Below are positions 1 to 64,000 of a stretch of DNA of 64,000 nucleotides, piece after piece. The translations under genes were made by a program, and so were the position numbers. The notes under the pieces are model-generated. The model did not search any database, had not been told where the DNA came from, and was given only the letters and a program-made list of their open reading frames with translations. The stretch's first letter is position 1; every line of letters begins with the position of its first letter. Origin of the DNA: Desulfobacterales bacterium HSG2. GTDB taxonomy: Bacteria > Desulfobacterota > Desulfobacteria > Desulfobacterales > 4be13. The stretch is from contig JAUCGI010000007.1 of the NCBI GenBank assembly GCA_030378035.1, positions 1 to 64,000 of the forward strand, written 5' to 3'.

Positions 1-375
1 GGGACAGCCATGCCGGGGGATTTGGCAATCCCCCGGGAGCGTGAGGGGCAGCCATGCCGGGGGATTTGGCAATCCCCCGGGAGCGTGATGGGTCAGGCGT
101 GATGGGACAGCCATGCCGGGGGATTTGGCAATCCCCCGGGAGCGTGGGGGCAGCCATGCCGTGGGATTTGGCAATCCCCCGGGAGCGTGAGGGAGAGCCA
201 TGCCGTGGGATTTGGCAATCCCCCGGGAGCGTGAGGGACAGCCAAGCCGGGGGATTTGGCAATCCTCCGGGAGCGTGAGAGACAGCCAAGCCGGGTGATT
301 TGGCAATCCCCCGGAAGCGTGAGGGGGAGCCAAGCCGGGGGATTTGGCAATCCCCCGGGAGCGTGAGGGAGAGCG
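1..375. repeat. 44-bp hairpin tandem array, copy 1
   Basis: About eight units, mostly spaced 44 bp. Each holds a perfect 10-bp stem, CCGGGGGATT, with TGGC loop, followed by GGGAGCGTGAGGG and a variable link. The array runs off the left edge and ends about 40 bp before the cytochrome start. The same unit makes the array at 4.4-5.1 kb. No gene is seen; 44 bp is not a multiple of three, so the open frames across it are an artefact of composition. Confidence 0.95.
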
Positions 376-417
376 TGAGGCATGCTGCTGGAAATGGAAC
401 AATTGGGAGGAGAAAAA

Positions 418-735
418 ATGAGAAAAATCGTAGGGCTTTTGGTATGTTTCATGGTTATGGGGGTGTTGCTTTACCGCCCGGCCTCTTCTGTTGATGGGGA
501 GACGCTTTTTAAGATGAAATGCGGCAAATGCCACACCAAAGGCGGCGGCGCGCCGATTTTCGCGCCGGTCAAATATGCTTCGAGTCAGTGGAAAAGGTTT
601 TTTCAAAGAGAGAAGCATAAACGGAAAAAGGACATCAGCAGTGACGTGTCAGAGAAAGAGATTGCATTGATAAAAGAATATCTGATTGACCATGCTGCGG
701 ATTCGGACCGTCCGATTGCGGCAGGTCTGAGATAA
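418..735 (+). CDS. small periplasmic monohaem cytochrome c
   Basis: A 105-residue exported protein with one haem c site, CGKCH, about 18 residues after a hydrophobic signal peptide. It should carry electrons in the periplasm. The start is the ATG at 418, preceded by GGGAGGAG at good spacing; an in-frame ATG at 382 lies against the repeat array and has no comparable Shine-Dalgarno site. The part after the haem site is lysine-rich, and an obvious Met axial-ligand motif was not identified, so the class is uncertain. It ends 18 bp before a beta-barrel gene, suggesting co-transcription. The partner, possibly the porin or an outer-membrane electron route, is inferred only from that proximity. Confidence 0.8.
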   Translation: MRKIVGLLVCFMVMGVLLYRPASSVDGETLFKMKCGKCHTKGGGAPIFAPVKYASSQWKRFFQREKHKRKKDISSDVSEKEIALIKEYLIDHAADSDRPIAAGLR

Positions 736-753
736 CAATTAAGGAGGGATACA

Positions 754-2235
754 ATGATACGAAAACAGGTTGTCTTTATACTGGCAGTATTGATGATGTT
801 TGGCATAAGTTGTTCTGTGTCGGCTGAGGAAATTCTGATTGAAAAGGAGATACTGGAGAAAATCCTGGAGCGCCAAGAGGCCCTTGAAAAGGAAGTCGAG
901 GAACTGAAGCGACTCATGAAGAAAGACGTCACCTCTCCCGAACCTGGGCCGGCAGAGGATATCGAATATTTGAAAGAAGAGGTTGAAGATATGTCGGACA
1001 GACTGGATGTGGTGGAGACCAATTCCATTCTTGACAAGATTCAGCTCGGCGGGGAATTTCGCACTCAGGTGGATTTCCTCAACTTCGACAATATCAAGGT
1101 CAACGGAGAGAAAAAGGACGGCAATACAAATGAACTCTGGTCCAGCCGCTTCCGCATCAATCTCCGCTCGGAAATCACCGACGATATCATATTTCATGGC
1201 AGGCTGTCGTACCTCAAATACTGGGGAAATACAAATTTTGAAGGCGACGGGACCGACGGCCGTTTTTTTATGACACCTGATCAGGAGGGGGACCTTCATG
1301 TGGAAAGGGCTTATATTGACTACTTTGTGCCCGGAACCCCTTTTGCCCTCACCTTCGGGCGTTATCCCACAACTGAAGGCCCGCCGTATGAATTCAGAAA
1401 CTATACCACCCGAAAGGCCACCTGGCCCCAGATGCTTGTCAACGGAGAATTTGACGGGTTCATCGGGAGCCTCTCTCTTGAAGAATGGACCAGCCTGAGG
1501 GCCGCCATGCTGAGGTTCGGGTACAGCAAAATCAGTCAGAATTATCAGCAATATCAGGGGCTGAAGATTGATTCTGCCCGTGTGGGATTTCTCTCTGTTG
1601 AAGCGGAGATCCCCGGAATAAGAGATTCTCTTTTGTGGATCGGGGGCTATAAGATGTTTGACACCTTCTCCCTGAGTGCTATCCCTGACACAGAGTTCCC
1701 TGAAGATTCAGGCACTTATGAGACTTATACCCTGCATCTCCAGCTAAACAACATCATGGAGAGCGGTCTGGGCTGGTTCGGCGTTTTCTGTTTTCAGGAC
1801 ATCCACCCGCGCAGCGAAGGAACAATGCTGGCTCCCGGCTATGAGATCGGCTTTTTCGGAGACAGTCTGCACGGGGATCTGGGAAAGAGAAGGGAGGGCT
1901 ACGCGGTTTATACCGGCCTGAGATACATTCTGCCCATTGCATCTCTGAAACATCCGCATATCGGATTTGAATACAATTACGGCTCAAAATACTGGTTTCC
2001 CGGGTCCCTTTATGACGGAGAGGCGACAAACAAACTCGGAGTTAACGGCCATGCGTATGAGTTCTATTATCTTCAGCCAATCGCGGAAAGGCGTATGTTT
2101 TGCAGAATCGGCACCGCGTACCAGGATTTTGAGTATGACCCGGCCTTCTATATCTACGGCAGCAGAGAGGGGGAAGAGGCCAAAAGTGACAAAAGCATAC
2201 TTCACACCTATTTTCTGATGGATGTGAAGTTCTGA
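754..2235 (+). CDS. DUF3373-type outer-membrane porin
   Basis: A 493-residue protein with a signal peptide ending near SVSA, a coiled-coil segment rich in Glu and Lys (residues about 28-90), and then a long aromatic-rich region of alternating strands with a C-terminal aromatic-bounded strand, as in a beta-barrel. This layout matches the DUF3373 porin-like family common in Desulfobacterota. The coiled coil probably spans the periplasm and the barrel sits in the outer membrane. The start has AAGGAGG eleven bases upstream. It lies directly after the monohaem cytochrome gene. Substrate is unknown; family assignment is by recognition of layout, not by search. Confidence 0.75.
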   Translation: MIRKQVVFILAVLMMFGISCSVSAEEILIEKEILEKILERQEALEKEVEELKRLMKKDVTSPEPGPAEDIEYLKEEVEDMSDRLDVVETNSILDKIQLGGEFRTQVDFLNFDNIKVNGEKKDGNTNELWSSRFRINLRSEITDDIIFHGRLSYLKYWGNTNFEGDGTDGRFFMTPDQEGDLHVERAYIDYFVPGTPFALTFGRYPTTEGPPYEFRNYTTRKATWPQMLVNGEFDGFIGSLSLEEWTSLRAAMLRFGYSKISQNYQQYQGLKIDSARVGFLSVEAEIPGIRDSLLWIGGYKMFDTFSLSAIPDTEFPEDSGTYETYTLHLQLNNIMESGLGWFGVFCFQDIHPRSEGTMLAPGYEIGFFGDSLHGDLGKRREGYAVYTGLRYILPIASLKHPHIGFEYNYGSKYWFPGSLYDGEATNKLGVNGHAYEFYYLQPIAERRMFCRIGTAYQDFEYDPAFYIYGSREGEEAKSDKSILHTYFLMDVKF

Positions 2236-2289
2236 AGCCATGCCTCACCCGTGCCTTGGCACCGGCGCTGAAGGTACGGCCAAAGCGAG

Positions 2290-2495
2290 GGGAATCGTTT
2301 CTGGTTCTAACGGATAACAGATTTTGTGGTTCTCTATCATTTCAGAGGGTTAGGAAACCACAGAGATCACAGAGAAGCCGCGGAGGACCGAGGAGATTCG
2401 GGTGAAACTTTGCAGACCCTTTGCGTCTTCTGTCTCCTCAGCGGTTAAAACGGATTCAGACCACAAAATCCGTCAGAATCAGAATCATTCCAAAA
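2290..2495. repeat. degenerate inverted-repeat element (family I)
   Basis: The ends are imperfect inverted repeats around TCTAACGGA...ATTTTGTGGT. The same ends bound an element at 20425-20780, and a single right end lies near 50555-50595. The interior carries pieces resembling 'cacagagatcacagag' filler. No gene is seen between 2236 and 2595. Confidence 0.6.
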
Positions 2496-2595
2496 GGGAG
2501 TGGATAGGAGAGGATTTGGAAATTGAGACTGACGGCCACGGTCTTATGAAAACCCTCACGGATTTTCAATTTTCAATTTACATGGGAGAAAACGA

Positions 2596-4323
2596 ATGTT
2601 TAACATGAGTCTCAGGAAAAAAAGCCTCATCGGTTACCTTGTCGTGGTTTTTCTGATTGTTGTCGTGGGAGCCATCTCTGTCATCCAATCGGACGCGTTG
2701 GAAAGGAAGGTGAATTATCTGGTAAATGAGGTCTCTGCCGAGGTCAGACTGGTGGATGAATTTGAATCCGCCATACTCTCCATGCGTATCTCTGTGGAAA
2801 AGTTCATCTATCTGAACAAAGAGGAGGATAATACTGAGGCTGAAAAAAACATCACAGAGGTGTCGAATGTCCTGGAAAATGCGGAGAAACGGATGACCAT
2901 TCAGAAGAAGATGGAGATATTGAAGGAGATCAGGGTGGTGACAGATGAGTATATCGCAAAGTACCGCAACGTCGTGATCCGATACAATGCAATCAATGAG
3001 AACAGGAATTCGCTTCGCGTCATGGGCAAGGAGATTCAGACGGAATTGGAAAAACTGGCTGACAGATATGATGATATCCGGCCGGCCATAAAAAAGATCA
3101 TGGCCGTCAGGATTAAGACCGGAGAGTATATGGCGAAATATGACGTGTCTCATTTTGAAAGTGCGAAAGTGCTTTTGAATGACATTTTAAGGGACATAGA
3201 AGATGCCAAAAAAGAGGATTTGAAGGAGACCATCTATTCCATTGAAGACTACATGGATGATTTTGAAGGTCTGGTCCTGGTCACACAGAAGATGGATGAG
3301 GAGGTCAGAGAGACACTGCTTCCCCTTGCCCCCAGGATAACAGGCTTGGCAAAGGAGATTTATGCTTCCGGATGGAATGAGATGAATCAGGCGCGTAACG
3401 AAGTCGGGAAAAAAGTGGCTTCAGCGAAAAAATGGGTGACGGGTATCGTTCTCTTTGCAATCATTTTCGGAATTGCTGTGGCCCTGGTATCGGCGAACCG
3501 GGTGATCACCCCTGTGTCAAAAGTTGTCGCCGGGATGATCCGAATTGCAGAGGGTGATCTGACCACAACCCTTGAGATCAGAACCAGGGATGAACTGGAG
3601 GAGCTTGCCATGGCGGTCAATACCATGATCCTCAGGTTGGGAAAGATTGTGGGCGAATCCGTCAGCATTTCTAATGATCTTGCAGAGAGAGTCTTTCAGA
3701 ACGCCGCGTCTGTGGAGGAGACCTCCGCCTCGTTGGAGGAGATGTCTTCCATGACCAAGCGGAACGCGGATGACGCCAATTACGCGAACACGCTGATGAG
3801 GGAAGCCGATCAGGTGGTTCAGAAAGCGGAGAGTTCCATGACCGAACTGACAGGCTCCATGGAGAAGATCATCCAAGTTAGCAGAGAAAGCTCGGATATC
3901 ATCAAGACGATTGATGAGATTGCTTTTCAAACCAATCTGCTGGCCCTGAACGCGGCGGTGGAGGCGGCCCGGGCCGGGGAAGCCGGGGCCGGTTTTGCAG
4001 TGGTGGCGGAGGAGGTGCGGCGTCTCGCGCTGCGGACGACCCGGGCCGCCAGAGGCACAGCCGAGCTCATCGAAGAGACCATCAACCGGATTAACGATGG
4101 CGGCATGCTGGTGAGCCGGGCAAGCGAGGCATTTGAGGAGATGGCCCGGACTTTCGGCAAACTGAGTGAGCTGATATCGGGAATCTCCGCAGCCTCTGGT
4201 GACCAAGCCCTGGGAATTGAGCAGATCAACAAGGCGGTGATCGAAGTGGACAAGGTCATACAGGAGAATGCATCCGCCTCCGAAACGCTGAAAGAAATTA
4301 TGAGCATATTCAGAACCGGCTGA
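2596..4323 (+). CDS. methyl-accepting chemotaxis protein
   Basis: A 575-residue receptor. TM1 lies at about residues 10-30, followed by a periplasmic helical bundle of about 240 residues, TM2 at about 275-300, a HAMP domain and the cytoplasmic signalling coiled coil. The hairpin tip (about residues 435-480) has the canonical [17 protein letters not shown] sequence, so coupling to CheA/CheW is expected. The sensory part is all helical with no Cache or PAS signature, like four-helix-bundle ligand domains. There is no C-terminal CheR-binding pentapeptide, unlike three other receptors in this window. The start has GGGAGA upstream. It lies 360 bp downstream of the porin gene; the ligand is unknown. 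Confidence 0.93.
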   Translation: MFNMSLRKKSLIGYLVVVFLIVVVGAISVIQSDALERKVNYLVNEVSAEVRLVDEFESAILSMRISVEKFIYLNKEEDNTEAEKNITEVSNVLENAEKRMTIQKKMEILKEIRVVTDEYIAKYRNVVIRYNAINENRNSLRVMGKEIQTELEKLADRYDDIRPAIKKIMAVRIKTGEYMAKYDVSHFESAKVLLNDILRDIEDAKKEDLKETIYSIEDYMDDFEGLVLVTQKMDEEVRETLLPLAPRITGLAKEIYASGWNEMNQARNEVGKKVASAKKWVTGIVLFAIIFGIAVALVSANRVITPVSKVVAGMIRIAEGDLTTTLEIRTRDELEELAMAVNTMILRLGKIVGESVSISNDLAERVFQNAASVEETSASLEEMSSMTKRNADDANYANTLMREADQVVQKAESSMTELTGSMEKIIQVSRESSDIIKTIDEIAFQTNLLALNAAVEAARAGEAGAGFAVVAEEVRRLALRTTRAARGTAELIEETINRINDGGMLVSRASEAFEEMARTFGKLSELISGISAASGDQALGIEQINKAVIEVDKVIQENASASETLKEIMSIFRTG

Positions 4324-4334
4324 TCGTCATCCGG

Positions 4335-5095
4335 AGTGCCATCCGGAGTGCAAAGCTTGCTTTGCAAGTAAGTCCGGATCAAGTGACTTGCAAATCTGAG
4401 CCATGCCCCCTTCACGCTCGACTCGGATTGCCAAATCCGAGCCATGCACCCTTCACGCTCGGCTCGGATTGCCAAATCCGAGCCATGCACGCTCGGCTCG
4501 GATTGCCAAATCCGAGCCAAGCCGGGTGATTTGGCAATCCCCCGGGAGCGTGAGGGACAGCCAAGCCGGGGGATTTGGCAATCCCCCGGGAGCGTGAGGG
4601 ACAGCCAAGCCGGGGGATTTGGCAATCCCCCGGGAGCGTGAGGGACAGCCAAGCCGGGGGATTTGGCAATCCCCCGGGAGCGTGAGGGACAGCCAAGCCG
4701 GGGGATTTGGCAATCCCCCGGGAGCGTGAGGGACAGCCAAGCCGGGGGATTTGGCAATCCCCCGGGAGCGTGAGGGGCAGCCATGCCGTGGGATTTGGCA
4801 ATCCCCCGGGAGCGTGAGGGACAGCCAAGCCGGTGGATTTGGCAATCCCCCGGAAGCGTGAGGGAGAGCCAAGCCGGGGGATTTGGCAATCCCCCGGGAG
4901 CGTGAGGGAGAGCCAAGCCGGGTGATTTGGCAATCCCCCGGGAGCGTGAGGGGGAGCCAAGCCGGGTGATTTGGCAATCCCCCGGGAGCGTGAGGGAGAG
5001 CCATGCCGGGTGATTTGGCAATCCCTCCGGGAGCGTGAGGGGTCAGCCATGCCGGGGAATTTGGCGATCCCTCCGGGAGCGTGAGGAGTAAGCCA
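4335..5095. repeat. 44-bp hairpin tandem array, copy 2, with inverted units
   Basis: About thirteen units of the 44-bp repeat seen at the left edge run from about 4515 to 5095. Before them (about 4395-4515) are three or four shorter units whose hairpin, GGATTGCCAAATCC flanked by CGAGCC, is in the opposite orientation. A CCGGAGTGCAAAGC palindrome begins the block at about 4337 and links it to the repeat type at 8.2-8.7 kb. The array separates the chemoreceptor from the ATPase gene. Confidence 0.95.
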
Positions 5096-5130
5096 TTCCG
5101 TAACTAACTAAAAAAGAAAGGAGGAAAACA

Positions 5131-6879
5131 ATGAAAGTCTGGCTTGAGGAAAAGATAGGCAATCCCGATCTGTTCACCGGCAGAAAAAAGGAACTCGGGT
5201 ATTTTCTGAAATGGACGGAGCAGACAAAACGCAAAATTTCGCAGAGCACGGCCATCCTGTCACGAAGAAAGACCGGCAAGACCGCCCTGCTGCAACGACT
5301 GTATAATATCACTTTTCAGAAAGATGACGGAATCATTCCCTTCTATTTTGAGATCAGGGAGACAGACCAGTGGATCGCTAATTTCAGCATAGAGTTCTTT
5401 CTCACATTCGTATGGCAGTATCTCGCCTTCAGAACCCGGAAACAGGAATATCTGGAGTACTCCAAAGACAATCTCGCCCGGGCTGAGAAGAGAGCGAAAA
5501 AGGAGAAACTGGCCTATCTTTCGGATATGATTGAAGACGTTCAGGTTTCAGTGGAAAACGGCCGCGTTGACAATCTGTGGAATCTCGTGAGAGAAGCTCC
5601 CCGGATGGTCGCCCGGCATTATGATGAGCGGGTTGTTCAGATCATTGACGAGTTCCAGTTTATCAACCGTTTCATCTTCAGAGACAGAGGCTGCACCGCA
5701 CGGATACACAACCTTGCCGGCAGCTATCTGCACACCTGCGAATACAAGAACGCCCCTCTGCTGGTGGCCGGCAGTTGGGTGGGCTGGCTGTCCCGGGATC
5801 TGGTCGAGATGCTTCCCGGGCGATTCCAGTTCCATTACCTTGAGAACATTCCCGAAGACGAGGCGGCGGAAATGATCCTCAAATATTCCCATCTGGAGGA
5901 TATCCCGGTCTCGGAGGAGACCGTGCCGCTGATCGCGGGAATAACGGAGGGGAATCCCTTCTACATCGGTGCCATGTTCCGCTCCAAATGCCCGGGAAGG
6001 AACCTATGTACGGAGGAGGAGGTGCTTGAGACCCTCGGATTCGAGACACTTGGCAGAGAAGGGTGGATTCGTGGGATATGGATGGAATATGTGGCCCGTG
6101 CCATGAGGACCTCGAACGATGTCCATGCGAAGCGTATCGTTTTTTATCTGTCGAAGCACCGGGAAAGGGAGGTCTCCCGGGACGAACTGAGAGGGAAACT
6201 GGGGCTTCCGATAAGTGACCCGGACTTGGAAAAGAAGCTGAAAATCCTGGTGGGGGCGGATATCATCGAGGAGGGGAGAGGCAACTTCTATTACCGGGGG
6301 GTTTCGGACAATATCTTCGACAAGGTTTTCCGGGGCGTGTATGCCGATGAGATCGAGGCATTCGATCCGAAGGATGTGACAGACGAATACAGGGCGCTGG
6401 CCCGAAGCCTGCAAAAGAGCAACAGACAGCTTCAGGGAGAATACAGTCATTACAAAGGAAAGTTCGCCGAGTATCTGATCATCGACAATCTCAGATACCG
6501 GGCGCACGGGAACCAGCGTCTTTTCAGGAAAATGATGAGGAATCTGCCGGCCGGGTTCAGATTTGCGGAATACCGGACCGTCTGGTCCTATTCCGCATCG
6601 CCGGTGCATCAGCGGGATATCCAAGTCGATATTTTTGCCCGGGCCGGGGAAAAAGAGTGTTCGCTCATCGGTGAGGTGAAGAACCGGAAAGCGAAGTTCA
6701 GCATGAAAGATGCCAGGGAGTTCCGGGAAAAGGCGGGAGAACTGATGAAGCTTGAAAACGTGGACAACGCAGTGCTGTTCGTCTTTTCTGTGAACGGCTT
6801 TTTCAAAAACACCCTTGCGTATCTGGAGAAGCACGGGATCGCATGGACGAGCGACAAAAGATGGCTGGAAAGGCCGTGA
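5131..6879 (+). CDS. AAA ATPase with C-terminal PD-(D/E)XK-like nuclease domain
   Basis: A 582-residue protein of the archaeal-type ATPase/DUF234 kind. The N-terminal P-loop region reads S44-RRKT-G49-K50-T51; the usual first Gly or Ala of Walker A is Ser. A Walker B-like IIDEFQ has D173 and E174. A winged-helix-like region follows near residues 330-400. The C-terminal part has a PD-(D/E)XK pattern: E447 in FAEYL, D500 in QVDIF, and E515-x-K517. Proteins of this layout are abundant in archaea and filamentous bacteria and their role is poorly defined; some may be mobile or defensive. The start has AAAGGAGG upstream. The gene stands alone after a hairpin array, with the HAD-LRR gene 113 bp downstream. 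Confidence 0.8.
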   Translation: MKVWLEEKIGNPDLFTGRKKELGYFLKWTEQTKRKISQSTAILSRRKTGKTALLQRLYNITFQKDDGIIPFYFEIRETDQWIANFSIEFFLTFVWQYLAFRTRKQEYLEYSKDNLARAEKRAKKEKLAYLSDMIEDVQVSVENGRVDNLWNLVREAPRMVARHYDERVVQIIDEFQFINRFIFRDRGCTARIHNLAGSYLHTCEYKNAPLLVAGSWVGWLSRDLVEMLPGRFQFHYLENIPEDEAAEMILKYSHLEDIPVSEETVPLIAGITEGNPFYIGAMFRSKCPGRNLCTEEEVLETLGFETLGREGWIRGIWMEYVARAMRTSNDVHAKRIVFYLSKHREREVSRDELRGKLGLPISDPDLEKKLKILVGADIIEEGRGNFYYRGVSDNIFDKVFRGVYADEIEAFDPKDVTDEYRALARSLQKSNRQLQGEYSHYKGKFAEYLIIDNLRYRAHGNQRLFRKMMRNLPAGFRFAEYRTVWSYSASPVHQRDIQVDIFARAGEKECSLIGEVKNRKAKFSMKDAREFREKAGELMKLENVDNAVLFVFSVNGFFKNTLAYLEKHGIAWTSDKRWLERP

Positions 6880-6992
6880 AGAGACCCTTCAGTCAAAGTG
6901 ATTACCCAAGGCTGTATATGGTAATCGTAAATGTAAATTGTGCTTCAGAACCCGGCTTAACGGGGACTGTATGCAAAACAAAGGAGTAGGAT

Positions 6993-8150
6993 ATGAAAAA
7001 AGTTATTTTTCTGGATATCGATGGTGTGCTGCAACCTCTCAGCAGCCAGAAACGCTTTGATCACGACATGGACAAACTTCAGGAACGGCTTTCCGCGGAA
7101 AGCGATGAGGGATATCAGGAACTGAACAAGTATGACATTGCCGCTGTTCGGTACGACTGGGAGCCGAATGCCGTGAAAAACATGAAATCCCTGTGTGAAA
7201 GGACACAGGCCGAATTTGTGATCTCTTCAGACTGGAGATCGTCCAAGACCCTGGATATGCTCAGGCTGCTGTTCAAAATTCAGGGACTGGACGGATATGT
7301 CGCTGACAAAACTGAGGAACTGTCCGGTTATATGAGGGATGTTGAGATTGAGGAGTTCCTGATAAGCCATCCGGATATCGGCGTTTTTGTCATAATTGAC
7401 GACTCTTACCGGGATTATTTTGAACGGCGGTTTCCCGGGCAGTTTGTTTACTGTGACCGCATATTTGATGATGAATCTTATCAGAAGGCCCTGTCCGTTT
7501 TGCAACAGGATCCCCCTTCTGAAGAAACTGTTCCGGAAGCGGTGCGGATGCTCAGGGACATATCTGACAATTCCTCTTCTGTGACAAAAGCGGAATTCAG
7601 CCTTGAGAATATCAGCGTTATCCGTCGTTATGAAAAGTGTTCGACAGAGGATCTCATCGGCCGGGTTTCCGAGGCTGTGGAAAAGAACTCGCACATCAGC
7701 CACCTGACGCTTTCCGGACTCGAGCATAATATGAGTTTTTATAAAAGAGAAGAGCAGGGTGCTGTTATCGAACAGGTCTGGGAGGCACTGCGGCACAATA
7801 ATTCCGTAAGGCATCTCGATGTTTCTTATAACTATCTGAAAGACATATCTGTTCTTATCAAATGTCTTAAGGAGCGGAACTGTTTTCTTGAAACGCTGTC
7901 TTTGCGTAAAAATATGCTGACAGATGAGTCCATGGACATGCTGGCCGAGTATGTCAGCGGTATTCGCCATCCTTTTTCCCTGATGCTGCAAGGAAGTTGT
8001 GATTTTCTCAAAGACGCATTTGTTAAGATAATTTCAGAAAATTCAAATATTACCGCGTTTGCCTACGACAACCAATATAAGTTGTTTGTGTTTGGCAGGA
8101 GAAAATCGGTTCCTGAAAATTTGAAACTGGAGTCACGTTACGGGTGGTAA
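6993..8150 (+). CDS. HAD phosphatase-like domain fused to leucine-rich repeats
   Basis: A 385-residue protein in two parts. Residues 1 to about 165 form a HAD domain: motif I DIDGVL near residue 8, a motif II-like Ser in ISSDWR, and acidic IIDDS for motif IV. This is close to the HAD domain associated with 'Swiss Army Knife' RNA-repair proteins. Residues about 220-370 contain ribonuclease-inhibitor-like leucine-rich repeats, for example HLDVSYN and TLSLRKN. No signal peptide is seen, so it should be cytoplasmic. GGAGTAGGAT precedes the start. Substrate and binding partner are unknown. The fusion suggests a phosphatase or RNA-end enzyme steered by a protein-binding LRR; that is inference. Confidence 0.7.
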   Translation: MKKVIFLDIDGVLQPLSSQKRFDHDMDKLQERLSAESDEGYQELNKYDIAAVRYDWEPNAVKNMKSLCERTQAEFVISSDWRSSKTLDMLRLLFKIQGLDGYVADKTEELSGYMRDVEIEEFLISHPDIGVFVIIDDSYRDYFERRFPGQFVYCDRIFDDESYQKALSVLQQDPPSEETVPEAVRMLRDISDNSSSVTKAEFSLENISVIRRYEKCSTEDLIGRVSEAVEKNSHISHLTLSGLEHNMSFYKREEQGAVIEQVWEALRHNNSVRHLDVSYNYLKDISVLIKCLKERNCFLETLSLRKNMLTDESMDMLAEYVSGIRHPFSLMLQGSCDFLKDAFVKIISENSNITAFAYDNQYKLFVFGRRKSVPENLKLESRYGW

Positions 8151-8194
8151 GCAATTATGGCTTTCGCTTCTGCTTTGTCTGCTGATATCTTTGC

Positions 8195-8735
<541 letters not shown>

Positions 8736-9059
8736 AATTTTTTCCAACCTGTGAGTTCCATTCCCCAAAACCCAAAAACTGTCAAAGGAGTTTTGAAATA
8801 AAATTTCAACCGTCAAAGGAGTGTTGAAATAAAATTTCAGCACTTCTCGTGAATACGCTTGAAGACCTTTCCAAAAAATCCAAGCTTTATTATCCGATTC
8901 CCAACAAAAGACTTGACATTAAGAAAAAAGTTGAATAGATATGAAATATTTGCTTTTCATGGCTCTTTGGCTATTCTGTTTAAACGTAAAAGTTAAACAG
9001 TATCGCTAATAAATTCAGGCATCTGGGCGTAAGGACGCCTGATGCCATAACAAAAAATC

Positions 9060-9166
9060 GGCATCCTTCATTTTGCCTTGAAAAGCAGGTTACACTTTTA
9101 AGTTCGTAGTTCCGGCGTCTATGTGGCTACGAACGTAAAAGTGTAAACCCATAAGTGAAGGATGCC
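9060..9166. mobile_element. miniature element family A, short divergent copy
   Basis: The ends are GGCATCCTTCA and TGAAGGATGCC with an internal AGGTTACACTTTTA/AAAAGTGTAAACC pair and a CGTAGTTCC...GGCTACG hairpin. It is shorter than other family A copies (about 140 bp) and lacks the CACAAAGG core. No clear target duplication is seen. It ends 27 bp before the start codon of the giant secreted protein. Confidence 0.7.
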
Positions 9167-9193
9167 ATAAACAGGATCAAAAAAGGATGTGTT

Positions 9194-12100
9194 ATGAAAA
9201 ATCTGAACCCATTGTCCATCATCATCATGCTGGTCATGTCATTTGTGCTGATGTCGGGGACCATTCCCGAGGCATCAGATACATTGCCGGCCGGAGTTCC
9301 GTCAGAGCGGCATTCCGAATCTGACATCTTTTCCATCCCCGCGCCCTCTGGAACGGTTAAGATGGCGCGCACAAAGATGGAAATATCCACCAAACCCCAT
9401 GAATACCGCTCAGAGGTATTCACCCTGGATCATTCCCAAAGCATTCACGGGTTTTCCATAACCGGTGAATTCAGCCTCGTAAAGCGGCTTTCGAGCAATG
9501 ATCCGAATGCCTTTGTCCGGGTCGTTCTGCTTGCGGATGACGATCAGGAATATCTGGTATATCAGAAATTATCAGAGGAATTATCCGATCATGAGGCCGC
9601 GACATCGAAGATGATAACGATTGAAGCGGTCTGTGAAGAGACCTGTGTAATGCCCCAGGCGGTCAAACCGCTTTCTTTAAGACTGGAAGCAAGACACGCG
9701 GCAATAACAGTCAGCAGCATCTCATCCATTGACGCGCCGGCCTCAGGCGACCCTGATGAGCTGAGGCGGCAGCAGAATGCAGCAAAAATTCGTAAAATAA
9801 ACGCGCAGAATCCGGGCTGGATTGCCGGAGAGACCTCTGTTTCAAATCTGAGGTATGCCGAAAAAAAACGGCTGGTGAATCTGACCGAACCGGATGATGA
9901 ATTCAACCTGCACGGGTTTGAATATTATCGGGGAGGCATATTTGAGATCCGGTCAAAAAATTCTTCTGCCGATTTCGGTCAGAATTTGCTGGTGGATCAT
10001 TTTGACTGGAGAGACAGACACGGAGAGGACTGGACCACGCGCGTGCGTGAAACCGAACGGAATGACGACGCCGACCGGAGCACCTTTCCGGGAGGCGACT
10101 ACGCGTTTGCGTCTGCCGCGGCTTTGGAAGCTGTCACAAACCTTTATTTCAATCAGCACCTGAACCCGGATTTATCCGAACAGGACCTCATTTCCTGCGG
10201 GAATGATGACGATGCTGACAGCGTATATGGCTCGGAAGGCACCGCGCTTCTGCTATTTGAATATCTGACAGAGCATCCGGTTGTTGACGAAGCCTGTTTT
10301 CCTTACACCGAAAACATGGATCAGACAGCCTCTTATCCGCGTTGCGCCAAGTGCGACAATCCGGCCCTGACCATCGGGATCAGCGGAAGCATACCTTTTT
10401 ATACACGGGAAGGCCACGGTTTTCCCAGGTCGGAATATGTTTTAAAACGGCTGATTATCGAAAAAGGACCGGTTGCCGCTTCCATCCGGTTATCAGAAGG
10501 GCGTCACGCAATGGCCCTTGTGGGCTTTAAAAAAGACCCGGCCGACGGACGAACCGTCTGGATATTCAAAAACAGTTGGGGAAAATGCTGGGGCGCGGCA
10601 GATGACCCGTCAACCCACTGGGGCGAGTGGGAAAATTCCCAAACTTTGCAGGGAAAAGAATGCAATAACGGCTATGCCCACATCAAACTGAACATCACCG
10701 ATTTTACGATGGACACCACCGCGGCGGTATCCCCGGTAACAAGCTCCGATCCTGAACATCAGATCGCATGTATCGACAAGGACGGCGACGGATACTGCAA
10801 CTGGGGCGTTTCAAAATACAAACCCCGAACCTGTCCCGATTTCTGCAAACCGGAAAAGGACTGTGATGATTCAGATCCGGATTCAGGCCCCTTTGACGAG
10901 AACTCTGACTGTGTTGTAACCGACGATACTCAGAGATCGGCATCCTCGATCCTCAGTATCCCGCAGCCGGAGAATCCTCATGCAAGTTTCACTGTCACCC
11001 CTGACAACGGCCCGATCCCTCTGACTGTGACATTGGACGCATCCGATTCCCGGGATACTGACGGTGTAATTACCTCTTACGAATGGTCGGTTGACGGAGT
11101 TTACATCGGATGCGGAAATCCCTTTACCTACACCTTTTCCACTGAAGGGCAGTTCCTTGTCACCCTCACCGTCACAAATGATCAGAATCTGATCGCGGTT
11201 GACAAAAAAATGGTGACAACGACGGATTCCGATCTTGACACCGACGGCGATGGAATAAAGGATTCCTATGATAACTGCGTATTCGACAAGAATCCGAATC
11301 AGTCCGATCAGGACAGCGACGGCGCTGGGGATGCATGCGACGAATGTCCCTCAGATGCGGACAAGACCCAGATCGGGCCATGCGGCTGCTGTACGCCGGA
11401 CACGGATACGGACAGAGACGGAACCCCGGACTGTCTTGACAATTGCCCCACAGATCCAGGCAAAACAGACCCCGGAATATATGGCTGCGGCGTATCTGAT
11501 AAGGATACAGACAAAGACGGAACTCCCGATTCCAAGGATATCTGCTTTCATGATCCGGGAAAAACAGACCCCGGAATATGCGGCTGTAATGTACCTGATA
11601 CTGACTCGGACGGCGACGGAATCCTGGATTGTTTTGACAGATGCCCTGAAGATCCGAACAAAACCGAACCCGGAGCCTGTGGTTGCGGCATTTCGGATAT
11701 CGACTCTGAGAATGATGGAACTCCGGACTGTTCTGATTTGTGCCCCGATGATCCGGATAAACTCAAACCCGGAAGATGTGGCTGCGGCATCCCGGATACC
11801 GATACCGACAACGACGGAACCCCGGACTGCCTGGACAACTGCCCCGATAACCCGGAAAAGACGAATCCCGGTGTATGTGGCTGCGATATTGTCGATTCGG
11901 ACACTGATCTCGACGGGACCCCGGACTGCATGGATAACTGCCCCTGTGATCCCGTAAAAGTGACCCCCGGAGTCTGCGGCTGCGGTGTCCCGGATACCGA
12001 TACCGACGGTGACGGGACTCCCGATTGCAAGGATGTTTGTCCGAATGATCCGGATAAGACAGACCCCGGGTTGTGCGGCTGCGATATCCCGGATACCGAT

Positions 12101-15100
12101 AACTGCGGCATACCTGCCGAAGATGATTGTCCCTCGGATCCGCACAAGACCACACCCGGGATATGCGGATGCGGCCTCGCTGATACGGATACGGACGGGG
12201 ACGGCTCGCCCGACTGCATTGACAAATGCCCCGAGGATCCCGATAAGTTCGAACCCGGAGGCTGCGGCTGCGATATGCCGGATACTGACGCGGACGCCGA
12301 CGGAATGCCGGATTGCTTGGACAAATGCCTGAATAATCCCAAAACCGAACCCGGGATATGCGGCTGCGATATCCCTGATACGGACAATGACTTGGACGGA
12401 ATACCGGACTGTGTGGATAAATGCCCCTTTGATTTCAACAAAGTCGAACCTGCGGTATGCGGCTGCAATATGCCGGATGCTGACACGGACGGCGACGGAA
12501 TGCCGGAGTGTCTGGACAAATGCCCGGGAAATCCGAAGGTCGAACCGGGAGTATGCGGTTGCGGTCTCCCCGATACAGACAGCGACGGCGACGGCGCCCC
12601 GGACTGCATCGACAGATGCCCCTATGATACGGATAAGATCGAACCCGGCGGCTGCGGCTGCGGCGTATCTGACAGGGACAGGGACGGCGACGGAATGCCG
12701 GACTGCCTCGACAAATGCCCGGAGAATCCGAACAAGGTCGAGCCGGGAGCATGCGGTTGCGACGCTTCTGATGCGGACGGTGACAGGGATGGCGACGGCG
12801 TTCCGGATTGCAGTGACAACTGTTCTGACGATCCGAACAAGACGGTGCCGGGAATATGCGGCTGCGGCGTCGTCGATACGGATAGGGACGGCGACGGGAC
12901 GCCCGACTGCAATGACGGATGTCCTGATGATCCCGCAAAGACGGTGCCCGGAACATGCGGTTGCGGCGTCGCGGATACGGATAGCGACGGGGACGGCGTT
13001 CCGGAATGCAATGAAAACTGTCCGGGCGATCCGAACAAGACAGAACCGGGAATATGCGGCTGCGGCGTTTCTGATACGGACAAAGACAGTGACGGGACGC
13101 CCGACTGCAATGACGGATGCCCTGATGATCCTGCAAAGACATCGGCCGGACCATGCGGCTGCGGCGAGTCAGGCAGTGACAGTGACGGAGACGGCGTTCC
13201 GGACTGCAATGACAACTGTCCGAGCGATCCGAACAAAACTGAGCCGGGAGCATGCGGGTGCGGTGTGTCTGATGCGGACAGGGACGGTGACGGGACGCCC
13301 GACTGCGATGACGGATGTCCTGATGATCCCGCAAAGACTGCGCCCGGAACATGCGGGTGCGGCGTGTCAGATGCGGACAGGGACGGGGACGGTGTTCCGG
13401 AATGCGGTGATAACTGTCCGGGCGATCCGAACAAGACAGAGCCGGGAATATGCGGGTGCGGCGTGTCTGATGCGGACAGGGACGGTGACGGAACGCCCGA
13501 CTGTAATGACGGATGTCCTGATGATCCTGCAAAGACATCGGCCGGACCATGCGGCTGCGGTGAGTCAGGCAGTGACAGGGACGGCGACGGCGTTCCGGAC
13601 TGCAATGACAACTGTCCGAGCGATCCGAACAAGACAGCACCGGGAAAGTGCGGATGCGGCGTGTCTGATGCGGACAGGGACGGTGACGGGACGCCCGACT
13701 GTAATGACGGATGTCCGGATGATCCCGCAAAGACATCGGCCGGACCATGCGGCTGCGGCGAGTCAGGCAGTGACAGTGACGGCGACGGCGTTCCGGACTG
13801 CAATGACAACTGTCCGAGCGATCCGAACAAAACTGAGCCGGGAGCATGCGGATGCGGTGTGTCTGCTGCGGACAGGGACGGTGACGGGACGCCCGACTGT
13901 AATGACGGATGTCCTGATGATCCTGCAAAGACTGCACCCGGAACATGCGGTTGCGGCGTCGCGGATACGGACAGGGACGGCGACGGCATTCCGGAATGCG
14001 GTGATAACTGTCCGGGCGATCCGAACAAGACAGAGCCGGGAATATGCGGGTGCGGCGTGTCTGATGCGGACAGGGACGGTGACGGGACGCCCGACTGTAA
14101 TGACGGATGTCCTGATGATCCTGCAAAGACGACACCCGGAACTTGCGGTTGCGGCGTCGCGGATACGGACAGGGACGGTGACGGCGTTCCGGAATGCGGT
14201 GATAACTGTCCGGGCGATCCGAACAAGACAGAGCCGGGAATATGCGGCTGCGGCAAATCTGATATTGACAGGGACGGTGACGGGACGCCCGACTGTAATG
14301 ACGGATGTCCTGATGATCCTGCAAAGACGGTGCCCGGAACATGCGGTTGCGGCGTCGCGGATACGAACAGGGACGGGGACGGCGTTCCGGACTGCAATGA
14401 CAATTGTCCGAGCGATTCAAACAAGACGGTGCCGGGGCAGTGTGGCTGCGGTGTTTCTGATGCGGACAGGGATGGTGACGGGACGCCTGACTGCATTGAC
14501 CAATGCCCCGATGATCCCGCAAAAACAAGTCCCGGGACATGCGGCTGCGGCGAGGCAGGCGAAGACAGTGATGGAGACGGCATAGCGGATTGCAATGATA
14601 ACTGTCCGAGTGATCCGAACAAAACGGTAGCGGGACAGTGTGGTTGCGGCGTTTCTGATGTTGACAGCGACGGAGACGGCGTTCCCAACTGCGTCGACAA
14701 CTGTCCGAACCATCCGGGCAAGACCGACCCGGGGACATGCGGTTGCGGCGTCACGGATATAGACACGGACGGGGACGGAACTCCGGACTGCATTGACAAC
14801 TGCGACAGCGACCCCACCAAGACTGCTCCGGGGATATGCGGATGCGATTGCGGCGCGCCTGTCGCGGATGCGTGTCCGGCGGATACCGGCAAAACAGCCC
14901 CGGGGATATGCGGCTGCGGCATTCCTGATACTGACGCGGACGGTGACGGGACTCCCGACTGCATCGATAATTGCCCTTATGATCCGAGAAAGATTCAGCC
15001 GGGCGAATGCGGTTGCGAAATGTCTGATCTTGACAGGGACGGGGACGGAACTCCGGACTGTGCGGATAAGTGTCCAGATAATCCCACAAAGACCGATCCA

Positions 15101-16531
15101 GGAATATGCGGCTGTGATATTGCGGATACCGACTCTGACGGAGACGGATCGGCTGACTGTGTTGATATATGCCCCAACAATCCCGCCAGAGCCAATCCCG
15201 GAATATGCGGATGTGAGTGCGGCGATGATATATGTCCGGACGATCCTGTCAAGGTCGCGCCGGGGATATGCGGCTGCGGTTCGGAGGATACCGATTCGGA
15301 TAGTGACGGGGTGCCTGACTGTGTTGACAACTGCCCTTATGATTCCAAAAAGATTCAACCCGGGGGATGCGGCTGCGGGACACCTGACATGGACACCGAC
15401 GGCGACGGTATTCCGGACTGTCTGGATAAGTGTCCGAATAATCCGATCAAGGCGGAACCCGGAATATGCGGTTGCAATGTTGCGGATATTGACACGGACG
15501 GGGACGGAACCCCGGACTGTATCGACAACTGCCCCGACAATCCTGACAAAACAGATCCGGGAGTATGCGGCTGCGATTGCGGCGCTCCTGTCACGGACGC
15601 CTGCCCGGCGGATCCGTATAAGATCATTCCCGGGATATGCGGGTGCGGCGTCGCGGATACGGACAGTGACGGCGACGGTTCACCCGATTGTGTGGACAAA
15701 TGCCCGAATGATCCCTCAGATGCCGGGATGTGCGGTTGCGACGATCCGGAAAAAGACAATGACGGTGACGGAACCCCGGATTGTCTGGATAATTGTCCGA
15801 ATGATCCGGCTAAGACTGAACTGGGGATATGCGGCTGCGGCGTATCCGATGTTGACAGTGACAGTGACGGCACGCCCGACTGCATGGACAGGTGTCCGAG
15901 CGACCCTGCCAAAACCGACCCCGGTGAATGCGGCTGCGGCATGTCTGACGCGAATACCGACGGAGACGGGTCACCCGACTGTACGGATAACTGTCCCGAC
16001 GACCCCACAAAATTCGACCCCGGAAAATGCGGCTGCGGCGTATCTGAGACAGACAGCGACGGCGACCGCATACCCGACTGTGTGGATGACTGTCCGGACG
16101 ATCCTGAAAAGAGCGATCCCGGAGAGTGCGGCTGCGGCGATTCCGAGGCGGACAGCGACAGAGACGGAACCCCGGACTGTGTGGATGAATGTCCCGTCGA
16201 TCCAGCCAAAACCGAGCCCGGAGAATGCGGCTGCGGTGCCGCTGATGTGGATGGGGACGGGACCCCGGACTGTATCGATGGCTGTCCCCGCGATTCCACC
16301 AAAACCAGACCGGGAGAATGCGGCTGCGGCGTATCTGACATCGACAGTGACAATGACGGCGAAGCCGATTGCATTGACATGGCTCTGAGCGATTCAAAAA
16401 AGATTGATCTTGAATCAGCAGATTCTGTTACGAGTGATAATCCTGGTGAATCCGGCAATGACGGAGATGGAGGAGATGGAGGAGACAGCTCAGGCTCCTG
16501 TTTTATCTCTGTCGCGGCTGAGGGGTTTTAG
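9194..16531 (+). CDS. giant secreted protein: papain-like pseudopeptidase, PKD, ~52 TSP3-type repeats
   Basis: A 2,445-residue exported protein. The start is the ATG at 9194 with AAGGA seven bases upstream; upstream in-frame codons lie in a miniature element. After the signal peptide is a C1 papain-like domain (about 275-490), then a DxDGDGY...DCDDSDP metal-binding motif of MopE type (about 525-575), a PKD domain (about 595-680), and about 52 repeats, mostly 33 residues, of pattern DxDxDGDGTPDCxDxCPxDPxKTxPGxCGCG. These resemble thrombospondin type 3 calcium-binding repeats with two extra Cys pairs. The papain site looks dead: Cys is D302 and the oxyanion Gln is Ser, although H438 and N460 remain. 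The C-terminus, CFISVAAEGF, resembles the beginning of a CFI-box sorting region cut short. A surface adhesin or matrix protein is likely. Confidence 0.85.
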   Translation: MKNLNPLSIIIMLVMSFVLMSGTIPEASDTLPAGVPSERHSESDIFSIPAPSGTVKMARTKMEISTKPHEYRSEVFTLDHSQSIHGFSITGEFSLVKRLSSNDPNAFVRVVLLADDDQEYLVYQKLSEELSDHEAATSKMITIEAVCEETCVMPQAVKPLSLRLEARHAAITVSSISSIDAPASGDPDELRRQQNAAKIRKINAQNPGWIAGETSVSNLRYAEKKRLVNLTEPDDEFNLHGFEYYRGGIFEIRSKNSSADFGQNLLVDHFDWRDRHGEDWTTRVRETERNDDADRSTFPGGDYAFASAAALEAVTNLYFNQHLNPDLSEQDLISCGNDDDADSVYGSEGTALLLFEYLTEHPVVDEACFPYTENMDQTASYPRCAKCDNPALTIGISGSIPFYTREGHGFPRSEYVLKRLIIEKGPVAASIRLSEGRHAMALVGFKKDPADGRTVWIFKNSWGKCWGAADDPSTHWGEWENSQTLQGKECNNGYAHIKLNITDFTMDTTAAVSPVTSSDPEHQIACIDKDGDGYCNWGVSKYKPRTCPDFCKPEKDCDDSDPDSGPFDENSDCVVTDDTQRSASSILSIPQPENPHASFTVTPDNGPIPLTVTLDASDSRDTDGVITSYEWSVDGVYIGCGNPFTYTFSTEGQFLVTLTVTNDQNLIAVDKKMVTTTDSDLDTDGDGIKDSYDNCVFDKNPNQSDQDSDGAGDACDECPSDADKTQIGPCGCCTPDTDTDRDGTPDCLDNCPTDPGKTDPGIYGCGVSDKDTDKDGTPDSKDICFHDPGKTDPGICGCNVPDTDSDGDGILDCFDRCPEDPNKTEPGACGCGISDIDSENDGTPDCSDLCPDDPDKLKPGRCGCGIPDTDTDNDGTPDCLDNCPDNPEKTNPGVCGCDIVDSDTDLDGTPDCMDNCPCDPVKVTPGVCGCGVPDTDTDGDGTPDCKDVCPNDPDKTDPGLCGCDIPDTDNCGIPAEDDCPSDPHKTTPGICGCGLADTDTDGDGSPDCIDKCPEDPDKFEPGGCGCDMPDTDADADGMPDCLDKCLNNPKTEPGICGCDIPDTDNDLDGIPDCVDKCPFDFNKVEPAVCGCNMPDADTDGDGMPECLDKCPGNPKVEPGVCGCGLPDTDSDGDGAPDCIDRCPYDTDKIEPGGCGCGVSDRDRDGDGMPDCLDKCPENPNKVEPGACGCDASDADGDRDGDGVPDCSDNCSDDPNKTVPGICGCGVVDTDRDGDGTPDCNDGCPDDPAKTVPGTCGCGVADTDSDGDGVPECNENCPGDPNKTEPGICGCGVSDTDKDSDGTPDCNDGCPDDPAKTSAGPCGCGESGSDSDGDGVPDCNDNCPSDPNKTEPGACGCGVSDADRDGDGTPDCDDGCPDDPAKTAPGTCGCGVSDADRDGDGVPECGDNCPGDPNKTEPGICGCGVSDADRDGDGTPDCNDGCPDDPAKTSAGPCGCGESGSDRDGDGVPDCNDNCPSDPNKTAPGKCGCGVSDADRDGDGTPDCNDGCPDDPAKTSAGPCGCGESGSDSDGDGVPDCNDNCPSDPNKTEPGACGCGVSAADRDGDGTPDCNDGCPDDPAKTAPGTCGCGVADTDRDGDGIPECGDNCPGDPNKTEPGICGCGVSDADRDGDGTPDCNDGCPDDPAKTTPGTCGCGVADTDRDGDGVPECGDNCPGDPNKTEPGICGCGKSDIDRDGDGTPDCNDGCPDDPAKTVPGTCGCGVADTNRDGDGVPDCNDNCPSDSNKTVPGQCGCGVSDADRDGDGTPDCIDQCPDDPAKTSPGTCGCGEAGEDSDGDGIADCNDNCPSDPNKTVAGQCGCGVSDVDSDGDGVPNCVDNCPNHPGKTDPGTCGCGVTDIDTDGDGTPDCIDNCDSDPTKTAPGICGCDCGAPVADACPADTGKTAPGICGCGIPDTDADGDGTPDCIDNCPYDPRKIQPGECGCEMSDLDRDGDGTPDCADKCPDNPTKTDPGICGCDIADTDSDGDGSADCVDICPNNPARANPGICGCECGDDICPDDPVKVAPGICGCGSEDTDSDSDGVPDCVDNCPYDSKKIQPGGCGCGTPDMDTDGDGIPDCLDKCPNNPIKAEPGICGCNVADIDTDGDGTPDCIDNCPDNPDKTDPGVCGCDCGAPVTDACPADPYKIIPGICGCGVADTDSDGDGSPDCVDKCPNDPSDAGMCGCDDPEKDNDGDGTPDCLDNCPNDPAKTELGICGCGVSDVDSDSDGTPDCMDRCPSDPAKTDPGECGCGMSDANTDGDGSPDCTDNCPDDPTKFDPGKCGCGVSETDSDGDRIPDCVDDCPDDPEKSDPGECGCGDSEADSDRDGTPDCVDECPVDPAKTEPGECGCGAADVDGDGTPDCIDGCPRDSTKTRPGECGCGVSDIDSDNDGEADCIDMALSDSKKIDLESADSVTSDNPGESGNDGDGGDGGDSSGSCFISVAAEGF
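11226..16410 (+). repeat. 99-bp coding repeat array with 198-bp higher-order period
   Basis: This is the DNA of the TSP3-type repeats. Units are mostly 99 bp. In the middle (about 12.8-14.6 kb) they alternate between a DGTPDCNDGCPDDPAKT type and a DGVPxCxDNCPxDPNKT type, giving a 198-bp period with several almost identical pairs. That is the mark of recent unequal crossing-over or gene conversion. Outer units are more diverged, and three or four near 14.85, 15.2 and 15.6 kb are shortened. Confidence 0.9.
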
Positions 16532-16543
16532 GGCCGGGGATTT

Positions 16544-16618
16544 ATACAGGGATTTCACATAAGAAGGGATTGCGGCCGAGAGTCCCGGAAAATCCTTTCT
16601 TATGTGGAATCCTTGTAG
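16544..16618. mobile_element. miniature palindromic element family C, copy 1
   Basis: The ends are TACAGGGATTTCACATAAG and a near inverted copy ending CTTGTAG, with an internal GGATTGCGGCCGAGAGTCCC. It is shorter than the copies at 16754 and 17148 and begins 12 bp after the stop codon of the giant protein. Confidence 0.75.
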
Positions 16619-16639
16619 TTATCTCGGCTACCAATCATA

Positions 16640-16745
16640 AATACCTGGCCATAAGTTTTTTGGCATTTTATATCTCACACAAAGGCACAAAGACACAAAG
16701 AAAGGCACAAAGGTGAAAACAAAAGAATTTATGGACAGGTACTTA
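16640..16745. mobile_element. miniature element family B, copy 1
   Basis: The ends are TACCTGGCCATAAGTT and AATTTATGGACAGGTA, an almost perfect inverted pair. The core is a TTTTATATCTCACACAAAGG segment and repeated GGCACAAAG. The core is shared with family A, but the ends are different. Other copies lie at 21743, 59883 and, eroded, at 16874, 22026 and about 52020. Confidence 0.8.
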
Positions 16746-16753
16746 CGACACAA

Positions 16754-16848
16754 CTACAGGGATTCCGCATAAGAAAGGATTGCGGCCGAGAGTCCCGGAA
16801 AATCCTTTTCTTATGCGGAATCCCTCTAATTATGTGAAATCCCTGTAG
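16754..16848. mobile_element. miniature palindromic element family C, copy 2
   Basis: CTACAGGGATTCCGCATAAG begins the element and its inverted partner ends CCCTGTAG. It contains GGATTGCGGCCGAGAGTCCC and, towards the right end, two tandem forms of the inverted arm (TTATGCGGAATCCC and TTATGTGAAATCCC). Confidence 0.8.
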
Positions 16849-16973
16849 TTAATCAGACCGAAGTGGGTGGGCGTTTTGGCATTTTATATCTCACACAAAG
16901 GCACAAAGGCACAAAGAAAGGCACAAAGGTGAAAACAAAAGAATTTATGGCCAGGTACTTACGACACAACTAC

Positions 16974-17146
16974 TGCCTGACCAAATAAGTTTTGACGGGT
17001 GATTTTACATATCCGGCCGGCCGCTGTTCCGTGTCGCTGAGCGGGTTCTCATTTTTCAGCACCGGAAATGAGAAATGCGCGGGCGGAAACGGGCGCGGCT
17101 GATTCCGACCGCATGGGCTACCCGTCAAAACTTATTTGGTCAGGTA
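16974..17146. mobile_element. miniature element family D with long perfect terminal inverted repeats
   Basis: About 170 bp. The inner 25 bases of each end, CCTGACCAAATAAGTTTTG onward, are perfectly inverted. The interior is GC-rich and does not code. The paralogous position at 16751-16760 lacks the insert, giving an unoccupied reference site. The flanks are consistent with a short TAC target duplication. Confidence 0.85.
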
Positions 17147-17147
17147 T

Positions 17148-17241
17148 TACAGGGATTCCGCATAAGAAAGGATTGCGGCCGAGAGTCCCGGAAAATCCTT
17201 TTCTTATGCGGAATCCCTCTAATTATGTGAAATCCCTGTAG
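17148..17241. mobile_element. miniature palindromic element family C, copy 3
   Basis: Almost identical to copy 2 because it lies in the second copy of the 217-bp duplication. It ends 25 bp before the start codon of the histidine kinase, so it forms part of the 5' region. Confidence 0.8.
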
Positions 17242-17265
17242 TTAATCAGACCGAAGGGGGTGGGC

Positions 17266-18447
17266 GTGACAGAGAACAACGCCAATAAAAAACTGAAGAC
17301 GGCAGAGCAACAGATGATCCTTGAGAAGATGTCTTATGATGTTCTTTTTCAGCAGAGCAATCTGGGAATCGTGGTTCTGAATCCGAATTTTACCATTGTT
17401 GATGCAAACAAGACCTATCTGAAGGCAGTAAAAAAATCGAAAGCAGAGGCGGTGGGAAAACCCTGCCATGAGATTGTCTGGGGATATGCTGTGCCTTGTC
17501 TGCTTTCGCAGGTGGGATTTGAATGTCCTCTGGTGCAGACTCTGAGAACCGGCGAATCTGCTCATGTCATCCACGAGTATCATGTTTCGGAAGATCAGGC
17601 GCGTTATTTCAATATCGCCACCTATCCCATAAGGGACCGGAATGACAAAATTGTACGGGTCATCGAGTTATGGAGGGATATCACGAAAGAGTTTTCATCC
17701 CGATGTGAGGCACGGGTCAGGCGAATAGAAACGGATATGAAAAAACTGATCCAGGAAGATCGGATGATTTCCCTGGGCAAGCTGGCGGCCAGTTGCGTTC
17801 ACGAGATTAATAATCCGATTCAGGGACTGCTGACCTTCAGCCATCTCATACAGATGATTCTGGAAGAGGGGGTGCCGACAAAAGAGAATATGGAGAATCT
17901 TAAAAAATATGTCTCCCTCATGTCCGGGGAACTGGAGCGGTGCGGGAATATTGTTTCCGGTCTCCTTTCCTTTTCCCGGGAATCCCCTGTTGAATACACC
18001 TATATGGATATTAACGAAGTTCTTAATGCGGTAATTTCACTGACGCATCATAAAATGGAGCTTGCGGATATCCGGCCGGATAAGAGACTCTCCCCGGAAC
18101 CTCTGATGATCATGGGAGATGCCAACCAGTTGCAGCAATGCTTCCTCAATCTGATTTTTAACGCTGTTGAAGCCATGCCCATGGGAGGCGAACTCAGCAT
18201 CATTTCGGAACGGGACAGCGTCTCAGAGAATTCCCGGATAGAAATATGGGATACGGGATGCGGCATCCGTGACGAAGATATCAGTCACATCTTTGATCCT
18301 TTCTTTACCACCAAGGAAGAGGGGGAAGGCACGGGGCTCGGGCTATCCATTGTCTATGGCATGGTGAAAAATCATAAGGGAGATATTAAGGTTAAAAGCC
18401 GGGTGGGAAAGGGGACTTCTTTTACTCTGACGTTTCCAAGTCTGTAA
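17266..18447 (+). CDS. PAS-domain sensor histidine kinase
   Basis: A 393-residue soluble kinase with no membrane segment. A PAS domain covers about residues 20-140 and contains Cys residues (HEIVWGYAVPC, FECPL) that could sense redox state or bind a cofactor. HisKA has the phospho-acceptor His in CVHEINNP (about 180-210). The HATPase domain has the N box NLIFNAVEAM, G1 DTGCGI, F box FDPFFTT and G2 GTGLGLS. The GTG at 17266 follows AGGGGGTG; another GTG at 17260 is possible. A sigma-54 response regulator starts 44 bp downstream, so the two form a two-component pair. The start codon sits exactly at the end of a duplicated leader. Confidence 0.92.
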   Translation: MTENNANKKLKTAEQQMILEKMSYDVLFQQSNLGIVVLNPNFTIVDANKTYLKAVKKSKAEAVGKPCHEIVWGYAVPCLLSQVGFECPLVQTLRTGESAHVIHEYHVSEDQARYFNIATYPIRDRNDKIVRVIELWRDITKEFSSRCEARVRRIETDMKKLIQEDRMISLGKLAASCVHEINNPIQGLLTFSHLIQMILEEGVPTKENMENLKKYVSLMSGELERCGNIVSGLLSFSRESPVEYTYMDINEVLNAVISLTHHKMELADIRPDKRLSPEPLMIMGDANQLQQCFLNLIFNAVEAMPMGGELSIISERDSVSENSRIEIWDTGCGIRDEDISHIFDPFFTTKEEGEGTGLGLSIVYGMVKNHKGDIKVKSRVGKGTSFTLTFPSL

Positions 18448-18491
18448 TTTCCGATGACCACCAATTACGAATTTCCAAACGGAGGAAGAGC

Positions 18492-19835
18492 ATGAAGCAG
18501 AAAATGAGCATTATGATAGTGGATGATGAAATGATTGTCCGGGAATCCCTTTTTCACTGGTTTGAAAAAGCGGGGCATGTGACAGATACTGCTTCATCAG
18601 GTGCCGAAGCGCTGGAAAAACTGGAAAAATTTCCTTTTGATATTCTGTTTGCTGACATGAAGATGCCCGGGATGAACGGTATTGAATTATTGGAAAAGGT
18701 CAAGGAGGAATATCCGGAGACAACGGTGGTTATCATTACGGCATACGGTTCCATTGAAACGGCTATAAAGGCAATGAAAACGGGGGCCAGCGATTATCTG
18801 CTCAAGCCCTTCAAACCGGATCAGCTCTCCCTTGTAATGGAGAAAATCGTTCATCAGAAAAAACTGGCTTCCGAATACAGGTATCTCAAAGGGCAGTTGG
18901 AAGAAATCACCCGTTTTGATAATATCATCGGGCAATCCCCTGAGATGAGGCATGTTTTCAGACTGATAACGGAGGTTGCCCAAAGCGACGCGTCCATCCT
19001 CATTACAGGGGAGACCGGAACCGGCAAGGAACTGGTGGCAAAGGCGATCCATGCCAAGAGCCATCGGAACCGTTTCCCTTTTGTCGCGATCAACTGCGGC
19101 GCATTGCCGGAGACGCTTCTGGAAAGTGAGTTGTTCGGATATCAGAAAGGGGCATTTACCGGCGCGACTCACTCCCGCAAAGGTTTTTTGGAAGTCGTTT
19201 CCGGCGGAACACTTTTTCTGGATGAAATCGGGGAGATCAGTCCAAAGATGCAGATCGACCTCCTGCGTGTTCTGGAAGAAAAGAAAATCATCAGGGTCGG
19301 AGAAACCCGTCCCGTTGATGTGGAATTCCGCCTGATCTCCGCTACTCGCAGGGATCTCGGGAAAGAGATGAAAGAGGGAACTTTCAGGGAAGACTTTTTC
19401 TACCGTGTCAATGTGATTACGATTCACATTCCCCCTCTGAGAGAAAGGAGGGAGGATATTCCCCTGCTGACCCGACATTTCCTGGACAAATACAGCCACG
19501 AGACGACCAAGCATGTGGATCATGTCAGCCGTGAGGCGACGGAACATCTGAAATCATACGAGTGGCCCGGGAATGTGAGGGAACTGGAAAACGCCATTGA
19601 GAGAGCGGTGGTGCTTTCAAAGTCCCGGACGCTCAAAACCGGGGATTTTTCTTTCCTCAGTCCATCGTCGCGGCGTTTTTTAAAGCCGCGCTCCCTGCGT
19701 GATATGGAAAAAGATTATATTTGCCACATACTGTCGGAATGTGACTGGAACGTGACCCGGGCGTCCGAAATTCTGGATATCAGCCGGGTGACACTACACA
19801 GAAGGATCAAACGATACAATCTGCAAAGAACGTGA
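18492..19835 (+). CDS. NtrC-family sigma-54-dependent response regulator
   Basis: A 447-residue regulator with three standard parts. The receiver has IVDDE at about residue 8, the phospho-acceptor Asp in LFADMKMPG, and Lys in YLLKPF. The AAA+ domain has Walker A GETGTGKE, the sigma-54 contact loop GAFTGA, Walker B GTLFLDEIGEI and an arginine finger region. The C-terminal Fis-type helix-turn-helix is ASEILDISRVTLHRRIKRY. GGAGGAAG precedes the start. It is paired with the upstream PAS kinase and should activate sigma-54 promoters after phosphorylation. Targets are not shown; I found no convincing -24/-12 site in the adjacent genes. Confidence 0.95.
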   Translation: MKQKMSIMIVDDEMIVRESLFHWFEKAGHVTDTASSGAEALEKLEKFPFDILFADMKMPGMNGIELLEKVKEEYPETTVVIITAYGSIETAIKAMKTGASDYLLKPFKPDQLSLVMEKIVHQKKLASEYRYLKGQLEEITRFDNIIGQSPEMRHVFRLITEVAQSDASILITGETGTGKELVAKAIHAKSHRNRFPFVAINCGALPETLLESELFGYQKGAFTGATHSRKGFLEVVSGGTLFLDEIGEISPKMQIDLLRVLEEKKIIRVGETRPVDVEFRLISATRRDLGKEMKEGTFREDFFYRVNVITIHIPPLRERREDIPLLTRHFLDKYSHETTKHVDHVSREATEHLKSYEWPGNVRELENAIERAVVLSKSRTLKTGDFSFLSPSSRRFLKPRSLRDMEKDYICHILSECDWNVTRASEILDISRVTLHRRIKRYNLQRT

Positions 19836-19865
19836 GTTAATCTGAGCCCGACGATTCAGTGACAA

Positions 19866-20402
19866 ATGAAAAATGAAAAATCACCTTACAACATCCGCAT
19901 CGGGGTTGTGCCTGTGGGAGAAGTTCCTGAGATTGCACCGAAAGTTGTCGCTGCCCATTTTGTCGGTTATCTCAATCTTTCCACAGATATTTTTCCTCCT
20001 CTGGAACTTCCCGGATATGCTTTTGATAAAAGGCGGTCTCAATACGATGCCGGTCTGATTATCAAATCCTTTGAGTCCATGCAGTTCGACAATTGTGACA
20101 AGGTGATCGGGATTCTTGACGTTGATCTCTTTGTTCCCCTTTTCACCCATGTCTTTGGTGAAGCAAGGCTGGGCGGCAAATGTGCGCTGATCTCCCTGTT
20201 CAGAATGGAGAAAAATCCGGAGAGGGCGGCAAAAACGGCCCTCCATGAATTCGGTCATCTTTGCGATCTTCAGCATTGCACGGATAAGAACTGCCTGATG
20301 CACTTCTCCAAAGGACTTGAGGAACTGGACAGTATCCCTCTCTGTTTTTGCAGATACTGTTCTGCATATCTTCGGGACGCTTTTTGTCGCCTGAGCCTCT
20401 GA
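19866..20402 (+). CDS. archaemetzincin-like zinc metalloprotease
   Basis: A 178-residue protein with the archaemetzincin zinc signature: H127-E-F-G-H131, H137, followed by C-x4-C-L-M and a final CRYC. The two Cys pairs fit the structural zinc site of the family. The Gly normally found in HExxHxxGxxH is Asp (HEFGHLCDLQH), a change at a turn position that may affect activity. No signal peptide is seen, so it is probably cytoplasmic. It lies 30 bp after the response regulator and could be the last gene of that operon. The Shine-Dalgarno site is weak. The substrate of bacterial archaemetzincins is not known to me. Confidence 0.8.
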   Translation: MKNEKSPYNIRIGVVPVGEVPEIAPKVVAAHFVGYLNLSTDIFPPLELPGYAFDKRRSQYDAGLIIKSFESMQFDNCDKVIGILDVDLFVPLFTHVFGEARLGGKCALISLFRMEKNPERAAKTALHEFGHLCDLQHCTDKNCLMHFSKGLEELDSIPLCFCRYCSAYLRDAFCRLSL

Positions 20403-20424
20403 ACTTGAACTCAAACGTGAACTT

Positions 20425-20780
20425 GAACGTGAACTTGAACGTGCCTGATTCTAACGCTTTTTGTGGTCCCGGGAAATATGACACCGGATTCGGCATCCTT
20501 CATAAAAGCCGAAAGTAGCTTACACTTTTTCCAGTCAGCATTTCATATCCCACACAAAGGCACAAAGGGCACAAAGAACAAAAGAACTCACCCTGCACCC
20601 GAAAGTGCAAACCGACAAATGAAGGATGCCCCGGATTCCAGGATGAAACGGATATCCGTCCCCGGCACGCCCTCATGTTTCCGGGATTTGCCGGATCGGG
20701 AAAATCCGTTTCATCCTCCCATCCGCTGTCATGTTTCCAGGAACCACAAAATCCGTTAGAACCAGGAACATTCAAGTTCA
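20425..20780. repeat. inverted-repeat element family I with nested family A insertion
   Basis: The ends are imperfect inverted repeats of about 40 bp, GAACTTGAA(C/T)GT then TTCTAACG and TTTTGTGGT. A family A element interrupts it at 20492-20630. The left end merges with three 12-bp units of the type GAACTTGAACGT at 20401-20443. Confidence 0.7.
20492..20630. mobile_element. family A miniature element with exact 8-bp target duplication
   Basis: 139 bp from GGCATCCTTCATAAAAGCC to CAAATGAAGGATGCC. It is flanked by CCGGATTC on both sides (20484-20491 and 20631-20638). The core is CACACAAAGGCACAAAGGGC. No coding capacity is seen. Confidence 0.9.
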
Positions 20781-20787
20781 AGTTTGA

Positions 20788-21705
20788 TCAAACTTTCTCC
20801 GTCCGAAGAAATGCCCGAGTCAGCGTATCCCACCCGATTTCCGGGTAATAGCCGAAAAAGTCATCTATCGGCTCGCCGCCGGTGGCTGCCAGTTGCTCAT
20901 ATTCCGGTCCCATGAGTGTCATCAGCCTGCGGCTCTCCTGTTCTGTCCAGTTCACCGCTTCTTCTCCGAAATACAGACTTCTCAGTCTCTTTTTTGAGGA
21001 TTTGGGTTCCAGGATAAACAGCCATCCTTCTTGGTAGGGATCTTCATGGATAATTTCGGGATGGTCTTTTGCCTTATGGTTTACCGTGACCACAGTGCCT
21101 GAGAGCGGAGACAATGTCGCGGCTTTATGATTGTCCCGGGCAAATGTCCATCCCACCTGATCCTGTTCCAGCACGGCACCCAGCGGGGGAGTGTCCAGTC
21201 TTTGCGCTATACCGAAAAGCCTGACAACAAAATCGTCAAATCCGATCCGGATGCGTCCGCCATGTTCGACACGCGCCCAGGTATGGCCGATATGATAATA
21301 ATACCCGTCTGCCACCCGATAACCGGATGCCTCTTTATACTCAGGCGCGTTTGTCAGTTGGGTATCTGCCTCATCAAGCATCTGATCAAAGGCACAGTGG
21401 TAGCATTCGTAATTCATGACGCAGATTTTCGGCGTGTCAATACGGCCTGTCAGCACATGCCGGCATGGCCGTGATGCGCCCTCATAGTTCTTTCTCAGAA
21501 GCTCAACCCATCCCGGCTTTTTCCTGTCCGTCTCAGAACTCATGGCTCTCTGCATTGCATGGTCAAACGGACAGTTGTTACAGTCATAAGCATTATCACA
21601 GGTTCGGAAATTTACAACACCTGCCTTCATCCAGATACACTCATTTTCCAGCACCTGGAATCCCATTACCCTGTTCTTTTTTTTTCTTGCTGTCTTTTTT
21701 TTCAT
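20788..21705 (-). CDS. GcvH-like protein with N-terminal Cys-rich paired motifs
   Basis: A 305-residue protein. The N-terminal half holds two similar Cys clusters, C-x5-C-x2-C-PFDHAM and C-x5-C-x2-C-AFDQML, likely to bind metal or an Fe-S cluster. The second half is a glycine-cleavage H-like domain: YYYHIGHTWARVE, IGFDDFVVRLFG, and a candidate lipoyl Lys in DNHKAATLSPLSG. True GcvH has ESVKA at that position, so lipoylation is likely but not certain. The length is more than twice that of GcvH (about 130). AAGGAGGTTCC precedes the start. No glycine-cleavage partner genes are nearby, so a role outside glycine cleavage is probable. It is convergent with the preceding operon. Confidence 0.75.
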   Translation of the reverse strand: MKKKTARKKKNRVMGFQVLENECIWMKAGVVNFRTCDNAYDCNNCPFDHAMQRAMSSETDRKKPGWVELLRKNYEGASRPCRHVLTGRIDTPKICVMNYECYHCAFDQMLDEADTQLTNAPEYKEASGYRVADGYYYHIGHTWARVEHGGRIRIGFDDFVVRLFGIAQRLDTPPLGAVLEQDQVGWTFARDNHKAATLSPLSGTVVTVNHKAKDHPEIIHEDPYQEGWLFILEPKSSKKRLRSLYFGEEAVNWTEQESRRLMTLMGPEYEQLAATGGEPIDDFFGYYPEIGWDTLTRAFLRTEKV

Positions 21706-21742
21706 TTCGGAACCTCCTTATATCAGAATAAGTGGCCACTGA

Positions 21743-21838
21743 TAAGTACCTGGCCATAAGTTATATCTCACACAAAGGCGCAAAGGCACAAAGAAAGGCA
21801 CAAAGGTGAGCACAAAAAAATTTATGGCTGGGTACTTA
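21743..21838. mobile_element. miniature element family B, copy 3
   Basis: TAAGTACCTGGCCATAAGTT at the left end is matched by an inverted copy ending GGTACTTA. The core is CTCACACAAAGGCGCAAAGG. It lies just upstream of the GcvH-like gene. Confidence 0.8.
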
Positions 21839-21861
21839 CCTGAAATTTTATAGCTGGTACT

Positions 21862-22025
21862 GGCATCTTTCATAAAAGCCGAAGGTAGTTTACACTTTTT
21901 TCCAATCAGAGCCAGGCCGGCATTTTATGTCTCACACAAAGGCACAAAGGCACAAAGAGGCACAGAGGCACAAAAAAAAATTCACCCTAACACCCGAAAG
22001 TGTAAACCGACAAATGAAGGATGCC
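21862..22025. mobile_element. family A miniature element, long copy
   Basis: 164 bp with an enlarged GGCACAAAG core. The flanks CTGGTACT and CCAGTACT match at six of eight positions, consistent with an aged target duplication. A decayed family B element (about 22026-22150) follows directly. No gene is seen from 21706 to 23252, a 1.5-kb stretch made largely of such elements. Confidence 0.75.
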
Positions 22026-22444
22026 CCAGTACTTATACAGAAATGTTCATAAACGGCTGCCATAAGTTTTCCGGGATTTTATATCCACACAAAGGCACAG
22101 ACGCCACAAAGAGAGGCACAAAGGTGGGTACAGAAAAGTTTATGACCAAGCTTGCGTTCAGTATTCTGATTTTTCAAATGATCTCTTCTATGTATCTATG
22201 CAACAAATGTGCCATGCAAGAAGAAATTTAAAAAATTCAGTTGTTATCTGTTGAAATCATTTTCAATTTTTTTTTTATTCTTTGCGATTTCGCCTGAACA
22301 GAGGGGCTTCCGAATATGGAAAGATGGGTTACACTTTGATGGGGAGTGATGTGGATAAATAAAGATAACTCAATGAAACAAAGCGGTTATATTGCTGTTG
22401 CATTTTGAAACAGTCAGTGTGGCAATTGTTTACAGTATTTTTTT

Positions 22445-22585
22445 AACATGTGCGTGTGCAATTTGAAAAATTGCTCTACAGCCCCATGTAGGGCAAATTT
22501 GCAATTTGCCTGCCCGTGTGCAATTTGCAAAATTCCATGTATGTAGGGCAAATTTGCAATTTGCCCGTATGCAATTTGAAAAATT
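22445..22585. repeat. two units of the GGGCAAATTTGC/GCAATTTG palindrome repeat
   Basis: Two copies of the repeat that forms the large array at 25.4-26.3 kb are found here: the GTAGGGCAAATTTGCAATTT palindrome and GCAATTTGAAAAATTGC. Confidence 0.85.
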
Positions 22586-22586
22586 G

Positions 22587-22813
22587 GGCATCCTTCATAA
22601 AAGCCGAAAGTGGTTTACACTTTTCCAATCGGCATTTCATATCCCACACAAAGGCACAAAGGGCACAAAGAACATCCTTCATTTGTCGGTTTACACTTTC
22701 GGGTGTCAGGGTGAATTTTTTTTTGCTCCTTTGTGCCTTTGTGTGAGATTAAAATGCCGCCGGCTCCGATCGGAAAAAAGTGTAAACTACTTTCGGCTTT
22801 TATGAAGGATGCC
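22587..22813. mobile_element. two family A elements fused head to head
   Basis: A truncated copy (22587-22671) runs into a copy in the opposite orientation (22672-22813). Both outer ends are GGCATCC/GGATGCC. No target duplication surrounds the pair, suggesting recombination between copies after insertion. Confidence 0.75.
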
Positions 22814-22834
22814 CAGAAACTGAATATTATTTTT

Positions 22835-22976
22835 GGCATTCTTCATTTGTCGGTTTACACTTTCGGGTGTCAGGTGAATTCTTTTTTTGTCCTTTGTGAC
22901 CTTTGTGCCTTTGTGTGAGATATGAAATGCCGGTTGGAAAAAGTGTAAACCACTTTCGGCTTTTATGAAGGATGCC
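22835..22976. mobile_element. family A miniature element with exact 8-bp target duplication
   Basis: 142 bp, flanked by TTATTTTT at 22827-22834 and 22977-22984. A half element (GTGTAAACCGACAAATG then AAGATGCC, ending about 23023) lies just to the right. Confidence 0.9.
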
Positions 22977-23052
22977 TTATTTTTTATTGAATGCGAGTGT
23001 AAACCGACAAATGAAAGATGCCGATATTTTTTTGGAAAAATATTTTTAGCTC

Positions 23053-23124
23053 TTGACATCATGCTAAACCGAATTATTCTATATTAAAGTGGTATAGAAT
23101 AAAACGGTATACAATACAATAACA
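23053..23124 (+). promoter_or_regulatory. candidate promoter and operator of the rrf2-iscU-rhodanese operon
   Basis: TTGACA at 23053-23058 is followed after 16 bp by TATTCT (23075-23080). TTCTATA and TATAGAA form an inverted pair around it, and AAACGGTATACAATAC follows. Rrf2/IscR proteins often bind their own promoter at such AT-rich imperfect repeats, so autoregulation is plausible. Assignment is by pattern only. Confidence 0.45.
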
Positions 23125-23252
23125 GCCAAAACGATATAACCATACTTCTGGTTATAACGCTTCTCGGGGAGGCCGCTCTGTCTTTTGTTGTTGAAAGGCT
23201 TCGTTCATTCTCTCCTGCTTGGCGAAAAGCTTCCTGACAAGGGGGATGCTGT

Positions 23253-23705
23253 ATGAAACTTTCAACCAGAAGCCGCTACGGAACCAGAATGATGCTGGAT
23301 CTGGCGCAGCATTATAATGAAGGGCCTGTGCAGATCGGCGGTATTGCAAAGCGTCAGGATATTTCTGTCAAATATCTTGAGCAGATCATCATACCACTGA
23401 AGAAAGGCGGTTACATCAGAAGTGTTCGGGGTCCCAAAGGCGGGCACAGGCTTGCAAAGCGACCCGGGGAGATTACGATAGGAGAGATCGTCAGAATGCT
23501 CGAAGGTGATATCAGTCTGTCGCGCTGCATTGAAAATCCTGATATATGCGACAGGTCTGCCACCTGTCTGACCCGGGAGATGTGGAAGGTCGCAACAGAA
23601 GCGATGTACGATGCGCTTGATGCTGTCACTTTGTCCGAGATGCTCAATCGCGGCAAAGTGCCTGAAAATACAAAAGGAGGTAAAAAATGTATTCGGAAAA
23701 AGTAA
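23253..23705 (+). CDS. Rrf2-family (IscR-like) Fe-S-responsive regulator
   Basis: A 150-residue winged-helix regulator. The N-terminus, MKLSTRSRYGTRMMLDLA, and the recognition region IAKRQDISVKYLEQI are typical of Rrf2. Three Cys, C-x6-C-x5-C in RCIENPDICDRSATC, match the spacing used for an Fe-S cluster in IscR, so it probably senses cluster or redox status. It overlaps the IscU gene by 19 bp and must be co-transcribed and coupled with it. It most likely controls this three-gene operon. The final residues are lysine-rich because the coding region includes the Shine-Dalgarno site of the next gene. Confidence 0.93.
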   Translation: MKLSTRSRYGTRMMLDLAQHYNEGPVQIGGIAKRQDISVKYLEQIIIPLKKGGYIRSVRGPKGGHRLAKRPGEITIGEIVRMLEGDISLSRCIENPDICDRSATCLTREMWKVATEAMYDALDAVTLSEMLNRGKVPENTKGGKKCIRKK

Positions 23706-24100
23706 TGGATCATTTCTCAAATCCCCGAAATGTGGGTGAGATAGAAGATGCTGACGGAGTCGGAGAGGTCGGCAACCCCGTATGCGGCGATATGATGGCC
23801 TTTTATATCAAGGTCAGGGATGACAAACTTGACCAGGTGAAATTCAAAACATTCGGATGTGTTGCTGCCATTGCCGTATCCAGCATGGTCAGTGAAATGG
23901 CAAAGGGAAAGACCTTGTCGGAAGCCAAATCCATAACAAAAAAAGCGGTTGCGGCATCCCTTGACGGGCTTCCGAAAGAGAAGATGCATTGTTCCAATCT
24001 CGGGGCCCAGGCGCTGGCCGAGGCGATTGCGGATTATGAGGAGAAAAAATACCGTGACAACATAAAAAAGTGTAAACTAATAAAGGAGGTATCACAATGA
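23687..24100 (+). CDS. IscU/NifU-type Fe-S cluster scaffold
   Basis: A 137-residue scaffold protein with the three conserved cluster ligands: C33 in NPVCGD with D35, C58 in FGCVAAIA, and C102 in MHCSNLG. It would receive sulfur from a cysteine desulfurase and build Fe-S clusters in the cytoplasm. No iscS/nifS is present in this window; instead a secreted rhodanese-type protein follows. AAAGGAGG lies inside the end of the Rrf2 gene. The stop codon overlaps the next ATG (ATGA), so three genes are translationally linked. GCVAAIA differs from the commoner GCGSAIA but keeps the Cys. Confidence 0.93.
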   Translation: MYSEKVMDHFSNPRNVGEIEDADGVGEVGNPVCGDMMAFYIKVRDDKLDQVKFKTFGCVAAIAVSSMVSEMAKGKTLSEAKSITKKAVAASLDGLPKEKMHCSNLGAQALAEAIADYEEKKYRDNIKKCKLIKEVSQ

Positions 24101-25404
24101 AAAAGTCAGTAAAACCGTTATGTTTGTTCCTTGCAGTTTGTTTCTGTTTTATAACCTGTCAGTCCGCCTGGGCGGCTGTCAGAACTGTCCGGTTCAGTAT
24201 TCCGTCGTGTACATGAATTGTCTCGTCAGACAGGATATGGACTATCCTTGTGAGGATTGACGGCGTGACAGAGATTGTGCCGGACATTGATAATCAGACT
24301 ACCAAAGTGGTGTTTGACGATACAAAAACGAGTGTGGAAGAGATGGAAGCCGCATTGAGAGAAGGCGGATATCCGCCCACAGGTTTCACTTATGAAGACG
24401 ATTCTGGCACAACTGATCCTGTTGGAACTGATCCTGTTGGAACTGATCCGGCCACAACTGATACAGAACCGGAAGTCGAACATACCGATCTTACGCCCAC
24501 GGAAGCAAAAGATATGATCGATACCCATCCGGATCTGATCATCATAGATGTAAGAGAAGATTATGAATTCTGCGGTGAATACGGACATATTCCGGGTTCA
24601 GTCAATTATCCCTGGAATTCGGGCGTGCTTCAGGAGAAATATTCTGAACTGCCGAAAGATGCTGATATTCTGATCGTTTGCAGAAGCGGAAATCGGAGCA
24701 ACCAGGCCGCCAGCTTCCTCGATTCCAAAGGATTCACATCGGTATATGACATCGGCGGGATGAATTCGTGGGAGTGGGATGTGTTAAATTGCAGTGATGT
24801 GCCTCCGACGCTCTCTTCTGTTGTTAATGCGGGCGGAAGCGTCTCTTTAAACTGGACTCAATATACAGGAAGCTATTTTGAATCCTACACGCTCCTCAGA
24901 AGCACCTTTCCGGATCCCGAATATCCGAATGACGAGTATCTCCGGCAGGAGACGAATGCCATGGTGACAAGCTATGACGATGAATTTCCGCTCACTGGAA
25001 CGTCCTATTATCGGATCTGCGTCGTCAAAACGAACGGAGAGAAACTTTATTCGGACAGTGTCCGGGCAGATGTTGCCGATAGCCAACCCCCGGTGGAGGA
25101 CGGAACATATCACAGTGCGGATTATAATCCTCCGGATTATAAAATCGGCCTTTCAGAACTGCTCCGCGGTATCCAGTTATACAATAGCGGATCCTATCAT
25201 TGCGGCGACTCCGGACTGGAAGACGGCTACGGGCTGGAAACCCGGAACCGAAACCTGAGAAGCTGTGCACACCATGATTCGGATTACACTCCACAGGACT
25301 GGCGTATCAGTCTGACCGAGCTTTTGCGGTTAATTCAGCTTTACAATTCTGACGGATACCATCCGGATCCGTACGGAGAAGATGGTTTTTCAGTAGGAAA
25401 GTGA
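24097..25404 (+). CDS. probable selenoprotein: exported HMA-like, rhodanese, FN3-like and paired dockerin-like domains
   Basis: Reading starts at the ATG at 24097, with AAAGGAGGT upstream and an ATGA overlap with iscU. A signal peptide (to about residue 27) leads to IPSCT and then an in-frame TGA at 24214-24216. The frame continues open for 395 codons. The protein on both sides makes one HMA/MerP-like domain (about 28-95: C38-T-Sec40, then IDGVTEIV and a GGYP end). A rhodanese follows with active Cys in CRSGNRS (about 130-235), then an FN3-like domain and two dockerin-like DYxPxDxxIxLxELLRxIQLYN modules. A SECIS-like hairpin follows the TGA. If the TGA is a true stop, only a 39-residue peptide is made and the rest lacks a start with a Shine-Dalgarno site. 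Export suggests periplasmic or surface sulfur or metal handling. Confidence 0.7.
24214..24251 (+). promoter_or_regulatory. in-frame TGA with SECIS-like hairpin
   Basis: After the TGA (24214-24216) comes ACAGGATA (24230-24237), loop TGGAC (24238-24242), then TATCC, a bulged T and TGT (24243-24251). The stem has eight pairs, and the loop begins 21 bases after the TGA with G at its second and third positions. Bacterial SECIS elements typically have the loop about 16-37 bases downstream of the UGA and a G in the first loop positions; this hairpin fits. Confidence 0.65.
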
Positions 25405-25419
25405 AAAAGGATTACCATT

Positions 25420-26320
25420 TTGTAAGGCAAATTTGCAATTTGCCCGTGTGCAATTTGAAAAATTGCAGGTATGTAGGGCAAATTTGCAATTTGCCCGTGT
25501 GCAATTTGAAAAATTGCACTACAGCCAAGCATGTAGGGCAAATTTGCAATTTGCCCGCGTGCAATTTGAAAAATTGCACTACAGCCCATGTAGGGCAAAT
25601 TTGCAATTTGCCCGTGCGCAATTTGAAAAATTGCACTACAGCCAAGCATGTAGGGCAAATTTGCAATTTGCCCGTGCGCAATTTGAAAAATTGCACTACA
25701 GCCCATGTAGGGCAAATTTGCAATTTGCCCGCGTGCAATTTGAAAAATTGCACTACAGCCCAGGTATGTAGGGCAAATTTGCAATTTGCCCGCGTGCAAT
25801 TTGAAAAATTGCACTACAGGCAAGCATGTAGGGCAAATTTGCAATTTGCCCGCGTGCAATTTGAAAAATTGCACTACAGGCAAGCATGTAGGGCAAATTT
25901 GCAATTTGCCCGTATGCAATTTGAAAAATTGCACTACAGCCCATGTAGGGCAAATTTGCAATTTGCCCGTGTGCAATTTGAAAAATTGCACTACAGGCAA
26001 GTATGTAGGGCAAATTTGCAATTTGCCCGTGTGCAATTTGAAAAATTGCATTACAGGCAAGTCTGTAGGGCAAATTTGCAATTTGCCCGTGTGCAATTTG
26101 AAAAATTGCATTACAGGCAAGTATGTAGGGCAAATTTGCAATTTGCCCATGTGCAATTTGAAAAAATTGCTCTACAGCCCAGGTATGCAATTTGAAAAAT
26201 TGCACTACAGCGCGCTGTGCAATTTGAAAAATTGCACTACAGCGCGCTGTGCAATTTGAAAAATTGCACTACAGCGCGATATGCAATTTGAAAAATTGCA
26301 CTACACGCGGTATGCACTCC
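25420..26320. repeat. interleaved palindrome array, 13 units
   Basis: Thirteen copies of a GGCAAATTTGCAATTTGCC palindrome (8-bp stem in its full form) alternate with GCAATTTGAAAAATTGC (7-bp stem), joined by GCACTACAGCC and CATGTAG links. Period is 54-62 bp. At the right end only the second palindrome remains, with links CACTACAGCGCG. Both strands are open in several frames, but the composition and variable period argue against coding. Confidence 0.95.
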
Positions 26321-26725
26321 GGATGAGGTTTGCTAAAATTGCATTTTAGCACTCCGGATGGGTTGTTTGACCTTTCTTCGATCTTCTTGTCATTCCGGGT
26401 AACCGGAATCCACTCCCCTCCCAAAAGGCGTTATAATCAGGAAAAGTGCATATAAAAAACGCTTGACACATTTACCACATTGTGGTACATATCAAACAAA
26501 AAAACGTATTAACATAAATTAATGCCTTTTAAACTTCCTCCGACATCTGGAAAAAAAACCAGATCGGGGTCAGAAGGTCAACTGCGCCACCAGCACGAGA
26601 CCGAAAAAAGGTTTCCAAGTGATTCCGCGTCATTTTAAGAATGCAGAATTTAATAAAGGCCGCGGCAAGTATTCTTTATGCCACAACTCCTGAAAAACCG
26701 ATCCGAATTTTTAAAGGTTCTACCC
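26321..26725. other. non-coding stretch with promoter-like site
   Basis: No gene is seen. There is a CACTCCGGATG palindrome pair (26325-26360), a GTCATTCCGGGTAACCGGAA fragment, a promoter-like site at 26463, and an ATCTGG-A8-CCAGAT hairpin near 26550. Confidence 0.6.
26463..26491 (+). promoter_or_regulatory. promoter-like site with perfect palindrome in the spacer
   Basis: TTGACA at 26463-26468 and TACATA at 26486-26491 are 17 bp apart. The spacer contains ACCACATTGTGGT (26474-26486), a perfect palindrome that would suit a repressor. No open reading frame follows for 500 bp, so it may belong to a lost gene or drive the PhnD-like cluster. Confidence 0.4.
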
Positions 26726-26878
26726 TAGGCCGTCTAAAAATGCCGTTTTTAGCCATGATTTTTTGCCCGGTTTCCGGCCCCTGAAAAATTTGACCACAAT
26801 GCCCGTTCTGACAGGAGTCAGCCTGAATATCAGGGGCCAAAAAGCGGGCAAGGGAAATTAGCTGATTTAGACGGCCTA
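26726..26878. mobile_element. 153-bp miniature element with 13-bp inverted ends and 9-bp target duplication
   Basis: The ends are TAGGCCGTCTAAA and TTTAGACGGCCTA, perfectly inverted. GTTCTACCC flanks both sides (26717-26725 and 26879-26887). The interior contains TTTTTGCCCGGTTTCCGGCC and no coding frame. The ends are unlike the other families here. Confidence 0.85.
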
Positions 26879-27004
26879 GTTCTACCCTCTTATATTAAGG
26901 AAGGGGATGAATTTATGATTTGCTGTAGTAGTTCCGCCTTCAGGCGGTGCTACACCGCCTGAAGTCAGCCATATAACCCATATAACCCGTTAAACAGAAA
27001 GGAG

Positions 27005-27876
27005 ATGAAAAAATTTTTGCTGACCGCAGGATTATTTTTCCTGATATTCCAAAGCATGGGATTTGCCCAGGATACTTTTGTGGTGGGCGTTGTTCCGTTT
27101 ACGGATCCGGCAAAGCTGGAAAAATCTTTCCAGCCATTTACAGATTATATTTCCAAATCCGTGGGTCTGCCTGCCAAACTGCTTGTTTCAGAGAGCTATG
27201 AAACATTTGCAGATGATTTTGTTGCCGGTAAAATTTCATTGGGATTTTTCGTATCCGTACTTTATGTACAGACAAAAAACAAGCATCCGGATAAAATTCA
27301 TTATGTGGCGACATGCCAGCAGTTCAAAGGTGGAAAAACACGGGGCCATTACATTACTACGGGTATTTCCTGGTGAACACCAGTTCCCCGTATAAGTCGC
27401 TAAGTCACCTGAAGGGGAAAAAATGGGGATTTACCAAGAAAAGCTCGTCTTCAGGATACCAATATCCGACGGCGTATTTTAAAAGGAAACAAATCGATCC
27501 TGACAAATACTTCGGTGATGTGAAATTCTTGGGAAAGCATCCCAAGATTACGGATGCGCTGGCCGCGTGGAAGCCCGGTGCGGACAACATTATTGACGGC
27601 GGCGCCACATGGGACGTCAACTTATGGGAAGAAGAAGAAAAGCATGGCAGGGTGTTCCGCAAAGTTGCCAGAGTCGGCCCGATTCCGATGCAGCCAATGT
27701 GCGTTCCCCCGGCGGTGGCACAAAACAGGGAGCTTCTGGATAAAATCATAAATGCTTTAACCAAAGATGTGCCTGAGGAGGTTATCAAAGCGGAAGGATT
27801 TCCTTATTCAGGCTGGATCGTGGGAACTGACAGCGACTTTGACATTGTACGGAGGGTCGCGGGGATTGAAAAGTAA
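27005..27876 (+). pseudogene. PhnD-like periplasmic binding protein, frameshifted
   Basis: A close paralogue of the two genes that follow. The reading frame breaks after residue 117 because ATTAC is duplicated (27348-27352 and 27353-27357); the intact copies have it once. The second half, from about 27360, remains readable in another frame to 27876 and is little diverged, so the break is recent. Initiation is also damaged: AAAGGAG directly abuts the ATG, whereas the intact copies have eight extra bases (AAGTCAAG) between them. It is unlikely to make functional protein unless the shift is a sequencing error. Confidence 0.88.
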
Positions 27877-27979
27877 ATTAATGCTGAACAATTAAGCAGT
27901 AAGCAGGATACAGCATGTAAGGGGTAAAGCACAGTGCAACCCAGCATGTCAACCATATAACCCATATAACCCGTTAAAC

Positions 27980-28091
27980 CATAAGTGCAAACTTAGGACT
28001 TGATCTTGATCTTGATCTTGATCTTGCCCGCGTTCGATTAAGAGCAAGATTAAGAGCAAGAGCAAGAGCAAGAGCAAGGTTTACACTTATG
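27980..28091. repeat. inverted-arm hexamer element, copy 1
   Basis: It is bounded by CATAAGTGCAAACTTAGGAC and GGTTTACACTTATG (inverted ends). The left arm is four GATCTT units; the right arm is AAGAGC-type hexamers (GAGCAA). A short GCCCGCGTTCGATT spacer separates them. It lies between the broken and the first intact PhnD-like genes. Confidence 0.85.
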
Positions 28092-28118
28092 CCCGTTAAA
28101 CAGAAAGGAGAAGTCAAG

Positions 28119-28985
28119 ATGAAAAAATTTTTGCTGACCGTGGGATTATTCTTCCTGGTATTCCACAGCATGGGATTCGCCCAGGACACTTTTGTGGTGG
28201 GCGTTCCTCCGATTACGGACCCGGCAAAGCTGGAAAAGTCTTTTCAGCCATTCACAGATTATATTTCCAAATCACTGGGTCTGCCTGCCAAACTAATTGT
28301 TTCAAAGAGCTATGAAGCGTTTGCAGATGCTTTTGTCGCCGGTGAGATTTCTTTGGGATTTTTCGGAGCAGTGCTTTATGTGCAGACAAAGGACAAGCAT
28401 CCGGATAAGGTTCATTATCTGGCCACCTGCCTTCAGAACAAAGGTGGAAGAACACGGGGCCATTACTACGGATATTTCCTGGTGAACGCCAATTCTCCCT
28501 ATAAGTCGCTGAAGTACCTGAAGGGAAAAAAATGGGGGTTTACCAAGAAAAGTTCATCTTCAGGGTACCGGTATCCGATGGCCTATTTCAGCAGAAAGAA
28601 AATTGATCCTTACACATACTTCGGCGAAGTGAAGTTTTTGGAAAAGCATCCCAGGATTACGGATGCGCTGGCCGCGTGGAAGCCCGGTGCGGACAACATC
28701 ATTGACGGCGGCGCCACTTGGGACGTCAACTTATGGGAAGCAGAAGAAAAGCATGGCAAGGTGTTCCGCAAAATTGCCAGGGTCGGTCCGATCCCGCTTA
28801 TAGCCATTGCTGTTTCTGAGACGGTGGCGCAAAATAAGGCGATTCGGGATAAGATCGTAAGAGCGCTGACTCAGGATGTGCCTGAAGAGGTTACCGAAAC
28901 TGAGGATTTCCTTTTTTCAGGATGGAAAGTCGGCTTCGACAGTGACTTTGACATTACACGGAGGATCGTAGGGATTGAAAAGTGA
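28119..28985 (+). CDS. PhnD-like phosphate/phosphonate-type substrate-binding protein
   Basis: A 288-residue periplasmic binding protein: signal peptide to about residue 20 (SMGFA), then TFVVGVPPITDPAKLEKSFQ, the two-lobe fold of the PhnD family (PF12974-like), with SSSSGYRYP for the likely anion-binding turn and GADNIIDGGATWD in lobe two. The length is usual for the family. The start at 28119 has AAAGGAG ten bases upstream; an upstream ATG at 28089 lies in a repeat. No matching permease or ATPase gene is nearby, while a chemoreceptor follows 3' of the cluster. It may therefore serve sensing rather than transport, or serve a transporter elsewhere. The ligand is unknown. Confidence 0.88.
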   Translation: MKKFLLTVGLFFLVFHSMGFAQDTFVVGVPPITDPAKLEKSFQPFTDYISKSLGLPAKLIVSKSYEAFADAFVAGEISLGFFGAVLYVQTKDKHPDKVHYLATCLQNKGGRTRGHYYGYFLVNANSPYKSLKYLKGKKWGFTKKSSSSGYRYPMAYFSRKKIDPYTYFGEVKFLEKHPRITDALAAWKPGADNIIDGGATWDVNLWEAEEKHGKVFRKIARVGPIPLIAIAVSETVAQNKAIRDKIVRALTQDVPEEVTETEDFLFSGWKVGFDSDFDITRRIVGIEK

Positions 28986-29093
28986 ATTAATGCTGAACAA
29001 CTAAGCAGGATGTAAGGTGGGTGAAGCGCAGCGTAGCCCACCATGTCAACCATATAACCCATATAACCCGTTAAACAGAAAGGAGAAGTCAAG

Positions 29094-29960
29094 ATGAAGA
29101 AAATTATGCTGACCGTAGGATTGTTTTTCCTGGTATTCCACAGCATGGGATTTGCCCAGGAAACTTTTGTGGTGGGTGTCATTCCGTTTACGGATCCGGT
29201 AAAGCTGGAAAAGTCTTTCCAGCCGTTTACAGATTATATTTCCAAATCCGTGGGTCTGCCTGCCAAACTGGTTGTTTCAAAGAGCTACGAATCGTTTGTG
29301 GATGATTTCATTGCCGGTAAAATTTCTCTGGGATTTGTCGGGCCGGTGCTTTATGTGCAGATGAAAGAGAAGCATCCGGATAAGATTCATTATGTGGCCA
29401 CATGCCAACAATTCAAGGGAGGAGAATCACGGGGCCATTATTACGGATATTTCCTGGTGAACGCTGATTCTCCGTATAAGTCCCTGAAGCACCTGAAGGG
29501 TAAGAAATGGGGGTTTACCAAGAAAAGTTCGGGTTCGGGATATTTGTATCCGATGTCGTATTTCGGGAGGAAGCATATAGTCCCCGACAAATACTTCGGT
29601 GAGGTGAAATTTTTAAAAAAGCATCCGAAACTTACGGATGCGCTGGCCGCGTGGAAGCCCGGTGCGGACAATATTATTGACGGCGGCGCCACATGGGACG
29701 TCAACTTATGGGAAGCGGAAGAAAAGCATGGCAAGGTGTTCCGCAAAGTTGTCAGAGTCGGCCCGATTCCGTTGCAGCCAATGTGCGTTCCCCCGGCGGT
29801 GGCAAAAAACAGGGAACTTATGGATAAGATAGTAAGAGCTTTGACCAAAGATGTGCCTGAAGAGGTTACCAAGGCTGAGGGGTTTGGTTATTCAGGATGG
29901 GTAGTCGGCTTCGACAGTGACTATGACATTGTACGGAGGGTCGCAGGGGTTGGAAAGTGA
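29094..29960 (+). CDS. PhnD-like phosphate/phosphonate-type substrate-binding protein, paralogue
   Basis: A 288-residue tandem paralogue of the preceding gene with the same signal peptide and two-lobe features. Its binding turn is SSGSGYLYP and it has LQPMCVPPAVA where the preceding copy has LIAIAVSETVA; the broken first copy also has the CVPPAVA form. The ligand pockets therefore probably differ between copies. The leader CCATATAACCCATATAACCC then AAAGGAGAAGTCAAG is repeated before each copy, showing that the duplications include the 5' region. The gene is followed by an insertion-rich gap and a chemoreceptor. Confidence 0.88.
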   Translation: MKKIMLTVGLFFLVFHSMGFAQETFVVGVIPFTDPVKLEKSFQPFTDYISKSVGLPAKLVVSKSYESFVDDFIAGKISLGFVGPVLYVQMKEKHPDKIHYVATCQQFKGGESRGHYYGYFLVNADSPYKSLKHLKGKKWGFTKKSSGSGYLYPMSYFGRKHIVPDKYFGEVKFLKKHPKLTDALAAWKPGADNIIDGGATWDVNLWEAEEKHGKVFRKVVRVGPIPLQPMCVPPAVAKNRELMDKIVRALTKDVPEEVTKAEGFGYSGWVVGFDSDYDIVRRVAGVGK

Positions 29961-29983
29961 TACCGATTGTAAAAAATAACCAT

Positions 29984-30060
29984 CATGTCATTCCCGTGAA
30001 AGCGGGAATCCAACCTGCTGATAGCAGATGGATTCCTGCTTTCGCAGGAATGACATTTTA
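29984..30060. repeat. GTCATTCCCGTGAAAGCGGG-type intergenic inverted repeat
   Basis: GTCATTCC...GGGAATCC and GGATTCC...GGAATGACA are inverted arms. The right part (TGGATTCCTGCTTTCGCAGG) recurs at 30437-30460. Confidence 0.8.
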
Positions 30061-30073
30061 TGACGGGTTATTT

Positions 30074-30212
30074 GGCATCCTTCATTTGTCGGTTTACACT
30101 TTCGGGTGTCAGGGTGAGTTCCTTTGTTCTTTGTGCCCTTTGTGCCTTTGTGTGGGATATGAAATGCCGATTGGAAAAGTGCAAACCACTTTCGGCTTTT
30201 ATGAAGGATGCC
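30074..30212. mobile_element. family A miniature element with target duplication and empty site nearby
   Basis: 139 bp, flanked by GGTTATTT on both sides (30066-30073 and 30213-30220). At 30471-30510 the same flanking sequence, GACGGGTTATTTTTTACAAA and onward, occurs uninterrupted with a single GGTTATTT (30475-30482), giving the pre-insertion state. Confidence 0.95.
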
Positions 30213-30510
30213 GGTTATTTTTTACAAATGGGATAAGACGCTGAAAGGGGCGTATTCACGACTTGGGGGATATTCAAATTCCCCCTGATCAGGACGCTGA
30301 TGAACGCGGAAACACGCTGACAACAAAAAAAATCCGCGTGTGTCCGCGTTCATCCGCGTCCATCGGGGGACAAGCGATGTCCCCCAATTTGTAAATGCGC
30401 CCCGCTGAAAGATATTCTGAAAAGGTTGGGGGATTTATGGATTCCTGCTTTCGCAGGAATGACATTTTATGACGGGTTATTTTTTACAAATGGGATAAGA
30501 CGCTGAAAGA
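30213..30510. repeat. duplicated chemoreceptor leader
   Basis: TTACAAATGGGATAAGACGC and its neighbours occur at about 30219-30245 and again at 30484-30510, the second running into the start of the chemoreceptor gene. Between them are a CATCCGCGT-type inverted repeat and a CCCCCAA pair. No gene is present. Confidence 0.75.
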
Positions 30511-30535
30511 TATTCTGAAAAGATTGGGGGGAATT

Positions 30536-32731
30536 ATGACTTTGAAAAATATGACCATTGGGAAAATGATTGCTGCCGGTTTTGGGATGGTACTGATCCT
30601 CCTGGTGGCGGTGGGTCTCCTGAACTATATGGGAACAGAAAATATTGTGAGCAAAGCCGGGCAGGTGATTCATGACAACAGGCTGAACGGATTTCTTGTC
30701 CAGGCAGAGGTGGATCACCTCTATTGGGTGAATCAGTTGAACAGCTTTTTAACTGATGATAATGTAACAGGACTTGATATTGAAGCGGATGATCATTATT
30801 GCGGTTTTGGCATGTGGCTTTACGGTGAGCCTCGTGAGAATTTGGAAAATTCGATCCCCGGTATTGCCCCTCTGCTGAAGGAGATTGAAGAATCTCACAG
30901 GAAACTCCATGAATCGGCCGTTGCCATTGTTCAACATTTCCGGCAGGTGGATAAAAGCATACCCGACTTCACGGTTACCGTCGAAACCCTCTTTAAATGG
31001 AGTGCAAAAATAAACGAACACCTTTCAAAAAATTTGCCCGGGTTTCCCATTGAGACCGACGAGCATAAGACCGATCTGGGCAAATGGCTTCATAGCGAAG
31101 AGGCTGAAAAAGCCGCTGCCGGGAATGACGAACTCAGCAAGTTGCTGAAATCCCTGAAAGACGCCCATGGAAAACTATATCAGAGCGCGAGTGAAATTCA
31201 AAAGATTTATGTGCCTGCTGACCCGGACTTTCTCAGCAAACTCAGGAATGTTTCTGACAACCATCGGAAACTGTTGTTATCCATAGCTGAGGCGATTCTC
31301 GAAGGCGCTTTGGTGCTGGATATGGAGACGGATCCGAACGAGAGCGATATGGGAAAGTTCCTATCATCCGATGAGACCGCTTCCCGCATAAAGGATTTTC
31401 CGGACCTGAAGGCCGCGCTTGAGGCTGTACGGGCACCGCACAAGCATATCCATGAAGCGGTTGCCAGGCTTGAAAACGTCTTGTATGAAGAGAACACTTT
31501 AAAATCCCGGGAGATATTTGTAAACTGGATCCTGCCTGAAAGCGAAAAAGTGAATAATCATCTTCAGGATGCCATCAGAATTCAGACCGCCCTGCTGAAC
31601 CAGGGGGCTGCCAAACAGATTTACGGAACCGGGACTGTGGTGGCTCTGAACAATACCATTGAGGTGCTTCAGAAAATCAGAGCCGAAGTGGAGCGTATGT
31701 CAGAAGGGGCCAGGAAGGCCAACCGGATTTACGCATCAGAGACGCTTCCGGCCCTTCAATCCTTCCAGGAAACCTTGCACAAAATTCGTAAGGAAGTAAG
31801 GAACAACACGGTCACGGATGAGATTATGCTGGATGCGGCCGCGGGAACCAAGCGTAATGTGACCATAACAGCAATTGCTGCCATCCTCATTGGCATACTG
31901 GCAGCCTTTTTCATCGCCCGGAGGATTATCCGCCTGTTGAAAAGCATGGCCGATCAGATGGAGGACATGGCCGACAATGTAACCTCTGCTTCCGCTCAGA
32001 TTACATGCGGCAGTTATGACTTGGCCGGAAAATCAGCCGAGCAGGCCTCATCTCTGGAAGAAACCTCTTCATCTTTGGAAAACATATCCTCAATGACCAG
32101 GCAGAATGCGGAGAATGCAAATCAGGCAGACCGGCTGGTAAAAGAGGCCGCACTAGTTATTCACAAGGCGAATCATTCGATGGAAGAACTGACCCGTTCA
32201 ATGGCGGATATCTCCGAATCGAGCGAAAAGGTTTTTGACATAATTAAAAAGATAGATGAAATTGCCTTCCAGACCAATCTTCTGGCGCTGAATGCCGCGA
32301 TTGAGGCAGCCAGGGCAGGTGAGGCCGGTACCGGGTTCGCGGTGGTTGCCGATGAGGTCAGAAATCTTGCCATGCGTGCAGCCAATGCCGCGAAAAGCAC
32401 ATCTGCTCTGATTAAAGGCACGGTGGAAAAAATCAGGGATGGTTCGGAACTGGTAACCATGACCAGCGAGGCATTTTCAGAAGCTGCCCAAGCCTCTTCC
32501 AAAGTAGGAATGCTGGTAAGTGAGATTGCTATGACATCCGGGGAGCAGGCCCGGGGAATCGGTCAGGTGAGCGAAGCTGCTGCCGAAATGGGGAGGATTA
32601 CCCAGCGGAATGCGGCCAATTCCGAAGAGTGCGCGTCCGCTTCCGAGGAACTGGATGCTCAGGCGGGCCTGATGAAAGGGGCTGTGGCACAATTGGCAGC
32701 CCTGATCAGGGGAGACAAAGATAATAAATAA
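30536..32731 (+). CDS. methyl-accepting chemotaxis protein with repeated CZB-like domains
   Basis: A 731-residue receptor. TM1 is at about 10-30. The periplasmic part (about 35-440) holds three related segments with the pattern ...W..K/V-N..L...(D/E)...C/T..G.W(L/F)...H..(L/I)H, resembling chemoreceptor zinc-binding (CZB) domains. The first has [18 protein letters not shown] and SHRKLHE; the second and third lack some Cys or His. TM2 is at about 445-465. The signalling tip is [20 protein letters not shown] domains bind zinc through His and Cys and are usually cytoplasmic, so three in the sensor part is unusual. The start is the ATG at 30536 after GGGGGG. There is no CheR pentapeptide. Confidence 0.88.
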
Positions 32732-32805
32732 TACACAGCAAGGCAACCGATATAGGTTGACGCGTATGACAGATCAAAACAGCCATTATTGGAGAAGACT
32801 ATATT

Positions 32806-34407
32806 ATGTTTTTCTTTCGACTTTTTATTAACGAATCTTTGGAAAAGTCCCTGCTGATAATAGGGGCTGTGATAATCGCGGGCATTACCGGCATGGCATT
32901 TGTTCTGCTTCTCATTCAGGCAGCGTTTGACATAGTCGGAGGGAAAAATTACGCGCTTTATCTGTTTTTCTTGCCGGTGACGGCTGCTCTGTTTGTTACC
33001 AGCAAACGGGTTGCCCAGAAAAACGGAATCATGCTGGCGGAGGCGGCCCTGGAAAAACTTCAGATAAGGATGGTAAACGATGTCCGTCATGCCGAATTGT
33101 CAGATGCTGAGAAGCTGAATCCCTCCGATATTCATATTCAGTTGGCTGATGCCCAGATGCTTTCAAAAGCGGCGGTCACATTGCTGGAGGTCTCGCAAAG
33201 CATGCTGATTATCCTGTTTTTCTGGCTGTATATTTCATCAATTTCCTTTTTGACAATGCTGATAATACTATGCCTGACAGTCACCCTGATCGGTTGCTAT
33301 GAGATATTACAGCGGCTGATAAAGGAAGAACTTGTGCCGGACTTGGAAAAAGAGACAAAACTCATTGGTTTTTTCAACGATATGCTGTTCGGATTGAAAG
33401 AAATGAAAATGGATCAGAAGAAAAATGACGATCTGTTTGACAATTATATCGTGCCCTCTGTCTCTTTATTAGAAAAATCAAGGGTTCGGATAAGATTTTA
33501 CATGTCGGAAATCATACCGCTTATCCAACTGATCTATTTTCTCACTATGGGTTTTATTGTTTTCATATTATCTTTGTATTATGATCGTGAAACATTATTC
33601 CGTATGATTACAATCATTTTCTATACGCTGATGCATGCAAATGTCATTGCTGTCGGAATTCCGGAAATCAGCCACGGGACTGAAATTTTAAGAAAACTGG
33701 ATCGGATGCGCATGCAAAAGGAGAGAGAAAGCAGTGAATGTTTATATAAGCCCTCTCGGGAAGTCATAAAGGATTTTCAGGAAATCACTCTGAACGGAAT
33801 CATCTATGAATATAACAGACCTGACCGCGAGGCTGATTTTTCAGTCGGTCCTGTCAATCTTGCCATCAGAAAAGGAGAACTTATCTTTATCGTGGGAGGA
33901 AACGGAAGCGGAAAATCCACGCTGCTAAAGGTTCTGACCGGCTTGTATGCTCCCACGGCAGGCGGGTTTCAAATAGACGGCAAGGATATTGCGATGTCTA
34001 AGTGCCGGCATCTGTTTTCAGCAGTTTTCGGCGATTTTCACCTTTTTGACACGCTTTACGGATTGGATAAAATTGATGAGAAATATCTCTCTGATTTATT
34101 GGAACGGTTGGAACTGGATCATAAAACTAGTTATGAAGACGGGAGATTTACTACCACCGACTTGTCAACTGGCCAGAAAAAGCGGCTGGCACTGATCGTC
34201 GCGCTCATGGAGAACAAGCCGATATATGTTTTGGATGAATGGGCTGCCGATCAGGATCCCCGTTTCCGGCAATACTTTTACGAAACATTGCTGCCGTCAC
34301 TTAAATCCGAGAGAAAAACGATCATCGCAGTTACTCATGATGAAAGATTTTTTTATATGGCTGACCGCGTGATTCGGATGGAATACGGACAACTAAGGGA
34401 AAAATAA
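32806..34407 (+). CDS. SyrD/PvdE-type half ABC transporter, subunit 1
   Basis: A 533-residue fused membrane and ATPase protein. Six hydrophobic segments lie in about residues 15-310, then the nucleotide-binding domain with Walker A GGNGSGKST, signature LSTGQKKR and Walker B YVLDEWAADQDPRFR. DEWAADQDP is characteristic of the cyclic-peptide/siderophore exporter group (SyrD, PvdE). A second half transporter starts at its last base pair triplet (TAATG overlap), so a heterodimer is likely. The substrate is unknown: no peptide precursor, synthetase or siderophore gene lies in the window. It follows the CZB chemoreceptor by 74 bp. Confidence 0.9.
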   Translation: MFFFRLFINESLEKSLLIIGAVIIAGITGMAFVLLLIQAAFDIVGGKNYALYLFFLPVTAALFVTSKRVAQKNGIMLAEAALEKLQIRMVNDVRHAELSDAEKLNPSDIHIQLADAQMLSKAAVTLLEVSQSMLIILFFWLYISSISFLTMLIILCLTVTLIGCYEILQRLIKEELVPDLEKETKLIGFFNDMLFGLKEMKMDQKKNDDLFDNYIVPSVSLLEKSRVRIRFYMSEIIPLIQLIYFLTMGFIVFILSLYYDRETLFRMITIIFYTLMHANVIAVGIPEISHGTEILRKLDRMRMQKERESSECLYKPSREVIKDFQEITLNGIIYEYNRPDREADFSVGPVNLAIRKGELIFIVGGNGSGKSTLLKVLTGLYAPTAGGFQIDGKDIAMSKCRHLFSAVFGDFHLFDTLYGLDKIDEKYLSDLLERLELDHKTSYEDGRFTTTDLSTGQKKRLALIVALMENKPIYVLDEWAADQDPRFRQYFYETLLPSLKSERKTIIAVTHDERFFYMADRVIRMEYGQLREK

Positions 34408-36023
34408 TGAAAAAAACAGATCAGAGCGTTTTGTTTCGCGATTTCAGAAAAAACCGGTTTCAGCTTGCAAGACCCGTTATCCTGAGAGGAATTCTTGTAG
34501 TAACGCTCGGTGTGTCAATGATGGCAACACTTTATAATACACTCGGCATTCATCAGGAGCAGTCCGAAATCCGGTATTTCGTGGTGTTCACGCTGTTACT
34601 GATAATTTATTTTATCAGTTACCGGCGTTTCCAATTGTTCGTGATTCGCTTTGTGCAGAGGACTGTTGCCGATATCAGACTGAATATCATGGGCCATGTC
34701 CGTAAGATCGGACTGGCAGATTTTGAAAAAATCGGTCCTGAAAAAATTTATCTTGCTCTGATATATGATGAGAGATTCATATCCGCGATATCTCAGTACA
34801 CCGCATCTGTCTTACTATCAATTATCGCTGTCATCATCATTCATATCTATCTCTGCTGTCTTTCATTGCCGGCAGGGATTCTCTCATTTTGTGTCTATGG
34901 AATGGCATGTGCCATATACGGGTTTAACCAGATTCGCATCCGTGAGATGATCGAACAGGTGCGGACACGAGAGAAGGTCTTTTTGGAATCCGTCAGGGAT
35001 TTGTTTGAAGGATTCAAAGAACTCAGGCTGAATGATAAGAAAAGTGACGATTTTTTTCACAGGGGTGTTAAGAAACATGGGGAACTGCTCAGAGAACTGA
35101 AGATTCAGTATCAGAATGTTTTTATGAACAACTATTCCATAGCTTACGGGCTATTCAAATCCCTGCTCATGCTGATGGTGTTTCTCACCCCCCTGTTCGG
35201 TATCGTGACGGACAACCTTATATTTTCTTTGTTCGGCTGTTTGTTTTTCATGCCCTACAGTGTGCTGATTGACAGAGTCCCCGGCATTATTCTTGCCGCT
35301 GTTTCTCTGCAAAGATTGTTTCAATTGCAGCAGACTCTCGAAAAACTCGCCCAAGAGAGCCGGGTTTCCGGGCAGGCCCCGGTACCGGCCGATTTTGAGC
35401 AGCTCAGATATGAGAACATCGGATTTTGCTATGAAGGGAAGGATACAAACCTGTTCGGGGTGGGGCCTCTGGATATCACAATTAACAAAGGAGAAATTCT
35501 CTTTATCACCGGCGGCAACGGGAGCGGGAAATCCACGTTGCTCAAACTGATAACCGGTCTGTATCCCATACAATCGGGGCAGGTCTGTCTGAACAACACT
35601 GAAATTCTCATCAGGGACCATCGTCATCTGTTTTCGGTGATCTTTTCCGATTACCATCTGTTTATGCGTCTCTACGGCATGGGCGAGATTGATCCGGACC
35701 AGGCTGAGGATTTCATCCGGATGATGCAATTGGAAGGTAAAGTCGGGCTGGATAAGAACAGATTCACCACCCTTGAGCTGTCAACCGGTCAGAAGAAAAG
35801 ACTCGCCATGATAGCCGTGTTACTTGAAAACAAACCGGTTTATGTGTTTGACGAATGGGCCGCGGACCAGGATCCGCAGTTCCGACGATACTTTTATGAA
35901 AGCCTGCTGCCGTCCTTCAAAGCTCGGGGCAAGGCAGTGATAGCTGTCACCCATGATGACCGCTGGTTCCATGTCGCGGATCGGGTGATGAGGCTGGAGT
36001 ACGGGCAGATTGGGAATTCGTAA
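34407..36023 (+). CDS. SyrD/PvdE-type half ABC transporter, subunit 2
   Basis: A 538-residue partner of the preceding gene with the same order: membrane region (about 25-320), Walker A GGNGSGKST, signature LSTGQKKR and YVFDEWAADQDPQFR. The two share the group-specific DEWAADQDP and an identical-looking switch region (VTHDDRWF against VTHDERFF), so they arose by duplication. Both ATP sites look catalytically complete, unlike many heterodimeric exporters with one degenerate site. The start overlaps the previous stop. A short heptamer repeat array follows the stop codon. Confidence 0.9.
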   Translation: MKKTDQSVLFRDFRKNRFQLARPVILRGILVVTLGVSMMATLYNTLGIHQEQSEIRYFVVFTLLLIIYFISYRRFQLFVIRFVQRTVADIRLNIMGHVRKIGLADFEKIGPEKIYLALIYDERFISAISQYTASVLLSIIAVIIIHIYLCCLSLPAGILSFCVYGMACAIYGFNQIRIREMIEQVRTREKVFLESVRDLFEGFKELRLNDKKSDDFFHRGVKKHGELLRELKIQYQNVFMNNYSIAYGLFKSLLMLMVFLTPLFGIVTDNLIFSLFGCLFFMPYSVLIDRVPGIILAAVSLQRLFQLQQTLEKLAQESRVSGQAPVPADFEQLRYENIGFCYEGKDTNLFGVGPLDITINKGEILFITGGNGSGKSTLLKLITGLYPIQSGQVCLNNTEILIRDHRHLFSVIFSDYHLFMRLYGMGEIDPDQAEDFIRMMQLEGKVGLDKNRFTTLELSTGQKKRLAMIAVLLENKPVYVFDEWAADQDPQFRRYFYESLLPSFKARGKAVIAVTHDDRWFHVADRVMRLEYGQIGNS

Positions 36024-36059
36024 GACTGGGCAGCAATACCAGAATAATGACGGAAACGG

Positions 36060-36249
36060 TCATCAAGCATCAAGCATCCAGCATCCAGCATCAAACATCA
36101 AACATCCAGCATCAAATATCCAGCATCCAGCATCCAGCATCCAGCATCCAGCATCCAGCATCCAGCATCCAGCATCCAGCATCCAGCATCCAGCATCCAG
36201 CATCCAGCATCCAGCATCCAGCATCCAGCATCCAGCATCAAACATCAAG
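36060..36249. repeat. 7-bp tandem array (CATCCAG type)
   Basis: About 27 units of CATCCAG with variants CATCAAG and CATCAAA. Variants cluster at the edges. The right edge supplies the last codons and stop of the chemoreceptor gene on the minus strand. Confidence 0.95.
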
Positions 36250-38553
36250 CTTGAACCTACTTACAATCCGAGCAAGCTCCGAAGCCATTTCAGCCAGCTT
36301 TTTCGATGATTCATCAATCGCGGATGCGCCTTCGGCGTTCTGTTTCGAGGCGGTATTGACGCCCTGAATATTTTCAGCGATTCTCATTACTCCCCGGGCC
36401 GCTTCATCGGACGACCGCGTCACCCCGTTCACGCCCTTTCGCAGATCGTCAATATTTTGCGTTATCTCGGCGGCTGTTTTCGAGGCATCCTCAGTCGAGA
36501 CTGCGATATTTTTTACAAGATCGGCCGACTCTTTCGCATTCCCGGCAACATTTTTTACCGTCACTGCTGTATCGGATACGGATTTCGATATTTCGCTCGC
36601 CATGGAGGTCTGCTCCTCCACCGAGGCCGCTATGGTTTCACTGATACCGGCTATTTCACCCATGACCTTGTTTATTTCCCCGACCGCCTGAACCACGCCG
36701 TCGGTGGAAGTCTGAATCTCCTCTATCTGCCCGGCGATCTCGTCGGTCGCCTCGGCGGACTGTTTTGCCAGTTCCTTGACCTCTCCGGCCACCACTGCGA
36801 AACCCCTTCCGGCTTCCCCGGCCCCTGCTGCCTCAATGGTGGCGTTGAGGGCCAGCATGTTGGTCTGATCCGCGATCTCCCTGATGACCCCCACGACCTT
36901 TCCGATCTTTTTGGAAGCGGAAACCAGCGCGTCCATTCTGGCATTGATCTGTTCAGCCTGCCTGCCTGCGTTCTGCGATATCCGGTTCGCCCGTGCGGTG
37001 ATCTTTGCAACCTCGTTCAGTGACGAGGTCATCTCCCCGGAGGAAACCGCTATGCCGCTGATCCGTGCCGAGATATCCTCGCCTGACCGGGCCATGCTTG
37101 CCGTATTGTCCGCAGTCTTTCTGGCGAAATCAGCGACATTGCTGAATGATGACGACATCTCCTCGCTCATTGAGGCGATATTCGAAATGGAGGAACCCGA
37201 TTGTTCCGCTGAGGACGCGACCAGGCCGACGCTGGCCGCAACCTGTTCCGATGCCGAGGCGACAGTATCGGACTGCGATTCCATTTCCCCGGCCGATGAG
37301 GACATTTGCCCGGAGACGGCCGACAATTCTCCGGATGAGGCCGCAAGCATATCGGCGCTGTCCCTGATCCCGTTCAGCATCTCGGACAGTTTCTTGCAGG
37401 AATTATCCAGAGCCCTGGCCATGCTGCCAATTTCATCCCGGCCCGTCATGTTCAGACGTTGGGAAAAGTCCCCGTCGGCAATGGCATCCGCAATCTCCAC
37501 CACCTTTGAAATCGGTCCGGCAATTCCCGCGGCAATAAACCACAGCACTGTCAGTGCCACAAGTACGCAGATAATTCCGATCACGATCATTTTCAACATC
37601 AGCTTACTCGCTATGGCAGTGACCTTTTCCTCAGGTACGAGAATACAGACAGACCAAGGAGTGTTCGTATTGCCAATCTTCAGCGGGGTGAAGATTTCCA
37701 AATTGCCTTCCATGACATCTCTGGTCTCCCGGCCCTTTCGGATGACGGCCAAAACATCTTCATGTTCCTTGCGGACCGTCTTTATATGCCCCCCGACCAG
37801 ATCCGGTCTGCCCGTTATCCCGGCCAGTATGCCGTTGTTGCTGATCACCATCATTTTCCCCGACTTGTCATAGATATCCAGATTGTCAGCCATTGTCTGA
37901 AGGAAGTCCAGCCGCAGGTCAATGCCGACCACGCCATGGAATCGCTCGTTTGCGATGACAGGCGCGGTCAGAGTGACTATTAACATCTCCTCGCCCCTGA
38001 CAGGATGTTCAAAAGGATCGAGAACACATTCCTTCATTGTTTTCCCGGGAATGTCATACCATTTGCCCGGCATTCCGCCCGGACTGTGTATGGGGCAGAC
38101 TAACATCGATCTGATCTCTGATTTGCCATCGGCATCACGCTGCCACCAGGGAGCGAATCTGCCGGTCTCGTCATGTCCCCTCTCTCCGGCGTAGCCCTCA
38201 TCCATGGCATCGAACCCCTCAGGTTCCCAACATGTATGGACACCGGCAAACCGGGGATTCTTTTCCAGGATTATGCGAAGGATATCCGTCACATTATCGC
38301 GGTCAATGTCGAGTTGCACATCTTTCTCTTTAACCGCTGACAAGGTCTGGGCCAGTATACGCGCTGCGTCAAGCGCCTCCTTCATCTCAGATTCCATGGC
38401 GGCAGCCTGGCCGCGCGCCAGTATGACGGCCTCTTCCATGGCGGCGTCAAGCATATTGCCTCGCATGGAACAAACCGAGTACGATATAATAATCAATGCC
38501 GTGACCAGTACGCATGCACCGGTCCAGACGGCGATCCTGCTTTTTATTTTCAT
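36238..38553 (-). CDS. methyl-accepting chemotaxis protein with dCache-like sensor
   Basis: A 771-residue receptor. TM1 is at about 8-30; a periplasmic dCache-like domain covers about 35-320, with features such as [10 protein letters not shown] and [13 protein letters not shown]2 is at about 325-350; then HAMP and the signalling domain. The tip reads [17 protein letters not shown], with Gly in place of the nearly invariant Arg of EAARAGE, a residue that contributes to receptor trimer contacts in E. coli Tsr. The sensor half is almost identical to that of the 931-residue receptor at 43654, while the signalling halves belong to different types. The stop codon lies in a 7-bp repeat array, so the original C-terminus may have been altered. 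dCache domains commonly bind small organic ligands. Confidence 0.92.
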
Positions 38554-38592
38554 TGTCGTTCTCCAGTTCTTCTGTTCTCCAGACCGTTCTCC

Positions 38593-38625
38593 AGACCTGC
38601 GAGGTTTTAAAAACCTCGCAGGTCT
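38593..38625. repeat. perfect palindrome AGACCTGCGAGG type (family E)
   Basis: AGACCTGCGAGGTTT and its inverse around AA. Similar copies are at 43451-43483 (CTACGAGG variant), 46466-46498 and 46523-46555. All lie upstream of or between minus-strand receptor-cluster genes. They could act as transcription terminators in either direction, but no U-run follows consistently. Confidence 0.85.
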
Positions 38626-38642
38626 TTCAGATATTCAAATTA

Positions 38643-39341
38643 TTATTCCCTGACAAGTTTCCTGAGCATCCTGACAGGTTTCTCTATCTTCCTCACTCCG
38701 GCCTCAACAGCAGCATTGTCACCTCTTCGGGCAGCCTCGTAGATTTCGTCCGCTGCCGCCTTGGCCCGGCTGGAAAACTTCTGCCAGATTTTTTTCCCGA
38801 ATATCATTGCGGCGTAATGCATCTGATCGGAGTGGACATGCAGATGCTCCGCCAGGTGGCGGATCTCGTGCATATCGTTCTTTTTCAGAGCTTCCTTAAG
38901 CTCTTCCACATGGTCATGCTGCATCTCTTTCAGGCAGATCGTGCTGACCATCACACAATTGTTATAGTGCAGGTAATACAGTGCCAGGAGCATTGTCAGT
39001 TCGTGTTTTTCCTCCCCTGACCGAATGACCCTCCTTATTTGGGTCAGATAATGGGCCATCTGTCCGGCCTCGTCCGCGGCCTCCTTCCTGCCCGCTTCCC
39101 TGGCTGATTTCCCCAGCGATTCCGAGTTCGCTATGAGCTTATCGACCTTCTTCACCAGATTGTCGGCATCCATGGGGGTTCCGGCCAATGCCCCGCTTAC
39201 GCTTTCAAAGAACTCACCGGTCAGAATTTCCGTCTCCTCATACACGTCCTTGAACCTGCTGTCCGCATCCGCGGCGAATACAGTTGCGGAGATCAAAACT
39301 GCCATGCCCGCTATAAGCATGACACCTGTTATTTTCTTCAT
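38643..39341 (-). CDS. exported helical protein of unknown function, His-rich
   Basis: A 232-residue protein with a signal peptide (cleavage near VFA/ADA). The rest is predicted all-helical with charged heptads, like a periplasmic helical bundle. A His cluster, MHEIRHLAEHLHVHSDQMHY (about residues 155-175), and a single Cys pair could bind metal; no CxxCH haem motif is present. I do not recognise a family. AAGGAGGC precedes the start. It lies between two chemoreceptor genes on the same strand and may be an accessory binding protein for one of them; that is inference from position. Confidence 0.65.
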   Translation of the reverse strand: MKKITGVMLIAGMAVLISATVFAADADSRFKDVYEETEILTGEFFESVSGALAGTPMDADNLVKKVDKLIANSESLGKSAREAGRKEAADEAGQMAHYLTQIRRVIRSGEEKHELTMLLALYYLHYNNCVMVSTICLKEMQHDHVEELKEALKKNDMHEIRHLAEHLHVHSDQMHYAAMIFGKKIWQKFSSRAKAAADEIYEAARRGDNAAVEAGVRKIEKPVRMLRKLVRE

Positions 39342-39382
39342 TCTTTCTGCCTCCTTTTTGAGTGTGTTCCATCTACCCCGTC

Positions 39383-39492
39383 CATAAGTGTAAACTTAGG
39401 GCTTATAATCTTGCTCTTGCTCTTTATCTTTATCCTGATAAAGAGCAAGAGCAAGATAAAGAGATTTGGAAATCTTTAAGTTTACACTTATG
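39383..39492. repeat. inverted-arm hexamer element, copy 2
   Basis: It is bounded by CATAAGTGTAAACTTAGG and TAAGTTTACACTTATG. The arms are CTTGCTCTTGCTCTTTATC and its near inverse GATAAAGAGCAAGAGCAAG, forming a long hairpin with a CT centre. It is the most symmetrical example in the window. Confidence 0.9.
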
Positions 39493-39562
39493 CTACCCCG
39501 TCATGTCATTCCGCTCAAAAGTGAAAGACAGATTTTCAGATCGGAATCCATCATGGCGGCGT

Positions 39563-39622
39563 GGATTCCGGGTCAGAACTGAAAAAATGTCCCATTTTTT
39601 CAGTTCTGCCCGGGATGACAGG
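39563..39622. repeat. GGATTCCGGGTCAGAA hairpin (family J), copy 1
   Basis: CAGAACTGAAAAAATG, TCC loop, then the perfect 16-bp inverse, inside GGATTCCGGGT...CCCGGGATGACAG. Related copies are at 52367-52426 and 55587-55666. Confidence 0.85.
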
Positions 39623-39756
39623 TGGGACACCTCCTTTTTTATGTAAACAATTGTTTGTCATCAAGTGGGAACCTGCACCTCACAGCTTTGGCAAGCACCC
39701 GGAAATTTTGTGCATATTTCTTCTTTCCCCCACATTTTCCAGAGCTTGTAATCGCA

Positions 39757-42042
39757 TTAAAAGCCCTCAAACTCATCATCCCCGGCATCACCCCCTTTCT
39801 TTTCTTTCTCACTCAGGCCGATTATACGGCCTGCGGAATCGCCGGCCGGTTTCCCGTTCTCCGAATCCGCTCCCCTTCCGATCCTGCCCTCTGCTTCTGC
39901 TCTTGCCATGATGTCTCCGATGTTTTCAATCTCTTCAGGCATGGAACCTGTTTCGGAGACTGCCTGCAAACCTGCCGGAGTGGCATCGGCCTTCATTCTG
40001 AAATACCCGATTGCACTCCGGAGCCGCTCCGTCTGAGAAGTCATCTCCTGTGAGTTCCCGAACATCTGCTCGGAAGTCGAGGCCAGTTCCTCGGCGGTTG
40101 CAGCCAGTTCATCAGATGACCGGACGTTCTGCTGAATCACCTGATCCAACTGCTGGAAAGAGTTGCTGATCTGTTCCGCGCCCAGGCTCTGCTCATTGCA
40201 CGCCGCGCTGATCTCCTGCACCAGATCCGCGGTTCTCTGAATATCCGGGACAATTCTGGAAAGCATGTCTCCGGCTCTTTCCGCGACTTCTATGCTGAAA
40301 ACCGATATCTTGCTGATATCACCCGCGGCCGTCCTGCACCGCTCGGCCAGATCCCCGGTCTCGTTTGCCACCACTGCGAAACGTCTGCCGTGCTCACCGG
40401 CCCGGGCCGTCTCAATCGCCGCGTTCAGCGCCAGAAGATCCGTCCGTGCGGCAATCTTTTCGATAATTGCGATCTTCTCTGTGATCTCCCTCATCGCTCT
40501 CACTGTTTCAAGTACGGCCTCTCCTCCCTCACGGGCATCCCCGGCCGATTTCCGTGCGATCTTTTCGGTCTGCGTCGCATTGTCCGCATTCTGTCTGATA
40601 CTGGAAGCCATCTCCTCCATGGAAGCCGACGCCTCCTCTGTCGAAGCAGCTTGGTCCGATGTGCCATGCGACATTTCCTCGGAACCGGTACTCATCTTCC
40701 GGCTGACGGACGCCAGCCTGTCCGCCGATGACCTCACATTGTCCGCCATGAGTCTGACACTGTCAGCGGTTCCCTTCATACGGGTCACGATGTCCCTGAA
40801 ATTTGACACCATATTTTTCATAGCCCTGAACAACTGGCCTATCTCATCCTTTCGGTCCACTTTGATATCCTGTGTCAGATCTCCCTGGGCAATGGCATTG
40901 GCCAATTCGACGAGTTCATAAACGGGTTTTGTTATTGATCGGGCGATTCGCCATGAACTGAGAATTCCGATGACAATACCTGCGACAATCATCATGCCGA
41001 TGTTTCTCCGAGCCTGTCTCACGCTTTCTTTCGCAGTTCGTCCGGTTTTTTCGCTGAGTTCGCCGGCCAGTCTGAGTATTTCACGGAATGTCAGTTCGTA
41101 ATCCCCGGCTGCTGATGCAAGAAGTTCTTTCAGATGTCTGATATCGGAACTTGCATTGCGATATTCCATAAGGACGGCAAACAATCCGTCCTCTTCCGAC
41201 AGCACACTCTCTTTCAGTTTGATGAAACCCTCTCTGATCTTTCGGAGAGACTCTCTGTCTGCTTCGTGCTTTCCATGTCTCAGCAATTTTTTTATCCGTG
41301 AGTCGGCCAGCTTGGCAACATGTCTGAACTCCTCCGCAATGCCGGGAAGCTTCTCCGGATCCTTTTCGGCGAGGTATGCCCCGGAAGCGTTCCGCATGCG
41401 GATGAGATAGAGAGTGAGCTTTGATGCCCCCTTCGCGAGAAAATAGTCCTGGCTGAACAGTTCCGAAAGCAGGTCGGCCATCTCCTCCGCGGTGGCCTCA
41501 CCGGATTGAGCCAGTGTCTTTCCCGCATCCTCCTTCTCATTTATTGCCGCATCGCTCCGGTTGGCCAAATCAGTCAGCACTGTGCCGAGTTCCTTCCGCT
41601 GTTTTTCAAAATTCTCAAGATGTTGCCCGGCAGCGGCCTCTCTGAGCAGTTTTGCACGATGGGCTGCGATCACCTTGCGCACCTGGCTGAAAAACTTCTG
41701 ATGCGACTCTTCGAGGCTCTGAATGTTCAGGCGGACATTTCCTTTGGCTATCAGCCTGGATAAGCGGTTCAGAGTTTTGCGAAGCATGCTGTCGGATTCT
41801 TCCAAAATTCCTGCCTGCTCCGAAATTTTCTGTTCATCTGTCAGAGCCAGCAGCTCCAATGTGGCGATGCGGGATTCATGCATTTTATGAAAAAGCTCGC
41901 CGGCAGTCTGAACCATGGGGGATGCAGTATCTGAAAAAATCATGACTTTATCCCGAATCTGTCCTGTGAAAAACAGACCTGTTCCGCCGATGGCTGCAAA
42001 CAGAAGCAGAAAAGCCATAGGCAATTTTGTCAGCAATTTCAT
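39757..42042 (-). CDS. methyl-accepting chemotaxis protein with helical sensor and CheR/CheB-type pentapeptide
   Basis: A 761-residue receptor. The start is the ATG at 42042 with AAGGAGG upstream; an upstream ATG at 42081 has none. TM1 is at about 8-28; a long helical-bundle sensor covers about 30-345; TM2 at about 350-370; then HAMP. The signalling tip is [19 protein letters not shown]. The C-terminal tail ends in EFEGF, which fits the x-[HFYW]-x2-[HFYW] pentapeptide that tethers CheR and CheB. The same tail is found on the receptors at 43654 and 46633. Its 3' flank (about 39700-39757) is also similar to the flank after the 46633 gene, so these are recent duplicates. Confidence 0.92.
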   Translation of the reverse strand: MKLLTKLPMAFLLLFAAIGGTGLFFTGQIRDKVMIFSDTASPMVQTAGELFHKMHESRIATLELLALTDEQKISEQAGILEESDSMLRKTLNRLSRLIAKGNVRLNIQSLEESHQKFFSQVRKVIAAHRAKLLREAAAGQHLENFEKQRKELGTVLTDLANRSDAAINEKEDAGKTLAQSGEATAEEMADLLSELFSQDYFLAKGASKLTLYLIRMRNASGAYLAEKDPEKLPGIAEEFRHVAKLADSRIKKLLRHGKHEADRESLRKIREGFIKLKESVLSEEDGLFAVLMEYRNASSDIRHLKELLASAAGDYELTFREILRLAGELSEKTGRTAKESVRQARRNIGMMIVAGIVIGILSSWRIARSITKPVYELVELANAIAQGDLTQDIKVDRKDEIGQLFRAMKNMVSNFRDIVTRMKGTADSVRLMADNVRSSADRLASVSRKMSTGSEEMSHGTSDQAASTEEASASMEEMASSIRQNADNATQTEKIARKSAGDAREGGEAVLETVRAMREITEKIAIIEKIAARTDLLALNAAIETARAGEHGRRFAVVANETGDLAERCRTAAGDISKISVFSIEVAERAGDMLSRIVPDIQRTADLVQEISAACNEQSLGAEQISNSFQQLDQVIQQNVRSSDELAATAEELASTSEQMFGNSQEMTSQTERLRSAIGYFRMKADATPAGLQAVSETGSMPEEIENIGDIMARAEAEGRIGRGADSENGKPAGDSAGRIIGLSEKEKKGGDAGDDEFEGF

Positions 42043-42081
42043 TGATATAACCTCCTTGTATTTATTTGAAAAGCTCCGCAA

Positions 42082-42320
42082 ATTACTTTCCCTGATTTTG
42101 GTGTATATCCGGGCATCCGTGACTGAATCCGAAAGGCGGCCCTTCCCCGGGTCGGGTGTCAGTGTTGTTGACTTAAGGGATCAGACACTTGGGATTCCCC
42201 CCGAGGAGGAAATTCGGTTTTTAAGTCAGCAACACCGGGGCCGGGTGTCAGGGGGCTGGATCACCGCCCGATGCGGGCAACCCAAGCCTTGCCCCTTAAC
42301 CCTTAACCCTTAAACCTTAG
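42082..42320. repeat. intergenic inverted repeat between receptor and NHL genes
   Basis: GTGTTGTTGACTTAA and TTAAGTCAGCAACAC are inverted (one mismatch) and lie about 45 bp apart, with CGGGTGTCAG outside each. CCCTTAACCCTTAA heptamers (about 42292-42315) adjoin the end of the NHL gene. No gene is seen. Confidence 0.7.
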
Positions 42321-43265
42321 CTAATTTGCCGGCTTGAAGACCTGAACCCGGTTGTTGGCTGTGTCCGCCACATAAACCCATCCGGTCTCCTTGTCCACAA
42401 TAATGCCGTGCAGGTTTCCGAACTCACCGTTGCCCGAACCCTTTTTTCCCCATGAGGTGATGAAATTGCCGTCCTTGTCAAAAACCTGGACCCGGTTGTT
42501 GCCGATTTCGGTCACAAAAACATTGTCATGTTTATCCAATGCCAAGCCGGCCGGCACCCTGAGCTCGCCCGGGCCCGTACCTTTTGTTCCCCATGACTTA
42601 ATGAATTTGCCGTCTTTCGTGAAAACCTGGACCCGGTTGTTTTTCAGGTCGGTGACATAAACTTTCCCCTCGCTGCTGACCTTTGCCGCTTCCGGATTGT
42701 TCATCTTCCCTTTGTCACTCCCTTTTCCGCCGAACAGGAATCTGAATTTGCCTTTCAGATCAAACACGTCAACCCTGTGGTTGCCAGCATCGGCCATGTA
42801 TAGCAGTCCGTCATAGATATCCATGAACTCCGATTTTATGTTTTCCCCGGGTTCCGAGCCGTAATCGCTGAATGTCAAGATCCAATTGTAATTCCGGTCG
42901 TATTTCTTGATATATCCGGTTGAATAGTCTGCGACAAAAATGTTTCCGTCCGGGCTGATCGCAATTCCCTCCGGCTTTTCCAGATGATAATCCTCGTCAC
43001 CTTTTCCGCCGAACCGGGTGACATATTTGGCCGTTTTCTTGTCAAATACCTGGACATAGGCATGGGCCGCATCTGTCACAAGAAGATGATTCCCGTTCCT
43101 GTCAAAAGCAAAATCTTCCACATATTTGAACTGCCCGGGCCCGTTTCCTTCCGAGCCGAAGTTCATTACATGCTGAAACTGGAGGCCCTCTGCGTAACCT
43201 GAGACACAGAGCCCCAGAATCAGAGCGCCGCAAAACAGTGACGTAAAAACTTTTTTTGTAAACAT
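42321..43265 (-). CDS. exported NHL-repeat beta-propeller protein
   Basis: A 314-residue protein. The start is the ATG at 43265, with AGAAAGGAG upstream. A signal peptide precedes about six NHL repeats, each with a pattern such as GxxPxGIAxDxxGNVFVxxxxNNRVQVFDxxGKFxxxWGxKGxGxGEF, which fold as a six-bladed beta-propeller. NHL propellers act in binding or scaffolding; no enzyme residues are evident. It lies between chemoreceptor genes on the same strand. A decayed copy of its 3' end lies 290 bp upstream (43551-43645), so the gene or its end was duplicated. Confidence 0.9.
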   Translation of the reverse strand: MFTKKVFTSLFCGALILGLCVSGYAEGLQFQHVMNFGSEGNGPGQFKYVEDFAFDRNGNHLLVTDAAHAYVQVFDKKTAKYVTRFGGKGDEDYHLEKPEGIAISPDGNIFVADYSTGYIKKYDRNYNWILTFSDYGSEPGENIKSEFMDIYDGLLYMADAGNHRVDVFDLKGKFRFLFGGKGSDKGKMNNPEAAKVSSEGKVYVTDLKNNRVQVFTKDGKFIKSWGTKGTGPGELRVPAGLALDKHDNVFVTEIGNNRVQVFDKDGNFITSWGKKGSGNGEFGNLHGIIVDKETGWVYVADTANNRVQVFKPAN

Positions 43266-43450
43266 GTCTTTCTCCTTTCTTCTTTTGTCTGATGAATTTT
43301 TGTTGAGACCGCCTGTTTGGGAATTCCTCAATTTGAGTCTTAATTCTTTTTTGTTATACACCTCATTTCACCATTTCGGATTTCATACTCATGCTACGTT
43401 CAAGCTTTAAGAATAAGTACCTGAGCAGAAGCTTTCGATCAGAGACTCTC

Positions 43451-43483
43451 AGACCTACGAGGTTTTAAAAACCTCGTAGGTCT
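43451..43483. repeat. perfect palindrome AGACCTACGAGG type (family E)
   Basis: The CTACGAGG variant of the palindrome at 38593. A short 7-bp array starting TGCTGTCAAACATC follows at 43488-43550. Confidence 0.85.
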
Positions 43484-43550
43484 TATCATGCTGTCAAACA
43501 TCAAACATAAACCATAAAATATCAAACGTCAAGCACCAGACATCAAGCAC

Positions 43551-43645
43551 CAGTTTGCCGGCCTGAATGCCTGGATACAGTTGTTGGCTGTATCCGCAAC
43601 ACAAACCCTTTCGGTCCCCTTATAATGTTTGGCAGTGTCGATTTT
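43551..43645 (-). pseudogene. relic of an NHL-repeat gene 3' end
   Basis: On the forward strand GTTTGCCGGCCTGAATGCCT and the following GTTGTTGGCTGTATCCGC match the end of the NHL gene at 42321 (TTTGCCGGCTTGAAGACC and GTTGTTGGCTGTGTCCGC), with scattered changes and loss of frame. Only the last 30 or so codons remain. Confidence 0.8.
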
Positions 43646-43653
43646 AATTCGGA

Positions 43654-46449
43654 CTAAAAGCCCTCAAAGTCATCATCCCCGGCATCGCCTCCTTTCTTTC
43701 CTTTCTCACTCAGCCCGGTCTCACGGTCTGCGGAATCGCCGGCCGGTTTCCCGCTCTCCGAACCCGCTCCCATTCCGATCCTGCCCTCTGCTTCCGCTCT
43801 TGCTATAATGGCTCTGATCTTTTCAATCTCCTCGGGCAGGAAACCCGCTTCGGAGACTGCCTGCAAAGTTGCCGAACTGACATCGGCCTTCATTCTGAAG
43901 TACCCGATCGCACTCCGGAGCCGCTCCGTCTGGGAGGCCATCTCCTGTGAGTTACCGAGCATCCGATCGGAGGTCGAGGCCGTTTCCTCGGCAGTTCCGG
44001 CCAGTTCCTCAGATGACTGGGCGTTCTGCTGAATCACCTGATCCAACTGCTGGAATGAGTTGCTGATCTGCTCCGCGCCCACGCTCTGCTCATTGCACGC
44101 CGCGCTAATCTCCTGCACCAGTTCCGCTGTTTTCCGAATATTCGGGACGATTTCGGAAAGCATGTCGCCGGCTCTTTCCGCAACCTCCACGCTGAAGACC
44201 GATAGCTCGCCGATCTCACCAGCGGCCGTCCTGCACCGCTCGGCCAGATCGCGGATCTCGCCTGCCACGATCGCAAAGCGTTTTCCGTGTTCACCGGCAC
44301 CGGCCGCCTCGATCGTCGCATTCAAAGCCAGAATGTCCGTCTGTTCGGCAATGTCCCTGATAACCGATATCCTGTTTGTGATCTCCCTCATCGCTTTCAC
44401 TGTTTCAGCCACAACCTTCCCTCCCTCACGGGCATCCTCCGCCGATTTCAGTGCGATCTTCTCGGTCCGGGCCGCATAGTCGGCGTTCTGTTTGATATTG
44501 GAAGACATCTCCTCCATGGAAGCCGACGCCTCCTCGGCCGAGGCGGCCTGCTCTGACGCACCCTGGGACATCTCCTCGGATCTGCTGCTCATCTGCTGGC
44601 TGACTGATGCCAGCGTGTCCGCGGATGACTTCACACTGTCCGTCACGGATTTCACACTCTCCGCGGCTTCCCTCACATCGGTCACAACCTCGCAAAGTCT
44701 TTCGACCATCAGGGCGAGAGATTTGCCCAGAGTGTCCCTGTCCGAAAGGATTTTCACCCGGGCATTCAGGTCCCCCTCGGCAATCTGTTCGGCCACCTGA
44801 ACGGTGTTCTTAAGATTTGACACCATTCCGGCGAGAGATTTGCCCAGTGTGTCCCTGTCCGAAAGGATTTTCACCCGGGCATTCAGGTCCCCCTCGGCAA
44901 TCTGTTCGGCCACCTGAACGGTGTTCTTAAGATTTGATACCATTCCGGCGAGAGATTTGCCCAGTGTGTCCTTGTCCGAAAGGATTTTCACCCGGGCATT
45001 CAGGTCCCCCTCGGCAATCTGTTCGGCCACCTGAACGGTGTTCTTAAGATTTGACACCATTCCGGCGAGAGATTTGCCCAGGGTGTCCCTGTCCGAAAGG
45101 ATTTTCACCCGGGCAGTCAGGTCCCCCTCGGCAATCTGTTCGGCCACCTGAACGGTGTTCTTAAGATTTGATACCATCAGGGCGAGAGATTTGCCCAGGG
45201 TGTCTTTGTCCGAAAGGATTTTCACTTTGGCGGTCAGGTCCCCCCGGGCAATCTGTTCGGCTACCTGAACGGTATCTCTGAAATTTGACGCCATATTTTT
45301 CACAGCCCTGAGCAACTGGCCTGTTTCATCCTTGTTCCTGTCCGCTTCGATATCCTGTGTCAGGTCCCCTTCCGCAATGGCATTGGCGATTCTGACGACC
45401 TCTGAAATCGGTCCGGCAATTCCCGCGGCAATGAACCACAGCACCGTCAGTGCCGCAAGTACGCAGATAATTCCGATTGCGATCATTTTCCACATCAGCC
45501 TGTCCGCGGCGGCAGTGATCTTCTCCTCTGGCACGAGAATGTTGACAGACCAGGGAGTGTTCGTATTGCCGATTTTCAGCGGGGTGAAAATTTCCACATC
45601 CCCTTCCATGAATCCTCTGTGCTCCTTTGCGTTTCGGATGACGGACACATGCTCCTCATGGTCCCCATGGACCGCCTTCATATGCCTGCCGACCAGATCC
45701 GGTCTGCCCGTTATCCCGGCCAGTGTGCCGTTGTTGCTGATCACCGTCATTTTCCCTGATTTGTCATAGATATCCAGGTTGTCAGCCATTGTCTGAAGGA
45801 AGTCCAGCCGCAGGTCAATGCCGACCACGCCATGGAACCGCCCGTTGGCGATGACAGGCGCGCTCAGGCTGGCGATTAACATCTCCTCGCCCCTGACAGG
45901 ATGTTCAAAAGGGTCGAGAACACATTCATTCATTGTTTTCCCGGGAATGTCATACCATTTGCCCGGCATTCCGCCCGGACTGTGTATGGGGCAGGATAAC
46001 TGCGCTTTGACCTCTGATTTGCCATCGGCATCACGATGCCAGTAAGGAGCGAATCTGCCGGTCTCATCATGCCCCCTCTTTCCGGCGTAGTCCTCATCCA
46101 TGGCATCGAATCCGTCAGCTTCCCAACATGTATGGACACTGGAAAACCGGGGATTTTTTTCCAGGATTATGCGGAGGATATCCGTCACCTTGTTGCGGTC
46201 AATGTCGAGTTGCACATCTTTCTCCTTAATCGCTGACAGGGTCTGGGCCAGTGTACGCGCTGCGTCAAGCGACTCCTCCATTTCGGATTCCATGGCGGCA
46301 GCCTGACCGCGCGCCAGTGTGACGGCCTCTTCCATGGCGGCATCAAGCATATTGCCTCGCATGGAACAAACCGAGTACGATATAATGATCAATGCCGTGA
46401 CCAGTACGCATGCACCGGTCCAAACGGCGATCCTGTTTTTTATTTTCAT
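43654..46449 (-). CDS. methyl-accepting chemotaxis protein with five tandem HAMP-like units
   Basis: A 931-residue receptor. Residues 1 to about 350 (TM1, dCache-like sensor, TM2) nearly match the receptor at 36238. A first HAMP domain is followed by five units of exactly 39 residues, [20 protein letters not shown] then a [18 protein letters not shown] part, differing by only a few residues. The signalling half and C-terminal tail (ending DDDFEGF) match those of the receptors at 39757 and 46633. The gene is thus a chimera joined in the HAMP region. The tip is [19 protein letters not shown] with Gly for the usual Arg. DFEGF fits the CheR/CheB pentapeptide pattern. HAMP chains relay signals; unit number could set gain or sign. 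Confidence 0.92.
44690..45275 (-). repeat. 117-bp coding repeat, five units (HAMP-like)
   Basis: Five near-identical 117-bp units in the 931-residue receptor, many identical over most of their length (for example CGGCAATCTGTTCGGCCACC). A length of 39 codons is shorter than a usual HAMP domain of about 50 residues. Confidence 0.93.
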
Positions 46450-46465
46450 TGTCCGTTCTCCTCCG

Positions 46466-46555
46466 AGACCTGCGAGGTTTTTAAAACCTCGCAGGTCTTT
46501 GCAATGCTTATTCTTGTTTGCGAGACCTGCGAGGTTTTTAAAATCTCGCAGGTCT
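46466..46555. repeat. two family E palindromes in tandem
   Basis: AGACCTGCGAGGTTTTTAAA type palindromes at 46466-46498 (perfect) and 46523-46555 (one mismatch). They lie just upstream of the 931-residue receptor gene and downstream of the 742-residue receptor gene on the minus strand. Confidence 0.9.
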
Positions 46556-46632
46556 TTGAATGCTTAGACAATCGCCCGGAAATTTCGCACCTGTCTTTTC
46601 TTCCCCCACATTTTCCGGAGCTTGTAATCGCA

Positions 46633-48861
46633 TTAAAAGCCCTCAAACTCATCATTTCCGGCATCGCCTTTTTTTTTTCCTTTTTCACTCATACCCATTT
46701 TACGGCCTGCGGAATCGCCGGCTGGTTTCCCGCTCTTTGAACCCGCTCTCCTTCCGATCCTGCCCTCTGTTTCCGCTCTTGCCATGATGGCTCCGATCTT
46801 TTCAATTTTTTCGGGCAGAAAACTCGTTTCGGAGACAGCCTGCAAACTTCTCGGAGTGACATCGGCCTTCATTCTGAAATACCCGATTGCACTCCGGAGC
46901 CGTTTCGTCTGGGAAGTCATCTCCTGTGAGTTCATGGCCACCGACTTGGCAGTCTCAGCCAGTTCCTCGGATGACTGAACATTCTGCTGAATCCCCTGAT
47001 CCAGATACTGGATTGATTTGTTGATCTGCCCGGATCCCAGGCTCTGCTCATTGCACGCCGCGCTGATCTCCTGCACCAGTTCGGCGGTTCTCCGAATATC
47101 CGGGACAATTCGGGAAAGCATGTCGCCGGCTCTTTCCGCAACTTCCACGCTGAAGACCGACAGCTCGCCGATCTCACCCGCGGCCGTTTTGCACCGCTCG
47201 GCCAGCCTGCGAACCTCGGATGCCACCACCGCGAAACCTCTGCCGTGCTCACCGGCCCGGGCCGCCTCAATCGCCGCATTCAGTGCCAGCAGATCCGTCC
47301 TCCTGGCGATCTCCTCGATAACTGCGATCCTCTCTGTGATCTCCCTCACCGCCTTCGCTGTTTTAAGCACGGCCTCACCTCCCTCACGGGCATCCTCCGC
47401 CGATTTCAGCGCGATCCTTTCGGTCTGCGCCGCATTGTCCGCATTGCGTCTGATATTGGAAGTCATCTCCTCCATGGAGGCCGACGCCTCCTCAGCCGAG
47501 GCGGCCTGCTCCGATGCGCCCCGCGATATCTGCCGGCTGACTGACGCAAACCTGTCCGCCGATGACCTGACATCGTCCGCCATGAGTCCGACACTGTCAG
47601 CGGTTCTCTTCACATGGGTCACAGTCTCCCTGAAATTTGACGCCATATTTTTCATAGCCCTGAGTAACTGGCCTATTTCATCCTTCTTCCTGTTCGCTTC
47701 GATATCCTGTGTCAGGTCTCCTTCCGCAATGGCATGGGCAATTTTGGCGGCCTTTGAAATCGGTCCGGCAATTCTTGTGGCAATAAACAATGAGACAATA
47801 ACAAAAATGACAAGAGACGCCACGCCGATACCAAGAATCCGGACCTGAAGATTCTCCTTTGACTTCATGCCGTGAGAAAGAATTCTCTGCTCGATTCCGA
47901 CGACCTGCTGTCCAGGCATGCCGACACATAAGATACCAATTTTCTCACCTTCGGAGCTTGTAATGGCGGAACAGACGGTAAAATAATTTTTGCCCGCAAG
48001 TGTCAGAGATATGTTTTTCGGTTTGTCAGCCTCACAGACTTGTCTCAGTATTTTCGTGCTTATCCAAAGTTCCCCGGAAACCGCGTCATCTTCCCCTTCG
48101 CCGCTGAATCCCGCATGAACAACGGGAACGGTCCCGGACCAGATTGCGGAGGACAGACCTGTGGTATCATAAAACTTCTTCAAAGGCCCGGTGTAATTAT
48201 TCAGAAATTTTCCTGTGATCAGCACAGCAATCGGATCATTGAAATCATCTTTGACAATCTTTGCCGATGCAAAGCTTATGAAATCGTTCCCTGTGAAATT
48301 CCTGTCTGTCAGTCTGAAAGCTTTTATAAAATCAGCGTCATGTCTTGTCACAGTACGCAGATTCTGTTCCTCATCTTCCGAACCGCTTTTCAGACAGTCC
48401 AAGACTCTCTTCCCGAGTTCCCAGGACGGATAAAACTTGTTCAGCCAATTCGTATCGACATCATCATTAATATCAGACGGAGAAGATGCGAGATGGTGTC
48501 CCCCAAGATCAAACAACACGGCAAAGTCCGCTTTGTCGGTACGGGTTCTGAAATCGTCAAGGATACCGGTCAGGGCGTTGACCTGATAGCTTTCTATGTT
48601 TGCTATCAGACCGGAATGACGGGCAATATCTGTTGCCATGCGCCCGGTCTCTTCCATGATCCCGCTGACTGTCTGTTCAAATACACGATGATACCCGAAA
48701 AGGGTTTTGTTTGTCATGGCTGTCAGATCATTAGAAAGCATTTCCGACTGCTTCCCGATGGTTGCGCTCAGTTCCGAGGATATCAGAATACCCAGTGCCA
48801 TGATGATAATTGCAGCCGTTATACAGAAACTTGAAAGTATCTTGTATTTTATGCTTTTCAT
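46633..48861 (-). CDS. methyl-accepting chemotaxis protein, periplasmic Cache-like sensor
   Basis: A 742-residue receptor. TM1 is at about 8-30, a periplasmic domain of about 310 residues contains sCache-like features ([31 protein letters not shown]), and TM2 is at about 350-370. HAMP and the signalling domain follow, with the canonical tip [19 protein letters not shown]. The tail ends DEFEGF, the probable CheR/CheB pentapeptide. The signalling half is closely related to the receptors at 39757 and 43654, whereas the sensor is unrelated to theirs. A methylation-helix segment that others have before the tip is a few residues shorter here (ISRGASEQ directly after SVSRQ). The ligand is unknown. 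Confidence 0.92.
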
Positions 48862-48874
48862 AACGGTTATCTCC

Positions 48875-49012
48875 GATTAAGGGTTAAGGGGTTAAGGGTT
48901 AAGGTTTAAGGTTTAAGGTTTAAGGTTTAAGGTTTAAGGTCGGATGCCGGGGAAATCCTTAACCCTTAACCCCTAACCTTAACCCTTAAACCCTTAACCC
49001 TTAACCCTTGGC
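48875..49012. repeat. inverted-arm heptamer element (TTAAGGG/GGTTTAA)
   Basis: The left arm is TTAAGGG and GGTTTAA repeats; the right arm is CCCTTAA-type repeats; the spacer is GGTCGGATGCCGGGGAAATC. The arms can pair over about 50 bp. It separates the receptor from the binding-protein gene. Confidence 0.92.
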
Positions 49013-49015
49013 CCT

Positions 49016-49807
49016 CTAAAACGATATTCCGCCCGCACTCCTGATTATGTCGTGTGCTGACACAGAAGTGGCGAACTCCGTGAATTTTCTGATAACGCCG
49101 GTATTATTTTTTTCCATGAATACGAGCGCGCTCGTGACAAAATAGGGATAGTCGGGATCAGCCGGGCTTTTCCCGTTAATCATCAGGACATCCGCATTTG
49201 CATCCTTCACAACATCATAAGCACCGAAGGCTATTGCACCGGCCTTTGATTCCACAACAGACAAGGTCTCGGGGGTACTGTAGGTTGTTTTTGATCTGGA
49301 TGTTATCGCAATGTCTTTGAAACCCGGAAATGATTTCAGCAACAGCCTGAGGCTGCTGCTGCTTTTCTGCCGAACGACAACTCTTATCCTGACATCTCTG
49401 CCACCCGCTTTTTTCCAGTTCGTAATCCTGCCGCCATAGACATCAAGTATGTGCTGAGTTGAGATGTCCCTGACACCGGCCGCTTTGTTCACAAAAAAAA
49501 CAACCGGTATTTTTGCAACAGGAACATACATGAGCTTGTAGGTCTTTTCACTGTCCCTGATTTTTCTTGCGACACGCGCCAAGACGTTTCTGCCTGTGCC
49601 GACAGCCTTTATCCCGCCTCCGGAACCGATACTCGGGGGAACGATTACTGTGACCCCCGGGTTGTTCCGGCTGAAAGCCGTGCCGACCGACTTGATGAGT
49701 GTTGTGCCGATCCCCGATCCGACAATGGTAATTTCCTCCGCCATGGCCGGACAGGAAATCGCCATCCCCATAGTCAAAAGTACAATTACGATTAATGCTT
49801 TCCTCAT
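49016..49807 (-). CDS. PstS-like phosphate-type substrate-binding protein
   Basis: A 263-residue exported protein with a signal peptide ending AMAEE, then ITIVGSGIGTTLIKSVGTAF, the N-terminal strand and anion-binding turn typical of PstS-like proteins, and VVRQKSSSSLRLLLKSF for the second lobe. VYGGRITNWKKAGG is a characteristic PstS-family segment. AAGGAGGAAAA precedes the start. No pstCAB genes are nearby and it follows four chemoreceptors, so a sensory role or service to a distant transporter is possible. Its first codons and leader are partly duplicated at 50079-50190. Confidence 0.88.
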   Translation of the reverse strand: MRKALIVIVLLTMGMAISCPAMAEEITIVGSGIGTTLIKSVGTAFSRNNPGVTVIVPPSIGSGGGIKAVGTGRNVLARVARKIRDSEKTYKLMYVPVAKIPVVFFVNKAAGVRDISTQHILDVYGGRITNWKKAGGRDVRIRVVVRQKSSSSLRLLLKSFPGFKDIAITSRSKTTYSTPETLSVVESKAGAIAFGAYDVVKDANADVLMINGKSPADPDYPYFVTSALVFMEKNNTGVIRKFTEFATSVSAHDIIRSAGGISF

Positions 49808-49904
49808 TTTTCCTCCTTCTGTTTTTATAAGTTTTAAGTTTTAAGTTTCCTCAACAACAGTGCGCAAGTCACCAGAATATCATCATTAACACCTCATTTC
49901 GCCA

Positions 49905-50078
49905 ATGCTGTCAAACACCAAACACCAAGCATCCAGCATCAAGCACCCAGCATCCAGCACCCAGCATCAAGCACCCAGCATCAAGCACCCAGCATCAAGC
50001 ACCCAGCATCAAGCATCAAGCATCAAGCATCAAGCATCAAGCATCAAGCATCAAGCATCAAGCATCAAGCATCATCCC
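49905..50078. repeat. 7-bp tandem array beginning TGCTGTCAA
   Basis: About 24 units of CATCAAG, CACCCAG and CATCCAG type after an anchor TGCTGTCAAACACC. The units alternate in the left part and become uniform CATCAAG on the right. Confidence 0.93.
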
Positions 50079-50190
50079 ATAGCCAAAAGTAAAGTTACGA
50101 TTAATGCTTTCTCATTTTTCCTCCTTCCCGTTTCAAGTTTCCCCGACAACAGTGTGCAGATCACCAGAGTTTCATCATTAACACCTCCTT
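50079..50190. pseudogene. duplicated 5' end and leader of the PstS-like gene
   Basis: CATAGCCAAAAGTAAAGTTA and ATTAATGCTTTCTCATTTTT, with the following leader to CACCAATGCTGTCAAG, match 49768-49915 (the start of the binding-protein gene and its upstream region). The copy therefore holds the first dozen codons, Shine-Dalgarno site and leader, ending again in a heptamer array. Confidence 0.85.
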
Positions 50191-50194
50191 TCAC

Positions 50195-50395
50195 CAATGC
50201 TGTCAAGCATAAAGCATAAAATATCAAACGTCAAGCATTCGGCATCAAACATCCAGCATCAAACATCCAGCATCAAACATCAAACATCAAGCATCAAACA
50301 TCAAGCATCAAACATCAAGCATCAAACATCAAGCATCAAGCATCAAGCATCAAGCATCAAACATCAAACATCAAACATCAAACATCCTGAAAATT
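50195..50395. repeat. 7-bp tandem array, third copy
   Basis: About 27 units, mainly CATCAAA and CATCAAG, after the anchor TGCTGTCAAGCATAAAGC. Bases 50396-51235 hold no gene that I can support. Confidence 0.93.
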
Positions 50396-50650
50396 TAATG
50401 TTGACATTCGCTTGTATTTCTGATAAGAAGCTAAGGAATAAAGGGTTGCCTTATAATTTTAGCCTGTTAAAAAAGCGCGGAGACAGCGGAGACCCGCGGG
50501 GTTCGGATGAGACTTCGCGGCACTCTGCGCGTCATCTGTGGTAAAAGCGGATTCAGACCACAAAATCCGTTGGGATCAGGAACATTTGAGCTTTCCAGTT
50601 TCGGTCTAAACGCTTGTCTATATTATATTAGTTATAAATGCAGGATCTCT

Positions 50651-50769
50651 GAAAATGCTCCCGGAATCTCCGGTTCCGTCCGCGGAAATATCGGACCGGT
50701 CCGCAAAATGTCGGGGAGACCGGCGCGGCGCATGCGTCATTCCAGGACATGTTTCCGGAGCATTTTCAC
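50651..50769. repeat. 119-bp inverted-repeat element
   Basis: TGAAAATGCTCC and GGAGCATTTTCA form inverted ends; the interior is GC-rich (GTCCGCGGAAATATCGGACC). It adjoins the 57-bp palindrome. Confidence 0.7.
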
Positions 50770-50826
50770 AGTTCGTAGTTCCGCCTTTAGGCGGTGCGGC
50801 ACCGCCTAAAGGCGGAACTACGAACT
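50770..50826. repeat. 57-bp perfect palindrome
   Basis: A 28-bp arm starting AGTTCGTAGTTCCGCC and containing TTTAGGCGGTGC is perfectly inverted around one base. Shorter relatives lie near 26925-26962 (TAGTTCCGCCTTCAGGCGG) and inside the element at 9060. It would extrude a strong cruciform or make a strong RNA hairpin. Confidence 0.9.
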
Positions 50827-51235
50827 TTAAACTCATTTTCCCGGACCGCGCAGTGAGGCCGGAGTACGGGCAGTTTGCAGAATCATAATTTTATGATGAG
50901 CCGGATATCCGAGGTTTTACCGCCCGGATCATGCCGGATCCGGAATTTGAAAACAAACTGTTGACATTTGAATTATCTTTGGATATATGCTTATAATACG
51001 GGGTTCCGACACACTTTTAAGTTTATCAGCCCAACTGCCTTGTTTCATTACTGAGGAAACTGGACATTGAAAAGGTTCTGAAAGGCGAACAAAAAATTAC
51101 ACGCGAACATTGTCTCCGAACTTGTAAGTGAAATACAGCATGCTGTGTCACATGTCACAATTTCGGATGTGTCCCACTTATTACTGTAAAGGATAAAAAT
51201 ATTCTTCAACACATAGCTGAATTTAAGGCATTGAA

Positions 51236-51880
51236 ATGGCTGCTCAATATAAAAATGGCAAACGGAAAAGAAACGGCAAATTACCGATATTTGATCCCAA
51301 CCCCAGCGGCCGATTTGTCCATGAGGTTTTGAAACAAACATCTGTCCGGGGCATACTGATCGGACGATTGGCGGTATGGGTGTGGCTTTCAGAAGACAAA
51401 AAGCACTCATTTACAAAGGATATGGATATCGCTGTGACAAGAGAAGGGCTTCACAGAATACGGAAATGGCTGAATGAAAGGCAAATAAAGTATCTTGAAC
51501 TGGAAATCGGCGGGATAAATGTGGACCGGCCCAATCAGATCAATGTGGATTTCATAACAAGATATTGTGCATTCGGAGATTTCAGCCCGCTTTTTGAGGA
51601 TGCAATTAATTTTGCCACCGAACACGGTGAAACCATCGAAGTCGGAGAGGATGAATTATTTGTGATGTCGCCGGAACACCTTGTGGCAATGAAAATTGGT
51701 ACCGGTGAGAAAAAAGATGAAGATGATGCGGAGGCATTGCTCGGAGATGCGGATATCCATATTGATAACACCCGTTCTCTCATCCTGAAATTTCTCGGGC
51801 CGGGATCGCTGAGCCGTTTTGAGGTGATGCTGAGAAAAATCGGTCATCCCAGTGCAAAATCAGTATATAAGGACTCATGA
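51236..51880 (+). CDS. nucleotidyltransferase-fold protein
   Basis: A 214-residue cytoplasmic protein. GILIGRLAVWVWL followed by FTKDMDIAV (about residues 40-66) is the helix-turn and DxD pattern of minimal nucleotidyltransferase-like proteins (AbiEii/DUF1814-like). The usual GG before the metal-binding Asp pair is IGR, so activity is uncertain. The SPEHLVAMKI segment (about 143-152) is typical of this group. Its stop overlaps the ATG of a 38-codon gene. Many such proteins belong to toxin-antitoxin or defence pairs, but no AbiEi or HEPN partner is seen. A TTGACA...TATATG promoter-like pair lies at 50961-50989. Confidence 0.7.
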   Translation: MAAQYKNGKRKRNGKLPIFDPNPSGRFVHEVLKQTSVRGILIGRLAVWVWLSEDKKHSFTKDMDIAVTREGLHRIRKWLNERQIKYLELEIGGINVDRPNQINVDFITRYCAFGDFSPLFEDAINFATEHGETIEVGEDELFVMSPEHLVAMKIGTGEKKDEDDAEALLGDADIHIDNTRSLILKFLGPGSLSRFEVMLRKIGHPSAKSVYKDS

Positions 51881-51993
51881 ACGAAGTGGCAGAGCCTGAT
51901 CCGGATCATAACAACCAACTGATACCGGATCGGTTGCTGACGGATGATCCGGACTGGCTGGAGAATCTGCTGGCCGAACGCCAGGTCAGGTAA
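51877..51993 (+). CDS. 38-residue acidic protein coupled to the nucleotidyltransferase gene
   Basis: The ATG overlaps the upstream stop (ATGA), so translation can be coupled. The peptide is acidic: many Asp and Glu, DPDHNNQLIPDRLL, then DDPDWLENLLAERQVR. No family is recognised. The ATGA overlap and lack of repeats favour a real gene, possibly a small antitoxin-like or stabilising partner; this is weakly supported. Confidence 0.5.
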   Translation: MNEVAEPDPDHNNQLIPDRLLTDDPDWLENLLAERQVR

Positions 51994-52017
51994 GGGTCTG
52001 TCGGCGATAACTTTTAG

Positions 52018-52300
52018 GTATATGAACATAAATTTTCTGGCTAATAAACATCTGTCGGAAGTTTATATCTAACACAAAGGCACGGAGGCACAAAGATAAG
52101 GCACAGTAGGGATAAACAAAATAGTGCTTAAATATGTACATTTTATGTGATCTGAATAACAATTTTCCAGTTCCTTACCGAAAATCAGAGTTTTTTTATA
52201 CAGATTCGGATCATCTTAATCTTGCTTTTGCTTTTGCTCTTGCTCTTAACCTTGCCCATGTCCGTTTGATTAAGATCAAGATTAAATGATACATTTTTAA
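52018..52300. repeat. decayed family B element and inverted-arm hexamer element, copy 3
   Basis: About 52018-52130 resembles family B (ATAAATTTTCTGGC, ACACAAAGGCACGGAGGC). At 52208-52290 are CTTTTG and CTCTTG hexamers, a CCTTGCCCATGTCCG centre, and GATTAAGATCAAGATTAAAT arms. The flanking GTGTAAACTTAG ends are missing. Confidence 0.7.
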
Positions 52301-52366
52301 ACACTTTTATATAAAAACTGTCCCATCTACGCATAATGTCATACATTTTCTGACTTCGGCAGCGGT

Positions 52367-52426
52367 GGATTCCGGGTCAGAACTGAAAAAATGTCCCATT
52401 TTTTTAGTTTTACCCGGAATGACAGG
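52367..52426. repeat. GGATTCCGGGTCAGAA hairpin (family J), copy 2
   Basis: As at 39563 with four changes in the right arm (TTTAGTTTTACCCGGAATG). It lies about 50 bp before the octahaem cytochrome start. Confidence 0.8.
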
Positions 52427-52474
52427 TGGAGTGGGACACACCCTAAAAACTGCAACTATTGAAAGGAGGAGAAT

Positions 52475-53740
52475 ATGAAAGGTAAAAGATTGACAATGAT
52501 TCTTGTATTGTGTGTAATGGCCGTGACATTGGCGGCATGCGGTGCCGAAAAGCCGGTAGACGTGAACGCGATCATGGCACAGCCAAAGAGTTTTGTGGGG
52601 TCGGATACCTGCAAAAAGTGTCATCTGGAACATTATGATTCCTGGAAGATGACCATGCACAGCCGCATGACCCAGGACGCCCAAAAGAACCAGGACGCCA
52701 TTATCACCGAAATCAGCGAGGAAAAGATACGCGAGGACTTGGCGAAATTAGGCGATAAGCTCAAAGTGCCTGCGGATAAGATTTACATTCCCAAAACCGA
52801 GGAGATCAGATATACCATCGGAAGCCAGTGGAAGCAGCGTTTCATAGTGGAAAAGGATAGTACGCTCTACATTTCTCCCATTCAGTATAATGCGGATACT
52901 CACCGATGGGTCAATTACCATGAGGCAGACTGGGACAAACGCCCATGGCTCCTTAAATGCGGCGGGTGTCATGCCACCGGTGTGGATCTGGAAAAAGGCA
53001 CTTTCAAAGAAACGGGCGTGGCGTGCGAGGCATGTCACGGCAAAGGTTCATGGCATGCGGCCCTGCCCAAGACAGAGATTTTTGAAAAGCGGCAGACAAT
53101 CGTCAATCCGGGCAAACTGACGATGGGGGTGGCTGTTCAAATCTGCGGTTCCTGTCATAATCGCGGCAAATCGACAAAAGTCAAAGGCGCGGGCTGGCCT
53201 GTGGGCTATGAGCCGGGCAAGGCGCTTGAAGCTTTTTATCAATCGACCTCTTATGCCGGCGGAGATGTGAAACATTTGTACGCCAACGAGTTTTCCAAGG
53301 GGCACCACCAGCAATACATCGACTGGGTGCAGTCCCAGCATTACAAGGAAGGCGTGACCTGCACATCCTGTCATTTTGTGCATCAGATAGGCATGCCGCC
53401 CACCCGTTCCCAGACATTGTCAGCAGGCTCCAAGCAGTGCTTTGAATGTCATGTGACGATGAACAAACTCAGGGCCCACAAGCTCCACTCCTTTGGCAAC
53501 TGTATCGGCTGCCACATGCCGAGAATTGCCAAGAGCGCGGAATCCGGAGACATTCACAGTCATGTGTTTGTGACTTTGCTGCCCGAAGACACATTGAAGA
53601 ACCCGGACATCCCCAATTCGTGTCAGGCCTGTCATAAGCACAAAGATGATGATCTGAAACATCTCCATAAGGAGGCGTTTGGAGAGGAGCCTGATGAATC
53701 CGCAGAGAAGACGGAAGATGGCGGAGGTGTTCCCGAGTAG
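52475..53740 (+). CDS. octahaem cytochrome c lipoprotein
   Basis: A 421-residue protein. MKGKRLTMILVLCVMAVTLA then ACG is a lipoprotein signal, so the N-terminal Cys should be lipidated. Eight CxxCH sites are present: CKKCH, CGGCH, CEACH, CGSCH, CTSCH, CFECH, CIGCH and CQACH. The start of the mature part (DTCKKCHLEHYDSWKMTMHSRM) resembles the cytochrome c554 superfamily. Extra His (GHHQQYIDW, HKLHSF) can supply axial ligands. GAAAGGAGG precedes the start. It heads a likely operon with a trihaem cytochrome and a cytochrome b, so it probably passes electrons from the quinone pool towards a periplasmic or extracellular acceptor. Confidence 0.92.
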   Translation: MKGKRLTMILVLCVMAVTLAACGAEKPVDVNAIMAQPKSFVGSDTCKKCHLEHYDSWKMTMHSRMTQDAQKNQDAIITEISEEKIREDLAKLGDKLKVPADKIYIPKTEEIRYTIGSQWKQRFIVEKDSTLYISPIQYNADTHRWVNYHEADWDKRPWLLKCGGCHATGVDLEKGTFKETGVACEACHGKGSWHAALPKTEIFEKRQTIVNPGKLTMGVAVQICGSCHNRGKSTKVKGAGWPVGYEPGKALEAFYQSTSYAGGDVKHLYANEFSKGHHQQYIDWVQSQHYKEGVTCTSCHFVHQIGMPPTRSQTLSAGSKQCFECHVTMNKLRAHKLHSFGNCIGCHMPRIAKSAESGDIHSHVFVTLLPEDTLKNPDIPNSCQACHKHKDDDLKHLHKEAFGEEPDESAEKTEDGGGVPE

Positions 53741-53767
53741 AAAATTCGTGTTTGGTGTTTTGTGATT

Positions 53768-53898
53768 GGCATCCTTCATTTGGCAGTTTACGCCTTACTG
53801 TAGAACGATTTTCCAAATCGTTCGGAACCGTTTGCAAAACTGTTCCGCGGGTCAGAAAAAGTGTAAACTACTTTTCAGTTTTTATTATGAGGGATGCC
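53768..53898. mobile_element. family A miniature element, divergent core
   Basis: 131 bp. The ends are GGCATCCTTCATTTG and GGGATGCC; the core is replaced by ACGATTTTCCAAATCGTTCG. The flanks TTGTGATT and TTGCGATT match at seven of eight positions. It interrupts the gap between two cytochrome genes of one operon. Confidence 0.8.
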
Positions 53899-53958
53899 TT
53901 GCGATTCGTGTTTTTTCTGGCTGACAAACCCGGAAAGAGACGAATTCAGGAGGTACCG

Positions 53959-54633
53959 ATGATGAAGATAATGTGTGAAAAAATGACCATTCTCCAAGCA
54001 GCGGCGGTGCTGGCGGTGCTGCTGTTTCTGCCCGGAATGGTCCCTGCCCAGGAGGAGATGGCTTCGGCCATCCGGCGGTACAAGGATCGTGAGGCAAGCT
54101 CGGGTTACTATGAGGAATACGAGGTTATGCCCCGTAGCCGCCGGATACCGGTGGGCGTGCGGGGAGTGGGTCGGGAGGTATTCCCTCACAGTCCCTCAGC
54201 AGCAAAAGTGCGTATCCGGACACGCCTGTCGGACTCCCATGCAGGCATCAAGTTTTACTGGAACTGGCGGTGCGAGGACTGCCATGTCAGGGAAGCAAAG
54301 GACATCCACACCGTCCGGGCAAACCTGACCTGCCGCCAGTGTCACGGCAATGAGCCCATCGCCAGTATTGACCATTACCGTTCACCCATGAACCCCATAC
54401 GCAGACACGCTTATGTGTGCGCCAAATGCCACGAAGGTGCCAGCGCGTCGTTTTCCACTTATGTGGTGCATGCTCCCAACCCGGCCATGCTCAGCACGAA
54501 AAGCAGCTTTCCGGTTCTTTTTTATGTCTTCTGGGTTATGGTAGCTATCGCGGTGGGCACTTTTGTGGTGTTTCTGCCTCATACGGTAATGTGGGGCATT
54601 CGGGAACTCTTTCAGAAAGGAGAAAAAAGATGA
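53959..54633 (+). CDS. membrane-anchored trihaem cytochrome c
   Basis: A 224-residue protein. The start is the ATG at 53959 with AGGAGGT five bases upstream; upstream in-frame codons lie within a miniature element. Signal peptide to about residue 30, then a basic segment, three haem sites (CEDCH, CRQCH, CAKCH) and a C-terminal membrane helix (VLFYVFWVMVAIAVGTFVVF) with a basic tail. It should sit on the periplasmic face. The stop overlaps the start of the cytochrome b gene (ATGA). NrfH/NapC-type quinol oxidases have four haems and an N-terminal anchor, so this is a different type, probably the link between cytochrome b and the octahaem protein. Confidence 0.9.
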   Translation: MMKIMCEKMTILQAAAVLAVLLFLPGMVPAQEEMASAIRRYKDREASSGYYEEYEVMPRSRRIPVGVRGVGREVFPHSPSAAKVRIRTRLSDSHAGIKFYWNWRCEDCHVREAKDIHTVRANLTCRQCHGNEPIASIDHYRSPMNPIRRHAYVCAKCHEGASASFSTYVVHAPNPAMLSTKSSFPVLFYVFWVMVAIAVGTFVVFLPHTVMWGIRELFQKGEKR

Positions 54634-55463
54634 ACTCAGAGACAAAAAACAGGATCAGGCGATTCAGCCCGGTACAGAGATTCTTTCATCTGCTTCTCAT
54701 GCTCTCTTTTCTGACCCAGGGCGCCACAGGACTGGCTCGCATGTATATTGAGACCCCATGGGGAAAGTGGCTGAGTTGGATATTTGGCGGCTATGAATCC
54801 GCGCTGACAGTTCACATATGGGTTGGTATTTTTATGATTTGCGGTTTTGTGATTCATTTCCTTTATGTGATCTTCAAAATTGACTGGCGCAACTTCCCGG
54901 GCAGCCTTTTCGGGCCGGATTCCCTGCTCCTCCAGCCCCGGGATATAAAAGAGTTTTTCCAGCATGTCGGCTGGTTCCTGGGAATCGCCAAAGCCCCGCG
55001 GTTCGACCGATGGGGGTATTGGGAAAAATTTGACTACTGGGCTGTGTTCTGGGGGATGGTCATCATGGGATGCACAGGTCTGATTCTGGCCTATCCCATG
55101 GATTCAACCCGGTTCATGCCCGGATGGGGATTGAACGTGGCCTTCTGGGTTCACCGCATCGAGGCGATACTGGCCATGGCCCATGTGTTTCTTATCCATT
55201 TTTTCATTGCTCATCTGCGTCGCCACAATTTTCCAATGGATCGGGCCATGTTCGAGGGGAGTGTGGACCTTACTGCCACCCGCCATGAAAAACCCGCGTG
55301 GGTGGCCCGGCTTGAGCAAGACGGCAAACTGGAGGATAGTCTGGTTAACGAATCGAAGATCGGCCGGCGCGTTCTCTTTTATCTCGTTGGCTATGCTGCC
55401 ATGGCCATCGGGGTGTTTTTGCTCGCAGGGGGCATAATCAACAGCCCTTATATTACTTGGTAA
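54630..55463 (+). CDS. cytochrome b561/FdnI-like membrane subunit
   Basis: A 277-residue integral membrane protein with about five hydrophobic helices. RRFSPVQRFFHLLLMLSFL begins the first, and His residues in HLLLML, TVHIWVG, HFLYVIF, HRIEAI and HVFLIHFFIAH are candidate b-haem ligands. This fits the Ni/Fe-hydrogenase and formate dehydrogenase gamma-type cytochrome b561 group. It would oxidise or reduce menaquinone and exchange electrons with the preceding multihaem cytochromes. AGAAAGGAG precedes the start inside the previous gene. No catalytic dehydrogenase subunit is present, so it is likely a quinone-cytochrome connector. Confidence 0.9.
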   Translation: MNSETKNRIRRFSPVQRFFHLLLMLSFLTQGATGLARMYIETPWGKWLSWIFGGYESALTVHIWVGIFMICGFVIHFLYVIFKIDWRNFPGSLFGPDSLLLQPRDIKEFFQHVGWFLGIAKAPRFDRWGYWEKFDYWAVFWGMVIMGCTGLILAYPMDSTRFMPGWGLNVAFWVHRIEAILAMAHVFLIHFFIAHLRRHNFPMDRAMFEGSVDLTATRHEKPAWVARLEQDGKLEDSLVNESKIGRRVLFYLVGYAAMAIGVFLLAGGIINSPYITW

Positions 55464-55586
55464 CCCGGAATTATCTGCTACCACAACTTGTAAATTCGTC
55501 CCTCCCTTTTCCATTATAAGAGAGGGGGACGAATTTGCAAATTAAGTTTACACTTATGCTACAGAGCTAAGTACAGGAAAAAAAGT

Positions 55587-55666
55587 GGATTCCGGGTCGG
55601 AAATGCCGGGAATCCCCTTCGACAGGCTCAGGGAACGATTCCCGGCATTTCCGCCCGGAATGACAG
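55587..55666. repeat. GGATTCCGGGTCGGAA hairpin (family J), copy 3
   Basis: GGAAATGCCGGGAATC and its inverse GATTCCCGGCATTTCC, with a CCTTCGACAGGCTCAGGGAA centre. TAAGTTTACACTTATG, an end of the hexamer elements, lies just before it at about 55543-55558. Confidence 0.8.
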
Positions 55667-55727
55667 AGTGGGGTTTTCAGGCATCCGAAGTTTTTTGTCC
55701 TGTACACAGGCTACAGAGATAAGAAAA

Positions 55728-57359
55728 ATGGCACAAAAAAAACAAAATTGTTGGGAGTATATGGAATGCGGGCGGCAGCCCGGAGGCGACAGAACTGAGG
55801 AGCTTGGCGTATGCCCTGCGGCTGCGGATCCTTCTTTTGACGGGTCAAACTGCGGGAAAAACGCCGGCAGAATGTGCTGGGCAGTGGCAGGCACATTCTG
55901 CGAAGGAAAGGTTCAGGGGTCATTTACCGATAAGCGGGATACCTGCATGGACTGCGATTTTTTCAAACAGCTTCAAAAAGAAGAAGGAAATGCTGACTCG
56001 GACACCAAGTTTTTAAAATTTATTTCCGAGAATGCCAAAATTTCTTTTCTGAATCAACTGACTTATAAATGTGTAAAGGCGGGAGAGCGGTTCATCACCC
56101 AGGGAGAATCCGGTGATGAGGCATACATCATTCACAGCGGAACATGCCTGAGCATCGTTGAGAAAGATGGTAAACTGCATCCTGTAAGCCACAGAGGGAA
56201 AGGAGATATTGTCGGAATGACATCGGTTCTGACCGGCGAGCCGAGATATGCCCATGCAGAAGCGGAGACTGACATGAAACTGTGGGTGATGAACAAAGCC
56301 CAGTTTGATAATATTTCCAGAGAAGACCCTGATTTGACGGCCTTTCTGACAGAACTCGTCGCCAATCAGTTTGATTCCAAAAGACCGGCTCCGGAGAGGA
56401 TCATCGGGAAGTATGTGGCCAACGATGTTATCGGACGCGGGGGATACAGCATTGTTTACAAAGGTGTCCACACCGGTTTGAACATACCTGTGGCAATTAA
56501 GATGATGCGGCATGATCTGGTTATGAATGCCGATTTTCTGAACAGTTTCCGCAATGAAGCCAAAATCATTGCAGGGCTGAGTCATGAAAATATTATCAGG
56601 GTATATGATATTGAGGAGCGGTTCCGCACGGTTTTCATCATAATGGAACATCTCGAAGGCGAATCTCTGAGAGACATGCTTAAACGCCTGAAAACCATCC
56701 CCCCGATGCTGGCAGCCGATTTCCTGATCCAGATATGTTCCGGCCTTGACTATGCTCATGAGCAGAAAATTATCCACAGAGATATCAATACGATAAACAT
56801 ATTTGTACAGAGGAATGACCGACTGAAGATACTGGACTTCGGACTGGCCTGTCCTCCAGGTACTGACGACTTTTTTTTCGGAGGAGCGTTCGACTACCTG
56901 GCTCCGGAACTTTTCGACGGTGAGCCTGCGAATCAGCAGAGTGATATTTACGCCCTGGGAATTACCGCTTATGAAATGGTCACAGGAAAGATGCCTTATC
57001 CGGAGGGGAACGCCGGAACCCTGATGAAAATGCGCCGCACTCAGGATGTCCCTGATCCTGCGGAAACGGTTCCGGATTTGCCGGAATTGCTGCGAAGATT
57101 TATTCTCAAAGCCTGCCGCATCAATCCCGACGAGAGATACCGGAATGTGCGCCAAGCTTTGGAAGAACTCGGGCCTCTGGCCCGAAAAACTGACTCTGTA
57201 TGTATTTCTCCGCCCCGGGCAAAACGAAAAATGACAACCCTGTTTCTGATCTACGAAGATGAATATCAGCAGCCCCTCAGACGATTGTTGGAGGAATTCA
57301 GTGTCAAAGTGAAGGAATTGGGAGTCGATATGAAAACAGCGGATTTTCGGGATATATAG
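55728..57359 (+). CDS. two-CW domain, cyclic-nucleotide-binding and Ser/Thr kinase fusion
   Basis: A 543-residue cytoplasmic protein. The ATG at 55728 is chosen because the domain starts at once with NCWEYMECGR. Residues 5-80 are a Cys-rich two-CW region (CW...C...C...CW...C..C). Residues about 110-225 are a cNMP-binding fold (GERFITQGESGDEAYIIHSG). A protein kinase follows: G236RGG239 loop, VAIK, HRD at 350-352, DFG at 370-372 and an APE-like LAPEL. The catalytic loop reads HRDINTIN, with Asn354 at the position of the usual Lys of HRDxKxxN, which may reduce activity. A short tail ends with a coiled segment. It probably phosphorylates proteins in response to a nucleotide or redox signal. It is upstream of the P-type ATPase gene on the same strand. 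Confidence 0.88.
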   Translation: MAQKKQNCWEYMECGRQPGGDRTEELGVCPAAADPSFDGSNCGKNAGRMCWAVAGTFCEGKVQGSFTDKRDTCMDCDFFKQLQKEEGNADSDTKFLKFISENAKISFLNQLTYKCVKAGERFITQGESGDEAYIIHSGTCLSIVEKDGKLHPVSHRGKGDIVGMTSVLTGEPRYAHAEAETDMKLWVMNKAQFDNISREDPDLTAFLTELVANQFDSKRPAPERIIGKYVANDVIGRGGYSIVYKGVHTGLNIPVAIKMMRHDLVMNADFLNSFRNEAKIIAGLSHENIIRVYDIEERFRTVFIIMEHLEGESLRDMLKRLKTIPPMLAADFLIQICSGLDYAHEQKIIHRDINTINIFVQRNDRLKILDFGLACPPGTDDFFFGGAFDYLAPELFDGEPANQQSDIYALGITAYEMVTGKMPYPEGNAGTLMKMRRTQDVPDPAETVPDLPELLRRFILKACRINPDERYRNVRQALEELGPLARKTDSVCISPPRAKRKMTTLFLIYEDEYQQPLRRLLEEFSVKVKELGVDMKTADFRDI

Positions 57360-57535
57360 CCCTTCGACCCTTCGACCCTTCGACAAGCTCAGGGCCCGGT
57401 CGACAAGCTCAGGGCCCGGTCGCCGAGCTCAGGGGCCCGGTCGCCGAGCTTGTCGAGGCGTGATTTAGCCTTCACATCACGCATTTATGAATCACGTTTC
57501 ACGAGTCACATATCACGTTTCACGCATCACATTTA
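57360..57535. repeat. CCTTCGACAAGCTCAGGGCC-type direct repeats and ATCACG repeats
   Basis: CCCTTCGA repeats, then three GGTCG(A/C)C(A/G)AGCTCAGG units and an inverted CGAGCTTGTCGAGG. After them are about five ATCACGTTTCACG-like units. No gene is seen. Confidence 0.8.
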
Positions 57536-57554
57536 ATGTTTGGAGGAAACAACC

Positions 57555-59630
57555 ATGTTTATTGAAGTTTGCTTAGTATCCTGCGGCTTGTATGCGGGAT
57601 CATCGCTGTACAAAAAGGTTAAGGCTCGGATGAAGAGACTGAAGGCAGAGTACCGAAATTTTCAGTCCGATATCGCGTCTGCGAGTGACGGGACAGCTAT
57701 CCGCAAATTTTTTTCACCGGACGAGGGGGAAAAATATGAAAAAACAATCAGACAAAATTTTGCACTGGCGCTGGTTTCCATCGGTTTTGCCCTGTCGGGC
57801 TCACTGATTTACGCGCCGCTCGGGTATGTCAGTGTCGTTATCATCCTCTATCTGCTGACATTCGTTCTCAGAAAATTCGCAGACGCCCTTTTCAGAAAGC
57901 ATCACATGCCAATCGAGTTTCTCGACTTGGGCTACATCGGCATTCTGCTTTTCACAGGAAATCTGCTCAGTGCCTCTCTGGCCTCCCTGATCTATTTCAC
58001 CTACAGGTTGCTGAGACTTGCCACGGAGAACAGGGCAGAGCATACCTATCTGGATATGATGGGCGATCAGCGTCAGACGGTCTGGCTGCTGAAAGAGGGT
58101 GCCGAAGTCGAAATTTCCGCGGAATCCGTGGAGATCGGCGATGTTGTCGCAGTCAGGGCCGGGGAGACGATCCCTGTTGACGGGATCATTGTTCACGGCG
58201 CGGCTTCCGTGGCAGAGCATATACTGACAGGTGAATTTCAGCCTGTGGAAAAAAAGACTGGCGATCCGGTCTCCGCCGCCACGGTCCTTATCTCCGGCAT
58301 TATCCATATCCGGGTGGAAAAATCCGGAAAGGAGACCGAGGCGGCGAGAATCGTTTCCGTTCTGGAAAAAACAAGGGAATTTACCGCGTATATGGAGGCC
58401 ATCGGACAGGATCTGGCAGACAAATCCGTGGTTCCGGTGATGGCCATCGCTCTCTGCGCGATTCCCCTAAGCGGGCTGTATGGGGCCGGTGCCGTGTTTA
58501 TGTCCAATTTTGTTGGTGGCATGAGGCTGTTCGCGCCCATCAGTATGCTCAATTTCATACGCCTGGGTTCCCGTGAGGGGATTCTCTTCAAAGACGGGCG
58601 GTCTATGCTGCTTCTGTCTCAGGTGGATACGATTGTGTTCGACAAAACCGGCACACTCACGCAGGATCGGCCCCGGGTCGGAAAGATTCACACCTTCTGT
58701 GAAACAACGGAAAACACTGTTCTGACCCTGGCCGGTGCCGCAGAACAGCGGCAAAGCCACCCGTTTGCCATGGCCATTGTCGGCGAGGTCAGTGCGCGCG
58801 GACTTGCGGTTCCGCAAATTGATGAAAGCGATTACAAGATCGGCTATGGCATCACCGTTAATATGGATGAGCAGAAAATAAGGGTCGGAAGCGGCCGGTT
58901 TATGGAGATGGAAGCAATCGAATTGCCGGAGGCTTTTTATGATATCCGGGAAAAAGCATACAAGCAGGGCTGTTCTCTGATCTGCGTGGCCCGGGACAGT
59001 GATCTGATAGGTGCTGTCGAACTGGAACCGACTCTCCGGCCCGATGCGGAAGAGGTCATTCAGCGATTAAAGGCCATGGGCATGACGATTTACATCATTT
59101 CCGGCGATCATGAAAGACCGACCCGGACCATGGCCCGGGCGTTGGGTGCGGATCATTATTTTGCCGAAATTCTGCCCGAGGAGAAGGCCGAACTGATCGG
59201 ACAGCTCCGGGAGAATGGCAAAACTGTCTGCTTTGTGGGCGACGGGATCAACGACGCGATCGCGCTGAAAAAAGCGAATGTTTCCATATCTGTGAAAGGA
59301 GCGTCCACCGCTGCCACCGACAGTGCCCAGATAGTGCTTGCAGACGGTTCCCTGGAGGCTATCCCTAAGATATTTGAACTCTCATCGGATTTTCAGGAGA
59401 ATATGCTGAATACCTTTCTCGCGACGACCTATCCCGGGATTATCGGTATTGGCGGTGTTTTTCTTGCTCATTTCACCGTATTCCACGGATTTGTGTTGTA
59501 TATGATCAGCACGGCCGCAGGCATGGGGATGTCCATTCAGCCGCTTTTGAAAGGAATCAGAAAAGAGAAAGCTTCGGACGCGGATATGGTTTCCGAGGAT
59601 AATGACCCTGAGCAGACTCGGAAACCTTGA
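57555..59630 (+). CDS. P1B-like P-type ATPase lacking the CPC metal motif
   Basis: A 691-residue pump. The ATG at 57555 follows TGGAGGAAAC. The core is complete: actuator TGE in ILTGEFQ, phosphorylation site D363 in DKTGTLT, the P1B-specific HP in QSHPFA, and hinge GDGINDA. But the transmembrane site normally CPC/SPC reads LFAPISML, with no Cys, so a soft-metal site of the usual type is missing. No N-terminal HMA domain is present. Metal specificity is therefore unclear; iron, divalent hard metals or a specialised organelle pump are all possible. A DUF697 protein gene follows at 60011. Confidence 0.88.
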
Positions 59631-59691
59631 GGTCTTTTTCAAAATAAGAAGGAATACTGTATCCTGTTTGAGAAATTGCAGAAGAGATTTG

Positions 59692-59833
59692 GGCATCCTT
59701 CATTTGTCGGTTTACACTTTCGGGTGTCAGGTGAATTCTTTTTTTGTCCTTTGTGACCTTTGTGCCTTTGTGTGAGATGTGAAATGCCGGTTGGAAAAAG
59801 TGTAAACCACTTTCGGCTTTTATGAAGGAGGCC
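59692..59833. mobile_element. family A miniature element with exact 8-bp target duplication
   Basis: 142 bp, flanked by GAGATTTG at 59684-59691 and 59834-59841. The right end is mutated to GGAGGCC. It is almost identical internally to the copy at 22835. Confidence 0.93.
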
Positions 59834-59882
59834 GAGATTTGTTTCTATTTCATTATAATCAGAAGTTTTCAATATGGTGATA

Positions 59883-59992
59883 ACAAGTACCTGTCCATAA
59901 GTTTTTTGACATTTTATATCTCACACAAAGCCACAAAGGCACAAAGAAAGGCACAAAGATGAGAACAAAAGAATTTATGGCCAGGTACTTAT
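59883..59992. mobile_element. miniature element family B, copy at 59.9 kb
   Basis: CAAGTACCTGTCCATAAGTT and an inverted end TTATGGCCAGGTACTTA; CACACAAAGCCACAAAGG core. It ends 19 bp before the DUF697 gene and so forms its 5' region. Confidence 0.85.
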
Positions 59993-60010
59993 TTTAACGG
60001 AGGTTTTAAA

Positions 60011-60511
60011 ATGCAAAATTCAGAAACAGAAGTAGTGAAAACCGAAACCGTGGCAAAAAACGTATACGCAGAAGCCACGGACAAAATTGTCAGGCATCAT
60101 GTCTATGCATCCATGGGGGTCAGTCTGCTCCCTTTTCCGCTGCTCGATTTTGCCGCTCTGACAGGTATTCAGCTTAATATGCTGAGAAAGATTGCCAAGT
60201 TGTACGGAGTCCCGTTTTTCAAGGGCAAGGTAAGAAATACCCTGCTCTCTCTGTTCGGCGGGGCCTTTCCGACAATACATGCGGCACCTCTGGCCGCGAG
60301 TATGACCAAGCTTGTTCCGGCAGTCGGACAGACTGCCGGGGTAACTGCCATGCCGATTCTCGCGGGAGCCACCACCTATGCCATCGGCAGACTGGTTGTG
60401 CATCATCTGGCCTGGGGCGGAACTCTTGAGACCCTTGATCCTGAAAAGGTGAAAAGCGACTATGCCGAAATGTTTGAAGAAGGAAAAGCGGTTGCAGCGA
60501 ATATGACATAA
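60011..60511 (+). CDS. DUF697-family membrane-associated protein
   Basis: A 166-residue protein. The segment VSLLPFPLLDFAALTGIQLNMLRKIAKLYGVPF (about residues 36-70) is typical of DUF697, followed by a Gly/Ala-rich hydrophobic region (about 75-140) that can form two membrane hairpins, and an acidic tail. ACGGAGG precedes the start. DUF697 proteins are found with stress GTPases and membrane pumps but have no defined function known to me. It follows the P-type ATPase gene, separated by two miniature elements. Confidence 0.8.
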   Translation: MQNSETEVVKTETVAKNVYAEATDKIVRHHVYASMGVSLLPFPLLDFAALTGIQLNMLRKIAKLYGVPFFKGKVRNTLLSLFGGAFPTIHAAPLAASMTKLVPAVGQTAGVTAMPILAGATTYAIGRLVVHHLAWGGTLETLDPEKVKSDYAEMFEEGKAVAANMT

Positions 60512-60526
60512 ACGTGCTGAGGAACT

Positions 60527-60675
60527 GTGACCGAACAACTTCCCCATTCCCGCTCCTGCCGGATTGACAAATCCGGCAGTGGCCCGAATTTGTCAATCCG
60601 AGCATACCGGGGATGTTATTTGGTTACGGTGACCGAACAACTTCCCCATTCCCGCTCCTGCCGGATTGACAAATC
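60527..60675. repeat. direct repeat of ~48 bp
   Basis: GTGACCGAACAACTTCCCCA and onward to CCGGATTGACAAATC occurs at about 60527-60573 and again at about 60629-60675. The intervening part includes GGCAGTGGCCCGAATTTGTC, forming an inverted match to the CCGGATTGACAAATCCGG part. Confidence 0.85.
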
Positions 60676-60902
60676 TTTATCTTTATCTTGCTCTTTATCT
60701 TGCTCTTGCTCTTGCTCTTTATCTTTATCAAACGGACAGGACAGGATTAAGATTAAGAGCAAGAGCAAGAGCAAGAGCAAGATAAAGATAAAGAGCAAGA
60801 GCAAGAGCAAGAGCAAGAGCAAGATAAAGAGCAAGATAAAGAGCAAGAGCAAGATAAAGAGCAAGAGCAAGATAAAGAGCAAGTCCTAAGTTTACACTTA
60901 TG
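60670..60902. repeat. inverted-arm hexamer element, copy 4 (longest)
   Basis: Left arm: CTTTAT and CTTGCT units. Centre: CAAACGGACAGGACAG. Right arm: GATTAA, then about 27 GAGCAA and GATAAA units in irregular order. It ends GTCCTAAGTTTACACTTATG, the same outer end as at 27980 and 39383, 20 bp before the HdrC-like start. Confidence 0.93.
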
Positions 60903-60925
60903 GCCTGTGTATAAAGGAGGAATTT

Positions 60926-61807
60926 ATGATGACAGCAATCAGCCCCGATCCGAAGTTGCGAAAACTCATTGAAAACGCCGCTCATGCAGCGAGCACGCTC
61001 TGCTGGTCATGCAGTTCGTGTGATCTGGAATGCCCTGTGAACATCGCGACAAGTCGCTTACGCCCTCAGAAAATCGTCCGAATGGCGAATCTGGGATGTC
61101 TGGATGAACTCCTGTCGCTTCCTGAAATCTGGTACTGCCTGACATGCAGACATTGCAACAATGTGTGCCCGAATTTGGTCAAACCGGCTGCTCTCATAAG
61201 CTACTCCCGGGAAAATGCCATACTTGGCCATAAGGTGTCACAGGAGACAATCTTACGCTATAAGGACCTTTTCTCACGATTTCAGCGCGTTCGCTGGCAC
61301 ACAGCCGCGCGCTGCCTCAGAGGGGAGGCCGGCGTGATTTCTGAGAGGCAGTGGTATGACTGGCTGGAAACCCCGGTTGAAAAATCAGGAGAGAAAATAT
61401 CGGACAGGAATCTCTTTTCCGGATCCGAAGCTTTCAGGAACGCAGTCGGTTATTCGGGCACTGCATCATGTTTCACCTGCGGCGAGTGCGGCAGCGCATG
61501 TCCCGTGATGTGCGAACAAAGCGTGTTTGATCCCCGGGTGATCTTTCGAATGGTGAATCTGGGACTGGCAGAAGAGCTTCTCAGGTCCCCCTCCATCTGG
61601 CTGTGCATCGGGTGTGAAAGATGTGCCATGGCATGTAGTCAGTTGGTAAAAGGAGATGTCATCATCCGACGTCTTCAGGAGATGGCTCTGAATGAAGGAT
61701 TTGCGGACAGCGATTTTCCGTTTCGATGGTATGAAGCCCATAAAGCCATCTATCCTCGTTTGTTGGAAGAGATTGACAAAGTGTTCGGTTTTTCATCCGG
61801 AAGTTAA
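60926..61807 (+). CDS. HdrC-like 4Fe-4S protein with two duplicated halves
   Basis: A 293-residue protein with four cysteine clusters of the CxxCxxxCP type: CWSCSSCDLECP, CLTCRHCNNVCP, CFTCGECGSACP and CIGCERCAMACS. Each half has two clusters, as in one heterodisulfide reductase C unit, so the protein looks like an internal duplication that could bind four 4Fe-4S clusters. The fourth cluster ends CS in place of CP. AAAGGAGG precedes the start; an ATG three bases on is also possible. No HdrA, HdrB (CCG domain) or other partner lies nearby. It is likely an electron carrier in the cytoplasm. Confidence 0.88.
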   Translation: MMTAISPDPKLRKLIENAAHAASTLCWSCSSCDLECPVNIATSRLRPQKIVRMANLGCLDELLSLPEIWYCLTCRHCNNVCPNLVKPAALISYSRENAILGHKVSQETILRYKDLFSRFQRVRWHTAARCLRGEAGVISERQWYDWLETPVEKSGEKISDRNLFSGSEAFRNAVGYSGTASCFTCGECGSACPVMCEQSVFDPRVIFRMVNLGLAEELLRSPSIWLCIGCERCAMACSQLVKGDVIIRRLQEMALNEGFADSDFPFRWYEAHKAIYPRLLEEIDKVFGFSSGS

Positions 61808-61899
61808 GGCGTTCTCAGAATAATCTGATCTGCCGATCCTCTCTCCGGCATAATTTCAAGCCGAGATCACAGTATTCTTTGCTGATTTCAATATTGATT

Positions 61900-62025
61900 G
61901 ATGTGAATCCGTGGTGAAGAGCGGTTCTCCCCGTGGTCATGCTTCCACATCAATCCCGTCTCCTGTGTCGTAAATCGCCACATCTGACACAAGCGTCTGG
62001 TGCGCTTTGAAGCATAGCCCGGGCA
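61900..62025 (-). pseudogene. relic of the DUF4114/dockerin gene C-terminal region
   Basis: ACATCAATCCCGTCTCCTGT and CACAAGCGTCTGGTGCGCT match the gene at 62509 (ACATCAATCCCGATCCCGTC and CACAAGCGTCTCATGCGCTC near 62705-62780), with indels and stops. It codes for the VTDVAVYDAGDGIGIDV region in the intact gene. Sequence on either side (61808-61900) shows nothing recognisable. Confidence 0.75.
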
Positions 62026-62036
62026 AAACTTCAAAC

Positions 62037-62408
62037 TTAAAAAATCGACCCATGTATTTTTTGTTTTCTCCAAGGCTCAGGAGTCATTAATTGATCTTCT
62101 TTATTTATGTCCGGAAATGTTACAATTCCCTGAGTAAAAACAAAAACATTCTCTTTAAAGAGCCCCTCATATTTAATGCCATTAGCGAGTTTCTTAACCC
62201 CTTTTCCATGAAGTTTGCCATTTCTGAACTGACCTTCATACTTACTGCCATCGGCTAACATCATGATCCCTTGCCCATTTACGCAATCACCTTTTATACA
62301 TTCTTCGTTTAAAGTGGTTTTATGGTGCTTCAAATTCAAACACCCTGTCCCACCAAAAAGCATTATACATCCTGCTAATATTGAAATGATTATCTTATAA
62401 AAATTCAT
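62037..62408 (-). CDS. MORN-repeat lipoprotein
   Basis: A 123-residue protein. The start chosen is the ATG at 62408, giving a lipoprotein signal with lipobox GGTGC at about residue 25; an upstream ATG at 62444 lies inside a hairpin. Two MORN repeats follow: GQGIMMLADGSKYEGQFRNG and KGVKKLANGIKYEGLFKEN. MORN repeats bind lipids or form scaffolds. The C-terminal part has no known domain. It is downstream of the DUF4114 gene on the same strand, behind a hairpin. It is shorter than most MORN proteins and may be a fragment. Confidence 0.75.
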   Translation of the reverse strand: MNFYKIIISILAGCIMLFGGTGCLNLKHHKTTLNEECIKGDCVNGQGIMMLADGSKYEGQFRNGKLHGKGVKKLANGIKYEGLFKENVFVFTQGIVTFPDINKEDQLMTPEPWRKQKIHGSIF

Positions 62409-62425
62409 GGTTATCACCACAATAA

Positions 62426-62456
62426 GAAACCGGATTTTTTCCAAAAATCCGGTTTC
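62426..62456 (-). terminator. 14-bp stem hairpin between DUF4114 and MORN genes
   Basis: GAAACCGGATTTTT, a TCC loop and the perfect inverse. Either orientation gives A/T-rich stem ends but only a weak U-run. It probably ends transcription of the DUF4114 gene on the minus strand. Confidence 0.5.
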
Positions 62457-62463
62457 TATCCTT

Positions 62464-62547
62464 TGCTTACGAAGCAGATTTGCTGTTCACGACCGACATG
62501 ATGATCGCTTACGGAGCAGACTTGCTGTTCACGACCGACATGATGTC
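62464..62547. repeat. tandem duplication of the DUF4114 gene 3' end
   Basis: GCTTACG(A/G)AGCAGA(C/T)TTGC and the following TGTTCACGACCGACATGATG occur twice, 45 bp apart (62464-62502 and 62509-62547). The second is the real end of the gene, and the first is a copy lying after its stop codon. Confidence 0.9.
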
Positions 62548-64000
62548 AAGCACGGTGACACACCCGTCATCATCCAAATCGTAGAACGGTTTATATCCCT
62601 CGTCGCCGTCGCAGATGTTCCAGAGAACGGAGACCGCTTCAATGTCCTCGTCGTCGATCTCGCCGTTTCCGTCGAAGTCATACGGACCTGCGGGGGATTC
62701 GTCCGCCTGGCTCACATCAATCCCGATCCCGTCGCCGGCGTCGTACACCGCCACATCGGTCACAAGCGTCTCATGCGCTCCGAGTGTGACGCTTCCGCTC
62801 TCTTCGGACAGAATGCCGTCCCTGCCCCGATGCTTCCGCACGGTGAGGAGGCCGTCCTCATCCTGCTCGCTTCGGATCACGAGGCGGTAGTCGCCTTCTT
62901 CGAGCGAGGGGAGGCTGACAAAACGGTATCCGTCGATGTCCGTGCCGAAGGTCGCTCCGGGGATGTGTCCGCCGATCTGGCCGATCATGCCTCCGTCGGG
63001 CGAGTATGCCAGAAGCTCCGCGTCAGTGTTGATGTCTGCGGAGAGCCACACCGTCTCCGGTCCGACGATTCCTGCGTCCAGGTGTTCCATGATGGTCTCA
63101 CCCAGCTCGGTCCCGCTTCTCCAGTCGAACCAGGTCCGGTCATCACGTTTCGCCCGGCTGCGTTTGCCTGTTCCTGTCAGATCGTCGATTGAGGGAACAT
63201 CGTCGATTGTCGCTCCGGTGATCTGGATGATCAGGTCGTTGTAGTCCCTGTCGCTGCTGTCCGCGCTCATATCCTCATAAGAGTATGCCATTCCCATGTC
63301 GCTGACATCGGCGATCTGGCCGAGGTACATGCCGTGGGCCGGATTCGTTGAGACCAGCGAGAAGAGCGGGCGGAGATACGGACTGGTCGTTCCCGGATTG
63401 TTCGCGAGGGCACCGAATGTGCCGCTCGGAACCAGGATGGTTGCGAACCAGTCGCCCGGTCTCATCTCAAAGCTCCTCACGCCCTTGTATTCCCCGCTGT
63501 TCCAGTCGGTCGGCTCGCCGAGGGAGCCGCTGAAGCGTGCGCCCTCGGTCGGGTCGGAGAGGACGATGTGGCCCTCCTCGCTGTCGGAGAGGACACGTCT
63601 GACGGATTCGGCGATGAACTCCTCGGAACCGGGTTCGGTGTCTTCCATGCCTTTGAGACTGAAGATGCCGAGTTCGCCTTTGTATGCGCCGCCGTCGTAG
63701 AGCCAGTCCACTTTGACGATGCCTTCCTCATCAGCGATATACACACCGCCGGTAAAAGGCGATTCAGGAGGGTCATCAGGTGTGCTGATCGGTTCGATAT
63801 CCAGCACGGCATAATCAAAGGCAACATAAGGCTCATTAGGGGCTTTGATCTTTATGGTTACTTCACCGTCTGTCATATCTTCCCATGCCACAGGAACATG
63901 GGCCCGCCAAATGTAACCGTCAAAACCACCGTTCCTGTTTCCTTTCAATTTTACTTCCTCACCCTCTACGACAGCCTTCATCGGATTTACACCATAATCT
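62509..64000 (-). CDS. secreted DUF4114 and dockerin-like protein, 5' end outside window
   Basis: The frame is open to the window edge (DYGVNP precedes the first visible Met at 63981), so the gene is probably cut. At least 496 residues are visible. A DUF4114-like domain carries GDWFATILVPSGTFGALANN and SSDRDYNDLIIQI. Another beta-rich segment (ETVWLSADINTDAELLAYSP, YRFVSLPSLEEGDYRLVIR) follows. The C-terminus has two Ca-binding loops, DFDGNGEIDDED and DLDDDGCVTVLD, of a type I dockerin pair. This suggests an extracellular protein attached to others by cohesin-dockerin or matrix contacts. Dockerin-like modules also end the rhodanese protein at 24097, though of a different type. Confidence 0.85.
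   Translation of the reverse strand, partial: DYGVNPMKAVVEGEEVKLKGNRNGGFDGYIWRAHVPVAWEDMTDGEVTIKIKAPNEPYVAFDYAVLDIEPISTPDDPPESPFTGGVYIADEEGIVKVDWLYDGGAYKGELGIFSLKGMEDTEPGSEEFIAESVRRVLSDSEEGHIVLSDPTEGARFSGSLGEPTDWNSGEYKGVRSFEMRPGDWFATILVPSGTFGALANNPGTTSPYLRPLFSLVSTNPAHGMYLGQIADVSDMGMAYSYEDMSADSSDRDYNDLIIQITGATIDDVPSIDDLTGTGKRSRAKRDDRTWFDWRSGTELGETIMEHLDAGIVGPETVWLSADINTDAELLAYSPDGGMIGQIGGHIPGATFGTDIDGYRFVSLPSLEEGDYRLVIRSEQDEDGLLTVRKHRGRDGILSEESGSVTLGAHETLVTDVAVYDAGDGIGIDVSQADESPAGPYDFDGNGEIDDEDIEAVSVLWNICDGDEGYKPFYDLDDDGCVTVLDIMSVVNSKSAP

Follow-up and report, generated by a model that had tools for sequence, protein, structure and literature searches.

A papain-family (C1) pseudopeptidase candidate with Asp at the nucleophile position on a giant TSP3-type repeat protein of a Desulfobacterales bacterium

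Most known pseudoproteases with the papain fold come from eukaryotes and have Ser at the nucleophile position; TINAG is a further example of a C1 pseudoprotease. In the serine-type SERA proteins of Plasmodium (PMC7132891) and in the SMIPP-C proteins of the scabies mite (PMC5956821) the papain fold is present and the nucleophile is replaced by Ser, and both groups are kept and expressed for non-proteolytic roles. As to thrombospondin type 3 (TSP3) repeats in bacteria, calcium binding by those of OmpA was reported to depend on disulphides (Dai et al. 2017, cited in PMC12045341). Our literature search found no Asp-type papain pseudoprotease.

The protein described here is a candidate variant of this known pseudoprotease kind, with Asp at the nucleophile. 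It is encoded in the window, i.e. the whole stretch of 64,000 nucleotides from Desulfobacterales bacterium HSG2 that was analysed, by a single intact ORF on the plus strand (9194..16531; 2,445 aa, stop codon included), the 7.3-kb frame being open throughout. The calculated pI of the product without its first 30 residues is about 4.05. The features listed below are all on the same strand. A probable Sec signal peptide (MKNLNPLSIIIMLVMSFVLMSGT..., 9194..9277), read from the sequence without a predictor, is followed by a beta-rich N-terminal module common to the family members (residues 42-180, 9317..9733), by a cathepsin-type propeptide region defined by family conservation and Foldseek (residues 186-262, 9749..9979, motif NAQNPGWIAGETSVSNL) and by the papain-family (C1) domain (residues 263-510, 9980..10723). 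Behind it are located a family-wide Cys/Asp-rich module (residues 520-580, CIDKDGDGYCNWG...CPDFCKPEKDCDDSD, 10751..10933), a PKD domain (residues 595-668, 10976..11197; PF18911, 36.7 bits) and a canonical TSP3-like unit recognised from the sequence and by TSP_3 (DTDGDGIKDSYDNC...NPNQSDQDSDGAGDACD, 11222..11389), which leads into an array of 33-residue TSP3-type units (11390..16327). The N-terminal and the Cys/Asp-rich modules have no Pfam entry. Long ORFs of up to 780 aa are also present in the other frames and on the opposite strand over the array, which is a mechanical consequence of a repeat period divisible by three.

The C1 domain was detected with Pfam (Peptidase_C1, PF00112, residues 299-468; E 1.9e-14, 54.7 bits, cut-off 20.7) and the papain fold was predicted with confidence by AlphaFold2 (pTM 0.85, 44 family sequences in the alignment). 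When the model was used in Foldseek, cathepsin C was found first, then procathepsins L, B and S, with E values between 1e-13 and 1e-10; the alignments extended over about 360 columns for the procathepsins as opposed to about 275 for the mature cathepsins. Among the features of an active C1A peptidase, the fold, the catalytic His (H438, 10505..10507) and the catalytic Asn (N460 in KNSWG, 10571..10573) are kept, while the catalytic Cys and the oxyanion-hole Gln are missing. The papain Cys25 position is occupied by D302 (GAC, 10097..10099), which is residue 261 of the model and the first residue of its central helix. The first-pass annotation had recognised the C1 fold with D302, H438 and N460 and had proposed structure prediction as a check, and both the residue numbers and the model agree with it. 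It had also read the oxyanion Gln as replaced by Ser; the loss of Gln holds, as there is none anywhere in residues 271-311, but the aligned residue could be either T287 or S296, because of an insertion of 8-9 residues at this place which is absent in the homologues. This acidic insertion in the active-site loop (approximately residues 288-297, 10055..10084) was modelled at pLDDT below 50, and the local active-site geometry of the model is unreliable. Both Cys of the conserved Cys22-Cys63 disulphide pair are missing, too. The protein is thus a C1 homologue which has lost catalytic residues in an otherwise intact and conserved gene, as expected of a C1 pseudopeptidase, and its status as a real pseudopeptidase candidate on a giant, probably exported TSP3-type protein is well supported, in agreement with the initial proposal; the head is presumably inactive.

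The core of the protein, comprising the N-terminal module, the propeptide, the C1 domain and the Cys/Asp-rich module, belongs to a large family without a Pfam name of its own, which was gathered in three search rounds. Its members originate from Desulfonema magnum, other Desulfobacterales, Thiotrichaceae (Thiomargarita, Thioploca), Bacteroidota, Patescibacteria, Nanoarchaeota and others; no relative was detected in the viral contigs searched with the core profile or in a plasmid search. Of the 69 rows in the active-site table, 66 were counted as readable family members; the other three are a fragment in which the site is missing, and L095 and L102, two Cys-bearing C1 proteins that came from the search of the order and are more distant. 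The nucleophile is Cys in 63 of the 66, Asp in two and Ser in one. The three exceptions are the window protein (Asp), a protein from a Thiotrichaceae MAG (L023; Asp, QTCKNDWAF), a family of which the sampling was thin, and a protein from the Desulfobacterales MAG GMC2_bin_2 (L020; Ser, QNLCGSSWVF), which is of the same family as the window genome. The Cys is kept in the D. magnum orthologue (QGKCGSCYTF). When 390 genomes of the order were surveyed for C1 domains, within the sequences retrieved, Cys was present in 79 of 85 distinct domains and Asp (2), Ser (2), Thr (1) or Ala (1) in the rest, mostly helix-capping residues. The two Asp domains of this survey are those of the window protein and of L013, which belongs to another C1 subfamily (QGDCAADWAF). 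All three Asp proteins use the codon GAC, two base changes away from a Cys codon (TGY). Conservation of Cys-to-Asp as a trait of the family, a point on which the first-pass annotation had asked for a homologue search, is therefore not supported, since Cys prevails and the changes are separate. Intact Cys in every homologue would, according to the same annotation, have marked the change as a simple mutation or sequence error; L020 and L023 have Ser and Asp, respectively, and Asp is found in the wider order in the non-orthologous L013 as well. The L013 protein (genome G027; also L117 and L173) has a PKD-like C-terminal part and one extra residue in the loop around its His (GHLAVLVTGW).

In a tree of 62 rows the window protein is sister to the D. 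magnum orthologue with a support of 99/89. A tree of 17 rows was calculated from the longer core, which includes the N-terminal module (547 columns, catalytic loop removed). Here the window protein groups with L019 (D. magnum) and L020 (97/95), the Asp-bearing L023 pairs with the Cys-bearing L022 (95/95), and three separate changes of the nucleophile are required. A single clade of the two Asp proteins was rejected (p-AU 0.0006), and so was a single clade of all three non-Cys proteins (p-AU 1.4e-5). When a shorter alignment without the N-terminal module was used, the joint Asp clade was only borderline rejected (p 0.054), thus the rejection leans on this module. Separate loss of the Cys in the window protein, in L020 and in L023 is supported by the tree.

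The array itself falls within the definition of TSP_3 (PF02412), which matched in 22 stretches (E 5.6e-45, 151.2 bits, cut-off 25). It contains 52 CGC motifs, one of them in the form of YGC, with a period of 33 residues in most units. Each unit has four Cys, arranged as C-x3-C (positions 15 and 19) and C-G-C (31 and 33), and Asp at positions 4, 6, 8, 10, 14 and 17; the CxxC-like repeat ends described initially have to be corrected to CX3C plus CXC. Asp10, Cys19, Gly32 and Cys33 are invariant in the 42 full-length units, Cys15, Cys31, Asp8, Asp17 and Gly11 are kept in 41 of these, and the Asp and Cys ligand positions taken together in 34-42. Since these positions are kept, and the fourfold third positions of the shared residues agree in only 40% over all unit pairs, most of the array is old and appears to be under selection on the protein. 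Its younger core (12782..14679) is a 198-bp two-unit higher-order repeat with 9.6 copies and 85% matches. The ligand positions for calcium are conserved, and the repeats would probably bind it. A PDB sequence search with the repeats gave no match, and an AlphaFold2 model of four units was unusable (pLDDT 43).

The CGC-type unit was found in all five genomes of the family to which the window genome belongs, as well as in 6 other genomes among the 197 sampled from the phylum (E 1e-15). In the relatives where the carriers were read it is attached to unrelated heads, and the C1-core orthologues read have no TSP3 array; the repeat is a shuffled module. L143 (window genome, C210) and L144 (D. magnum) form a conserved pair, each protein being about 1,300 aa long, in which the same CGC-type TSP3 array is flanked by an N-terminal module on one side and by Ig/carboxypeptidase-regulatory-like domains on the other. 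A giant ORF of 2,707 aa in the window genome (L146, C45:60000-71708, minus strand), close to the end of its contig, carries carboxypeptidase-regulatory-like repeats and DTDGDGTGNNADTDDDND calcium-type repeats.

The probable Sec signal peptide suggests that the protein is exported. Its C-terminal GSCFISVAAEGF (16493..16528) is a CFI-type end. In the D. magnum orthologue the same CFI motif is followed by a transmembrane stretch and a basic tail, whereas the window protein stops at the motif. The complete CFI-type tail with all three parts is present in D. magnum and in another protein of the window genome, and the NCBIfam tail models gave no match to the window protein. Surface anchoring is uncertain because the sorting-like tail is cut short.

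No conserved gene neighbourhood was seen between the window and D. magnum. The neighbours in the window are an MCP, an ATPase, a HAD protein and a two-component pair, while those in D. magnum include ORFs reading as flavoprotein and iron-sulphur subunits of the fumarate-reductase/succinate-dehydrogenase type. The region upstream of the gene (8157-8843) is composed of GCTCCG hexamer runs together with 92-bp and 37-bp tandem repeats; when translated, one strand gives runs of Pro-Ala and the other runs of Arg-Ser, and the region probably contains no gene. Downstream (16540-17260) there are recurring, partly palindromic blocks of about 80-100 bp (TACAGGGATTCCGCATAAGAAAGGATTGCGGCCGAGAGTCCCGGAAAATCC..., CACAAAGGCACAAAGAAAGGCACAAAGGTGAAAAC). 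A small M54 (archaemetzincin-type) metallopeptidase is encoded at 19866-20399; the genes immediately upstream of it code for a histidine kinase and a sigma-54 response regulator. The D. magnum orthologue is interrupted by an in-frame TAG, which lies in a short segment (L015:8130-8220, minus strand) whose ends are inverted (AGTGTTCTAAAA ... TTTTAGAACACC). This segment resembles a small insertion element and separates the Ig/cadherin-like part from the C1 core.

The explanation we favour, with a probability of roughly 0.6, is that the protein is an extracellular adhesin or scaffold, in which a non-proteolytic papain-fold head is carried by a long, probably calcium-stiffened and disulphide-bonded stalk. 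It would be secreted and belong to the cell surface or the matrix, in an organism related to D. magnum. The head would be a papain-fold domain without proteolytic activity, with the propeptide and the family-specific Cys/Asp-rich module retained, and the body an acidic stalk of about 1,650 residues, built of four-Cys TSP3-type repeats which probably bind calcium and would be braced by disulphides. The Asp which replaces the Cys at the N-terminus of the central helix could pair its negative charge with His438 and cap the helix, and the fold would stay stable without the thiolate while catalysis is removed. Helix capping is also a property of the other common replacements, Ser and Thr. Such a head may serve as a rigid binding or docking unit. 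A binding module, as had been suggested at first, is possible, but the propeptide, which is expected to cover the cleft, is still encoded and self-cleavage is unavailable. Since the propeptide is retained and its self-removal is impossible, the binding of peptides in an open cleft is no more likely than a structural or docking role.

The head could alternatively be a decaying former protease, a C1 passenger under relaxed selection that is kept only through its fusion to a useful stalk. This reading, which we regard as unlikely, draws on the long terminal branch of the window protein (0.53-0.64, the lower value being the one set against 0.13 for the D. magnum orthologue), on the loss of Cys in other ways in neighbouring orthologues and on the in-frame TAG that interrupts the D. 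magnum gene. The relative-rate counts indicate acceleration in most segments, although they are mixed, extend beyond the C1 domain with some of the outgroups and are not taken as proof of relaxed or purifying selection. Decay is opposed by the intact 7.3-kb frame and by the retention of 53 of the 57 near-invariant positions (at least 85% conserved in the Cys-bearing members), among them the His, the Asn, KNSWG, the propeptide motif and the Cys/Asp-rich module. The four changed positions, namely the residue at the Gln position, C302, C346 (Cys63) and G348 (Gly65), all surround the active site, the losses being concentrated in the catalytic loop; Asp needs two base changes, and it recurred. With only four active-site-centred changes in 57 positions, the domain would therefore have been retained for its fold with catalysis removed, rather than left to decay, and this suggests that a kept fold outweighs decay despite the long branch and the acceleration.

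The remaining explanations are much less probable. The dead domain might regulate or inhibit by titrating the substrates, inhibitors or propeptides of the two further C1 proteins of the window genome, both of which have an intact QGxCGSCWAF. Pseudoproteases with regulatory roles have been described (Reynolds and Fischer 2015, as cited in PMC5956821), but those two proteins belong to other subfamilies with different flanking domains, genomic linkage was not seen, and we consider such a role quite improbable. Still less probable is the altered hydrolase which the first-pass annotation had offered as an option, with Asp302 as nucleophile or general base together with His438 and Asn460. Asp, His and Asn are indeed all at catalytic positions, and Asp recurs in separate lineages. 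However, the oxyanion Gln, the Cys22-Cys63 pair and the loop geometry have been lost together, so that an Asp-nucleophile hydrolase is unsupported; Gly65 is lost and the loop remodelled as well, the literature search gave no precedent, and an ion pair or a helix cap is the simpler reading of an Asp beside a His. The least probable of all is that the active site reflects an error of sequencing or assembly. The assembly is fragmented and 72.6% complete, but the two base changes, the in-frame insertion, the loss of Cys63 and the open frame are all consistent with each other, and GAC occurs in an unrelated assembly (L023), too.

A wider proposal can be put forward, though tentatively and with more doubt than confidence: Cys-to-Asp may be a favoured, repeatable route by which a secreted bacterial C1 protease turns into a non-cutting binding or scaffold domain. 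The carboxylate would replace the thiolate in the ion pair with the His, cap the central helix and preserve the cleft, with separate origins in Desulfococcaceae, in Thiotrichaceae and in a second C1 subfamily of the same order. Because the numbers are small, the preference for Asp is a suggestion only.

Compared with the known systems, the stalk shares the calcium-type motif DxDxDGDGxxDxxDNCP with thrombospondin type 3 repeats (PF02412), which are also found in bacterial OmpA and TraB. It differs from standard TSP3 in that each unit has 33 residues, four Cys and an additional C-G-C, and in the number of units (52). The Cys-containing ends do set the array apart, as had been proposed, but disulphide-dependent calcium-binding TSP3 repeats were already described from bacteria. 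MtsC, a MYXO-CTERM protein named for cell-cell cohesion (NCBIfam NF047638), likewise has a TSP3-type array on an exported protein; the array scored far below the cut-off of its model (73.7 bits against 350), and we know of no C1 head in MtsC.

The orthologous cores of D. magnum (L019), GMC2_bin_2 (L020) and the Thiotrichaceae (L021-L025) are 44-59% identical and have the same N-terminal module, propeptide, C1 domain and Cys/Asp-rich module, often a PKD domain and in most cases the Cys. In the Desulfobacterales orthologues the N-terminal repeats are cadherin- or Ig-like and the linkers rich in Thr; a TSP3 array occurs in none of those read. A widespread conserved core, whose flanking modules have no Pfam entry, is hereby defined in Bacteroidota, sulphur bacteria, Patescibacteria and DPANN archaea. 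The main interest lies in the comparative series: a bacterial family with Cys, Ser or Asp at one site, and with tree-supported separate losses, offers a natural series for the change from a secreted protease to a structural or binding protein and for a preference for Asp. In comparison with the papain family (MEROPS C1A, PF00112), in which dipeptidyl peptidase I and procathepsins L, B and S are the nearest structures, the window protein shares the fold, the propeptide region, the catalytic His and Asn, the KNSWG motif and a Cys56-Cys95-type pair; it lacks the catalytic Cys, the oxyanion Gln and the Cys22-Cys63 pair, and adds the loop insertion of 8-9 residues. Whereas SERA and SMIPP-C are eukaryotic proteins with Ser at the nucleophile, the window protein is bacterial, has Asp at this site and carries the domain on a giant repeat stalk.
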